Position numbers and translations under genes: made by a program. 42,241 nt of DNA from Muribaculaceae bacterium (GTDB taxonomy: Bacteria > Bacteroidota > Bacteroidia > Bacteroidales > Muribaculaceae): the NCBI GenBank assembly GCA_023662835.1, contig JAMPII010000017.1:1-42241 (forward strand), in the 5' to 3' direction. Below the pieces are notes generated by a model that saw only the letters and a list, made by a program, of their open reading frames with translations, was not told where the DNA came from and made no database searches. Every line of letters starts with the position of its first letter. Position 1 is the stretch's first letter. This document shows positions 1 to 42,241 of the stretch, one piece after another.

Positions 1-53
1 GCCTCAACGCCCTGACCCTTGCCGATGGCAGCAATGCCGCCCCCTACAAATAA
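1..53 (+). CDS. C-terminal tail of an upstream gene (partial)
   Basis: Reading from base 3, the frame is open from the window edge to a TAA at 51-53 and would encode the ending LNALTLADGSNAAPYK. The other two + frames do not give a better ending: one stops within five codons and the other runs into the next gene's start. The base composition is clearly GC-rich, unlike the AT-rich glycan genes that start 25 bases later, so this probably belongs to the neighbouring core genome or to the conserved 5' part of the glycan locus. Sixteen residues are too few to assign a family. Confidence 0.4.
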   Translation, partial: LNALTLADGSNAAPYK

Positions 54-78
54 CCCCCATGCTTTATAACCGTAAACG

Positions 79-1137
79 ATGAAAAAAGTATATTTTTTGT
101 TACCAAATTTGGATGCAGGAGGTGCAGAACGTGTAACAATTACGATTGCTCGTCTTTTGCACAAAGAAGGATTCGATGTAGAGTTTATAAATTTCGGTGT
201 TCATAATGGAGAAATGCTCCAGTGGATTGAACCGGAATTTAAGTTGATTTCATTCGGATGTCAACGCACTCTTCAAGCTTTACCACGACTTCATCGTTTC
301 ATGAGGCAACATCAAGATGCAATATTCTTTTCAAGTAGGGAGCATGTGAATCTAATTTCTCTTATCGCAGCCAAAGGGACCGAAGCTCAATGCGTTGTGA
401 GAATACCGAATATGCCCAAGAATGTGCTTACGGGAGGTGTTAGTGGCTTTAAGATGCGTGTCATAAAATTCATTAACCAATGGGCACTTAAATCAGCCAA
501 GGTCATAATTGCCCAGAATAAGGAGATGAAAAAGCAGTTGGAAACGTTTTATAACCTTTCAGCTGATAAGATTGTGGCAATAAATAACCCTGTAGATAAA
601 GATAACGTCTTAAAAAGTGCAGAGAGAAGCGTTTCACCATTCAAGGTTGATGAAATCAACTTTGTTAATGTTTGTAATATTGCCTATTCTAAAGGTATTG
701 ATGTGTTGGAAGAAGCTTGGCCTATTGTAAAGAAGTCGATCCCGAATGCACATATGTATATTATTGGTAGAACTACTTCCGATATCGCTAAGGCCCTGGT
801 GAGAAAATCAGCCGAATTACTGGATTTTACATTCTTGGGATTTCAAAGTAATCCATATCCATTCTTGAAACATTGTAATGTATTTGTGCTTCCTTCTCGA
901 ATGGAGGGATTCCCCAATGTGGTACTTGAAGCAATGTGTTTCAATCGACCGGTTGCTTCCACAACTTGTGTGGAAGTAATTAAAGACATTATAAAACCTG
1001 GAGAAACCGGATACTACTGTGATATTGAAGATCCGCAAGCTCTTGCGGAATGCATGATTAAATCTTCACAATTACAGAATATCAAATCGGAATACTCGCT
1101 ATTTGATAAAAATATTTTAATAGACTGCTTTAAATAA
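79..1137 (+). CDS. Glycosyltransferase family 4 (GT-B fold)
   Basis: This 352-residue protein is a typical retaining GT4 enzyme that moves a sugar from a nucleotide donor to a growing lipid-linked oligosaccharide on the cytoplasmic face of the inner membrane. The N-terminal domain opens with a beta strand and the glycine-rich acceptor-side loop LPNLDAGGAERV (about residues 8-19). The C-terminal donor domain carries the GT4 signature around SRMEGFPNVVLEAM (about residues 274-287), with the E-x7-E spacing typical of the family. No membrane segment is visible. The ATG at 79 is the natural start. The GNAT frame begins six bases after the stop, so the two are probably co-transcribed. Donor and acceptor cannot be read from the sequence. 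The gene is AT-rich compared with the bases before it. Confidence 0.9.
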   Translation: MKKVYFLLPNLDAGGAERVTITIARLLHKEGFDVEFINFGVHNGEMLQWIEPEFKLISFGCQRTLQALPRLHRFMRQHQDAIFFSSREHVNLISLIAAKGTEAQCVVRIPNMPKNVLTGGVSGFKMRVIKFINQWALKSAKVIIAQNKEMKKQLETFYNLSADKIVAINNPVDKDNVLKSAERSVSPFKVDEINFVNVCNIAYSKGIDVLEEAWPIVKKSIPNAHMYIIGRTTSDIAKALVRKSAELLDFTFLGFQSNPYPFLKHCNVFVLPSRMEGFPNVVLEAMCFNRPVASTTCVEVIKDIIKPGETGYYCDIEDPQALAECMIKSSQLQNIKSEYSLFDKNILIDCFK

Positions 1138-1143
1138 TTAACA

Positions 1144-1293
1144 ATGATAAGGTTAGCAAATTTAAACGATATTGAGGTGATAACTCAAGTGCATAGTAAA
1201 TGCTTTAAAGATAGTTTCTCATCTCAACTATCTAAATATCAAACTGTTATAGGGGGGGCAATTTATTGGCCTCATTTTATGCAGAATATCTGA
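1144..1293 (+). CDS. N-terminal part of GNAT acetyltransferase, out of frame at a G7 tract
   Basis: An ATG at 1144, six bases after the previous stop, opens a frame whose product starts MIRLANLNDIEVITQVHSKC, a typical GNAT N-terminus (first strand and helix). The frame runs through the G7 tract at 1252-1258 and stops at 1291-1293 after 49 codons. The rest of the GNAT fold lies in another frame that overlaps from 1266. With one more G the two halves would join as VIGGGNLLASFYAEYLND, which reads as a normal GNAT core. As sequenced, the full enzyme would be made only if the tract changes length or the ribosome shifts frame. Phase variation, a decayed gene and a homopolymer sequencing error are the alternatives. 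Confidence 0.7.
   Translation: MIRLANLNDIEVITQVHSKCFKDSFSSQLSKYQTVIGGAIYWPHFMQNI
1252..1258 (+). repeat. G7 homopolymer tract, likely phase-variation switch
   Basis: Seven consecutive G bases lie at codons 37-39 of the GNAT gene that starts at 1144. The downstream GNAT frame is read when the tract length is 2 modulo 3 (for example G5 or G8), so G7 is an OFF length and a single G insertion restores the gene. Only one other G run of seven or more exists in the window (5085-5094), and it also breaks a gene of the same locus. Confidence 0.7.
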
Positions 1294-1814
1294 ATGATGC
1301 ACCTGAGTTATTCCATGTCGCATTAGATGGTGATAAAATAGTTGGTTTTTGCATGGGGTATTATATGGATAATGATACTCAGATGCAGCGGTTCTTGCAG
1401 AAGAACAAAATAAAAATTGCGTGGAAAACCATTCTCTTGCTTCTAACATTCAACCGCCAGACATGGAATAAGGCATTCGGTAGACTAAGGCATAAGCCAT
1501 CTAATGAGGATTGGAAAATTATAAATACTAAACATGAGCATATAAAGAAGAACAAAAGAGGAGATTTACTCTCAGTGTGCGTGTTGCCTGAATATAGGGG
1601 CAAAGATTACGCTCAACAACTTATGGAATCATTTCTTTCTGCGATGAAAAATTCCGGGAAAGAAATTTGTCTGCTATCGGTCGATGCCAATAACAAGGCG
1701 GCGAGAAAGTATTACGAACGAAACGGTTTTGAGTTGTACCGCACGCGAGGGTGTGATGGACTCACATATATAAAACCGTTGAATTCAAATGGCACTGACA
1801 ATGTTTCAGATTAA
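1266..1814 (+). CDS. GNAT-family acetyltransferase, C-terminal catalytic part
   Basis: This frame holds nearly all of a GNAT fold. It includes the strands around HVALDGDKIVGFCMGYY, the acetyl-CoA pyrophosphate loop in LSVCVLPEYRGKDYAQQLM (R-G-x-D-x-A, with D where G is usual), and the late motif NNKAARKYYERNGFELY. It begins at a TTG with no convincing start signal, and its natural N-terminus is encoded from 1144 in a different frame, so the two form one gene of about 223 residues broken at the G7 tract. The likely role is acetylation of an amino sugar or sugar precursor of the surface glycan, inferred from context only. The 3' end overlaps the next gene's start (ATG at 1789), so the genes are translationally packed. 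Confidence 0.75.
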   Translation: MASFYAEYLNDAPELFHVALDGDKIVGFCMGYYMDNDTQMQRFLQKNKIKIAWKTILLLLTFNRQTWNKAFGRLRHKPSNEDWKIINTKHEHIKKNKRGDLLSVCVLPEYRGKDYAQQLMESFLSAMKNSGKEICLLSVDANNKAARKYYERNGFELYRTRGCDGLTYIKPLNSNGTDNVSD

Positions 1815-2700
1815 GAGGTGGATAAAGATGCTGTCGGGCAACAGCATTGATCATGTAAACCAAGACAAAGGGAAATGTTTCTCCACCAATGAGATTAGGG
1901 GATATTACAATAATCTTACGGAGAAGGTTACAAAAAATCCTAAAATTCTTGATTCTGACGAGCTTCCTATGGTATATCCGGAAAATCAAGACCCGGTATA
2001 TTTCCCTGTGGCGATATTTCAGTATGGTTTAGGGGCATACGATTTATATCTTCAAACAAAGGAAGATAAGTACTTGAAGAAATTCTTACAATGTGTAGAT
2101 TGGGCTATTACTCATATTGACGACAAAGGACGCTGGAATAATTTCTTCTTTTATACTCCAGACACACCCTATGGAGCCATGGCGCAGGGTGAAGGAGTTT
2201 CACTTCTTGTTAGAGCATACAAACATACGGGTGACAAAAAGTATCTTGAAAAGGCACAAGAGGCTATAGACTTTATGCTATTGCCGCTTGAAGACGGAGG
2301 TACGACCAAATACGATGGGAAAGATACCTATCTAATGGAATATACGTTCAAAGGTATGGTAATGAATGGAGCTATATTCGCTTGGTGGGGGCTCTATGAC
2401 TATGTACTGGCAACTAATGATTCTGATAAATATAGAAAAGCATTAGATGCTACACTTGATTCCCTTGTAACAGTTCTTCCAAAATTTAAATGTACATATT
2501 GGAGTATGTACAGCCTCGATGGCTTAATTGCAAGTCCATTCTACCACAATCTTCATGTTGCCCAAATGGAAGCAATGTACGATCTCACAAATATTCCAAT
2601 TTTCAAGGAATATGCTGACCGCTGGCGTAGGCAACAACATAATTTTATTTGCATATCTCAAGCTTTTATCAAAAAAGCAATTCAAAAGATTGTAGAATGA
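1789..2700 (+). CDS. D-glucuronyl C5-epimerase-like protein (alpha/alpha barrel)
   Basis: The 303 residues resemble the C-terminal catalytic domain of heparan-type D-glucuronyl C5-epimerases (Pfam GLCE C-terminal). Visible features are the repeating helical hairpins typical of an alpha/alpha toroid, a YGAMAQGEGVSLLVRAY stretch (about residues 128-144) and SPFYHNLHVAQMEAMYDLT near residues 249-267, the most recognisable family signature. The family converts D-glucuronate to L-iduronate within polysaccharides; here the substrate is presumed to be a repeat unit of the local surface glycan. No signal peptide is present, so action would be cytoplasmic, before export. The start could be 1789 or the in-frame ATG at 1801. 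The start overlaps the GNAT end and the stop overlaps the next gene's ATG. Other alpha/alpha-barrel uronate enzymes are possible. Confidence 0.75.
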   Translation: MALTMFQIKRWIKMLSGNSIDHVNQDKGKCFSTNEIRGYYNNLTEKVTKNPKILDSDELPMVYPENQDPVYFPVAIFQYGLGAYDLYLQTKEDKYLKKFLQCVDWAITHIDDKGRWNNFFFYTPDTPYGAMAQGEGVSLLVRAYKHTGDKKYLEKAQEAIDFMLLPLEDGGTTKYDGKDTYLMEYTFKGMVMNGAIFAWWGLYDYVLATNDSDKYRKALDATLDSLVTVLPKFKCTYWSMYSLDGLIASPFYHNLHVAQMEAMYDLTNIPIFKEYADRWRRQQHNFICISQAFIKKAIQKIVE

Positions 2701-3761
2701 ATTTTGAAACGATGAATTCACGAACAAAGATCTTAGTATTAGGCAATTTCGGATACGCCAATCACGATTTAAGTGGTCAAACTATAAAAACGAGAGCCAT
2801 GGAGCAACTCATATCGACCTATGGGAAAGAATTTGACTCAGGAATATTTGACACCCAAACTTTATGTAAAAAGTCAAATGTTTTTAAAATGTTCCGTATG
2901 CTATCCAAATGTGATGTGTTGATCTATTTACCCGCACATGATAATTTAAAATACATCTTCCCTATTATTTATTTGTATTCCAAGATATTCAGATTTGACA
3001 TAGTTTACTCTGTTATTGGCGGATGGTTAGTCCATTATCTGGAAAATCTACCGCTGCATAGAGTTCTTCTGAAAAGGATAAAAAGAATTCTAGCAGAAAC
3101 CACGAATACGAAATCAGGATTAGAGCATAAATACGGATTTAAAAATGTAGATGTGCTTTACAATTTTAGAATTACAGATTTCAACCCACATACCAAGTTT
3201 TGTAAAAGAGAACCTTCAGATAAATTGCGACTTGTATTTATGGCTCGAATCGATCCGAAGAAAGGTCTAAATACAATATTTAATTTGTGCGAATATATAC
3301 GAGAAAAAGATATTAGGAATATTTTAATTGATTTTTATGGTCCTATTGACCCGTCAGTAAATGGCTATTTTCAAGAATGGGTAAATTCATACGATTTCGT
3401 TAATTACAATGGCTGTCTTGAACCATATGATATATACAAAACTATTTGTGCTTATGACATGCTAATACTTCCAACGCAATATTATACCGAAGGATTACCT
3501 GGAACAATAATAGAGGCATATATATCTGGTCTCCCTGTTTTAGTAACCGAATGGGAGCATTCTCGTGAGTTTGTAATAGATGGAGAAACCGGTATAATTA
3601 TCCCTTTTTATGACAATCAGATAGCATTTAATAAGGCTATTTTGGAGATATCAAGAAACTATGAAAAATTAAGCAGGTTAAAGGCTGGCGCTATAGAGTT
3701 CTCTAAACAGTTTAGAGGAGATTTTATTTGGAATAAGTTACAAAAAATTCTAGTAAAATGA
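2697..3761 (+). CDS. Glycosyltransferase family 4
   Basis: This is a GT-B glycosyltransferase of about 354 residues. The N-terminal half has KILVLGNFGYANHDLSGQTI and a membrane-proximal helix pair typical of GT4 acceptor domains. The donor half has RLVFMARIDPKKGL and then YYTEGLPGTIIEAYISGLPV, which carries the E-x7-E nucleotide-sugar motif. I chose the ATG at 2697, which overlaps the previous stop as ATGA, over the longer open frame from 2649, because this coupled arrangement recurs in the operon and the extra 16 residues look unstructured. A further in-frame ATG lies at 2712. Its donor and acceptor are unknown. The stop overlaps the next gene's ATG in the same four-base fashion. Confidence 0.88.
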   Translation: MNFETMNSRTKILVLGNFGYANHDLSGQTIKTRAMEQLISTYGKEFDSGIFDTQTLCKKSNVFKMFRMLSKCDVLIYLPAHDNLKYIFPIIYLYSKIFRFDIVYSVIGGWLVHYLENLPLHRVLLKRIKRILAETTNTKSGLEHKYGFKNVDVLYNFRITDFNPHTKFCKREPSDKLRLVFMARIDPKKGLNTIFNLCEYIREKDIRNILIDFYGPIDPSVNGYFQEWVNSYDFVNYNGCLEPYDIYKTICAYDMLILPTQYYTEGLPGTIIEAYISGLPVLVTEWEHSREFVIDGETGIIIPFYDNQIAFNKAILEISRNYEKLSRLKAGAIEFSKQFRGDFIWNKLQKILVK

Positions 3762-4852
3762 AGATTTGTTTCTTTACGGATGACATCACTAAAATTGGTG
3801 GTATAGAAAGAGTTACATCAATATTATGTAGCGAATTATACCAAGGTTACGAAATAGATATTGTTTCAATTTTTAAGGGAAGAGACAAGACTGCTTATCC
3901 GTTCCCAAAGGAAATCGAAATTCGTTATCTTACTAAAAAAAAACATGGGATAAAACCTCATTCCTTTAAACGAACAATCAACCTTTTAAAGACTCTGACA
4001 ATTGTTAGGAGATATTTTAAAAAGAATAATTATGACTTAGTGATCGCTCAATCATTTCCACCTGCATTTGCTATGTTTATAAGTGGTTTTAACAAAAATA
4101 AAATTATTGTATGTGAACATGTATATGCTTGGTATTATAACAAGATAATACAGAATATAAGGAAATATATTTACAATCAACTAAGAGCACTAATAGTCCT
4201 TACTTCAAAAGACAAATTATTTTTTAAATCATATGGTCTTAAAACAGACATTTTTGTTATTCCGAACCCAGCAGATATTGACACCCCTAGTAATATAATT
4301 AAAAGAGAACCTTACAGGTTGATTGCTGCGGGAAGATTAGAATATCAAAAGGGGTTTGACAATTTAATAAGAAGTTTTTGTGAAGTCCATAAATTACATC
4401 CTGAATGGGTTCTTGATATATATGGCAAGGGTTCTTTAAAAGATGAGTTACAGAATTTGATTGATTCTCAACATTTATCTGAATCGGTAAAACTGCGAGG
4501 AATAACAGACTCTTTAAATGTCGAGTTTTGTAAAAGCCAAATTTATGTTTTGTCATCACACTTTGAGGGCTTCCCAATGGTCTTAATTGAGGCATTATCA
4601 TGCGGTTTGCCGTGCATCGCATACGATTGTCCAAATGGACCGTCTGATATCATAACATCTGATAATGGAATACTTGTTCCAGATCAAGATGAGAAAGCAT
4701 TAACAGAAGCCATAATAAAGTTAATAGAAGATGAAAACCTCCGGAACTTAATGCAGTCGCATGCCAAATCGAGTGTTCAGCGTTTTGAAAAGCATAACAT
4801 TGCATTGATGTGGGAAAAACTAATTAATCAGTTTTCTATATATGGGAAGTAA
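3758..4852 (+). CDS. Glycosyltransferase family 4
   Basis: This 364-residue GT4 enzyme opens with MKICFFTDDITKIGGIERVT, the GT-B strand and glycine loop. Its donor domain contains RLIAAGRLEYQKGFDNLI, DIYGKGSLKDELQ and SSHFEGFPMVLIEALSCGLP, closely matching enzymes annotated as capsular glycosyltransferases or amylovoran-type galactosyltransferases. The late motif YDCPNGPSDII is also common in that subgroup. It starts with an ATGA overlap on the previous gene, and its stop (4850-4852) lies inside the first codons of the acyltransferase gene that starts at 4842, so translation of the three genes is probably coupled. Base composition is very AT-rich. Confidence 0.9.
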   Translation: MKICFFTDDITKIGGIERVTSILCSELYQGYEIDIVSIFKGRDKTAYPFPKEIEIRYLTKKKHGIKPHSFKRTINLLKTLTIVRRYFKKNNYDLVIAQSFPPAFAMFISGFNKNKIIVCEHVYAWYYNKIIQNIRKYIYNQLRALIVLTSKDKLFFKSYGLKTDIFVIPNPADIDTPSNIIKREPYRLIAAGRLEYQKGFDNLIRSFCEVHKLHPEWVLDIYGKGSLKDELQNLIDSQHLSESVKLRGITDSLNVEFCKSQIYVLSSHFEGFPMVLIEALSCGLPCIAYDCPNGPSDIITSDNGILVPDQDEKALTEAIIKLIEDENLRNLMQSHAKSSVQRFEKHNIALMWEKLINQFSIYGK

Positions 4853-5135
4853 TACAAGTAATACGAAATTCCTTGGATATATTTGCATAATTCGTGCGAT
4901 AATAATACTTCTTCTAATAATATATCATTCGTTAGCCCCGTACTGTGGTTCGTGGGAGATAATTTCTGGAATGACTGGAGATTTTAAGATTTACTATTGG
5001 ATCTCCCTTTTAGCTTATAGTTTTATGCTTGAAACGTTTGTGTTTATATCAGGATATCTATTTGGATATCAATGTAATAAACAAGGGGGGGGGGTAAATT
5101 TTTACAGACATTTGTGTATAAGTTTAAAAGATTAA
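4842..5135 (+). CDS. Membrane O-acyltransferase, N-terminal part, out of frame at a G10 tract
   Basis: The 97-residue product begins MGSNTSNTKFLGYICIIR and contains two hydrophobic helices plus the family-typical HSLAPYCG and FVFISGYLFGYQ segments, as in acyltransferase family 3 (OafA/WecH type) membrane enzymes that acetylate sugars. After NKQ it enters the G10 tract at 5085-5094 and then reads out of frame to a stop at 5133-5135. The remaining membrane segments are encoded in another frame from 5114 onward. One more G, or two fewer, gives a join reading GGG(G)KFLQTFVYKFKRLMIPS, the expected continuation for this family. The N-terminal stub alone should be inactive. Confidence 0.75.
   Translation: MGSNTSNTKFLGYICIIRAIIILLLIIYHSLAPYCGSWEIISGMTGDFKIYYWISLLAYSFMLETFVFISGYLFGYQCNKQGGGVNFYRHLCISLKD
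5085..5094 (+). repeat. G10 homopolymer tract, likely phase-variation switch
   Basis: Ten consecutive G bases interrupt the acyltransferase frame after the codon CAA. The downstream frame is read when the tract length is 2 modulo 3 (G8 or G11), so the sequenced length is OFF and, as at the G7 tract, one added G switches it ON. A run of ten G in an AT-rich gene is very unlikely by chance and is the classic substrate for slipped-strand mispairing. Confidence 0.8.
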
Positions 5136-5872
5136 TGATTCCGTCATTGATTTTTAGTTTTGCTTATTTGCTTCTTTTTCAATCAAAAATCGACTTTAAT
5201 CTAAATTTTATTTACAAGATTTTTAATGGCGTAGGCCACTTATGGTTTTTACCTATGCTATTTTGGTGTTTCTTGCTTACTTTATTAATTGAAAGACTTG
5301 GTTTAAAATGTCGTTTTTCTATTTTGATAACTGTAATACTCACATTATTTTCACTCGGAAAGCTACCATTAAGAATCAATCAAAGTTTCAACTATATACT
5401 CTTTTTTTACATAGGATTTACCATACATAAATTTGACAAAACACGTTTGCAAAGATTTGTAAGATGTATAAATCTAAAAAACATTATAATTGTATGGAGT
5501 GCATACATATTTTTAGTTTGTACTGGAATCTTATCAAAAACTTATATAACTGATGGCTCTTTGATTGCCAAAATTATAAAGTTTTCATATGCTTCGGTAG
5601 GAGTATTAGCAATTTTTATAACTACTTATTTCTTCACTGAAATAAAGAAATACGAAGTTCCAAAAGGTATTATCGATTTCGGAAATTGCTGCTTTGGCGT
5701 TTATCTACTTCAAGAATTTATAATTAGACTTATTTATTATAAAACACCAGCATCTAATTATATTTCAATCCTTGCTTTGCCTTGGTTGACTTGTATGGCA
5801 ACATTAGTTGTATCATCCATACTCACTAAATACTTTAGAAAGTACAAAATGGGCAAATTATTGTTGGGCTAA
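5114..5872 (+). CDS. Membrane O-acyltransferase (acyltransferase family 3), C-terminal part
   Basis: These 252 residues hold about seven hydrophobic helices and the family features FKRLMIPSLIFSFAYLLLF, GVGHLWFLPMLFWCF (the GHLWFL motif typical of acyltransferase family 3) and FGNCCFGVYLLQEFIIRLIYY. Together with the upstream piece from 4842 they make one protein of about 343 residues, the usual family size. The open frame's apparent start overlaps the earlier frame and has no upstream start signal, so it is better read as the second half of a gene split at the G10 tract. The family transfers acetyl or similar groups to sugar hydroxyls of O-antigens and capsules in the inner membrane. The next gene starts soon after the stop at 5872. 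Confidence 0.8.
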   Translation: MYKFKRLMIPSLIFSFAYLLLFQSKIDFNLNFIYKIFNGVGHLWFLPMLFWCFLLTLLIERLGLKCRFSILITVILTLFSLGKLPLRINQSFNYILFFYIGFTIHKFDKTRLQRFVRCINLKNIIIVWSAYIFLVCTGILSKTYITDGSLIAKIIKFSYASVGVLAIFITTYFFTEIKKYEVPKGIIDFGNCCFGVYLLQEFIIRLIYYKTPASNYISILALPWLTCMATLVVSSILTKYFRKYKMGKLLLG

Positions 5873-5908
5873 TAATTAGGGATAGTGAAAAATTCAGATA
5901 TCAATTTT

Positions 5909-6688
5909 ATGATAAATTATGGATTAGTTTCGGTAGTTACTCCGACGTGGAATTGCGGACGATTTATCGCTGAGACTATTGAGAGTGTATTGGCACAGTC
6001 CTACCCAAATTGGGAAATGCTGATAGTGGATGATTGTTCAAATGATGATACAAGAAAAATCGTTGAGCAATATCAACAGAAAGATTCTCGCATTAAATAT
6101 CATTGTCTTGATTGCAACTCTGGTGCGGCTGTAGCCCGTAATTTTGCCTTGAAAATGGCTCGTGGAAGATGGATTGCATTTCTCGATAGCGATGATCTTT
6201 GGAAGCCGGAGAAACTGGAGCGTCAACTTGCATTCATGGTTAAAAATAACTACGCATTCACATACCATAACTATACAGAAATTGATGAACAATCGAAACC
6301 TCTGGGAGTATTTGTAAGCGGCATTCGCAAGGTGTCGAAGTTCGGGATGTTCGCTTGCTGCTGGCCTGGTTGCCTTTCAGTGATATATGATGCAGAAAGA
6401 ATCGGGTTGATACAGATTGAGAATGTAAAGAAGAATAATGACACGGCGATGTGGCTAAAAGTGGTCGAGAAGGCTCCTTGCTATTTGCTTGATGAAGATC
6501 TTGCACTTTACCGAAGACGTGCTAATTCCATTACGCCGAAACCTTTATGGCAAAGGATCTGGGCTCATTATCCTCTTTTCCGGGTCGCCGAAAGGATGAA
6601 TCCTGTTGCTGCAACATTCTGGGTAGGAATGAACGTGTTTGGGAATGCTTTCAAGAAAATATTTTATGTAAAAGAGATATCAAATTAA
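5909..6688 (+). CDS. Glycosyltransferase family 2
   Basis: This is a GT-A fold enzyme of 259 residues. It shows the nucleotide-binding start VSVVTPTWNCGRFIAETIES, the EMLIVDDCSNDDT acidic motif, and the metal-binding D-x-D region AFLDSDDLWKPEKLERQL, followed by a C-terminal part ending in a short amphipathic stretch. I prefer the ATG at 5909; a GTG at 5885 would add eight residues and is preceded by an AGGGGA stretch that could act as a ribosome site, so the longer form remains possible. It is the last gene of the AT-rich block and lies four bases before the aminotransferase gene. Its C-terminal third is somewhat less AT-rich than the upstream transferases. Confidence 0.88.
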   Translation: MINYGLVSVVTPTWNCGRFIAETIESVLAQSYPNWEMLIVDDCSNDDTRKIVEQYQQKDSRIKYHCLDCNSGAAVARNFALKMARGRWIAFLDSDDLWKPEKLERQLAFMVKNNYAFTYHNYTEIDEQSKPLGVFVSGIRKVSKFGMFACCWPGCLSVIYDAERIGLIQIENVKKNNDTAMWLKVVEKAPCYLLDEDLALYRRRANSITPKPLWQRIWAHYPLFRVAERMNPVAATFWVGMNVFGNAFKKIFYVKEISN

Positions 6689-6692
6689 GATT

Positions 6693-7934
6693 ATGAACGT
6701 TAAGCGTAATATACCGTTCTCACCGCCGGATATGTCGGAGGCGGAGATTCAGGAGGTGGCTGAGGCCCTGAAGTCGGGCTGGATCACCACCGGTCCTAAA
6801 ACTAAAGAGTTTGAAAACCTTATCTCGATGTGTTGCCAGACCATCAAGTATGATGCGGAAGGCAAACCGGAACATACGGCTTGCTGCCTCAATTCGGCAA
6901 CTGCCTGCATGGAGTTGGCGCTGCGTGTACTCGGTATCGGCGAGGGCGACGAGGTAATCGTTCCGGCTTATACCTACACTGCTACTGCAAGTTCGGTGTG
7001 CCACGTTGGTGCTCGCCCAGTGCTGATTGATTGTGCTCCCGGCTCGTTCGAAATGGACTATGACAAGATGGCAGAGGCCATCAACGAAAAAACCAAGGCC
7101 ATTATGCCGGTTGATTTAGGCGGTATTGTCGCAGACTATGACAAAGTCTTTGCTGCAGTTGAGGCCAAAAAACATTTGTTCAAACCGGCAAACGAGATTC
7201 AACGTAATTTCGGTCGTTGCATCGTGATTGCTGATGCTGCCCACGCTTTCGGAGCGATGTGGCACGGCAAGATGTGTGGCGAAATCGCCGATTTCACTTC
7301 TTTCTCCTTCCACGCGGTCAAGAACCTCACTACGGCGGAGGGTGGCGCGTTGACATGGTGCAGCCGTGAGGGGATGGACAATGAGGCAATCTATAAGCAA
7401 CTACAGTTGCTCTCGCTGCATGGCCAGAACAAAGACGCACTTGCAAAGACAAAACTCGGCGGTTGGGAATATGACATCATTGGCACTTGGTATAAGTGCA
7501 ACATGACCGACATTATGGCTGGCATAGGCTTGGCTCAGCTGAAGCGCTATCCTGAGATGCTTCGCCGTCGCCGTCAGCTCATCGAACGGTATAATGTGGC
7601 TCTTGAACCTTACAATGTGCAGGTGCTGAATCATTTCAGCAACGAACATTCGTCAAGCGGTCACCTTTACCTTGTACGCCTTTTAGGCGCCACTCTTGAG
7701 CAGCGTAATGAGGTGATAGTGAAGATGGCAGAACGTGGCATCGCTACTAACGTTCACTACAAGCCGCTGCCTATGATGACTGCATACAAAGCTCTCGGAT
7801 ATGACATCAAGGACTATCCTAATGCCTATGCACAATTCGAGAATGAAATTACGCTTCCACTGCATACCCGTCTGACCGATGAAGATGTAGATTACATTCT
7901 TGATAATTTCATTGATATAATCAAAGAGCTTTGA
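6693..7934 (+). CDS. DegT/DnrJ/EryC1/StrS-type sugar aminotransferase
   Basis: This 413-residue PLP enzyme is expected to add an amino group to a nucleotide-linked keto-sugar (C4 position in the closest families), making an amino-deoxy sugar. Family marks are IPFSPPDMSEAEIQEV at the N-terminus, the LNSATACMELAL cofactor region, DAAHAFGA (residues 181-188) and the PLP lysine in SFHAVKNLTTAEGG (K210). The HYKPLP and LPLHTRLTDEDV segments near the end are also typical. It is much richer in GC than the preceding glycosyltransferases. Its stop overlaps the TTG start of the phosphoglycosyl transferase, suggesting that this enzyme supplies the sugar loaded first onto the lipid carrier. The matching dehydratase and acetyltransferase are not clearly present in the window. 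Confidence 0.9.
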   Translation: MNVKRNIPFSPPDMSEAEIQEVAEALKSGWITTGPKTKEFENLISMCCQTIKYDAEGKPEHTACCLNSATACMELALRVLGIGEGDEVIVPAYTYTATASSVCHVGARPVLIDCAPGSFEMDYDKMAEAINEKTKAIMPVDLGGIVADYDKVFAAVEAKKHLFKPANEIQRNFGRCIVIADAAHAFGAMWHGKMCGEIADFTSFSFHAVKNLTTAEGGALTWCSREGMDNEAIYKQLQLLSLHGQNKDALAKTKLGGWEYDIIGTWYKCNMTDIMAGIGLAQLKRYPEMLRRRRQLIERYNVALEPYNVQVLNHFSNEHSSSGHLYLVRLLGATLEQRNEVIVKMAERGIATNVHYKPLPMMTAYKALGYDIKDYPNAYAQFENEITLPLHTRLTDEDVDYILDNFIDIIKEL

Positions 7935-8521
7935 AACGCGCATTCGACATAATAGCAAGTGGACTGGGACTTGTATGCCTCAGTCCACTTTTTGCAGTCT
8001 TGGCCGTGTGGATAAAATGCGACAGTAAGGGCCCGGTCTTCTATCGTCAAGTACGTGTAGGCAGGAACAACAAAGACTTCAGACTATTCAAGTTTCGCTC
8101 AATGCGACCCGATAGTGACAAACTCGGTCTTATCACCGTCGGAGGTCATGACCCAAGAGTCACTCGTTCCGGCTATTATATCCGCAAATACAAACTTGAT
8201 GAGTTTCCGCAGCTTATCAATGTATTTCTTGGGGATATGAGTCTTGTCGGGCCAAGACCTGAAGTGAGGAAGTATGTAGATATGTACTCTCCGGAGCAAT
8301 TGAAGGTTCTTTCTGTCCGTCCCGGCATCACTTCACTTGCTTCAATCCGCTACCGAAACGAAAACGAAATACTTGCCGCCGCCGAAGACCCAGACAAATG
8401 CTATATCGAACAGGTTATGCCGGACAAACTCGCCATTGACCTCGAATATGTAAGTAAAGCTAACCTGTGGAATGACATCAAACTCATTTTCTCAACATTC
8501 AAGGAGATAATAGAGAAATAA
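7931..8521 (+). CDS. Small monotopic phosphoglycosyl transferase (bacterial sugar transferase)
   Basis: This 196-residue enzyme starts polysaccharide synthesis by moving a phospho-sugar from a UDP-sugar to undecaprenyl phosphate. It has the single re-entrant N-terminal hydrophobic helix (residues 3-28), the core motif [13 protein letters not shown], the FKFRSM segment, the catalytic Asp-Glu dyad in KLDEFPQL (D90, E91) and [11 protein letters not shown]. It is as short as PglC and lacks the N-terminal membrane domain of WbaP or WcaJ types. The start is a TTG at 7931, overlapping the previous stop as TTGA: the product [14 protein letters not shown] is the standard family beginning and no ATG lies nearby. 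It is the last gene before a strong terminator. Confidence 0.92.
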
Positions 8522-8552
8522 AGGGTCGAGTTTTCACAACCTCTGAAAATAG

Positions 8553-8599
8553 ATAGTTCGCCAAATCCAACCCAATGGACTTGGCGAACTATTTTTTTA
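8553..8599 (+). terminator. Intrinsic terminator of the glycan operon, possibly bidirectional
   Basis: The arms ATAGTTCGCCAA (8553-8564) and TTGGCGAACTAT (8581-8592) form a perfect 12-bp stem that continues past one mismatch with three more pairs, closed by an eight-base loop and followed by a T-rich run. It lies 31 bases after the phosphoglycosyl transferase stop and between two convergent genes, so it can also serve guaA on the other strand, though the T run on that side is weaker. Confidence 0.85.
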
Positions 8600-8623
8600 T
8601 TGGCTCCTGATGTTTGAGCCGTG

Positions 8624-10147
8624 CTATTCCCACTCGATTGTTGCCGGTGGTTTCGAGGAGATATCGTAGCAAACGCGGTTCACACCACGAACGTGATTTA
8701 TGATATCGTTGCTCACCGAGGCCAGGAATTCGTAGGGGAGATGTGCCCAGTCGGCGGTCATGGCGTCGGTTGAGGTAACGGCACGCAAGGCAACAGCGCG
8801 CTCATATGTTCGCTCATCGCCCATAACGCCTACGCTCTGAACAGGCAGCAATATCACGCCAGCCTGCCAAACTTTGTCGTAGAGGTCCCACTTGCGCAAG
8901 CCGCGGATAAATATATCGTCGGCATCCTGAAGTATGCGAACCTTTTCGGGAGTGATGTCGCCAAGAATGCGCACCGCCAACCCGGGTCCGGGGAAAGGAT
9001 GACGCGTGATTAGGTGTTCGGGCATGCCCAGTTCGCGGCCAACGGCACGAACCTCATCCTTGAACAACAGGCGGAGCGGCTCACACAATTTGAGATTCAT
9101 TTTTTCGGGCAGACCACCAACGTTATGGTGGCTCTTGATGGTAGTTCCGGTTATTGAGAGCGATTCGATGCAGTCGGGATAGATTGTTCCCTGGGCCAGC
9201 CATTTGGCGTCGGTGATTTTGTGGGCTTCCTGATCGAAGACATCAATGAAGCCCTTGCCTATAATCTTGCGCTTGCGCTCGGGATCGGTAACGCCGGCCA
9301 ATTCGCTGAAGAATTTTGCGCTGGCATCCACGCCGATAACGTTCAGGCCGAGCCCCTCATAATCGTGCAATACATCGCGGAATTCGTTTTTGCGCAGCAT
9401 TCCGTGGTCAACGAAAATACAGGTGAGGTTTTTGCCTATTGCGCGGTTGAGCAGAACGGCAGCAACCGACGAGTCGACACCTCCCGACAAGCCGAGAATA
9501 ACGCGGTCGTTGCCCAGTTGCTCCTTCAGGGCGGCAACAGTGCTTTCGATGAACGAAGCTGCGCTCCAGTCCTGACGTGAGCCACAGATATCGACAACGA
9601 AGTTTTTCAGCAACTGAGTGCCCTGCTGCGTGTGGTACACCTCGGGATGGAACTGAACTCCCCAAACTTTTTCGCCGTCAACCTGATAGGCCGCGATGGC
9701 AACCTTGTAGGTCGATGCGATAGGACTAAACCCTTCGGGGAGCGATGTAATAGTGTCACCATGACTCATCCAAACCTGCGTGCGCTGGTCGAGACCTTTT
9801 AATAGCGGATTTTCTGTATCGAATTTTTCGAGATGCGCACGGCCATATTCGCGCGACGGAGCCGGCTCAACGGTTCCTCCATTGCTGTAGGCCATAAACT
9901 GCGCGCCATAGCAAATTCCCAGAATAGGCAAACGTCCGCGTATGCCGTCCAGCTCAGCTTTAAAAGCTTTATCGTCGTAAACCGAGAATGGACTTCCCGA
10001 CAGAATCACTCCGATAACCGATTCGTCGTTTTTGGGGAACTTGTTGTAAGGCACTATCTCGCAATATGTGTTCAGCTCGCGCACACGACGGCCAATGAGC
10101 TGCGTTGTCTGCGAACCGAAATCGAGGATTATGATTTTTTCCTGCAT
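8624..10147 (-). CDS. guaA: GMP synthase (glutamine-hydrolysing)
   Basis: GuaA converts XMP to GMP using glutamine and ATP in the cytoplasm. The 507 residues show the class I amidotransferase domain with nucleophile C79 in LGICYGAQ and the His-Glu pair in [10 protein letters not shown]. The ATP pyrophosphatase P-loop follows in [14 protein letters not shown], and the dimerisation domain ends in [15 protein letters not shown], the canonical C-terminus. I use the ATG at 10147 ([19 protein letters not shown]), where homology begins. A longer open frame to 10399 exists, but it would overlap the MATE gene and adds unrelated sequence. A -7 promoter element lies just upstream at 10175-10182. It stands alone, convergent with the glycan operon. 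Confidence 0.96.
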
Positions 10148-10174
10148 TTGTGGGTAGTGATTAGTTGCTTTTTG

Positions 10175-10182
10175 CAAATTTA
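10175..10182 (-). promoter_or_regulatory. -7 element for guaA
   Basis: Read on the - strand this is TAAATTTG, a match to the Bacteroidota -7 consensus TAnnTTTG, 28 bases before the guaA start codon. No good TTTG lies at the -33 distance, so only half of the promoter is convincing. Confidence 0.4.
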
Positions 10183-10221
10183 CGACAATTTTTTTGAAAT
10201 AGCATCCCATTTTCCAATCAC

Positions 10222-11559
10222 TCATCCGAATTCGTGTCTTGAGGTAGTGCGAAGGAAGAAGTAAAGGAATAATGAGGCGGCAATTATTAAGCTTATGGAG
10301 AAGCTGAGAATGATGCCGTAGGTTGCCATACCGCAAGGGAATGTGATTATGTAGCCGGCCGGTATGCCAACAACCATGTAGCTGACGAAGGCAATCCATA
10401 GCATAGGCATAACGTTAGATGTGCCTCGTAAAGCGTTGGCGAAAAGTATTTGCGTTGCGTCGGCATATTGGTACAGCACCAATGGAAAAATCAGAGTCAT
10501 TGTCAGCTCTATCACCCTGATATCTTCGGTGAAGAGCAAAATCAGATACCGCTCGAAAAAGATGAACACCAGCGACGACAATGTGGCCAAGACCAGCACG
10601 ATGTGATAGCCGGCAAAGGCTGTGTGGCGCATTGCCCTGCTGTCGTTCAATCCGGCGTTGTTGGCCACAATTACCGACACCGCCGAGGCCATACTGTAAT
10701 AAACACAAAAACCCAGCGTTCCGGTGATAACAATTATCTGATAGGCTGCCAACGGTACGGCACCAATCCACCCGGCCATGACGGCCGAGAAACTGAAGCA
10801 TACCGATTCAAGAGTCATCTGTACGGAAACCGGCCACGAGGTTCGGTTTATGTGTGACAACAACGTCTTGTTTATTCGTGAGTTGACAAAACCGTCGCGG
10901 TAAACCCGGAATCGCCTCATACATAGCAATACATACATTGCGGCCAGCGGGCATATAATGCGGCTGATAAGAGTACTGTAGCCGGCACCCATAAGTCCAA
11001 GCTCGGGAAAACCGCAATGACCGAAGATGAGCAGATAGTTACCTGCAATGTTCACTACGTTCGCAACAAGTACAATCCACATAGGGATACCCGTTCTGTT
11101 TATAGCATAAAGCCACTGCGACAATGCGTTGAATATAGCAACCGGAAGAATGCCGATAAGCGACAGCACAAAATAGGGCTTTATAAGCGGCATAAGCTCG
11201 TCGGGCTGGCCAAGACTATCGAGATTGAGATAGAGCAATGTCATCAACGCCGTTATTAGCAAAGCAAACAACATATTGGCAAACAGGCCGTTGCGAATCA
11301 TTGCACCTATTTTATCGAACCTGTCGCGGCTGAAGAGCGCACCTATCAACGGCGTTAAACCGTAGGTGAATCCCAGGCAGGCAAAAATAGCGACGTTAAA
11401 CACATTGTTGACAAACGAAGCTGACGCGAGGGCGTCGGTGCTGTAACGGCCAACCATTATATTGTCAGCAAATGCTACAACAATCATGCCGAGCTGCCCT
11501 ACAAGAATCGGCAGCCCGAGTTTGACTATTTTTGCATATTCCTGCCTATATTTTGTCAT
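10222..11559 (-). CDS. MATE family multidrug/Na+ antiporter
   Basis: This 445-residue integral membrane protein has about twelve hydrophobic helices arranged as two similar halves, the mark of MATE transporters, which export cationic drugs and metabolites in exchange for Na+ or H+. Family features include [26 protein letters not shown] at the N-terminus (the first helix with its conserved GQ and D-x-x-MVGR pattern) and the matching start of the second half around [17 protein letters not shown]. The start codon overlaps the uvrC stop by four bases, so it is the last gene of an apt-uvrC-MATE run. It ends just before the guaA promoter, with no clear terminator between. Its substrate cannot be predicted. 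Confidence 0.9.
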
Positions 11560-13385
11560 GGCTCAGTAGTTTGTGTTTCAGCGGAATGCAAAGCTTTGTA
11601 TATTAGCTTAGCTCGTGAGCTACCAACAATAGCCTCAATATCGGTTAGCGACGCCTGGCGAATTCGCTTAACGCTTTTGAAATGCTGCAGGAGCGCTTCG
11701 CGAGTCTTCTGCCCTACCCCTTTAATAGAATCTAGCTCACTAATTGTCTGCGTTTTACTACGTTTATCGCGATGATGCGTTATGCCAAAACGGTGAGCCT
11801 CGTCGCGCAATTGCTGCACAATGCGCAGCGATTCGGAATTCTTATCAATATAAAGCGGCACCGAATCGCCAGGGAAATAAATTTCTTCCAATCGCTTGGC
11901 TATACCCACAACTGCTATCGTGCCGCGCAAGCCCATATCGTCGAGCGCATCTACGGCCGCACTGAGCTGTCCTTTTCCGCCGTCAACAACTATGAGCTGG
12001 GGCAAGTCCTCACCTTCCTCCATTAAACGCGTGTAGCGGCGCGTCAACACCTCCTTCATAGAAGCAAAATCGTCGGGTCCCACCACGGTTTTGATATTGA
12101 AATGACGATAGTCGCGTTTGGCCGGTTTGGCGTTGCGGAACACAACGCATGATGCCACAGGATTCGTACCCTGGATATTCGAGTTATCAAAGCACTCGAT
12201 ATGAACCGGCAGTTCGTTAAGGCGAAAATCGGCCTTCATGCGCTCCAGTGTGCGTTGTACACGCTGTTCGGGATTGTGCTTCTCCATCATCTTGAGCGAG
12301 TCGATTTTGTGCTGACGCGCGTTATGCTCCGACACCTCCAACAGTTTCTTTCTGTCGCCTCGCTGCGGTATGGTAATAGTGACCCCTGGCAACTGCGTTT
12401 CCGGCTCCTGAGCAACCAGAACCTCATCGTAGTCCACGCCGAAACGTTGCGCGATTTCGGCCATCGCATAGCTTAGCAACTGCGGTATTGTTTCGTCCAT
12501 GCGGCGTTTGTACTCAAGCGTCACTGATCGCACGATTGCACCACGGCGAACGTGCATATAATTGATATAAACATCCGACGTGTCGTCGTCGAAGCCAAAC
12601 ACATCTATGTCATCCAACGTTTGGCTTACAATCACACTCTTCGATTGATAACGTTCAATCAGCTGGTATTTATCCTTCAGCATCTGAGCCTCCTCGAAGC
12701 GCAATTCCGCACTGAGGCGATCCATTTCGGCCCGCAGATAATCGAGCAGTTCCTGAGTTTCGCCTCGCAAAATTTGTTTAACATGGTTTATCATGTCGGC
12801 ATATTCACCCTCAGGCACCAGACCTACACAGCAGCCCATGCAGTTTTTCAGATGATACTCCAGACATAGCCTACCCTTTCCCTTGGCAATATAGTCGGGA
12901 GTGATTGCATGGCGGCATGTTCGAACCGGATACAGTTCGCGTATGAGGTTAAGCACAGCCTTCGCCACGCCCGTATTTGTGTATGGACCGAAGTATTTCG
13001 ACCCGTCCTTTATCCGTTCCCGAGTAAGAAAAACACGTGGAAAATGTTCTTTTGTCACAACAATCCAGGGGTACGATTTATCATCCTTCAACAGCACATT
13101 ATAGCGCGGTTTATACTCCTTGATCAGTGAATTTTCCAAATTTAGGGCATCCTCCTCGGTTGGCACTACAATATAGCGCATGTCAGCTATGTTGCGTACA
13201 AGAATGTTTGTTCTCACCGACTCGTGCTGCCGGTTGAAATAGGACGACACACGACGCTTCAAATTAACAGCCTTCCCTACATATATCACTGTTCCCGATG
13301 CGTCCAGGTACATATAGCAACCGGGCGTATCGGGAAGTATTGATATTTTCTCTTTTATTTTTTCCGGACGGGGATTTACGGACAT
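11556..13385 (-). CDS. uvrC: UvrABC excinuclease subunit C
   Basis: UvrC makes the two incisions beside a DNA lesion in nucleotide excision repair. The 609 residues show the domains in order: an N-terminal GIY-YIG nuclease (LPDTPGCYMYLDASGTVIYVG and then KAVNLKRRVSSYF), a cysteine-containing stretch (CRH...CLEYHLKNCMGCC), a UVR motif that contacts UvrB (RLSAELRFEEAQMLKDKYQ), the RNase H-like second nuclease around HIECFDNSNIQGTNPVAS, and C-terminal helix-hairpin-helix DNA binding (LDSIKGVGQKTREALLQHF). Its length is normal. It is one base from apt upstream and overlaps the MATE gene downstream. Confidence 0.97.
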   Translation of the reverse strand: MSVNPRPEKIKEKISILPDTPGCYMYLDASGTVIYVGKAVNLKRRVSSYFNRQHESVRTNILVRNIADMRYIVVPTEEDALNLENSLIKEYKPRYNVLLKDDKSYPWIVVTKEHFPRVFLTRERIKDGSKYFGPYTNTGVAKAVLNLIRELYPVRTCRHAITPDYIAKGKGRLCLEYHLKNCMGCCVGLVPEGEYADMINHVKQILRGETQELLDYLRAEMDRLSAELRFEEAQMLKDKYQLIERYQSKSVIVSQTLDDIDVFGFDDDTSDVYINYMHVRRGAIVRSVTLEYKRRMDETIPQLLSYAMAEIAQRFGVDYDEVLVAQEPETQLPGVTITIPQRGDRKKLLEVSEHNARQHKIDSLKMMEKHNPEQRVQRTLERMKADFRLNELPVHIECFDNSNIQGTNPVASCVVFRNAKPAKRDYRHFNIKTVVGPDDFASMKEVLTRRYTRLMEEGEDLPQLIVVDGGKGQLSAAVDALDDMGLRGTIAVVGIAKRLEEIYFPGDSVPLYIDKNSESLRIVQQLRDEAHRFGITHHRDKRSKTQTISELDSIKGVGQKTREALLQHFKSVKRIRQASLTDIEAIVGSSRAKLIYKALHSAETQTTEP

Positions 13386-13386
13386 A

Positions 13387-13905
13387 TTAATAAACGATGA
13401 GTGATGTCACCTCAGCGTCGGCCGGGAGTGCGGCACGACCGTTGAGTGCGCTTAGCTCCACAATAAAGTTGATATATACTTTTTTCGGGTTCATTGATTT
13501 CACCAGCCGGTAGGCGGCAGCCATCGTGCCACCGGTAGCCAGAAGGTCGTCGTGAATAACAACAACATCGTCGGGCGTTATGGCGTCAGCGTGCAATTCG
13601 ATTGTGTCGGTTCCATATTCTTTTTCAAAAGAAGCAGAGATTGTGTCGGCAGGCAATTTACCCGGTTTGCGGGCGGGCACAAATCCGGCTCCAATTTCGT
13701 AAGCCATGATAGAACCGCCAATAAAACCGCGCGATTCAATTCCCACTACCTTAGTAACGCCTTTGTCGCGATAAAGTTGAGCAAGCTCTTTTCCTACGGT
13801 ATGCATGGCTTGTGCGTTCTTGAACACTGTTGTCAGATCGCGGAAAATAATTCCCGGCTTTGGAAAGTCGACTACATCGCGGATTTGGGATTTTACGTAT
13901 TCCAT
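13387..13905 (-). CDS. apt: Adenine phosphoribosyltransferase
   Basis: Apt salvages adenine to AMP using PRPP. The 172 residues begin YVKSQIRDVVDFPKPGIIFRD, the standard family opening. They contain GIESRGFIGG and the PRPP-binding loop VVIHDDLLATGGT (residues 115-127); the usual second Asp of the DD pair is present. The length is that of ordinary bacterial Apt. It is the first gene of a tight run with uvrC and the MATE transporter. I see no TAnnTTTG-type promoter in the 76 bases between it and mnmG, so it may be read from the ybeY-mnmG transcript. That gap holds a parS site. Confidence 0.96.
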   Translation of the reverse strand: MEYVKSQIRDVVDFPKPGIIFRDLTTVFKNAQAMHTVGKELAQLYRDKGVTKVVGIESRGFIGGSIMAYEIGAGFVPARKPGKLPADTISASFEKEYGTDTIELHADAITPDDVVVIHDDLLATGGTMAAAYRLVKSMNPKKVYINFIVELSALNGRAALPADAEVTSLIVY

Positions 13906-13964
13906 TGTTTTTTATATATTGATTTATTTTCTTGGTAAATTGTTGAGCGTCATATTGTTCTTTG

Positions 13965-13980
13965 TGTTCCACGTGGAACA
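13965..13980. promoter_or_regulatory. parS centromere site (ParB-binding)
   Basis: TGTTCCACGTGGAACA is a perfect 16-base palindrome that fits the widely conserved chromosomal parS consensus TGTTnCACGTGnAACA at every fixed position. ParB dimers nucleate on such sites and, with ParA and SMC, separate the replication origins. It lies in the short gap between apt and mnmG, one base from the mnmG stop codon. Its presence suggests the window is in the origin-proximal part of the chromosome. Confidence 0.85.
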
Positions 13981-13981
13981 A

Positions 13982-15859
13982 TCATCGTCCAAGCAAGAGT
14001 AGCAGAATGCTGACGTCGCTCGGCGAGATGCCCGGTATTCGTGAAGCTTGAGCAACTGTTACCGGTCGTATTTTTTCGAGCTTCATGCGGGCTTCGGTTG
14101 AGAGCGCTTTTATGTTGGCATAGTCGAGTTTGCCTTCGAGCTTTACATCCTCGAGACGTTTGATTTTTTCGGCAACCATTCGTTCGCGACCGATGTATCC
14201 TTCATACTTTATGAGAATTTCTGCGCATTCAACTATTTCTTCACGTCGTTCCGGTTCTAAAGATTCAATCAAGTCTGCTAACGGTTTTATGTAAGGTTTA
14301 AGGATGTTCAGCCCTAGTTCGGGGCGTGTTATAAGATCGCGCAGTTTGACGCCCTGTTTAAGAGGTGCTGTACTGAGTTGCTCTAATGCGGGATTGATTA
14401 ATACGGGCTTTATGGAAAATTCGTTGCAAAATTCTATTATGCGGTCGCGTTGCAATCGTTTGGTCTCCATTAGCCGGTAGCGTTCTTCTGTAGCTAAGCC
14501 GATGGAATAACCGATTGGTGTCAGCCGCATGTCGGCATCGTCCTGACGCAATAGTATGCGATATTCGGCGCGCGAGGTGAACATGCGGTAGGGTTCGTCT
14601 ACTCCTTTTGTGACGAGGTCGTCGATAAGTACGCCTATATAGCTTTGATCGCGCCCGAGTACGAGCGGTGGCTGGTTATTTACCGACAACGCAGCATTGA
14701 TTCCTGCCATAAGCCCTTGTCCTGCGGCTTCCTCATAACCAGTTGTTCCGTTAACTTGTCCGGCAAAATATAAACCTTCGACTAGCTTGGTTTCCAGTGT
14801 ATGATTGAGTTGTGTTGGGTCGAAGAAGTCGTATTCAATAGCATAGCCGGGGCGATAAATCTGAACGTCGGCTAAAGCCGGAACGCTCTCCAATGCTTCT
14901 ACCTGGATATCCAATGGTAGCGATGACGAAAACCCGTTCAAGTAGTACTCACGAGTGTTTTCCCCTTCCGGCTCTAAGAAAAGCTGATGTTCATTTTTAT
15001 CGGCAAAGGTCACTATTTTTGTTTCAATGCTGGGACAATATCGCGGTCCGATACTCTTTATTTGTCCATTATATAGAGGTGAATCAGGAAGTCCGCGTCG
15101 CAGTATTTCGTGAGTTTTGGCATTAGTATAAGTAATATAACAGGGAAGCTGCCGCAGACTTCTCTTCACCTGCGGCATATAACTGAACTTGTAAAAACCC
15201 TCATCGCCATATTGAGGTGTGGTCATTTCCCAATGAACCGACCGTCCGTCGATACGCACCGGTGTGCCGGTTTTCATCCGATCGGCGGTGAAACCCAGCG
15301 AAACCAATTGTTCGGTTATACCATGCGAAAGTGGTTCGGAAACTCGTCCTCCGGCCACTTGTGCGCGCCCAACGTGCATGAGACCGTTAAGGAACGTGCC
15401 AGCTGTTAGAATTACTTTTTTTGCTGAAAAATATACTCCCAACTGAGTTCTTACCCCTTTTACTTTACCCTCAGAAATATCAAGCTCTGTAACAGAATCC
15501 TGCCACATACTAAGATTGTCGGTATTCTCGAGCGTCTCTCTCCACAATCGACTGAAAACCATTCTGTCGCTTTGCGCACGCGGACTCCACATAGCCGGGC
15601 CTTTAGAGCGGTTAAGCATACGGAATTGTATGGAACTCCTGTCAGTGATTATGCCCATTTGTCCGCCAAGCGCGTCAATTTCTCTAACTATCTGGCCTTT
15701 TGCTATGCCTCCTACAGCTGGATTGCAGCTCATCTGTGCAATCTTATTCATATCGATAGTAATCAACAGCGTAGAAGCGCCCAACCGCGCGGCGGCTTTG
15801 GCTGCTTCACAGCCGGCATGGCCGGCTCCGACTACAATAATATCGTATTCAAACTTCAT
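13982..15859 (-). CDS. mnmG: tRNA uridine-5-carboxymethylaminomethyl modification enzyme
   Basis: MnmG (GidA) works with MnmE to build the cmnm5 or nm5 group on the wobble uridine of certain tRNAs, using FAD, NADH and methylene-THF. The 625 residues start with YDIIVVGAGHAGCEAAKAAA (FAD dinucleotide-binding loop, residues 6-25). They contain SCNPAVGGIAKGQIVREIDALGG, the highly conserved insertion GRAQVAGGRVSEPLSHG, and FAGQVNGTTGYEEAAGQGL. The C-terminal helical domain, which contacts MnmE, ends around QASRIPGISPSDVSILLLLLG. Its start codon overlaps the ybeY stop by one base, so both are expressed together. The parS site lies just after its stop. Confidence 0.97.
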   Translation of the reverse strand: MKFEYDIIVVGAGHAGCEAAKAAARLGASTLLITIDMNKIAQMSCNPAVGGIAKGQIVREIDALGGQMGIITDRSSIQFRMLNRSKGPAMWSPRAQSDRMVFSRLWRETLENTDNLSMWQDSVTELDISEGKVKGVRTQLGVYFSAKKVILTAGTFLNGLMHVGRAQVAGGRVSEPLSHGITEQLVSLGFTADRMKTGTPVRIDGRSVHWEMTTPQYGDEGFYKFSYMPQVKRSLRQLPCYITYTNAKTHEILRRGLPDSPLYNGQIKSIGPRYCPSIETKIVTFADKNEHQLFLEPEGENTREYYLNGFSSSLPLDIQVEALESVPALADVQIYRPGYAIEYDFFDPTQLNHTLETKLVEGLYFAGQVNGTTGYEEAAGQGLMAGINAALSVNNQPPLVLGRDQSYIGVLIDDLVTKGVDEPYRMFTSRAEYRILLRQDDADMRLTPIGYSIGLATEERYRLMETKRLQRDRIIEFCNEFSIKPVLINPALEQLSTAPLKQGVKLRDLITRPELGLNILKPYIKPLADLIESLEPERREEIVECAEILIKYEGYIGRERMVAEKIKRLEDVKLEGKLDYANIKALSTEARMKLEKIRPVTVAQASRIPGISPSDVSILLLLLGR

Positions 15860-16299
15860 TAATTTGTAGTATTTTTAAGCTCTGTAAGTAATGAAAGAGC
15901 TGCATCTTCATTTGCTTCCATGATTTCACGCTCTCCCGGACCTTTATCGTTTATTCCACAAAGATGAAGAACTCCATGAATTATCACCCGATGAAGTTCC
16001 TGCATATATGAGGATCCAACAAGATTGGCGTTGCTGGCTACGGTGTCGAGCGAAATAAACATATCGCCGCTCAAATACTTTCCGCGTGAATTGTCGAACG
16101 TGATTATATCAGTGTAATAATCGTGCTGGAGGAATTCACGATTAACTTCTAGTATGCGATCGTCGTTACAAAAAATGTAGGCCAGATGCCCTATCTTGCG
16201 TCCAAATTTAGCCCCGACAGATTCGATCCAACGCTGTATCAAATCGAAGTCAAGTTGAGGCATATCGCACTTTTGTGTTGTCCAAAGAATATCATTCAT
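15859..16299 (-). CDS. ybeY: Endoribonuclease / rRNA maturation factor YbeY
   Basis: YbeY is a small zinc-dependent endonuclease needed for 16S rRNA 3' maturation and ribosome quality control. The 146 residues carry HGVLHLCG at 108-115, giving two zinc histidines. In place of the third histidine of the proteobacterial H-x3-H-x5-H motif the sequence reads GINDKGPGE, as I expect for Bacteroidota members. The upstream part YYTDIITFDN and the SGDMFISLD strand also match the family. I chose the ATG at 16299 rather than the open-frame start at 16335, because the longer form would overlap the next gene and a strong promoter at 16305-16336 would lie inside it. The leader would be almost absent. Confidence 0.93.
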   Translation of the reverse strand: MNDILWTTQKCDMPQLDFDLIQRWIESVGAKFGRKIGHLAYIFCNDDRILEVNREFLQHDYYTDIITFDNSRGKYLSGDMFISLDTVASNANLVGSSYMQELHRVIIHGVLHLCGINDKGPGEREIMEANEDAALSLLTELKNTTN

Positions 16300-16304
16300 G
16301 GTTG

Positions 16305-16336
16305 CAAATTTACGCAATTCGTGGCTTTTAAGCAAA
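16305..16336 (-). promoter_or_regulatory. Promoter of ybeY-mnmG
   Basis: On the - strand TTTG (complement of 16333-16336) is followed after exactly 20 bases by TAAATTTG (complement of 16305-16312), a perfect Bacteroidota -33/-7 pair. The -7 ends six bases before the ybeY ATG, so transcription should begin within a few bases of the start codon. The -33 box overlaps the 3' end of the preceding gene. Confidence 0.65.
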
Positions 16337-17560
16337 GAAGAGATACGCCGCAGCGATGCCGGCTACCGATCCAGTGATATCGGCAAGCAACGCATAGGGA
16401 ACGGCATAACGCGTGCGCGTAACGCCGACAGAACCGAAGTAAACTGCCAGAATATAGAAGGTGGTGTCGGTGCTGCCTTGTACGGCTGCTGCCACGCGTG
16501 AACAGAATGCATCGGCACCATGAGTGTTCATCAAATCAACCATAAGCCCACGGCTGCCTGATCCGCTGAGTGGTTTCATCAGCGCTGTCGGAAGAGCCTC
16601 AACCCATTCAGTATCAAAGCCCAGCCAAGCAACTGATGCCGTCATTCCTTGGGTTATATAGTCCATTGCGCCTGAGGCTCTTAGCATTCCTATTCCAACT
16701 AGAATAGCTACTAAATATGGTATTATCATGACTGCAGTTTGAAACCCCTCCTTCGCTCCTTCAATAAAAGCATCGTACATATTAATATTTTTTCTTAATC
16801 CAGCTAAGATAAATATAACTATAACACTGAACAACAATATGTTTGCCACAAATGTAGAGTAAAGCTCAACATGCTCTTTATCCATTTGAGAAAAGAGATA
16901 AACTATACTGCCAATTATGGCAGATAATCCTAATAGCCAAGCAATTAATACTTTATCAAGTAACCGGATGCGCTGCTTTATGCACATGGCTACAATGCCA
17001 ACCAAAGTGGAAATGAAAGTAGCCAGCAATATGGGCATAAAAACATCAGTCGGATTCGCGGCTCCGGCCTGAGCGCGATACATCATTATGCCAATAGGAA
17101 TGAAACATAATCCCGAGGCATTAAGAATGAGGAACATCAGCATCGCGTCGGTTGCTGTATCCTTTTGCTTGTTTAGCTCCTGCATCTCCTTCATGGCTTT
17201 GAGTCCAAGCGGGGTGGCAGCATTATCAAGTCCAAGCATATTAGCCGAAACGTTCATGAATATAGAACCCATGGCCGGATGGTTCTTTGGTATTCCTGGA
17301 AAAAGGCGGCAAAACAGTGGAGAAATCATGCGCCCGAACATTTGTATAACTCCGGCACGTTCACCTATCTTCATCAAGCCGAGCCAAAGCGACAAGATGC
17401 CTGTAAGTCCTAAAGCAATCTCGAAAGCTTGTGCTGCAGAATTGAACGATGCTCCCATAATCTGACTCCAAACCGTGAGGTCGCCTGCGAAAACTGTTTT
17501 ACCAACAGCAACCGCAAACGCAATAAGAAAAAATGCAATCCAAATGTAATTCAGAGCCAT
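16328..17560 (-). CDS. Nucleoside recognition (GATE) domain membrane protein, SpmA-SpmB fusion type
   Basis: This 410-residue protein with about eight to ten hydrophobic helices has two nucleoside-recognition (GATE) halves. The first half holds AFEIALGLTGILSLWLGLMKIGE, MNVSANMLGLDNAATPLGLKAMKE (the SpmA signature) and LNASGLCFIPI. The second, SpmB-like half holds EGAKEGFQTAVMIIPYLVAILVGIGMLRASG and KPLSGSGSRGLMVD, then QGSTDTTFYILAVYFGSVGV. In Bacillus the separate SpmA and SpmB proteins affect spore core dehydration. In non-sporing Bacteroidota the fused form is common and its substrate is unknown. The stop lies next to the ybeY promoter, and a promoter candidate lies just upstream at 17577. 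Confidence 0.85.
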   Translation of the reverse strand: MALNYIWIAFFLIAFAVAVGKTVFAGDLTVWSQIMGASFNSAAQAFEIALGLTGILSLWLGLMKIGERAGVIQMFGRMISPLFCRLFPGIPKNHPAMGSIFMNVSANMLGLDNAATPLGLKAMKEMQELNKQKDTATDAMLMFLILNASGLCFIPIGIMMYRAQAGAANPTDVFMPILLATFISTLVGIVAMCIKQRIRLLDKVLIAWLLGLSAIIGSIVYLFSQMDKEHVELYSTFVANILLFSVIVIFILAGLRKNINMYDAFIEGAKEGFQTAVMIIPYLVAILVGIGMLRASGAMDYITQGMTASVAWLGFDTEWVEALPTALMKPLSGSGSRGLMVDLMNTHGADAFCSRVAAAVQGSTDTTFYILAVYFGSVGVTRTRYAVPYALLADITGSVAGIAAAYLFFA

Positions 17561-17576
17561 TATAATATTCTTTTTA

Positions 17577-17607
17577 CAAAGATAAGCCTAAATAAACAAA
17601 TTGGAAA
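17577..17607 (-). promoter_or_regulatory. Promoter of the nucleoside-recognition gene
   Basis: On the - strand TATCTTTG (17577-17584) matches the -7 consensus TAnnTTTG, with TTTC (17604-17607) 19 bases upstream as a one-mismatch -33 box. The start codon is only 17 bases further on. Confidence 0.45.
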
Positions 17608-17728
17608 CCTAGTTTAAAAAAAATTTATTTCGTCAAAAACTGGGTTAACTAACTAACTATTAATGCAATGTATTATATTTTGATGGCATGAGAATTGAAA
17701 ATTCATTCTCTCCCCTACCCTTTTGCAT

Positions 17729-17771
17729 AAAAAATTGACGGAGGCCACGTCAAAAATTGACGCAGCCTCCG
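17729..17771 (-). terminator. Intrinsic terminator of the GH106 rhamnosidase gene
   Basis: On the - strand the arms CGGAGGC and GCCTCCG (complements of 17765-17771 and 17739-17745) form the base of a hairpin that continues, after a two-base internal mismatch, with GCGTC-type pairing around an AATTTTT loop. The stem is followed by TCAATTTTTT. It lies about 65 bases after the stop codon. Confidence 0.75.
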
Positions 17772-17836
17772 CGGTAAGCTATGTAAACTGATTTATTACT
17801 AATTGAAGTTTCCCAATTTCTGAGAATGCATATATA

Positions 17837-20800
17837 CTAGTATTTTTCGAGGGTGACAGGACCGAGTAGACCAGACGACTGCAATTCGTCGTTTGGCGTC
17901 CATATCTGGATATTGGTCCATGTGGAGCGCTGATCTTCGGGAAGCGAGAGGTCGCCAATAATGCGATTCTTGTAGTTGTTTACGACAGCCACTTCAATTT
18001 CGTTGTCGCCTGCTTTAAGAAGCGGAGTAACGTTAACTGAATAAGGAGCTGTCCAAACGCCTCCCGCATCCTGGCCATTCACTTTTACTGTGGCCATAAC
18101 CATGACCTTACCGAGGTTCAGACGATAGGTCGCAGCCGTGTCAACTTCTGCAACGGGGAGCACTGTCTTGTAAACAGCAGTTCCAGAGAAGTTACGAACA
18201 GAGTCGGTTGGGTATGATGTCCAATCGGCCAGCTGATCCATAACAACAGGTTGTTTTGGACCGCGCCGACGGGTGTCGAAAGTAACTGTCCATGGCGTAG
18301 AAACTGTGTCGACAACAACAGGAGAGGGGAAGTTCTTACCGCCTTCAACTTTTTCAATGTTTCCTTTGCGGAACACTATAAACCAGCTCTGAAGGGGTTC
18401 GAAGCTAACCGGCATAGTGTATTTACCGTTGGCCGATTCGCCTTCAGGAAGCGTGCGCACTTCGCCTGTCGTAGCATCCCAAGCTTGAGCGTACATTCCA
18501 TCGGGAACTCGGAAGGTAGCAGTGATTTCCAGCCGACTTTCAGTTGGGTTTGCCAAGAAGTAGATTTGCGCGTCGGCCAATGTACGATGTATAAATAGGG
18601 GTAATTGTTCGCCTTGAGGAACAGACAGGTCGGGTTCAACGCCGATAGCATTGAAGATGTCGGCAATAGAGGTATTGGTCCAAACGGTTCCTTTTCCAAC
18701 TTTTGCAGAGTTTTCTCCCTCCTTCATCGACCACATCTTGTCGGCCAGCTGGGCAACTTTTTTATCTGCCTCAGGATAGCCCTGCAACGAAGGTGAACGA
18801 AGAGGTTTAGGACCAAGAATGTTCAAGCCATCTTCAACCAGCTTGTTGATTTTTTCAAGCATTTCAGGACGTATTGTCTCCTGTTTTGGAAGAACCAAAA
18901 GGCTATATTCCATGCCTGAGTCGAGTACCAATTTACCTTTGACAACCTTGGCGTGTTCTTTCAGAATTTCACCATTGATGTAGTCGAACGAATATCCGGC
19001 AGGAAGTTCGGGGTCGCATACACCAGTCATTTTCGGAGCATCCTCACCAATGAAATAGGCAACATCGGCTACGTAGCGTCCCTGTTGAAGCATGTAGTTG
19101 CAGCGTTTCAAGTAGTTGAAGAATGTTGATGCCTGTGAGAACCATGTGTTCTTACGGTTGAATTCGTTGCCAAACCAAGCCGACAAACCGGGTTCAATTG
19201 TGTCGTCGCGCTGCTGGATATATAAGTGGAGCAAAGTAGCGTTGATACCTTCTGTAAAGAAGCGGTCGACACGCTGCTTCATTATGGCCGGATAGCGAGA
19301 GAAGACAGGGCCTCCCGAGGTGCATGATTCAGCCCAAATTACGTTTTTACCATAAGTGTGGCCGCAAGAAGAAGCTGCGCGGTTCTCGATGTCGCCAAGT
19401 GAACCTTCACTCCAGAACTCGCCACCAATTTCGTCACTCTTTCCGCCATACATAAGGAATTCAGATGGGAATCCCCAGTGACCATAGTTTTCAAGCCATG
19501 TTTTCAAACCATTTTTGTTGGCAATTTCCTTTAGTCCGCCAACATATTCGGTAGCTACGAGGTCGGCAACCAAACGACGCAAGTCCCAAAGGAAACGGTT
19601 TGTTATGTCAGGCGATCCAACTACAACTCCGTTCAAAGTTGGTATATAAGGAACAGGAGAATAACCGTAGCGTTGTTCAAACTTCTCAGCTAGTTCTTCG
19701 GTCCAGTTCAAACCACCGGTTTCGTAGCTATCCTCAACAAAATATTTGAATGTGGTTCTGTCTTCAGCCGGAACACGTTTCATTATTTCGCCGATGTATG
19801 AATCGAAGTGATACTGCAAATGTTTTTTGCTTATCTTATCAACTTCTAAACCAGTAGCTTCGGGAGTTGCAGGACTGTTTACAACACCGGTTGTTTCCAA
19901 CATTACGCGTTCAACAGTCCATTCGCCTTGAGGAACATTCCATGTTATGTTGCCCTCAGCGTCGGGTTTAGCATCGATAACTATAACCTTTTCTGGATCT
20001 ATTACCAGGTCGGAAGCAGTGTTTTCAGGCTGGTCGGGCCACATGTACTGATCCCACATTGGCAATGGTTGCTGGAACATTTTTGCAAGCGATTTTTCAG
20101 CAAAGCGCTCAACCATTGGCGCCTCGGAAAGAACAACTTCAACCTCGCCATTTCCTGATCCGGCCATTTCAACCATGTATTCTTCGGCTGTTACTTCGGG
20201 AAGCGATTCAACAACAGGAGCATACGCGTTGAAACCTACAATGTTGTTTGGATTGTAACGGTCAACAACAAAGTTCTTTATCATCTTCCAATCGCCTTGG
20301 CCGCTACGCTGGTAAAGGTTTAGCATAGCGTTGAAAGGAGTGTTTACTGTCACAGCAATCGAACGCATTTTTGCATCAGCCTTTTCGGGTTTGATTGTTT
20401 GCTGAACAGGTTTACCTGCCGTGAAGTTGAATTTGGTTTTAGCCGCGAAAGCTTCGGGAAGAGCCGGATAAGCTATCACCATCAAATCCTGAGCTGTATC
20501 GCTGACTGCTGCAAGTTTGATTGTTTGCTCACCTTCACCTTTAACATTCACTGAGGTTGTTGCAATATGGCGCATCGACTGTTCGGGTTTGATCCACGGG
20601 CCACCCGACTGGCTCCATCCGGGACAGTTGAACATACCTATTTCAATGCCAAGTTCCGAAGCACGTTTAAGCGCTGCATGAATGGTTTCCCAATACAGTT
20701 CGGAGTTATACTTGGCATCGCCGGCAGGGATGTTTTCCACGCCCTGTATGCCGATGAAAGCACGGCCTATTCCGGCTTCTTTCATAGCTTCTAGGTCCTT

Positions 20801-20992
20801 AATAGCACCTTCAGGAGTGAGATTGTCGTTGAGCCAATACCAGTAAACTGCTATTGGTGTTTCGGTATTCACATCCTTGAAATTCTTCTCGATAGTTGCG
20901 ATATCAGGCGCTTCGTTTTTGGAGTCGCACGACCACATCGTGCCAACAATCAAAGCAAGTCCTGACGCGTAAAGCAAATTTTTTAGTCGCAT
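17837..20992 (-). CDS. GH106 family glycoside hydrolase, probable alpha-L-rhamnosidase lipoprotein
   Basis: The 1051-residue product begins with a hydrophobic segment ending in a cysteine (LIVGTMWSCDSKN), a likely lipoprotein signal that would place it on the outer membrane or periplasmic face. Residues from about 45 on read PIAVYWYWLNDNLTPEGAIKDLEAMKEAGIG in pieces typical of GH106, with FNCPGWSQSGGPWI, EDSYETGGLNWTEE and WAESCTSGGP further on. The C-terminal part has a beta-sandwich galactose-binding-like domain with WTAPYSVNVTPLL. GH106 enzymes remove terminal alpha-L-rhamnose from rhamnogalacturonan and similar plant glycans with inversion. The gene stands alone, with its own terminator; no SusC/SusD pair or regulator is next to it. 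Confidence 0.85.
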   Translation of the reverse strand: MRLKNLLYASGLALIVGTMWSCDSKNEAPDIATIEKNFKDVNTETPIAVYWYWLNDNLTPEGAIKDLEAMKEAGIGRAFIGIQGVENIPAGDAKYNSELYWETIHAALKRASELGIEIGMFNCPGWSQSGGPWIKPEQSMRHIATTSVNVKGEGEQTIKLAAVSDTAQDLMVIAYPALPEAFAAKTKFNFTAGKPVQQTIKPEKADAKMRSIAVTVNTPFNAMLNLYQRSGQGDWKMIKNFVVDRYNPNNIVGFNAYAPVVESLPEVTAEEYMVEMAGSGNGEVEVVLSEAPMVERFAEKSLAKMFQQPLPMWDQYMWPDQPENTASDLVIDPEKVIVIDAKPDAEGNITWNVPQGEWTVERVMLETTGVVNSPATPEATGLEVDKISKKHLQYHFDSYIGEIMKRVPAEDRTTFKYFVEDSYETGGLNWTEELAEKFEQRYGYSPVPYIPTLNGVVVGSPDITNRFLWDLRRLVADLVATEYVGGLKEIANKNGLKTWLENYGHWGFPSEFLMYGGKSDEIGGEFWSEGSLGDIENRAASSCGHTYGKNVIWAESCTSGGPVFSRYPAIMKQRVDRFFTEGINATLLHLYIQQRDDTIEPGLSAWFGNEFNRKNTWFSQASTFFNYLKRCNYMLQQGRYVADVAYFIGEDAPKMTGVCDPELPAGYSFDYINGEILKEHAKVVKGKLVLDSGMEYSLLVLPKQETIRPEMLEKINKLVEDGLNILGPKPLRSPSLQGYPEADKKVAQLADKMWSMKEGENSAKVGKGTVWTNTSIADIFNAIGVEPDLSVPQGEQLPLFIHRTLADAQIYFLANPTESRLEITATFRVPDGMYAQAWDATTGEVRTLPEGESANGKYTMPVSFEPLQSWFIVFRKGNIEKVEGGKNFPSPVVVDTVSTPWTVTFDTRRRGPKQPVVMDQLADWTSYPTDSVRNFSGTAVYKTVLPVAEVDTAATYRLNLGKVMVMATVKVNGQDAGGVWTAPYSVNVTPLLKAGDNEIEVAVVNNYKNRIIGDLSLPEDQRSTWTNIQIWTPNDELQSSGLLGPVTLEKY

Positions 20993-21072
20993 AGATTGGT
21001 TTTCAGGTTTTGCGTTTATGGTTAATTATGTTAATTTTTTTGCTGATAATGCGCGTAAATGCCTATTTTTAA

Positions 21073-21080
21073 CAAAATTA
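21073..21080 (-). promoter_or_regulatory. Possible -7 element for the GH106 gene
   Basis: On the - strand this is TAATTTTG, matching TAnnTTTG, 80 bases before the start codon. No TTTG lies at the expected -33 spacing. The surrounding 185-base gap (20993-21177) is AT-rich and otherwise empty. Confidence 0.3.
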
Positions 21081-21177
21081 ATATTAACACAAAACATATG
21101 TTGTCTGAAAAGTATCAATAAACGACACGTTTCCGACAATTACTGTTTCTTTTTAAGAAATGATGTTTCTTAGCTTG

Positions 21178-21828
21178 TTACCAAAAGCGATAAACCTCTT
21201 TCAGCGCAGGATTCTCCATTATGCTGACGGGAGATGTGCCCGGTTCACCTTGTGGCACTGGCAGTCCCCTACTATCGTAGATATTTTTCCAGAATGGTAG
21301 TATGTTACCTTCAGGTCCTTTAAAATTCAATGGTATATAGTTGAACATCTTTTCACCTTTAGAGGTATTGAATGCTATCTGTATTAATTCGGAACAATAT
21401 ACAGCTCCATTATCGCGAAGAAACACCCAATCGTAAGGTTCACCTAAATGCTGCAAGGCAATAGAAATTGCCTTGGTAATCTCTTTGTTTGTGAAGAACG
21501 GCGACTCTACCCTTTTCACCATAACCATTGGCTTTCCATCTGTGCTTTTAGCCGAACCATCAATAAAATCATTGAAGGGTGTTATACAAACTCCCAGCCT
21601 GGGCTCAGCCTCGATAATATAAGCATTTTCGGGGGTTCCTCCGTGCAAAACAAAGGCAACATGAATAGGGCGGAAAGCAACAGTATCGGCCGTTGTTGAA
21701 GCTGCTATAGACTGAGAAAATGCAGAAGTTCCTGCCCCTTGAAAAAGTATATCGCCTTGCTGAGGCTCATAACACTTAACAGACAGTGCACTAATAAGAT
21801 AAACTATAATTGCAAATAATTTTTTCAT
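21178..21828 (-). CDS. YiiX-type permuted papain-like amidase/peptidase, exported
   Basis: The likely product has 216 residues, starting MKKLFAIIVYLISALSVKC, a signal peptide; eight residues of extra open frame upstream lack any family match. The mature part shows the permuted NlpC/P60-like layout: QQGDILFQGAG, then a His in RPIHVAFVLHGG, and late in the chain the likely nucleophile Cys in AVYCSELIQIAF. Related proteins (YiiX, YebB-like) are periplasmic cysteine hydrolases thought to act on peptide or amide bonds of the envelope or of lipids. It follows the phosphopantetheinyl transferase gene by 28 bases and is the last gene of the gldD-sfp unit. The substrate is unknown. Confidence 0.75.
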   Translation of the reverse strand: MKKLFAIIVYLISALSVKCYEPQQGDILFQGAGTSAFSQSIAASTTADTVAFRPIHVAFVLHGGTPENAYIIEAEPRLGVCITPFNDFIDGSAKSTDGKPMVMVKRVESPFFTNKEITKAISIALQHLGEPYDWVFLRDNGAVYCSELIQIAFNTSKGEKMFNYIPLNFKGPEGNILPFWKNIYDSRGLPVPQGEPGTSPVSIMENPALKEVYRFW

Positions 21829-21856
21829 TGTTTCGAGATGATAAACCATCAATATT

Positions 21857-22393
21857 CTATATAATTTGAATCACTATCGACAAACAAACATCTTTCTCAA
21901 TCCACTCTGTCACATAGCTATATCGTCTAGTATCTACCCTACAATTACCATTCGAATCGAACGATATATCTTTTTTAATGTCTATTCCTGATCGACGAGC
22001 GGCTTTATATGCAGCTTCCATAATAGTCCACGACTGCAGTAGTGACGCTTCATTTAAAGCCCACTTTTTCTGCGATTCTGCGGTAAGATATTTATCTTTC
22101 ACCCTCTCCAATTGGCTGCGCCATCTTTCTATGTCCAATCCGAAGATGCACTCCCCTACTCCAACAGCAACATGACTATTGCAATGACTTACTGAAATGC
22201 AGATATTTCTCTTTCCTGACAAGTAAGGAGCGCCATCGTCATAATGGTATATCTCCCCTACTTCATCGCCTGTTAAATCTTTAATTAGTCGCAACACAGC
22301 GTGCTTTTCCCGCTCCCTTTTAGGCAATTCAAGCTCGTCGGGCAAATAGCTGTCAACAACTATTTTTACACCCGATATATCAAAAATTTTCAT
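21857..22393 (-). CDS. 4'-phosphopantetheinyl transferase superfamily protein (Sfp-type)
   Basis: This 178-residue protein is expected to move the phosphopantetheine arm of CoA to a serine of a carrier protein. Diagnostic features are the ISVSHCNSHVAVGVG stretch (residues 66-80), the Mg-binding FGLDIERW (D87, E89) and the SWTIMEAAYKAA motif (W122, E126, K130). It is shorter than classic Sfp. Its start overlaps the gldD stop by four bases, giving tight coupling. The same pairing of a gldD homologue with an Sfp-like gene occurs, from memory, in gliding flavobacteria. No polyketide or peptide synthetase is nearby, so a fatty-acid or other carrier protein encoded elsewhere is the likely target. 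Confidence 0.85.
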   Translation of the reverse strand: MKIFDISGVKIVVDSYLPDELELPKREREKHAVLRLIKDLTGDEVGEIYHYDDGAPYLSGKRNICISVSHCNSHVAVGVGECIFGLDIERWRSQLERVKDKYLTAESQKKWALNEASLLQSWTIMEAAYKAARRSGIDIKKDISFDSNGNCRVDTRRYSYVTEWIEKDVCLSIVIQII

Positions 22394-22959
22394 AGCGACG
22401 AAACCATTTTTATCATATCCTGCTCAACTGCATCAACTATCGGTTTTATCATTTCCGTATCGCCCCGACTTTTCATTTCCAGCGAACCGTAAATTAGCGT
22501 TCCGTTGTTGTTGTCGTAAGCCAACATTTGAACAGGAGTTACATCTGCGTTTGCTGCCTTAACTACAATACCTTCAAAATTGGTGTTTTTCAGCTCGGTA
22601 AGTTCAGTATGGTTCGAACCTACGTTCATTTCTATTCTTTGCATTCTGTTTGCCAGAGCCTCAGGAAGTTTATCTTTAGATAGATGCTGAACAGAAAGGT
22701 GAATTACAGACCCACCATATATGTCATAAATAATATCTATCCATAAAGTGCTATCGTCATTCTTAACTGTCTGTCGACGTGTTTGTGCGTTGGCCAATAT
22801 GGTAAGCATTGGCTTAGCTTGCTCCACCTCGGTATAAAAAGTATCGGCCAGCTGGATGCGAGGGTATGCGACAGGCCTTGGCGTTGCCACCTTACTATTA
22901 TTGCTGCATCCCGCTTGCAGCAACACCATCATTAGTATGTATAACAGATTTCTTTTCAT
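22390..22959 (-). CDS. gldD: GldD-like lipoprotein
   Basis: The likely product has 189 residues, starting MKRNLLYILMMVLLQAGCSN, a lipoprotein signal with a good lipobox (LQAGC). I reject a 38-residue extension in the open frame because it has no signal-like features. The mature protein begins PRPVAYPRIQLADTFY and continues with WIDIIYDIYGGSVIHLSVQHL and YGSLEMKSRGD, matching GldD proteins (in which a proline-rich PRGYFRI-type start and a late LRGALYF-type strand are usual). GldD is needed for gliding and chitin use in Flavobacterium, but homologues occur in many non-gliding Bacteroidota, where the role is unclear. It is the first gene of a unit with sfp and the amidase gene. No promoter of the usual type is obvious upstream. 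Confidence 0.7.
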   Translation of the reverse strand: MKRNLLYILMMVLLQAGCSNNSKVATPRPVAYPRIQLADTFYTEVEQAKPMLTILANAQTRRQTVKNDDSTLWIDIIYDIYGGSVIHLSVQHLSKDKLPEALANRMQRIEMNVGSNHTELTELKNTNFEGIVVKAANADVTPVQMLAYDNNNGTLIYGSLEMKSRGDTEMIKPIVDAVEQDMIKMVSSL

Positions 22960-22966
22960 AAGAAAT

Positions 22967-22996
22967 TCAAGTTTTTCAATAGCTTTAAAAACTTGA
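22967..22996. repeat. Inverted repeat in the gldD leader
   Basis: The arms TCAAGTTTTT (22967-22976) and AAAAACTTGA (22987-22996) are perfect 10-base complements around a ten-base spacer, 8 bases upstream of the gldD start codon. A related short palindrome TCAAGTTT/AAACTTGA lies at 28592-28610 between ispF and porV. It could form a hairpin in the gldD leader or be an operator. Confidence 0.5.
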
Positions 22997-23022
22997 GGGT
23001 TAAAATATAATGAATAATGAAT

Positions 23023-23075
23023 AAAAAAAGAATGAGTAAATGCTCCTTCAAAAAAGAAATTGCAATTACTCATTC
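23023..23075 (-). terminator. Intrinsic terminator of tRNA-Asp
   Basis: On the - strand GAATGAGTAA (complement of 23066-23075) and TTACTCATTC (complement of 23030-23039) form a perfect 10-bp stem with a 26-base loop that can pair further inside. Seven T follow almost at once (23023-23029). It lies about 15 bases after the tRNA 3' end. Confidence 0.75.
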
Positions 23076-23089
23076 TCCTCTCTCCTCAG

Positions 23090-23163
23090 CGGTGCGTACG
23101 GGACTCGAACCCGTGACCCCATGCGTGACAGGCATGTATTCTAACCAACTGAACTAACGCACC
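23090..23163 (-). tRNA. trnD: tRNA-Asp (GTC)
   Basis: The 74 bases fold into a standard cloverleaf. The acceptor arms GGTGCGT and ACGCACC pair perfectly, the D arm contains AGTTCAGTTGGTTAGAAT, the anticodon stem CATGC/GCATG encloses the loop CTGTCAC with anticodon GTC, and the T arm reads CACGGGTTCGAGTCCCGT. The discriminator base is G, as expected for aspartate tRNA. The 3' CCA is not encoded. It has its own promoter and terminator, forming a separate transcription unit between the gldD and LPS kinase operons. Confidence 0.97.
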
Positions 23164-23205
23164 AGTTATGGGGGAAACGCTCATGACCTCTGTCATTTGC
23201 GTCAG

Positions 23206-23237
23206 CAAAGTTAGATGCTTTTTTTATTTCTACCAAA
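23206..23237 (-). promoter_or_regulatory. Promoter of tRNA-Asp
   Basis: On the - strand TTTG (complement of 23234-23237) and TAACTTTG (complement of 23206-23213) are separated by exactly 20 bases, a perfect fit to the Bacteroidota -33/-7 consensus. The predicted start near 23200 leaves about 37 bases before the mature tRNA. Confidence 0.7.
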
Positions 23238-23272
23238 TATTTTTTATAAAAAATTTATCAATTATTTGCTAT

Positions 23273-24340
23273 CTATTCAAAACCAAACAGATATGGAATA
23301 TATTTTTTTCTTAGCTTCCATCTAAGTTTTAGTTTACGGAAAAGATTAAGGGGTTTTTTCTTTAATTTTTTCTTATAATTAGCTATAAAATCATCGACAG
23401 CAGCTAATACGCGTTCCGAATTATGACCGTCGCGATGTGCTTCGAATGAAGCTACATACTTTTCTATTGCTTTCATCAATTCAGGCGGACGCGTAAGTGC
23501 TATCTCCAATGCATCGCCTACCTGATCCGGGGCTGTACAGTTAATTATATGCGGTCCTGGATATGTATTGTTATATGTAACTACAGGTTTGCCTGTCAAC
23601 ATCATCTCAAGTATAATGGAGGAGTTGTCGCACAACATAGCATCGGCCTGAGCCAGAGTTGGCAATCCTTCGTATCCGTCGAGAAAGCGCACATTGGAAT
23701 GACGCGAAGCCATAGCCTTATATGATTCGATGAGCTTTTTATCGCGTAGCAATGGATGAAAAGTTATAACCCAATCCCAAGGTTTTTCCGAAGCCAGATT
23801 GTCTATAATTTTCAGCATTTGCGGAGCCGATGTTACGCCTTGTGTAAAAGTTGTAGCGTAATAAACGCATTTTCTTTGGCGAGGCAGATCCTTAACAGCC
23901 CCTTCTCTGAAAAATTCATCTACGCGACACCAACCCGTTTCATATGTCTTAAAGAACCCCAGAGCCTCTTCTCGCTGTTTAAAACCTGGTGTGTTTCTTG
24001 GTCCTTGCGAACAGTAAATATCAAACCACCCGCGTATACGATAATGGTTGTCGGGCTTGTTTAACCGCTTCGGTATGTTATAGCCATGCAATAGATTCAC
24101 CTTTACGCCTGGGAAAAAGTCGTACACTATGTTTCCTGCCGCCAACACTGCCAAAGGATTATATTCCTTAACCTGCTTGAAAGATAAAAGCCTTTCTTCC
24201 GTCTCAGTTAATCTATCAGTACATGTATCCTCCAAAAACCACTTAACTTCATGGCCTTGCCTTAATATCTCATCTTGCAAAGGGCGTAAAATATGGTAAG
24301 CGTAATCGTAGGATGCAAACAGTAGATAGCGCTTTTTCAT
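23273..24340 (-). CDS. CDP-glycerol glycerophosphotransferase-like protein
   Basis: The 355 residues resemble the C-terminal GT-B domain of the CDP-glycerol:glycerophosphotransferase family (TagB/TagF-like), which moves glycerol phosphate or related groups to a sugar acceptor. Visible marks are VKVNLLHGYNIPKRL (a family His-Gly segment), WDWVITFHPLLRDKKLIE, and the donor-site region ADAMLCDNSSIILEMMLTGKPVV. A basic C-terminus (KKKLKKKPLNLFRKLKLRWKLRKK, in pieces) suggests membrane association. It follows the Kdo-kinase-like gene by three bases. In a Gram-negative the likely acceptor is the LPS core or a surface glycan rather than teichoic acid. A ribitol or other phospho-polyol donor is also possible. 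Confidence 0.8.
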   Translation of the reverse strand: MKKRYLLFASYDYAYHILRPLQDEILRQGHEVKWFLEDTCTDRLTETEERLLSFKQVKEYNPLAVLAAGNIVYDFFPGVKVNLLHGYNIPKRLNKPDNHYRIRGWFDIYCSQGPRNTPGFKQREEALGFFKTYETGWCRVDEFFREGAVKDLPRQRKCVYYATTFTQGVTSAPQMLKIIDNLASEKPWDWVITFHPLLRDKKLIESYKAMASRHSNVRFLDGYEGLPTLAQADAMLCDNSSIILEMMLTGKPVVTYNNTYPGPHIINCTAPDQVGDALEIALTRPPELMKAIEKYVASFEAHRDGHNSERVLAAVDDFIANYKKKLKKKPLNLFRKLKLRWKLRKKYIPYLFGFE

Positions 24341-24343
24341 ATA

Positions 24344-25129
24344 TTAAAATTTTCGTGTTGGGTGAAGTATTCTTTTTTTTATTAATCTGCGGCGATTGAA
24401 ATCGCGTTTCATCCCTACCATTACATCTACCATTGAGCTTTTCCAGCCTCGGGCTTTTACATAATATTCGGCAACCGAACGCATTACGTTCAGAGAGCGT
24501 GTGAAACAGCACATATCGGCCATAGCCTTTCTATCGGGAACCGATTCTCCGGCGGGGTAAATACTCATTCGGTTTATATCTATAAGCATGAAACTGTAAT
24601 GACCATCATTTTCCTTTTGGTAGAGAACATTGTCGCAGTTAAGATCGCCATGAGCTATGCCAGCTTCGTGCATCTTAGCAGCCATTGCGGCGAAGTCTTC
24701 TGCCATACCGGCATCATATTTATCCTCCCAATGAACACCATCCTTTATGGCTGGCAATTCGCAGCATTCACATATATAATAACAGTAGCGCAGTATGCCA
24801 TTTTGTTTCACTTGAACACAAGCTATGGGTTTTGGAGTGGATATGCCACGCTTTTCAAGCTCCACAGCGTAGTTGAAACAGCGCTGCGACTTCGATTGCC
24901 CTACGAAAGTATAAAACATACCTCTGAGCACGCCAAGCGGCTTAAAACGCTTCACAGCTACTTCCGGCGTCAACAATGAGCCTGTAGGCATTATTTTCAG
25001 TATATTCCTCTTGTTGTATACAACCCGTCCATAATTAAAGAAACATCTGTGAAGCTCCCCTACAAAATTAATTATACTATTGTCGGAAGCGAAATCGGGA
25101 TGAATCTGAATATCTTGAGTGAGTTTCAT
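24344..25129 (-). CDS. Lipopolysaccharide (Kdo/WaaP-type) kinase family protein
   Basis: This 261-residue protein has a compact protein-kinase-like fold of the WaaP/KdkA/InaA group. The catalytic loop reads GIAHGDLNCDNVLYQ, with the Asp and Asn positions kept, and the metal-binding Asp follows in FMLIDINRM. An N-terminal ATP-loop lysine is plausible in the segment EVAVKRFKPLGVLRGM. Such enzymes phosphorylate heptose or Kdo of the LPS inner core on the cytoplasmic side. It is the first gene of a two-gene operon with the glycerophosphotransferase-like gene, so together they probably add phosphate-containing groups to the LPS core. A -7 element lies 23 bases upstream. Confidence 0.85.
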   Translation of the reverse strand: MKLTQDIQIHPDFASDNSIINFVGELHRCFFNYGRVVYNKRNILKIMPTGSLLTPEVAVKRFKPLGVLRGMFYTFVGQSKSQRCFNYAVELEKRGISTPKPIACVQVKQNGILRYCYYICECCELPAIKDGVHWEDKYDAGMAEDFAAMAAKMHEAGIAHGDLNCDNVLYQKENDGHYSFMLIDINRMSIYPAGESVPDRKAMADMCCFTRSLNVMRSVAEYYVKARGWKSSMVDVMVGMKRDFNRRRLIKKRILHPTRKF

Positions 25130-25664
25130 ATGCTCTTGGGGTTGCTTTATGCAAAGATAGTCAATTTGAGCCTACCCCACGCCAATCTACTGACAACAAT
25201 TATCATCATAATATTGTTTTATGAAAAAATTTTTTTCTCTCTTTTATATGTTGTTTATTATGGATGTTGATAGTTGCTATAAGTTTTTGACTGATAATTT
25301 GCTTTTTATATTATAAACACCGAAGAAATAGTAATAAACACATTATATACAATATAAAGATCTGAAAATAACAGAAATAATGCAGTTATGAACACTGTGT
25401 TTATAAACTCGGTTGTTAATAAATTTATTATTCTTAAGCGTAGAAAACAGCGTAGAAAGGTTGATAATACTGACGAAAGAGCTTCAATAAATTGGTATAA
25501 ACTTTTTTTGATTGAGTTAATAAGGTTATGTATATAACACCGGATATTATTTGCAAATAAAGTTGCGGATAAACAATGAATTTTTTTCTACACTTATTTA
25601 CACACTTATCAACACCCGTTGTGTAAGTAATAAACAACAGGCTCTAAATATAGAGAAAGAAGAA
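25130..25664. other. AT-rich 535-base gap with DnaA-box-like sequences
   Basis: This is the most AT-rich long gap in the window and has no credible gene. The left end holds the kinase promoter. The right end holds TGCGGATAA (25564-25572) and TTATCAACA (25606-25614), each one mismatch from the DnaA box TGTGGATAA / TTATCCACA, plus TGTTTATAA (25398-25406) and TTATTTACA (25594-25602) at two mismatches. TACACA (25599-25604) and TGTGTA (25620-25625) form a short inverted repeat around one of them. Next door are a DciA-like gene and recF. It may be a replication-related region or simply a long AT-rich spacer. Confidence 0.35.
25152..25159 (-). promoter_or_regulatory. -7 element for the LPS kinase operon
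   Basis: On the - strand this is TATCTTTG, matching TAnnTTTG, 23 bases before the kinase start codon. The -33 region has only a weak TTGG at about 22 bases, so the call rests on the -7 box. Confidence 0.4.
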
Positions 25665-25958
25665 TTAATGGAATTGAATGTCGCGTATGGCATGTTGGCC
25701 TACGGCTTTGTTCAAGGCCTCGACAAGGTGGGAACGTTGGAATGTAAGTTCTTGTTTTAGAACTGCCGAACTAAGATGTACATGAAGAATACCGTCGTCG
25801 GTAACGTAGCGGCGAAGTGTGTAGCGGTTTATTCCCGGTCCTACTATTTCGGTCCATATATATGATGCTTGCTGGCGGGCAGCTTTGTCGGCTATACCAT
25901 CGGCGCGCATATATTGTTTTATAATGTCGGATATAAGTTGAGGATCAGTTCGTCGCAT
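25665..25958 (-). CDS. DUF721 / DciA-like protein
   Basis: The likely product has 97 residues starting MRRTDPQLISDIIKQYMRAD. I chose this ATG over a start 29 residues earlier, because the longer form would overlap recF and the shorter one fits the family length. It shows the DUF721 pattern: an N-terminal helix, then SYIWTEIVGPGINRYTLRRYVTDDGILHVHLSSAVLKQELTFQR (read in segments), with the conserved W-x-E-x-VG and L-x-V-x-L-x-S-x-x-x-x-x-E-L features. DUF721 proteins include DciA, the loader or recruiter of the replicative helicase DnaB in bacteria lacking DnaC. The gene begins five bases after the recF stop, the usual RecF neighbourhood in Bacteroidota. Confidence 0.85.
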   Translation of the reverse strand: MRRTDPQLISDIIKQYMRADGIADKAARQQASYIWTEIVGPGINRYTLRRYVTDDGILHVHLSSAVLKQELTFQRSHLVEALNKAVGQHAIRDIQFH

Positions 25959-25962
25959 CTTA

Positions 25963-27078
25963 TTAGTGTAGTTTTTCGAAATTACCGTCGTTAACATTCC
26001 ACAGGGCGTAGTTACCCGCTGATGTTGTGCGCGACATAATCTCATTCAAATGGTCGCGGTTAGTGTCGGTGATGAATATCTGGCCGAAATTATCAGTGTT
26101 GCTTACAAGCGACATTATGCGTTCAACACGAGTGGCATCGAGTTTGTCGAAAATATCGTCGAGCAATAGTAGCGGGCGTACCTGTGGATTGGCACGGTGA
26201 AGAAATTCATACTGGGCCAGTCGCAGAGCAATGGCGAAGGTTTTGCATTGTCCTTGCGATGCTGAACGGCGCATAGGTAAACCATTCTGAAGCAACTCCA
26301 TGTCGTCGCGGTGTGGGCCTACAGTTGTGTGTTTAAGAAGCTGATCATGGCGTCGGTTATGATCGAGGTGCTCGGCAAGAGGTATTGTAGTGGTATCGGC
26401 TGCCGGGGCATATCTAAGATCAATAGGTTCGGCATAGGCTCCTGCTATGGAGGTATGATAGGCGTTTGTTATTTCTGTGAGTTGTTTTATCCACGCTGTT
26501 CGAGTAGCTACAACGCGCGAGGCAGCCATATCCATTGCCATCTCTACAGCTATATAAAGATTAGGGTCGGAACATTGGTCGCGTAACATTGTGTTTCGCT
26601 GCTGCAGAGCGCGGTTATAACGAATTAGAGCGTCGAGATAGTGGGCATCTGTCTGGGCTATTACAATATCCATAAGTTTGCGGCGCACTTCGGCTGTGCC
26701 ACGTATAAGCTCAATATCGTCGGGCGACGACATAACAAGCGGGAAGGCTCCTATATGTTCCGACAATCGACTATACTCTTTTCCCTGACGGCGGAAAGAT
26801 TTGCGTTTGCCTACAGCCATGCCCAGAGTTAGTGTCTCTTCCTGACCGCGGCGAAGATAGTTGGCCCGCACAGTAGTGAATTGTTCGCCACGGCGCATCA
26901 GCATACTTTCCGGCGCACCTGTAAAACTTTTACACAGGCTCATGAAGTAGATGGCATCCAGCAGATTGCTTTTACCCATTCCATTATTTCCTATCAGTCC
27001 GTTGACGTTAGGTGAAAATTCCAGATTGGCTGAGGCTATGTTTTTGAAATTGCAAATGTCGATTTGCTGTAATATCAT
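25963..27078 (-). CDS. recF: DNA replication and repair protein RecF
   Basis: RecF is an SMC-like ATPase that helps load RecA at gaps with RecO and RecR. The 371 residues show the Walker A loop GNNGMGKS (residues 30-37) after the typical opening LQQIDICNFKNIASANLEFSP. The ABC-type signature region is SASQGQCKTFAIALRLAQ, and the Walker B is RPLLLLDDIFDKLD, followed by the D-loop. Length and order are normal. It heads a two-gene unit with the DciA-like gene and has a promoter candidate at 27110-27140. In many bacteria recF lies next to dnaA and the origin; here dnaA is not in the window. Confidence 0.96.
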   Translation of the reverse strand: MILQQIDICNFKNIASANLEFSPNVNGLIGNNGMGKSNLLDAIYFMSLCKSFTGAPESMLMRRGEQFTTVRANYLRRGQEETLTLGMAVGKRKSFRRQGKEYSRLSEHIGAFPLVMSSPDDIELIRGTAEVRRKLMDIVIAQTDAHYLDALIRYNRALQQRNTMLRDQCSDPNLYIAVEMAMDMAASRVVATRTAWIKQLTEITNAYHTSIAGAYAEPIDLRYAPAADTTTIPLAEHLDHNRRHDQLLKHTTVGPHRDDMELLQNGLPMRRSASQGQCKTFAIALRLAQYEFLHRANPQVRPLLLLDDIFDKLDATRVERIMSLVSNTDNFGQIFITDTNRDHLNEIMSRTTSAGNYALWNVNDGNFEKLH

Positions 27079-27109
27079 TTTATGATGAGAGCGTTTATAT
27101 TTACTTTTA

Positions 27110-27140
27110 CAAAATTAGTAATATGTGCGTTAAAAGTAAA
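27110..27140 (-). promoter_or_regulatory. Promoter of recF
   Basis: On the - strand TAATTTTG (complement of 27110-27117) matches TAnnTTTG, and TTTA (complement of 27137-27140) stands 19 bases upstream as a one-mismatch -33 box. The start codon is 32 bases after the -7. Confidence 0.5.
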
Positions 27141-27146
27141 CACTCT

Positions 27147-28103
27147 CTAATAAGTTAGAGCAAAATTATCTACCCAAAAAGTCATGCCGGGTGTTCCTTC
27201 ATAAGCTGTTCCGCAACCCGACGATGCCATAACAAGCATATGAGTAGGTGTAGCATCGGGCGAGTCCCATCCAACTTCCTTAACAGGAACAAGTTTACCC
27301 TTCGAGTTTCTGGCGTAGTAGGGGCGGGAATTGGGAATGAGCTGCATGAAAGATTTATAATTGGGGTTTGTTGTGGCATCGCCGTAAATAACAGGAATGT
27401 CGTGGTTTTTCACCCAGCCGTTTGTCGTTGAGGAGTAGCGCTCACGGCCGGTGCCTACACGTTTTGCATACAGGTTACCTTTTTCGTCTTCCCAACGGCG
27501 TTGGAGCAGTATATAAACTTCAGCATGATCCTGTCCGTCAAGTTCTTTTTTATCGCGTCCCGACGCGTGGATACGTTTAGCATCCTTTGGTACGAGCAAA
27601 CGATAGTCGAAACGTAAGGTTTTTGGACGTTTTGTGAAGGGTATTCCCATTTCCATTTTTCCATAAGGATTTGATGTACTGGAAATTGGTTCTTTGTTCC
27701 ACCCAAGGTAAATAGAACCGCTTACAAGCACTTCCAGATCTACCAGTCCCAGAACCGTGCACTCCTCAATCATAGTGGTCAGCTTGCAGCATCGTCCGCC
27801 TTCAGGATTATTGTCGGGAAAAACTGCATTACTCCCTTTTGAAATTCCTACTACACGGGCATATACATTAGAGGTTGCCCACGGCGAACCACCTAGCGGA
27901 ATATACGCCTTGTTACCGTCTATAACCGTTTCGGGACCTATTTCATAAAGCACTTTCTTGTTACCACCCAAAGCACGCGATTCGTTGATATTTCTGGTTA
28001 CCCACGTTTCAAAATTACCGAAATTAATAGGTTCTATTTTCTGTGCACAAACGGATGTTGAAACAGACAGTGTTAAAATTGCAAATATTGCCAGCTTTTT
28101 CAT
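27147..28103 (-). CDS. Exported PCMD-domain protein (putative carbohydrate-related)
   Basis: The 318 residues begin with a signal peptide ([20 protein letters not shown], then QKI). The rest resembles the PCMD (putative carbohydrate metabolism) domain known from Bacteroidales surface proteins. It shows an early NFGNFETWVTRNINES, a central strand-rich part with KRPKTLRFDYRLLVP, AEVYILLQRRWEDEKGN, and the typical ending TPTHMLVMASSGCGTAYEGTPG followed by FWVDNFALTY. The fold is probably a jelly-roll that could bind glycans. The start codon shares its last base with the ispF stop, so it is co-transcribed with ispF and porV, though no functional link to isoprenoid synthesis is apparent. The exact role is unknown. 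Confidence 0.75.
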   Translation of the reverse strand: MKKLAIFAILTLSVSTSVCAQKIEPINFGNFETWVTRNINESRALGGNKKVLYEIGPETVIDGNKAYIPLGGSPWATSNVYARVVGISKGSNAVFPDNNPEGGRCCKLTTMIEECTVLGLVDLEVLVSGSIYLGWNKEPISSTSNPYGKMEMGIPFTKRPKTLRFDYRLLVPKDAKRIHASGRDKKELDGQDHAEVYILLQRRWEDEKGNLYAKRVGTGRERYSSTTNGWVKNHDIPVIYGDATTNPNYKSFMQLIPNSRPYYARNSKGKLVPVKEVGWDSPDATPTHMLVMASSGCGTAYEGTPGMTFWVDNFALTY

Positions 28104-28582
28104 TACTCCTTGAATATTAATGCCGTGGCCATGGCAGCAATGCCTTCACCCCGGCCGGTGAATCCTAATTTTTCTGTAGTGGTTGCTTTTACAGAAACTT
28201 GTTCTAGTTCAACACTTAGGTCGCCGGCAATGTTTTGGCGCATTTGCAATATATAAGGAGCCATTTTTGGCTGTTGTGCCATTATGGTAAGGTCGATATT
28301 GCTTATTTTGTATCCTTTAGATGCAACTAAATCAATAACTTGGCGTAGCAAAACGCGTGAGTCTGCGCCACTGTAGCGTGGATCAGTGTCGGGAAAATGT
28401 TTTCCTATATCGCCCAGAGCAGCTGCTCCCAAAATAGCATCGGACAATGCGTGAAGCGCCACGTCGGCGTCGCTATGTCCGAGCAAACCGGTGGAGTGGG
28501 GGATATCAACTCCGCATATTATAAGTTTTCGTCCTTCAACAAGACGATGCACATCGAATCCGTTTCCTATTCGAATATTCAT
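28103..28582 (-). CDS. ispF: 2-C-methyl-D-erythritol 2,4-cyclodiphosphate synthase
   Basis: IspF closes the cyclic diphosphate in the MEP pathway of isoprenoid synthesis. The 159 residues carry the metal ligands in GFDVHR (D10, H12) and H44 within [20 protein letters not shown]. They also have [12 protein letters not shown] and the C-terminal [19 protein letters not shown], all canonical. Length is normal for the trimeric enzyme. It lies 47 bases after porV and touches the PCMD gene, forming a porV-ispF-PCMD transcription unit. I see no internal promoter. Confidence 0.97.
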
Positions 28583-28629
28583 TAGTTAATTTCAAGTTTC
28601 AAAAACTTGAGAGATAAGGTTTTATACTG

Positions 28630-29856
28630 TTATCTGCGGCCACCAAACATATCGCGCAAACCTTCCATATCGAATGTGAGTGTGAAACGCAGTGTCTGGT
28701 CTAGTGGGGAAGTCTGTTGCGAAGCCATCATGTATGATGCGTCAATGCGAAGCACATTCAGTGCGAAGCCAGCTCCGAGACCAAAGTATTTACGACCTCC
28801 TTTGAACTCATTTTCATAATAATAGCCGGCGCGTAGGAAGAATTGCTGGTTGTAGTTGTACTCAGCGCCAACCGACCATGTGATTTCGCGCAGTTCCTCC
28901 TTGAAACCGCCGGGAGCGTCGGAAAAAGATTTGAATATACCGGTGATTGGCGACATATCCTTCCATTCCTGTTTGGCATCTTCATAGTGTGCCTCACCCT
29001 CGGCTGCCTGCTCGGGAGTCATGTCGGCAGTTACATAATCCTGACGGCGCGGCTTCGTTGGCACAAGCAGTTTGTTTGCATCGAGCGAAAGCGACAAATT
29101 ATGATAGTCGGCCAGTGGAAATGTAAAGGTTGTTCCCAATCGAAGGTTTGTAGGGAGGAATGCAGGCTCTGAACCGTTGGAGTAGTTTACTTTTGACCCG
29201 ATATTGGATATATTCCAACCAAACGACCATTGGCATTCGTTGCGACCTATGATGGGATATTTTGTGAGGTAACCTGAAATGTCAGCCGAGAAGGCGGAAG
29301 CTCCTGTGTCGCCTGTACTTACATTAGAACCGTCAGCATTATAGCCCAGGTCGGAGTAGATATAGCGAAGCACAATACCCATCGAATAGCTTTCCGATAG
29401 TTTGCGCGAGTAGCCTACATCGACCGAAAACTCATATGGGTTAAGCGATTCACCGCCGTAAATATCATCGGAAGTGTTGAATTCGCCCAACGAGAAGTAG
29501 CGCAGCGATGCCGACAGAGCCTGATTATCGTTTGAGCCTAATTTCCAATAACCTGAAACATTGGCCAGAAAAATATCATTAACAATTTTGCGGAGCCAAG
29601 GTGTATAGTTTAGTGCAATAGCGCCAGAACTGTAGGCGAATGCATATTTCGACGGGTTCCAGAACTGGGAGTTGGCATCTGGATCGGTAGCCGCACCGAT
29701 GTCGCCCATTGAAGCTCCTCGTGCGTCGGGAGCAATTCCCAGCGATGTGACTCCTGTTTCAACGGGATTGAATTCGTTTTTTTGAGCCACTGCCGACAAT
29801 GGCAGCAGCATCAGCGTAGCCAAAATCGAGAATATTGATTTTTTTGTTATTGTCAT
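28630..29856 (-). CDS. porV: Type IX secretion outer-membrane protein PorV (LptO)
   Basis: PorV is a 14-strand barrel that shuttles cargo of the type IX secretion system from the translocon to the attachment complex with PorU. The 408 residues begin with a signal peptide ending in SAVAQ. The mature N-terminus then gives the strong family pattern VETGVTSLGIAPDARGASMGD, with AATDPDANSQFWNPSKYAF. Further on are YSRKLSESYSMGIVLRYIYSD, WSFGWNISNIGSKVNY and the last strand ending MEGLRDMFGGRR. Length fits PorV rather than the shorter PorQ. It heads a unit with ispF and the PCMD gene. A 10-base inverted repeat lies 30-60 bases upstream. No PorU or other T9SS core gene is in the window. Confidence 0.92.
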   Translation of the reverse strand: MTITKKSIFSILATLMLLPLSAVAQKNEFNPVETGVTSLGIAPDARGASMGDIGAATDPDANSQFWNPSKYAFAYSSGAIALNYTPWLRKIVNDIFLANVSGYWKLGSNDNQALSASLRYFSLGEFNTSDDIYGGESLNPYEFSVDVGYSRKLSESYSMGIVLRYIYSDLGYNADGSNVSTGDTGASAFSADISGYLTKYPIIGRNECQWSFGWNISNIGSKVNYSNGSEPAFLPTNLRLGTTFTFPLADYHNLSLSLDANKLLVPTKPRRQDYVTADMTPEQAAEGEAHYEDAKQEWKDMSPITGIFKSFSDAPGGFKEELREITWSVGAEYNYNQQFFLRAGYYYENEFKGGRKYFGLGAGFALNVLRIDASYMMASQQTSPLDQTLRFTLTFDMEGLRDMFGGRR

Positions 29857-29885
29857 ATGATAATGATTTCTTATTGTCAGTTCTT

Positions 29886-29916
29886 TTAGAGTATACTAGT
29901 TAAAATTATACTCTAA
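29886..29916. repeat. Perfect inverted repeat upstream of porV
   Basis: TTAGAGTATA (29886-29895) and TATACTCTAA (29907-29916) are perfect 10-base complements with an 11-base spacer, ending 30 bases upstream of the porV ATG. There is no T run, so it is not an intrinsic terminator. It could be a dimeric regulator's operator or a hairpin in the leader. Confidence 0.6.
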
Positions 29917-30024
29917 ATATATTTCGACATTTTATCTCAACTATCTTATATAACCTTATTGTGCGTCGATTTATTGTGTAAGATATGCAAATTTTATGAT
30001 ATGGGCTCTTATTTGAATACATAC

Positions 30025-30057
30025 AAAAAAGAAGGACCAGTATAAACTGACCCTTCT
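30025..30057 (-). terminator. Intrinsic terminator of the TPR gene
   Basis: On the - strand AGAAGG ... CCTTCT closes a stem that continues, after a two-base mismatch, with CAGT/ACTG-type pairs around a four-base loop, and is followed by TTTTTT (complement of 30025-30030). It lies 34 bases after the stop codon. Confidence 0.8.
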
Positions 30058-30090
30058 ATTATATTATTCAACTTTCGCTAGCGAAATAAA

Positions 30091-30786
30091 TTATTTACCT
30101 GCGTTTTCAGCCTGATATTCCGCACGCGAAATATATTTATCAACCGGGAAACGGTAGGTGTTGCAATATTCAGGATAGTTATCGCGAATATTTTCGAGCA
30201 CCTTCAATTCTTCAGTATATTTACCTTGTTCGCGAAGAACGGTTGCTTTCTTCATCATAAACAGCGGTGTATAATAAGCGTTGTTATCGCTAACCTTGAT
30301 TGCTTTGTCATAGCAAGCTAATGCTTCATCATATTTTTTCAGATTAACGTAGCAATCGCCTTCGAGCGATTTTGCGGCCGCACCAACAATTGTTTCTTTC
30401 GGACTGTAATCCTTAAGCTGATCGATAGCCTGCTGATATTCACCTTTTCTGTAAAGAAGAGTTGCAGCCATCAAGGTGGCGTTGTTACCGGCGTCGTAGC
30501 CATATTCCTTTGCTACCTGCTGGTACTGTGCCAGAGCAAGCGAATCGTTACCCTGCATCAGGGTGATATCTGCTTGAGCCACTGCTTCGTTTGCCGATTT
30601 AACAGCCGGGTTGCGGATAGCGAAGATATAGATAACCACTAATATAGCTATCACTGAAATAGCTATCATACCCCACATCACATATTTTTGACCACGGGTC
30701 ACATCATTTTTCAACTCTTTGTTTTCTTCATTCAGAACATCAAGTTCTATTTTCTCCTGTTTAGGAGTCTGGTCATTTTCTGCCAT
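30091..30786 (-). CDS. Membrane-anchored tetratricopeptide repeat protein
   Basis: The likely product has 231 residues, starting MAENDQTPKQEKIELDVLNE. I chose this ATG over one 22 codons upstream, because the promoter at 30869-30900 predicts a transcript start near 30862, which would leave almost no leader for the longer form. A charged cytoplasmic N-terminus is followed by one transmembrane helix (VMWGMIAISVIAILVVIYIF, about residues 37-56). The periplasmic-side part then holds at least three TPR-like helical hairpins (for example SLALAQYQQVAKEYG, EYQQAIDQLKDY and YDEALACYDKAIKVS). Such proteins act as assembly scaffolds or, as in YfgM-type proteins, as periplasmic chaperone partners. Specific partners are unknown. 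The gene has its own promoter and terminator. Confidence 0.85.
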   Translation of the reverse strand: MAENDQTPKQEKIELDVLNEENKELKNDVTRGQKYVMWGMIAISVIAILVVIYIFAIRNPAVKSANEAVAQADITLMQGNDSLALAQYQQVAKEYGYDAGNNATLMAATLLYRKGEYQQAIDQLKDYSPKETIVGAAAKSLEGDCYVNLKKYDEALACYDKAIKVSDNNAYYTPLFMMKKATVLREQGKYTEELKVLENIRDNYPEYCNTYRFPVDKYISRAEYQAENAGK

Positions 30787-30868
30787 TGTATTAAGTATTT
30801 TATTATTATCTGAAGAAGTTTGGAATGAACTTTTTGTAGCACAAAAAGCCATTTTGTTAAATATCTGG

Positions 30869-30900
30869 CAAATTTAAGTGAAAATTCGCATATTTCCAAA
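30869..30900 (-). promoter_or_regulatory. Promoter of the TPR gene
   Basis: On the - strand TTTG (complement of 30897-30900) and TAAATTTG (complement of 30869-30876) are separated by exactly 20 bases, a perfect Bacteroidota promoter. The predicted leader is about 75 bases. Confidence 0.7.
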
Positions 30901-31045
30901 GATTTTTACTTTACACACTTTTACTTTATATATTACTAACCCTTTTACTGCTCAAAAGTTCGGGGGTATTGATGATTTGATTGGCTTATATCCTACTTAA
31001 TCATACTATTTATGTCAGGCAAGTTTATAGTGGTAGCGCTAAGGA

Positions 31046-31084
31046 TAATAAAAAAGAAAGAGCCATGTCTCACGACAGAGCTCT
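31046..31084 (-). terminator. Intrinsic terminator of the candidate small RNA
   Basis: The stem pairs 31059-31064 with 31079-31084 (with one G-U pair), has a single mismatch at 31065/31078, and continues with 31066-31069 against 31074-31077. The loop is four bases. On the - strand it is followed by TTCTTTTTTATT. No annotated gene reads into it, which is why a small RNA is inferred. Confidence 0.65.
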
Positions 31085-31140
31085 CAGAACATGTTGTAAA
31101 GTGTATACAGGGATGTGATTATGCCTTTATGATTACTTTC
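31046..31140 (-). ncRNA. Candidate small RNA of about 95 nt with its own promoter and terminator
   Basis: A promoter facing left (31147-31178) predicts a transcript start near 31140, and a strong intrinsic terminator ends at about 31046. No gene lies on this strand between them: the transcript has no open frame longer than two codons after an ATG. Its 3' hairpin pairs AGAGCU with GGCUCU and UGUC with GACA around a GUGA tetraloop (a GNRA type), followed by a U-rich run. The 5' part is single-stranded and AU-rich. I do not recognise a known RNA family. It lies in the gap upstream of the GH78 gene, on the opposite strand. Confidence 0.45.
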
Positions 31141-31146
31141 ATGTTG

Positions 31147-31178
31147 CAAATTTATAAACGATTTTTTGTTAATGCAAC
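31147..31178 (-). promoter_or_regulatory. Promoter of the candidate small RNA
   Basis: On the - strand TAAATTTG (complement of 31147-31154) matches the -7 consensus, and GTTG (complement of 31175-31178) lies exactly 20 bases upstream, keeping the TTG core of the -33 box. Confidence 0.55.
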
Positions 31179-31500
31179 ATTTGCGATAAAATTTTTGCAA
31201 TAAAAGTGTGAAAAAATGCAAAATAAAGCTCTCATATGCTTCTAACCGGGGCTGTAGACCGATTTATAATTTGATTTATTTTATAAAAGAATAAACAAAT
31301 GAATTAAAATTGCATATGTTCCACAGTTTTTTTAATGATTAACCTTGACTATTTATTGACATTCTGGATGTTGAATTAGTTATTATCGATTGCTATGTTG
31401 TGGGTATATGAAACAAATTTGAATATAAGGAGGCTTTTATAGATAACAATAAATCCGTCTGTCATATAAATTTGTAATCTTAACAGTAAACTCGTGTCAC
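31179..31500. other. AT-rich upstream region of the GH78 gene
   Basis: Apart from the possible -7 box at 31467-31474 and an AAGGAGG stretch near 31429-31435, I see no gene or clear structure here. The GC-rich patch around 31242-31261 (TCTAACCGGGGCTGTAGACC) stands out from its AT-rich surroundings but matches nothing I recognise. Confidence 0.4.
31467..31474 (+). promoter_or_regulatory. Possible -7 element for the GH78 gene
   Basis: TAAATTTG matches TAnnTTTG and lies 26 bases before the start codon. No TTTG is found at the -33 distance, as might be expected of a promoter that depends on an activator. Confidence 0.3.
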
Positions 31501-34308
31501 ATGAATTGCATTCTAAAATCAATTTTGCTTGCGGCATTTGCCGTATATATGCCGGTTGCCTTTGCAGCTGTTTCGGTGTATGATAATAAGGTGGAGCAAC
31601 TAACCATGCCTATAGGCGTTGACAATACAGTCCCACGGTTTAGTTGGAAATCTTTTTCCGACTCTCGCGGCTTTGTGCAAAAGAACTACCGCATTTTAGT
31701 TGGCTCCGACTCTGCCAGCGTTGCAGAAGGTAAAGCCGATATTTGGGATAGCGGCGTTTGTTCCACCAACCGTTCCTATCTGGTGCCCTTTGGCGGTAAG
31801 CAACTTAATCCGGCAACAACGTATTTCTGGACCGTGGCCGTTGAAGGTAACGACGGTTCGGCAGCAGTATCGCCCGTGGCCAAATTTACGACAGGTTTGT
31901 TCGAACCGGCCCAGTGGAAAGGAGCCAAGTGGATTGGATTAGAGCCTGACGGAGAGAAAATTGTGCCTTTCATTCATGGCATTAAGGTTCCGGAACATCT
32001 TCATAAGGGTCGCCTAATAGGGCGATACACATTGCCATTGCTGCGTAACGAATTCAAATTATCCGACAAACCGGTAAAATCGGCGCTGGCATTCGTGTGT
32101 GGTCTGGGCCATTTCGACCTATATGTGAACGGAGAGCGTCAAGGCGAACATTTCCTTGATCCAGGCTGGACAAAATATGACAAAGAGGCCCAGTATGTTA
32201 CGTTCGACCTCACAAATGCCCTGCGCAGCGGCGCGCAAAACGCCGTAGGCGTGATGCTCGGCAACGGATTCTACAACATACCTAACGAACGCTACTACAA
32301 GCTAACAGGCTCGTTTGGTGCCCCAAAACTAAAAATGGCGTTGTTGATCACATATGCCGACGGCTCGAAACAAACAATTGTAACCGACGAAAAGTGGAAA
32401 GCTTCAGCCGGACCCATAACATACTCAAGTATTTATGGCGGCGAGGACTATGATGCACGCCTGGAGCAGAACGGCTGGAACAAACCCGGTTATGACGCCT
32501 CACAATGGAAAAAACCGGTAGTAACCAATCTCGACATTAATCTGAAGTCGCAGCTTGGTACCCATCTGGCCGTACGTCACCAACTTCCGGTTGTGACATC
32601 GAAGATTAATGAAAAAGGAATGCGTTTGTATGATTTCGGCCAAAACTCATCGGGTATAGTTCGCATGAAAGTTAAAGGAAAGAAAGGACAGAAGGTTCGC
32701 ATGCGCCTCAGCGAATTGCTCAACCCCGATGGAACGCCCAATCAAAGTGCTTCCGGCGATCCATTCTATCTTGAGTACACTATTGGTAATGATTCAGTTG
32801 TGGAGACATGGCAACCGCAATTCACCTACTACGGTTTCCGCTACGGCCAGTTGGAGAATGCAGTCGACGCGACCGACGAGAACCCCGATTCGCTCCCAGT
32901 GCTCGTAGAAGTAACAGCCCTGCACACAGCGAATGCCGCTCCTCAAGTAGGCACATTTTACTGCTCAAAACCGTTGTTCAACTCTATTTATAACCTTATC
33001 GACTGGGCCATACGCTCAAATATGGCATCCGTTCTCACCGACTGCCCCCACCGCGAGAAAATAGGCTGGCAAGAGCAGAACTACCTGATGCAGAATTCAA
33101 TGCTATATAACTATGACTTGTCGTCGCTCTTTCCAAAAATCATGTCCGACCTTGAGGCGTCGCAATGGGACAACGGCACCATCCCTACCATAGCTCCTGA
33201 GTATGTGCGCTTTGCCGATGGCTTTGAGGATACTCCCGAATGGGGTAGCGCGTTCATAATCTGTCCCTGGGAAATATATCGATGGTACGGCGACGAAACT
33301 CTCATGCAACGTCACTATCCGGCAATGAAACGCTACATAGAATATCTAGGCACTCGCGCCGACAATAATATCGTAGCCTACGGTTTGGGCGATTGGTTCG
33401 ACATTGCTCCCGGTAAACCGGGCCGTTCGAAACTGACTTCAAACGGAGTAACCGCAACAGCTACTTACTATTACGACGTATTAACATTATCGAAGATTGC
33501 CCAACTTTTAGGTCACAACGACGATACAAAACGCTACACCCGTCTAGCCTCAGAAATAAAGGACTCCTATAATAAAACTTTCTTCCACGCCGACAAGGGA
33601 TATTACGATCGCAATTCGCAAACAGCCAATGCCATATCGCTCCACTTCGGTTTAGTTCCTGAAGGTCGCGAAGCCGATGTACTCAACGCCCTTGTCGACG
33701 ACATCCGTCAGCGTGGCAACGCACTGACAGCCGGAGATATAGGCTACCGATATGTGCTGCGCGCCCTGGAAGAAGGCGGACGCACCGACGTTATTTTCGA
33801 CATGAACTCGCAATACGACAAACCCGGCTACGGCTGGCAGCTTGCTCACGGCGCTACAGCGCTAACCGAATCGTGGCAAGCCTACGGATTCGTATCCAAC
33901 AACCATCTAATGCTCGGCCACCTGATGGAATGGCTCTACAGCGGTTTGGGTGGTATTCGCCAAGCAGACAATTCAGTAGCTTTCAATTCGTTGGAAATTA
34001 ATCCTTTTCCTGTCGGCGATGTAACTTCCGCTTCCACAACCTATCAAACTCCTTACGGTGTGGTTGCCTGCTCATGGCAGCGCTCGGCCGACAAATACAC
34101 TATGCAGCTTACCGTTCCGACCAACTCCACAGCAACTGTAACGCTCCCCGCGGCATTGGCCTCGCAGGTGCTCGACTACGGAACCCCGCTTGCAAAAGCT
34201 CAGGGAATCAGTAACATAATGCCGGCCACAAAAGGCAAAAACGACAAACTTACTTTCACAGCTGGCTCGGGAACCTACAGCTTTAGCGTGAAAAATCCTT
34301 TACCCTAA
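31501..34308 (+). CDS. GH78 alpha-L-rhamnosidase, exported
   Basis: This 935-residue enzyme should release alpha-L-rhamnose from plant pectin side chains or flavonoid glycosides by inversion. It begins with a signal peptide (about 22 residues, ending near FAAVS). Then come an Ig-like domain (NKVEQLTMPIGVDNTVPRFSW, typical of Bac_rhamnosid N-terminus) and a carbohydrate-binding sandwich (FVCGLGHFDLYVNGERQGEHFLDPGWT). The (alpha/alpha)6 catalytic barrel holds VLTDCPHREKIGWQEQNYLM and YGLGDWFDIAPG, and late in the barrel ALTESWQAYG and NHLMLGHLMEWLYSGLGGI. The C-terminal sandwich ends in GSGTYSFSVKNP. No type IX sorting domain is visible. It stands alone between the small-RNA candidate and recA, without a SusC/SusD pair. 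Confidence 0.93.
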   Translation: MNCILKSILLAAFAVYMPVAFAAVSVYDNKVEQLTMPIGVDNTVPRFSWKSFSDSRGFVQKNYRILVGSDSASVAEGKADIWDSGVCSTNRSYLVPFGGKQLNPATTYFWTVAVEGNDGSAAVSPVAKFTTGLFEPAQWKGAKWIGLEPDGEKIVPFIHGIKVPEHLHKGRLIGRYTLPLLRNEFKLSDKPVKSALAFVCGLGHFDLYVNGERQGEHFLDPGWTKYDKEAQYVTFDLTNALRSGAQNAVGVMLGNGFYNIPNERYYKLTGSFGAPKLKMALLITYADGSKQTIVTDEKWKASAGPITYSSIYGGEDYDARLEQNGWNKPGYDASQWKKPVVTNLDINLKSQLGTHLAVRHQLPVVTSKINEKGMRLYDFGQNSSGIVRMKVKGKKGQKVRMRLSELLNPDGTPNQSASGDPFYLEYTIGNDSVVETWQPQFTYYGFRYGQLENAVDATDENPDSLPVLVEVTALHTANAAPQVGTFYCSKPLFNSIYNLIDWAIRSNMASVLTDCPHREKIGWQEQNYLMQNSMLYNYDLSSLFPKIMSDLEASQWDNGTIPTIAPEYVRFADGFEDTPEWGSAFIICPWEIYRWYGDETLMQRHYPAMKRYIEYLGTRADNNIVAYGLGDWFDIAPGKPGRSKLTSNGVTATATYYYDVLTLSKIAQLLGHNDDTKRYTRLASEIKDSYNKTFFHADKGYYDRNSQTANAISLHFGLVPEGREADVLNALVDDIRQRGNALTAGDIGYRYVLRALEEGGRTDVIFDMNSQYDKPGYGWQLAHGATALTESWQAYGFVSNNHLMLGHLMEWLYSGLGGIRQADNSVAFNSLEINPFPVGDVTSASTTYQTPYGVVACSWQRSADKYTMQLTVPTNSTATVTLPAALASQVLDYGTPLAKAQGISNIMPATKGKNDKLTFTAGSGTYSFSVKNPLP

Positions 34309-34395
34309 CAAAGAGCAGTTAATACAATTTTGTTGATTTTCTGATGTTTAATTTATTTAACCTTAGTGAGCTGTAATTCGGCACACTTTTTAAAC

Positions 34396-34403
34396 TAACT
34401 TTG
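34396..34403 (+). promoter_or_regulatory. -7 element for recA
   Basis: TAACTTTG matches TAnnTTTG and lies 36 bases before the recA ATG. The -33 region has no TTTG at 19-21 bases. I could not identify an SOS-type operator around it. The 131-base gap between the GH78 gene and recA holds nothing else that I recognise. Confidence 0.4.
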
Positions 34404-34439
34404 TACTATCATCAGAAAACAAACAAAACAACATAAAAA

Positions 34440-35651
34440 ATGGAAAAAAACGACAAATCAAAAAAGCTGGCTCTCAAGAAGAAAGACACCTCCGACCCTA
34501 TGGTTGCAAAACGTCAGGCTCTTGATGCCGCCATGGAAAAAATAGAGAAAGCATACGGCCGCGGTGCAATCATGAAGCTCGGCGACGAGCAGATTGAAAA
34601 CATCGAGGTAATCTCAACAGGCTCGATCGCGCTAAATCACGCTCTTGGTGTTGGCGGATTCCCCCGCGGACGCATCACCGAAATTTTCGGTCCGGAATCG
34701 TCAGGTAAGACAACCCTTGCGCTCCACGCAATTGCCCAGGCTCAGAAAAACAACGGTATAGCTGCCTTGATCGATGCCGAGCACGCCTTCGACCGTTTCT
34801 ATGCGGCCAAACTGGGCGTTGACGTCGACAACATGCTTATCGCACAGCCCGACTCCGGCGAACAGGCTCTGGAGATTGCCGAGCAGCTGATACGCTCATC
34901 GGCTGTCGACATTCTGGTGATCGACTCCGTAGCTGCCCTTACCCCCAAATCGGAACTTGAAGGCGAAATGGGTGACCGCAACGTCGGTCTGCAGGCCCGG
35001 CTGATGTCGCAAGCAATGCGCAAACTGACAGGCTCTATTGCCCGTACAAACACATGCTGCATATTTATTAACCAGTTGCGTGCAAAAATCGGCGGTCTGT
35101 CGTTCGGACCCTCGGAAACAACAACCGGCGGTAATGCCCTGAAATTCTATGCATCGGTGCGTATCGACATTCGTGGTTTAACGCAGGTGAAAGATGGCGA
35201 TCAGCCCATCGGACGCCGAGCCCGCACAAAAATTGTGAAGAACAAAGTGGCGCCCCCATTCCGTGTTGCCGAATTCGACATACTTTATGGCGAAGGCATA
35301 TCTCACGAATCGGAAGTGCTCGACCTGGCTGTTGAGCTGGGTATTGTGCGCAAAAGCGGTTCATGGTTCAGCTATGGCGATTCCAAGCTGGCCCAAGGCC
35401 GCGACGCTGCCAAGAATGTGCTTGCCGACAATCCCGATTTGACCGATGAATTGGAAGTAAAAATAATGGCGGCGCTCAACGAACCCGGCACACAGCCGAC
35501 AAAGAAGAGCATCAAACTGAAATCAGCCGCTGTCGACGACGATAACGATTCTGCACTGGCTGCCGAAGGGGAGAATCCCCTGCCGCGCATCGACGACGAT
35601 TTTGTTATGGACGAGGACGACGATTTCTCGATCGACGACGATGTGAAGTAA
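34440..35651 (+). CDS. recA: Recombinase RecA
   Basis: RecA forms filaments on single-stranded DNA, drives strand exchange and triggers SOS self-cleavage. The 403 residues carry Walker A GPESSGKT (84-91), [12 protein letters not shown], the Walker B-like [12 protein letters not shown] and loop L1 around [19 protein letters not shown]. Loop L2 reads [16 protein letters not shown], one residue longer than the common KIGVMFGNPETTTGG and different in its first half. The protein is about 50 residues longer than E. coli RecA because of an acidic tail rich in Asp (from about residue 365, ending in FSIDDDVK). The lysine-rich N-terminus is also slightly extended. It is a single-gene unit with a strong terminator. 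Confidence 0.97.
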
Positions 35652-35671
35652 CCCCTCAGTAGTTAAAACGC

Positions 35672-35711
35672 AAAACGGGCTATGTGTCGCAATCGACGCA
35701 TAGCCCGTTTT
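35672..35711 (+). terminator. Bidirectional intrinsic terminator between recA and lptD
   Basis: AAAACGGGCTATG (35672-35684) pairs perfectly with CATAGCCCGTTTT (35699-35711). The stem continues with a T-G pair and GTCG/CGAC to a CAAT loop, giving 18 pairs. A and T runs on both sides allow it to stop both recA and the convergent lptD transcript. Confidence 0.88.
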
Positions 35712-35729
35712 ATGATATTGGTTTGGTTA

Positions 35730-38507
35730 TCAGTACCATGTTACGCCGTTGGAGTACGACGAGCGTTTGTCATACTTAAGATCCTGAAGCATCGACGACT
35801 TCACGGAAATGTGGAAGTTGTAGCTCTTATACGGCCCTACGGGCACGAAATTGGCGGTCATGGTGAAGCAATGCAGGTCGCGCGATACGTTGCAGTTCAT
35901 ATAAGCAATCTTGTGGGTATCGAAATTGTAGGAAGTTGAGAAACCGAAGTTCCAGTTTTTCGTTGGCTGAATCGAGCCTGAAAAGCTCAGGTTTTGCGTA
36001 AGGCGACCGTTATATTCCATTTTCTTGTAGTTAAACGACCCGTAGCCGTAGTTCACAGAATAGTTCACTGACAAACTCCACGGAATTGACCATTCCATAT
36101 AGCCGTCGCGCGAGAATTGCATGTCGTCCTCGTCGCTGCGCCCTTTAGGCTTGCGTCCGTCGGAATAATCCACCTCATATCCTTCGTCGTTCACCTCTTC
36201 TTTCTTCTCCTCCTTCTTTTTCTTGTTGCGTTTAAACGTGTTGTTGTTAAACGTATAGGAGAACGATGTTCCGGTGCTCGACAAGCGTCCCAATCCCTTT
36301 CCTGCTTCCAGACGGGTTTTGTTAACACGAACCGGTGTGCCCGACGACGATAAACCGTAGGTGTACACATCCCACGTTGCGTTCAGGTTCAAATTAAAGT
36401 TTTTCGTGAGCCTTAGCAGCAGCGATGTGTTTATATTACTCCAGTTCAGCGAGTCGGCCGCGAAGTTATAGCTCTGGCCAACAGTGAAATTCTCGATAAG
36501 CGAAATCTTTTTCTCGCCAATCGAGTCGTTGCTGTTCACCTTCATTTCAACGTTGTTTGCCAGCTGTACCGAAACTGTACCCGATTTTCCTTGCCCTGGA
36601 ACGCCATAAAGCGAGTTGGCAAAATATGAGTATTTACGCTTTATCAATTCTCCGTTCGAGTTGTAATACTGATAGTTACCGTAATATCCAAAAAATGGCG
36701 ACGAGAAGTCGGGATTGCCCGAAATCGACACCGAAGGTGTGAGCACATGACGGATCATTTTAACCTTATTCCCCCAGAATTTTGCCGGCTGAAAGAAACC
36801 GTATATTTTCGTGTCGAGCGATAGCGAGGCGCTGAAATCCCAAACGTTGTAGAACCCATAGGTTGTGTCGCAAACCTCCATCGACGCGTTCGGATCCCAC
36901 TGGCGGCGTATCTTGTTGGTGTACATCCTGTCGTCAAGCCGAATCGACGGCGTAACGTTGATGTATTTAAACAGCGAGAACGTTGCCGAGATAGGTATTG
37001 AATGCTTCATGGCGTTGCGCCAGTCCTTGATAAGGCTTTTCTGGAAAAATACGTCCTGTTTGGCTGTCAGTGAATTCTGGAACACACCGGTGTACGACAA
37101 CTTCACCTTCTCATACCAACGTTCGCGTCCCGACGAGCGCTTGCGTTTGAACGGGTAAACCTGCGACAGCGTGACTGTCACGTTAGGGAACGACACGGCC
37201 ATCGTCGAGTCCGACGTGCGTTGCGATATGCTGGCTGTTGTTGAGAACGACCATTTTGAGTTTGGCACACGGTAGGTCATGTTCACCGTCGACGACTTCG
37301 TGTTCTCCGTAAACGACGGCGAATAATATGAATTCAGGTCGTTGCGCGTGTAGCCGCTGGTGGTGAAGTTAACACTGGCCGACAGCGACATGTTCGGGTT
37401 GAACTTGGCATCCTGCATATGGCTCCAGCGCAACTGGAAGTTGGTTTGTTTTGAATAGTCGGGATTTCCTTTCTCGCCATATATCGTGTTCAGATAGCTC
37501 ATATGGAAACTGCCCGAATATTTGTAGCGCTTGGCATAGCTCGACTGTGCCGTCAGTCCCCACGAACCCTTCGTGTATATTTCGCCCGTAAGCGCAAGGT
37601 CAACATTGTCGTTGATGGCAAAATAGTAGCCGCCGTTCGACAGGTAGAAACCTCGGTTATAGTCGTCGCCGAACGTCGGGAAAATGATTCCCGACGAGTA
37701 CTTTTCCGAAAACGGGAAATAGCCGAACGGAACGGCCAGCGGTAGCGGCAATCCGGCCAGCACCATATAGGCCGGACCCGACACGACATTGCTCTTGGGC
37801 TTTACCTTAGCCTTGGTCAGCTGAAAATAAAAGTGAGGATGTTCGTGGTCGGAGCATGTCGAATAGCGTCCGTTCTGCATGTAATACTCGCCATTCTCCA
37901 TTTTCTTTGTCTGTCCGCCGGTGATGTATCCTTCGCCTTGCTCCGTAATCACGTTGGTGATAAATCCTCGCTCCGACTTGAAGTTGTAGGTCATGGTCTC
38001 GCTCTCATACTCGCCGCTTTTGTCGGTGAACACTGGTGTGTTCTGCAACTTTCCCGTCGAGTCGGGCGCGCCGACAGCCGTGACATTGCTGTTATCCATA
38101 TCCATTTTTATCTCAGCCGCCGAAAGCTGCATGTCGCCATATTCAACATGCGCATCGCCATACATGAAAGCCGAGTTCTGCCCCTGCATAATCATCGAAT
38201 CGGCAGCTGTGAAATTCACAATGTTGTCAATGTCCACCTTGCGGCGCTGTATTTTCTGCTTCGGTCGAGGGGTGTAAAGGGGTAGGGAGGCCGCGGCAAG
38301 CGAGTCGGAATCAACTTCCGAAATAAGCGTACGGCGCATGACCGAAGCGGCCGAGTCGGGCTTCAGCAGCGTGTCGGACGCCGTCAAGGCAATCGGAGTT
38401 GTTTCTATGTCAGGCAAATACAACAATCCGGGCGCTCCCATGGCTGAAATCGCACATAGCAGTACCGACACTAAAATTGTTATGTGAGAACGATTTATCG
38501 AACTCAT
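35730..38507 (-). CDS. lptD: LPS-assembly outer-membrane protein LptD (Bacteroidota type)
   Basis: LptD with LptE inserts lipopolysaccharide into the outer leaflet. The likely product has 925 residues, starting MSSINRSHITILVSVLLCAI, a signal peptide. A GTG 14 codons upstream lies at or before the predicted transcription start. An OstA-like N-terminal domain (about residues 90-250) includes NSAFMYGDAHVEYGDMQLSA and ENGEYYMQNGRYSTCSDHEH. A long barrel follows, with GLPLPLAVPFGYFPF, YSSGIIFPTFGDDYNRGFYLSNG and many alternating strands, ending GVTWY with an aromatic last residue. A lysine and glutamate-rich insertion (KRNKKKKEEKKEE) late in the barrel is probably an extended loop. It has its own promoter and shares a terminator with recA. 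Confidence 0.92.
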   Translation of the reverse strand: MSSINRSHITILVSVLLCAISAMGAPGLLYLPDIETTPIALTASDTLLKPDSAASVMRRTLISEVDSDSLAAASLPLYTPRPKQKIQRRKVDIDNIVNFTAADSMIMQGQNSAFMYGDAHVEYGDMQLSAAEIKMDMDNSNVTAVGAPDSTGKLQNTPVFTDKSGEYESETMTYNFKSERGFITNVITEQGEGYITGGQTKKMENGEYYMQNGRYSTCSDHEHPHFYFQLTKAKVKPKSNVVSGPAYMVLAGLPLPLAVPFGYFPFSEKYSSGIIFPTFGDDYNRGFYLSNGGYYFAINDNVDLALTGEIYTKGSWGLTAQSSYAKRYKYSGSFHMSYLNTIYGEKGNPDYSKQTNFQLRWSHMQDAKFNPNMSLSASVNFTTSGYTRNDLNSYYSPSFTENTKSSTVNMTYRVPNSKWSFSTTASISQRTSDSTMAVSFPNVTVTLSQVYPFKRKRSSGRERWYEKVKLSYTGVFQNSLTAKQDVFFQKSLIKDWRNAMKHSIPISATFSLFKYINVTPSIRLDDRMYTNKIRRQWDPNASMEVCDTTYGFYNVWDFSASLSLDTKIYGFFQPAKFWGNKVKMIRHVLTPSVSISGNPDFSSPFFGYYGNYQYYNSNGELIKRKYSYFANSLYGVPGQGKSGTVSVQLANNVEMKVNSNDSIGEKKISLIENFTVGQSYNFAADSLNWSNINTSLLLRLTKNFNLNLNATWDVYTYGLSSSGTPVRVNKTRLEAGKGLGRLSSTGTSFSYTFNNNTFKRNKKKKEEKKEEVNDEGYEVDYSDGRKPKGRSDEDDMQFSRDGYMEWSIPWSLSVNYSVNYGYGSFNYKKMEYNGRLTQNLSFSGSIQPTKNWNFGFSTSYNFDTHKIAYMNCNVSRDLHCFTMTANFVPVGPYKSYNFHISVKSSMLQDLKYDKRSSYSNGVTWY

Positions 38508-38548
38508 TCGTCGTCTCCGGCCTGAAAAGACCGTATTGTTTTGCAGCA

Positions 38549-38580
38549 CAAAGATACAACATGCCGCCGATTTATCGAAA
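38549..38580 (-). promoter_or_regulatory. Promoter of lptD
   Basis: On the - strand TATCTTTG (complement of 38549-38556) matches the -7 consensus, and TTTC (complement of 38577-38580) sits exactly 20 bases upstream as a one-mismatch -33 box. The predicted start lies near 38542, about 35 bases before the chosen ATG. A 9-bp inverted repeat covers the spacer. Confidence 0.5.
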
Positions 38581-38593
38581 CCGACGGCATGTT
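38558..38593. repeat. Inverted repeat overlapping the lptD promoter
   Basis: AACATGCCG (38558-38566) and CGGCATGTT (38585-38593) are perfect complements, with a partial inner CCGA-type pairing. It lies after the stop of the outer-membrane protein gene (38617) and across the -33 to -7 spacer of lptD. It could end the upstream transcript, although there is no T run, or bind a regulator. Confidence 0.6.
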
Positions 38594-38616
38594 AATTTTC
38601 ATTTTACGGCATGAGC

Positions 38617-39228
38617 CTAGAAGAAGTAGGCTGCTGTCACTGTCCAGTAACGGTTTTTACCGTCAATGTTCTTTGTGCTATTGTCAACGCCCGTTGCCTT
38701 CAGCGCGTTAGTCAACCCCAAGCCGTAGCTGGCGCCAACTTGCACCTTGCTCAGCAACTGCAGGCCGAAACCAAAGTTCCAGGCCCAATCAACACTCTTG
38801 TTGCGCATGGCATCGTTTATGGCGCGGCGCGACGTAAGGAACGAGACGCTGGGCCCGGTGGTTAAATAGGGCGTAACTATCTTGCCAACAACCGGCAATC
38901 CGATTTTATATTTCAGGTTAAGAGGTATCTCAATATAATCGCGGTTGTTGGTGCCCGATTCCTCTTCGCGCGCCCATCGGTCGTTGCGGTGAACATACAT
39001 TGCCGACAAATCGAAGCCCAAGCCAATCACAGGCACAGTGAACTCCGTTGTCAAACCACCGGTGAAACCCATGCGGTTGTCGGCATCAAGAACTTTCGAG
39101 CTAAAATGCATCGAGCTAACATTCATTCCGGCTTTAACACCAAACCGGAATTGAGCCGCTGTATGTTGTGCGCCAAAAGCCGCCGCTACCACTACTAACG
39201 ATAAAATAATTGTACGCAAAATTCTCAT
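38617..39228 (-). CDS. Outer-membrane beta-barrel protein (porin/PorT-like family)
   Basis: This 203-residue protein has a signal peptide (cut near HTAAQ). The mature part looks like an eight-strand barrel: FRFGVKAGMNVSSMHF at the start, GFTGGLTTEFTVPVIGLGFDLSAMYVHR, YIEIPLNLKYKIGLP (typical of the outer-membrane beta-barrel family with a conserved L-P-L-x-x-K strand), VTPYLTTGPSVSFL, and a last strand ending TVTAAYFF with aromatic C-terminal residue for the BAM machinery. Members are often called PorT family or opacity-like, and their function is generally unknown. It follows the lipoprotein gene by 25 bases and is probably co-transcribed with it. Confidence 0.8.
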   Translation of the reverse strand: MRILRTIILSLVVVAAAFGAQHTAAQFRFGVKAGMNVSSMHFSSKVLDADNRMGFTGGLTTEFTVPVIGLGFDLSAMYVHRNDRWAREEESGTNNRDYIEIPLNLKYKIGLPVVGKIVTPYLTTGPSVSFLTSRRAINDAMRNKSVDWAWNFGFGLQLLSKVQVGASYGLGLTNALKATGVDNSTKNIDGKNRYWTVTAAYFF

Positions 39229-39253
39229 ATGTTGTTTGTTATTGGTTATGAAC

Positions 39254-39751
39254 TTACTTCTGTATAGTATATTTAAATTCTGCTATATCTTCTTTTGTAG
39301 CGGCTTCTGCATTGACTGACATAGTGTACGTAAGTTTTGGTTTTACATTCACGCGTATGTGCAAAACATCCGAGCCTTTTCCTTTCTTCCATCGAATATC
39401 GAGAACTGCATCTTCTTCTGTGCCTATCAGTGGGGTCTTTGCAAGGAACGACAACACATAGCAATCATCTTGATATTTTATTGTTGCCGGCCTATCAGTA
39501 AATAATTGATTGGCAGGAACGCTGTGGTGTTTGTAAAAAGTTTCTGTTTTAAAATAACCCCGATTGATAACAATTGAATCAGGCTCCAAAATGCAATCTG
39601 GATTTTCTGTATTAAGCAAGTCATTTCCATCTTTATCTTGAACCGCAACGTTTAATCGGACAAATGTATCACGTATTATCATCTCCTCTTTTTCTTTGGA
39701 GCAAGAAAGTAATAATAAAGTGCTTATCAATATTAATATATACTGTTTCAT
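39254..39751 (-). CDS. Hypothetical lipoprotein
   Basis: The 165 residues start MKQYILILISTLLLLSCSKE, a classic lipoprotein signal (lipobox LLSC at about residues 14-17), followed by charged residues KEKEE. The rest has alternating strand patterns (RLNVAVQDKDGND, DSIVINRGYFKTET, DDCYVLSFLAKTP, VLHIRVNVKPKLTYTMSVN) that suggest a beta-sandwich of the kind seen in many Bacteroidales surface lipoproteins. I do not recognise a family. It precedes the outer-membrane barrel gene by 25 bases, so the two may work together at the outer membrane. A promoter lies at 39865-39896. Confidence 0.75.
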   Translation of the reverse strand: MKQYILILISTLLLLSCSKEKEEMIIRDTFVRLNVAVQDKDGNDLLNTENPDCILEPDSIVINRGYFKTETFYKHHSVPANQLFTDRPATIKYQDDCYVLSFLAKTPLIGTEEDAVLDIRWKKGKGSDVLHIRVNVKPKLTYTMSVNAEAATKEDIAEFKYTIQK

Positions 39752-39864
39752 AATATTTTTTATCTGATATTAATAATAATTTTTAAATCCTCATTGTGTT
39801 TAAAATCATCTGATTCTTCAGTGATAAAATCAAAGGAAAAATTAGTTGGGACGGTTTTGATGTT

Positions 39865-39896
39865 CAAAGATAAATAAATAAATCAACTTTCGCAAT
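39865..39896 (-). promoter_or_regulatory. Promoter of the lipoprotein-barrel unit
   Basis: On the - strand TATCTTTG (complement of 39865-39872) matches the -7 consensus and ATTG (complement of 39893-39896) lies exactly 20 bases upstream. A short palindrome TTTCG/CGAAA (39888-39901) overlaps the -33 box. Confidence 0.5.
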
Positions 39897-39931
39897 CGAA
39901 AATGTACGGTTAACAATTTGCAAAACAATAT

Positions 39932-39963
39932 TTTGGAGATGCGGCTATAAATCAATAACTTTA
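39932..39963 (+). promoter_or_regulatory. Promoter of the PEGA/Sel1 gene
   Basis: TTTG (39932-39935) is followed after exactly 20 bases by TAACTTTA (39956-39963), one mismatch from TAnnTTTG. The predicted leader of about 93 bases carries an octamer repeat and a perfect palindrome. The promoter shares the 311-base divergent gap (39752-40062) with that of the lipoprotein gene. Confidence 0.45.
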
Positions 39964-39995
39964 CGGTGCAAATTAAAAGGTTAAGTGCTATCTCT

Positions 39996-40028
39996 ATAAC
40001 CACATAACCACATAACCGTATAACCATA
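39996..40028 (+). repeat. Short tandem octamer repeat
   Basis: Four copies of an ATAACC-based octamer follow one another (ATAACCAC, ATAACCAC, ATAACCGT, ATAACCAT) in the leader of the PEGA/Sel1 gene. Such arrays can change copy number by slippage. Confidence 0.6.
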
Positions 40029-40049
40029 AACTTTCGCCAGCGAAAGTTT
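40028..40049. repeat. Perfect palindrome in the leader of the PEGA/Sel1 gene
   Basis: AAACTTTCGC (40028-40037) and GCGAAAGTTT (40040-40049) are perfect complements with a two-base centre, 13 bases before the ATG. Related cores occur at 30073-30086 (TTTCGCTAGCGAAA, just after the TPR gene stop) and 39888-39901 (TTTCG caat CGAAA). Confidence 0.65.
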
Positions 40050-40062
40050 AATTAATAACTAT

Positions 40063-42063
40063 ATGAAACGACTCTTATCACTGATCATACTCATTTTCTC
40101 GCTGGGCGCTGCGGCCCAGCAGCTGTCGGTAACGCGGCTGGCAGCCAATGCTATGGATCTCACGACCAGCACCCATCAGCGCTCCGACTTCAACGGCCGG
40201 CCATGCGCGCTGGTGAAGGTGGCCTTGCTTGGCTCGGGCGTGACGTTCGAAGGTAACATTTTCGGCGACGTCGAGCACCACACCAACGAATACTGGGTTT
40301 ATATGACCGAAGGCTCCAAGATGCTCAACGTGAAGCATCCGCAGGCCAAATCGGCGCTCGTGCGTTTCGCCGACTACGGTATCGACCATCTCGAATCAAA
40401 GATGACCTACCTCCTCGAAATCGAGCTTCCCGCCGCCGCGCAGCAGGCCGTAAACCAGCAGGTTATAATCAACTACACTCCTAAAACGGCTATCGTGCTG
40501 ATTAACGGCAACATGATCGACGCCGCGAACGGAACAGCCACAGCCACTCTCCCCGCCGGCACCGAATATTCATTCACCGTAGCCGCCAAAGGCTATGAAT
40601 CAACCGAAGGCACCTTCCGCCTCAAACCCAACTCCCCCACACGCCTCAACATCCAGCTCTATCCCCTCGAATCCCAACCAGCCGCCGATATCGCTCAACC
40701 CACAACGCCTAACCCACAACGCCCAACGCTCAACGCACAGCCCGATGTAGCCTCAATCCGCGCCCAAGCCGAAAAAGCCTACAACGCAAAAGATTACTCC
40801 CTGGCCCGGCAACTCTGCCTCCAAATCCCCGACGATGCCACCGCCCAATTTTACCTCGGCTACATGTATGAATATGGCCACGGGGTAAGCACTGACTATG
40901 CCGAAGCTTTGAAATGGTACCGCAAAGCCGCCGACCAAGGCTATGCGGACGCGCAATTAAATTATGGCTATATGTATGAACTTGGTCTGGGAGTCGGCAA
41001 AGACTATGCTGAGGCTTTGAAGTGGTACCTCAAAGCCGCCGACCAAGGTGATGCCAGAGCGCAACTCAATTATGGCTATATGTATGAACATGGCCTAGGA
41101 GTTGGTAAAGACTATGCTGAGGCTTTGAAGTGGTACCTCAAAGCCGCCGACCAAGGAAACGCAATTGCCCAATCTAACGTAGGTTCAATGTATTATAATG
41201 GTCGAGGAGTAAGTGTTGACTACGGTGAAGCATTGAAATGGTATCGTAAGTCGGCCGACCAAGGCTATGCGGACGCGCAATTATATTATGGCTATATGTA
41301 TGAACATGGCCTAGGAGTTGGTAAAGACTATGCTGAGGCTTTGAAGTGGTACCTCAAAGCCGCCGACCAAGGAAACGCAATTGCCCAATCTAACGTAGGT
41401 TCAATGTATTATAATGGTCGAGGAGTAAGTGTTGACTACGGTGAAGCATTGAAATGGTATCGTAAGTCGGCCGAGCAAGGCTATGCGGACGCGCAATTAT
41501 ATTATGGCTATATGTATGAACTTGGTCTGGGAGTCGGCAAAGACTACACTGAAGCCCTGAAGTGGTACCTCAAAGCTGCCAACCAAGGAAACGCAATTGC
41601 CCAATCTAACGTAGGTTTAATGTATTATAATGGTCGAGGAGTAAGTGTTGACTACGGAGAAGCTTTTAAGTGGTACCTCAAAGCCGCCGACCAAGGAAAC
41701 GCAATTGCCCAAACTAACGTAGGTTCAATGTATTATAATGGTCGAGGAGTAAGTGTTGACTACGGTGAAGCTTTGAAATGGTATCGTAAGTCTGCCGATC
41801 AAGGCCATGCAACAGCCCAAAGCTACCTTGGTGATATGTACTATAATGGCTATGGTGTTAACAAAGATTATACAGAAGCTTTTAACTGGTATCGTAAAGC
41901 TGCCAATCAAGGTTATGCCTATGGACAATACATCCTAGGCTTCATGTATTACTTTGGCCAAGGTTGTAGCGCGGATAAGGCGGAGGCATATAAGTGGCTA
42001 AAAATGGCAGCTGAAAATGGTGAAAAGAGTGCCAAAAAATTTATCGAAGAGCATAAATTCTAG
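40063..42063 (+). CDS. Exported PEGA-domain and Sel1-repeat protein
   Basis: The 666 residues start with a signal peptide (MKRLLSLIILIFSLGAAAQQ). A non-repeat N-terminal domain of about 120 residues follows, then a PEGA-like domain (about residues 145-200: AIVLINGNMIDAANGTATATLPAG and GYESTEGTFRLKPNSP), a proline-rich linker, and eleven Sel1 repeats of exactly 36 residues (about 261-656) of the form AQxxxGxMYxxGxGVxxDYxEALKWYxKAADQG. Sel1 arrays form a helical solenoid for protein binding. Two adjacent 216-base units (41071-41286, 41287-41502) differ by about one base, so the array is freshly amplified. A second copy with an identical 5' end starts 20 bases after the stop. The partner is unknown. 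Confidence 0.88.
   Translation: MKRLLSLIILIFSLGAAAQQLSVTRLAANAMDLTTSTHQRSDFNGRPCALVKVALLGSGVTFEGNIFGDVEHHTNEYWVYMTEGSKMLNVKHPQAKSALVRFADYGIDHLESKMTYLLEIELPAAAQQAVNQQVIINYTPKTAIVLINGNMIDAANGTATATLPAGTEYSFTVAAKGYESTEGTFRLKPNSPTRLNIQLYPLESQPAADIAQPTTPNPQRPTLNAQPDVASIRAQAEKAYNAKDYSLARQLCLQIPDDATAQFYLGYMYEYGHGVSTDYAEALKWYRKAADQGYADAQLNYGYMYELGLGVGKDYAEALKWYLKAADQGDARAQLNYGYMYEHGLGVGKDYAEALKWYLKAADQGNAIAQSNVGSMYYNGRGVSVDYGEALKWYRKSADQGYADAQLYYGYMYEHGLGVGKDYAEALKWYLKAADQGNAIAQSNVGSMYYNGRGVSVDYGEALKWYRKSAEQGYADAQLYYGYMYELGLGVGKDYTEALKWYLKAANQGNAIAQSNVGLMYYNGRGVSVDYGEAFKWYLKAADQGNAIAQTNVGSMYYNGRGVSVDYGEALKWYRKSADQGHATAQSYLGDMYYNGYGVNKDYTEAFNWYRKAANQGYAYGQYILGFMYYFGQGCSADKAEAYKWLKMAAENGEKSAKKFIEEHKF
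41071..41502 (+). repeat. Two near-identical 216-base tandem units in the Sel1 array
   Basis: Each unit encodes two 36-residue Sel1 repeats (types GYMYEHGLGVGKDY and GSMYYNGRGVSVDY). The copies at 41071-41286 and 41287-41502 differ at one base that I can find (GACC to GAGC near the end). Further, more diverged copies of each half flank them. This is a recombination-prone coding repeat. Confidence 0.85.
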
Positions 42064-42083
42064 CAAACACTATAAGTGACTAT

Positions 42084-42241
42084 ATGAAACGACTCTTATC
42101 ACTGATCATACTCATTTTCTCGCTGGGCGCTGCGGCCCAGCAGCTGTCGGTAACGCGGCTGGCAGCCAATGCTATGGATCTCACGACCAGCACCCATCAG
42201 CGCTCCGACTTCAACGGCCGGCCATGCGCGCTGGTGAAGGT
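42084..42241 (+). CDS. Second copy of the PEGA/Sel1-type gene (partial at window end)
   Basis: From its ATG to the window edge all 158 bases are identical to the first 158 bases of the gene at 40063, including synonymous positions, and the last few bases before both ATGs (ACTATATG, preceded by A or G) also match. It encodes the same signal peptide and the start of the same N-terminal domain. The gap after the previous stop is only 20 bases. This shows a recent tandem duplication or gene conversion of the 5' part. How far the identity goes is not visible. Confidence 0.85.
   Translation, partial: MKRLLSLIILIFSLGAAAQQLSVTRLAANAMDLTTSTHQRSDFNGRPCALVK

Follow-up and report, generated by a model that had tools for sequence, protein, structure and literature searches.

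Do two G runs in a glycan locus of a Muribaculaceae bacterium mark genes that are switched on and off by tract slippage? The stretch analysed here (the window; 42,241 nucleotides, contig JAMPII010000017.1) has just two runs of at least seven G on either strand, G7 and G10 (Table 1), and each is the site of a reading-frame break, as the preliminary description had read them. The GNAT-like gene starts with an ATG at 1144, has 36 codons up to G7 and meets a stop 10 codons beyond it; a different frame continues 3′ of the tract for 184 codons without a stop. The acyltransferase-3 gene starts with an ATG at 4842, has 81 codons up to G10 and meets a stop 12 codons beyond it; here too a different frame continues 3′ of the tract, for 258 codons. 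When the pieces were scanned separately against Pfam, the Acyl_transf_3 profile was matched over positions 3–67 before G10 (25.5 bits, below the cut-off of 31 bits) and over positions 75–322 after it (57.5 bits). The GNAT domains were found solely in the piece 3′ of G7 (Acetyltransf_1, 58.8 bits); the upstream piece of 49 codons, scanned alone, gave no Pfam match. Additional inactivating changes 3′ of the tracts had been named as evidence against switching; neither downstream piece in the window has an internal stop. The number of G runs in the window alone is unremarkable, because 7 of 100 dinucleotide shuffles of the window equalled or exceeded the real number of G7 matches; unlike this count, the excess of G tracts at the level of the genome and of the operon is beyond chance.

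The window holds only part of the locus. Two further contigs were placed upstream by exact 55-base overlaps, the end of contig C49 being identical to window positions 1–55, and the joined operon is 17.4 kb long and of capsule type. A Wzx flippase (Polysacc_synt, 175.7 bits), a Wzy polymerase (Wzy_C, 40.6 bits) and an initiating sugar transferase (EPS_sugtrans, under its cut-off) are present together; the operon is of the Wzx/Wzy type, for a capsule or an exopolysaccharide, and its host is a gut bacterium resembling Muribaculaceae. Its first gene is a candidate UpxY-like gene (NF033644, 60.3 bits, below the cut-off of 100 bits; no match in Pfam). An invertible promoter for the operon was considered and rejected, since no inverted repeats flank the likely promoter, placed by eye near 2210–2230 of contig C6. 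The range scanned (C6:1900–3300) has three inverted pairs, among them a perfect pair of 14 nt, with 235 nt between its arms, beyond the tRNA-Met gene (2459–2531) and a 12-nt 92% pair that covers 1981–2172.

Table 1. Features of the operon within the window.
Feature	Position	Strand	Basis
Last codons of Wzy-like polymerase/ligase (body C49:5760–6980)	1–52	+	Exact 55-base C49 overlap; Wzy_C 40.6 bits
GT4 glycosyltransferase	79–1137	+	Pfam Glyco_trans_1_4
GNAT-like acetyltransferase, upstream piece, 49 codons	1144–1290	+	ORF reading
G7 tract, frame break of GNAT-like gene	1252–1258	+	Run count, frame reading
GNAT-like gene, downstream piece, other frame, no internal stop	1266–1814	+	Acetyltransf_1 58.8 bits
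D-glucuronyl C5-epimerase C-terminal domain protein	1789–2700	+	C5-epim_C 132.7 bits
GT4 glycosyltransferase	2712–3761	+	Pfam; scanned as 2649–3761, start 2712 chosen by eye
GT4 glycosyltransferase	3758–4852	+	Pfam
Acyltransferase-3 gene, upstream piece, 97 codons	4842–5135	+	Acyl_transf_3 profile 3–67, 25.5 bits, below cut-off
G10 tract, frame break of acyltransferase-3 gene, near place of L030 in-frame G9	5085–5094	+	Run count, frame reading, homologue comparison
Acyltransferase-3 gene, downstream piece, no internal stop	5114–5872	+	Acyl_transf_3 profile 75–322, 57.5 bits
GT2 glycosyltransferase	5885–6688	+	Pfam
DegT/DnrJ aminotransferase	6693–7934	+	Pfam
Initiating polyprenyl sugar-phosphate transferase, last gene of operon	7931–8521	+	EPS_sugtrans 232.9 bits, below whole-protein cut-off 295.55

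With the neighbouring contigs attached, the operon has six tracts: two in acyltransferase genes (one in frame, one out), two in glycosyltransferase-like genes (both out of frame), one in the GNAT-like gene and one in a TupA-like gene. The double switch with four states that had been proposed for the window is therefore too small. The in-frame acyltransferase copy, on C6, matches the Acyltransferase 3 profile (PF01757) over positions 4–324, the whole domain, at 95.4 bits. The GNAT tract is out of frame and only G7, the weakest of the six, the other five being G8 or longer. The TupA-like tract does not fit a plain ON/OFF split, since the upstream piece alone already spans the full profile.

The operon makes up 0.8% of the genome. 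Prophage-like regions aside, the genome has 12 G8+ runs, and 5 of them lie in the operon (binomial P = 2.5e-8; P = 3.5e-7 against all 19 G8+ runs). Because the window G10 had drawn attention to the locus, it was also left out of the test, giving 4 of 11 outside prophage-like regions (P = 1.3e-6) and 4 of 18 overall (P = 1.1e-5). In addition, a synonymous-codon null model predicts 0.12 G8+ runs in the 16.4 kb scored, compared with the 4 present.

The same gene family was followed through 46 related acyltransferase genes, picked without regard to tracts. A coding-strand G8+ run occurs in 9 of the 46, a share that may not typify the wider family because the 46 are relatives of a tract-bearing gene; 37 have no G8+ tract, and none has a C8+ run. 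Since a first-order Markov null expects 1.36, the excess is about 7-fold, and G8+ density in these genes is 12-fold over that of the remaining sequence in their loci (Fisher P = 1.9e-6). Homopolymer tracts inside genes exceed chance in the operon and in the homologues alike. The homologue tracts, G8 to G10 in length, are in frame in five genes (L030, L032, L034, L036 and L072) and out of frame in four (L043, L049, L050 and L057), and they recur at common sites. The window gene shares one site with L030; a second is common to the C6 copy, L032, L034, L043, L050 and L057; and a third to L036, L049 and L059, the last with G7. Hexapeptide acetyltransferases of L168, L050 and L061 (L061 read by eye) likewise carry G9–G10 at one N-terminal site.

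The recurrent sites and the mixture of in-frame and out-of-frame homologue tracts lend comparative support to the slipped-strand ON/OFF switching of glycan decoration suggested in the preliminary description, although no length variation was observed at this locus. The comparison of intact homologues across the joins that the preliminary description proposed was favourable for the acyltransferase, both halves of which read as otherwise intact and have in-frame relatives, but not for the GNAT gene: a search of 225 family genomes with the GNAT piece (E 1e-10) gave no homologue besides itself, and no intact-frame homologue came from the collected loci. The nearest solved relative of the downstream GNAT piece is 7l1k, in which 31 residues precede the aligned stretch; the 7l1k stretch aligns very weakly with residues 5–29 of the piece (i-Evalue 200).

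The best explanation of these data, and a probable one, is slipped-strand phase variation that alters capsule decoration one gene at a time. Decaying pseudogenes, in which the G runs are merely the place of the first frameshift and never switch back, would account for the fact that all but one of the six operon tracts break the frame or sit in an altered gene. However, the window, L043, L050 and L057 copies have no other stop in their downstream halves up to the end of the match, and same-site tracts are in frame in L030, L032, L034, L036 and the C6 paralogue. Furthermore, decay should strike random places, whereas the four copies broken in a span test on the 46 break at simple repeats, three at G8+ tracts and one (L055) at a TA/GA repeat; L049 and L059 were not counted here because they had been noticed via their tracts. 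We therefore consider decay unlikely.

Long G runs are prone to sequencing error, and tract lengths may be consensus guesses because the source assembly is in 67 contigs, so that the out-of-frame lengths could in principle be errors in genes that are simply intact. A wrong length, however, does not explain why the tracts exist at all, and they are more numerous than expected. The 46 genes show no surplus of T8+ runs (2 observed versus 14.9 expected under the Markov null). An out-of-frame G10 is also present in the gut commensal isolate Muribaculum sp. An289 (L057), which is not titled as a metagenome-assembled genome. Errors are thus a quite improbable source of the frame breaks. Programmed ribosomal or transcriptional slippage, which could yield some full-length enzyme from one fixed DNA length and would be served by the same slippery layout, is highly doubtful, since lengths vary between homologues and the tract is kept in in-frame copies, which recoding would not require, and since the usual run for transcriptional slippage is poly-A rather than poly-G.

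Differing tract length was seen in related viral contigs only: a pair with 99.2% identity across 2,795 bases differs by a single gap, at a G9/G8 tract. Two exact-flank pattern scans of viral contigs for the tracts of this locus found none. Among the matches listed, there was no near-identical capsule locus, either in a DNA search of 14 genus genomes or when 397 family genomes were searched with the L057 and L168 loci; in one of the latter searches, all matches listed apart from those of G021 itself lay outside the two tracts of the query. One genus match (G013, 37 bases around an intergenic G8) was dropped, since the match was the tract itself.

Poly-G tracts also occur in phage genes of prophage-like regions of the same genome. 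The tract cluster on contig C11 was rejected as a second glycan locus, since its ORFs look, by eye, like those of a prophage; C39 appears by eye to be a related element. The 55 bases common to C11 and C39 were rejected as a mixture of tract lengths, since the contigs diverge past them.

According to the slipped-strand model, the two window tracts would belong to a set of six contingency tracts in one operon. Mispairing would change tract length by small steps and thereby shift the frame, so that individual O-acyltransferases, the N-acetyltransferase and glycosyltransferases would be turned ON or OFF independently, and a clonal population would present many versions of one polysaccharide. Both the reversible length change in this species and the resulting change in the glycan are predicted from sequence.

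On a wider scale, we lean slightly towards the view that Bacteroidales, including Muribaculaceae, have a large and largely undescribed poly-G phasome of coding and promoter tracts, alongside or instead of DNA inversion. Its coding layer would turn acyltransferases and glycosyltransferases of capsule decoration on and off singly. Its promoter layer would be a recurrent putative promoter type with TTAA(A/C) motifs on one side of a G9–G11 run and a TAnnTTTG box on the other, sometimes 5′ of SusC-size ORFs. In one genome, the mismatch-repair gene mutL has a G10, which could even modulate the slippage rate.

Surface polysaccharides of Bacteroidales affect gut phage sensitivity and immune recognition, and their switching is explained by promoter inversion in the available parts of PMC11868660 and PMC12355684. 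DNA inversion is the capsule switch for which gut Bacteroidales are chiefly known. If the slipped-strand model is correct, one capsule type would be a mixture of many decorated forms, and this layer would escape tools built to find inversions and could easily vanish from consensus assemblies.

Poly-G and poly-C contingency loci are classical in surface-glycan genes of Campylobacter, Helicobacter and Neisseria. The present tracts resemble them in lying inside surface-glycan enzyme genes, with several tracts in a genome and with both in-frame and out-of-frame cases, but differ in that the host is a member of Bacteroidales and switching is predicted. The available text of a review names simple sequence repeat repertoires, and invertase-mediated switching for Bacteroidales (PMC11868660), and Campylobacter polyG tracts are described in PMC11959909. 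According to the latter, Campylobacter phages carry poly-G tracts in receptor-binding proteins (Sorensen 2021); the prophage-like regions here also have poly-G in phage genes, in another host phylum and another gene.

Capsule O-acetylation by NeuO of E. coli K1 is phase-variable (PMC3046976), with heteropolymeric repeats upstream of the O-acetyltransferase in the E. coli case given in PMC3090145. As with NeuO, a capsule O-acetyltransferase here carries a repeat as a putative switch, but, unlike the NeuO repeats, it is a poly-G run inside a membrane acyltransferase-3 gene. The folds of membrane acyltransferase-3 and NeuO are unrelated.

In the literature found on slippage in Bacteroidales capsules, as far as its available parts extend, the one mention is speculative: for the disrupted acetyltransferases of B. 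fragilis PSI/9, the authors proposed that slippage might give rise to variants in acetylation (PMC3090145). That tract is a run of four C in one strain, whereas here G8–G10 tracts occur across several Bacteroidales. As in Bacteroides capsule switching by promoter inversion (PMC11868660, PMC12355684), the operon is headed by a candidate UpxY-like gene and population heterogeneity of a surface glycan would result; inversion, however, switches a whole locus, whereas the tracts here would act per gene within one operon.

In a recount of both strands, the window contained only two G runs of seven or more, a G7 and a G10, and the frame tables for both show one reading frame closing at the tract and another opening, as the preliminary description had reported. 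The acyltransferase pieces flanking the G10 tract match positions 3-67 (before it, below the family cut-off) and 75-322 (after it) of the Pfam profile Acyl_transf_3. At the G7 tract, the Pfam GNAT domains are located in the 3' piece; the 49-codon piece 5' of the tract has no Pfam match of its own, and by eye looks like the opening strand and helix of a GNAT. In 7l1k, the nearest solved relative, a stretch with 31 residues ahead of it matches residues 5-29 of the downstream piece in a very weak alignment (i-Evalue 200). The G7 count of the window alone is not unusual, being equalled in 7 of 100 dinucleotide shuffles.

The window (C8) belongs to a 2.18 Mb genome in 67 contigs. Its first 55 bases are the last 55 of contig C49. 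C49 in turn begins with 55 bases that are the start of contig C6 in reverse complement, and searches of the assembly found no other match to the joining end sequences. The C6/C49 junction is crossed by an acyltransferase ORF, with a stop two codons past it. With the contigs joined, the operon, whose order and strand suggest a single transcript, contains six tracts in 17.4 kb (see the table). The tract of the TupA-like gene is not a simple split, as the upstream ORF alone spans the whole profile; this gene also encodes a short tandem repeat of GPVPKPAK units. The two window tracts had been proposed to form a double ON/OFF glycan switch; slippage-based phase variation is still the most likely reading, whereas the number of tracts was set too low. 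The capsule operon is predicted, from its sequence, to be most likely phase-variable by slippage at multiple tracts. Contig C6 also carries a perfect 14-nt inverted repeat, with arms 235 nt apart around a stretch that appears promoter-like by eye; a tRNA-Met gene lies between this repeat and the operon, and the repeat possibly delimits an invertible segment unrelated to the operon.

Genes of the operon in order across the joined contigs, followed by other features (L-numbers, loci or contigs; G9+, nine or more G)
Feature	Location	Tract	Remark
UpxY-like protein	first in chain		60 bits, under the 100-bit cut-off
Acyltransferase-3	C6	G8	in frame
Glycosyltransferase-like gene		G9	broken; named by eye; downstream piece without Pfam or NCBIfam match
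Wzx			
GT2		G8	broken; 63-codon downstream piece without match
PGA_cap protein			
TupA-like ATP-grasp	L077 (C49):4392-5327	G8	tract at its end, then partial second TupA
Wzy			
GT4	window		
GNAT	window, tract 1252-1258	G7	
C5-epimerase, GT4, GT4	window		
Acyltransferase	window, tract 5085-5094	G10	
GT2, DegT, initiating sugar transferase	window		
Inverted repeat	L080 (C6):2763-3025		
Acyltransferase homologue break	L055:5460-5490	TA/GA repeat	in place of poly-G
Cytosine-methylase-like gene (by eye)	L075 (C11, prophage-like):11642-12403 and 10677-11471	G8	broken
mutL	L110:3986-5872	G10	in frame, codon 375
G9+ contexts with both motifs	L104, L105, L108, L109, L111, L118, L126, L128, L134, L142, L148, L153, L156, L157, L159, L161, L163		

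The genome contains 19 runs of eight or more G (G8+; from 28 overlapping matches), seven of which fall in regions of C11 and C39 that look prophage-like by eye. The operon holds five of the 12 runs outside these regions (binomial P = 2.5e-8, or 3.5e-7 with all 19 runs as the total). Because the G10 tract had first drawn attention to the locus, the enrichment was also calculated without it, giving four of 11 runs (P = 1.3e-6) or four of 18 (P = 1.1e-5). Synonymous-codon resampling, which scored 18 of the 19 listed operon pieces (one was dropped for a frame problem, and neither the tract of the G9 gene nor that of the GNAT is in a scored piece), gave an expectation of 0.12 G8+ runs against four observed.

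Acyltransferase homologues were compared at 46 loci from a bacterial-genome scan with the downstream acyltransferase piece, which were not chosen for tracts but are kin of a tract-bearing gene. The genes were mapped with the in-frame C6 protein, the span of L049 being begun 6 bases early to take in its tract. On the coding strand, G8+ runs are present in nine of the 46, C8+ in none, A8+ in one and T8+ in two, and under a first-order Markov null 1.36 G8+ runs would be expected across the 46 genes. Elsewhere in these loci, 582.5 kb of sequence contain nine coding-orientation G8+ runs; the density in the acyltransferase genes is 12-fold higher (Fisher P = 1.9e-6). Several of the nine runs elsewhere fall within other acetyltransferase genes.

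The comparison with intact homologues that the preliminary description had envisaged gave five of the nine copies in frame across the tract (L030, L032, L034, L036, and L072, where a single frame continues through it) and four out of frame (L043, L049, L050, and L057). A span test, which is blind to breaks near the start and which includes some copies truncated where the contig ends, identified four broken copies among the 46; three of them (L043, L050, and L057) break at G8-G10 tracts, and the fourth, L055, breaks at a dinucleotide repeat (TA/GA). Two further broken copies, L049 (G8) and L059 (G7), come from frame tables centred on the tracts, which cannot show breaks away from tracts. Aligning the whole in-frame copies together with the separate pieces places the tracts near C6 residues 32-36 (L036, L049, and L059), 78-84 (the window and L030), 223-236 (C6, L032, L034, L043, L050, and L057), and 293 (L072); those of L050 and L072 were placed by their upstream pieces, their downstream pieces aligning elsewhere at the first residue.

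One N-terminal site holds a G9-G10 tract in the hexapeptide acetyltransferases of three loci: in frame in L168 (the same locus as L043) and in L050, and out of frame in L061, where it was identified by eye. L057 also has a G10 in a gene resembling a hexapeptide acetyltransferase, the upstream part of which was not placed. In L106 (genome G002, same genus), another acyltransferase is out of frame at a G11, and its downstream piece lacks a Pfam match. The genome of L061 (G238, locus titled Alistipes sp.) has 99 G8+ runs in 3.5 Mb, the highest of 11 genomes counted.

Change of tract length among relatives, which had been suggested as a check, was directly observed in viral contigs, and in those only. 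At the tract position of the cytosine-methylase-like gene, seven related viral contigs (L171-L177) have G5, G6, G7, or G9. At a tract other than this one, L179 and L180 differ as G9 versus G8. The two are 99.2% identical across 2,795 bases, where 22 mismatches and a single gap separate them; the gap lies within an 80-base mismatch-free stretch, and the tract flanks are identical. The difference demonstrates length change of such tracts in related elements, not in the capsule operon.

At least one G9+ run was found in 207 of 225 Muribaculaceae genomes at least 90% complete (range, 0 to 43 per genome), and many of the runs inspected are intergenic. Of 71 distinct G9+ contexts, 17 are preceded within 30 bases by TTAA(A/C) and followed within 40 bases by TAnnTTTG. 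The pair occurs at 0.2% of 3,550 positions drawn at random from the same loci, and once on the opposite strand; the test is not independent, the motif having been derived from the sequences tested. The G9-G11 core between these motifs would constitute a promoter-like element, and in L105 and L111 the ORF that follows exceeds 1,000 codons, which by length alone is SusC size. One genome of the genus, G005, has a G10 in the inter-domain linker of mutL; in none of the other mutL loci returned (15 in all, in 11 of the 14 genus genomes) does a G or C run reach seven.

Phase variation of glycan genes by slipped-strand mispairing is a classical mechanism in other phyla. For Bacteroides, invertase-mediated systems are named in a review (PMC11868660). 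PMC3090145 proposes slippage, at a run of 4 C, for disrupted acetyltransferases of a B. fragilis polysaccharide locus, and a passage of PMC4235727 counts Bacteroides as one of the genera that have contingency loci, with no repeat named there. A description of poly-G phase variation in Bacteroidales was not found in the literature searched, which covered subscription papers and bioRxiv preprints thinly. Slippage switching of the operon, the most likely reading, would be a known mechanism, in a group for which the literature found hardly describes it.
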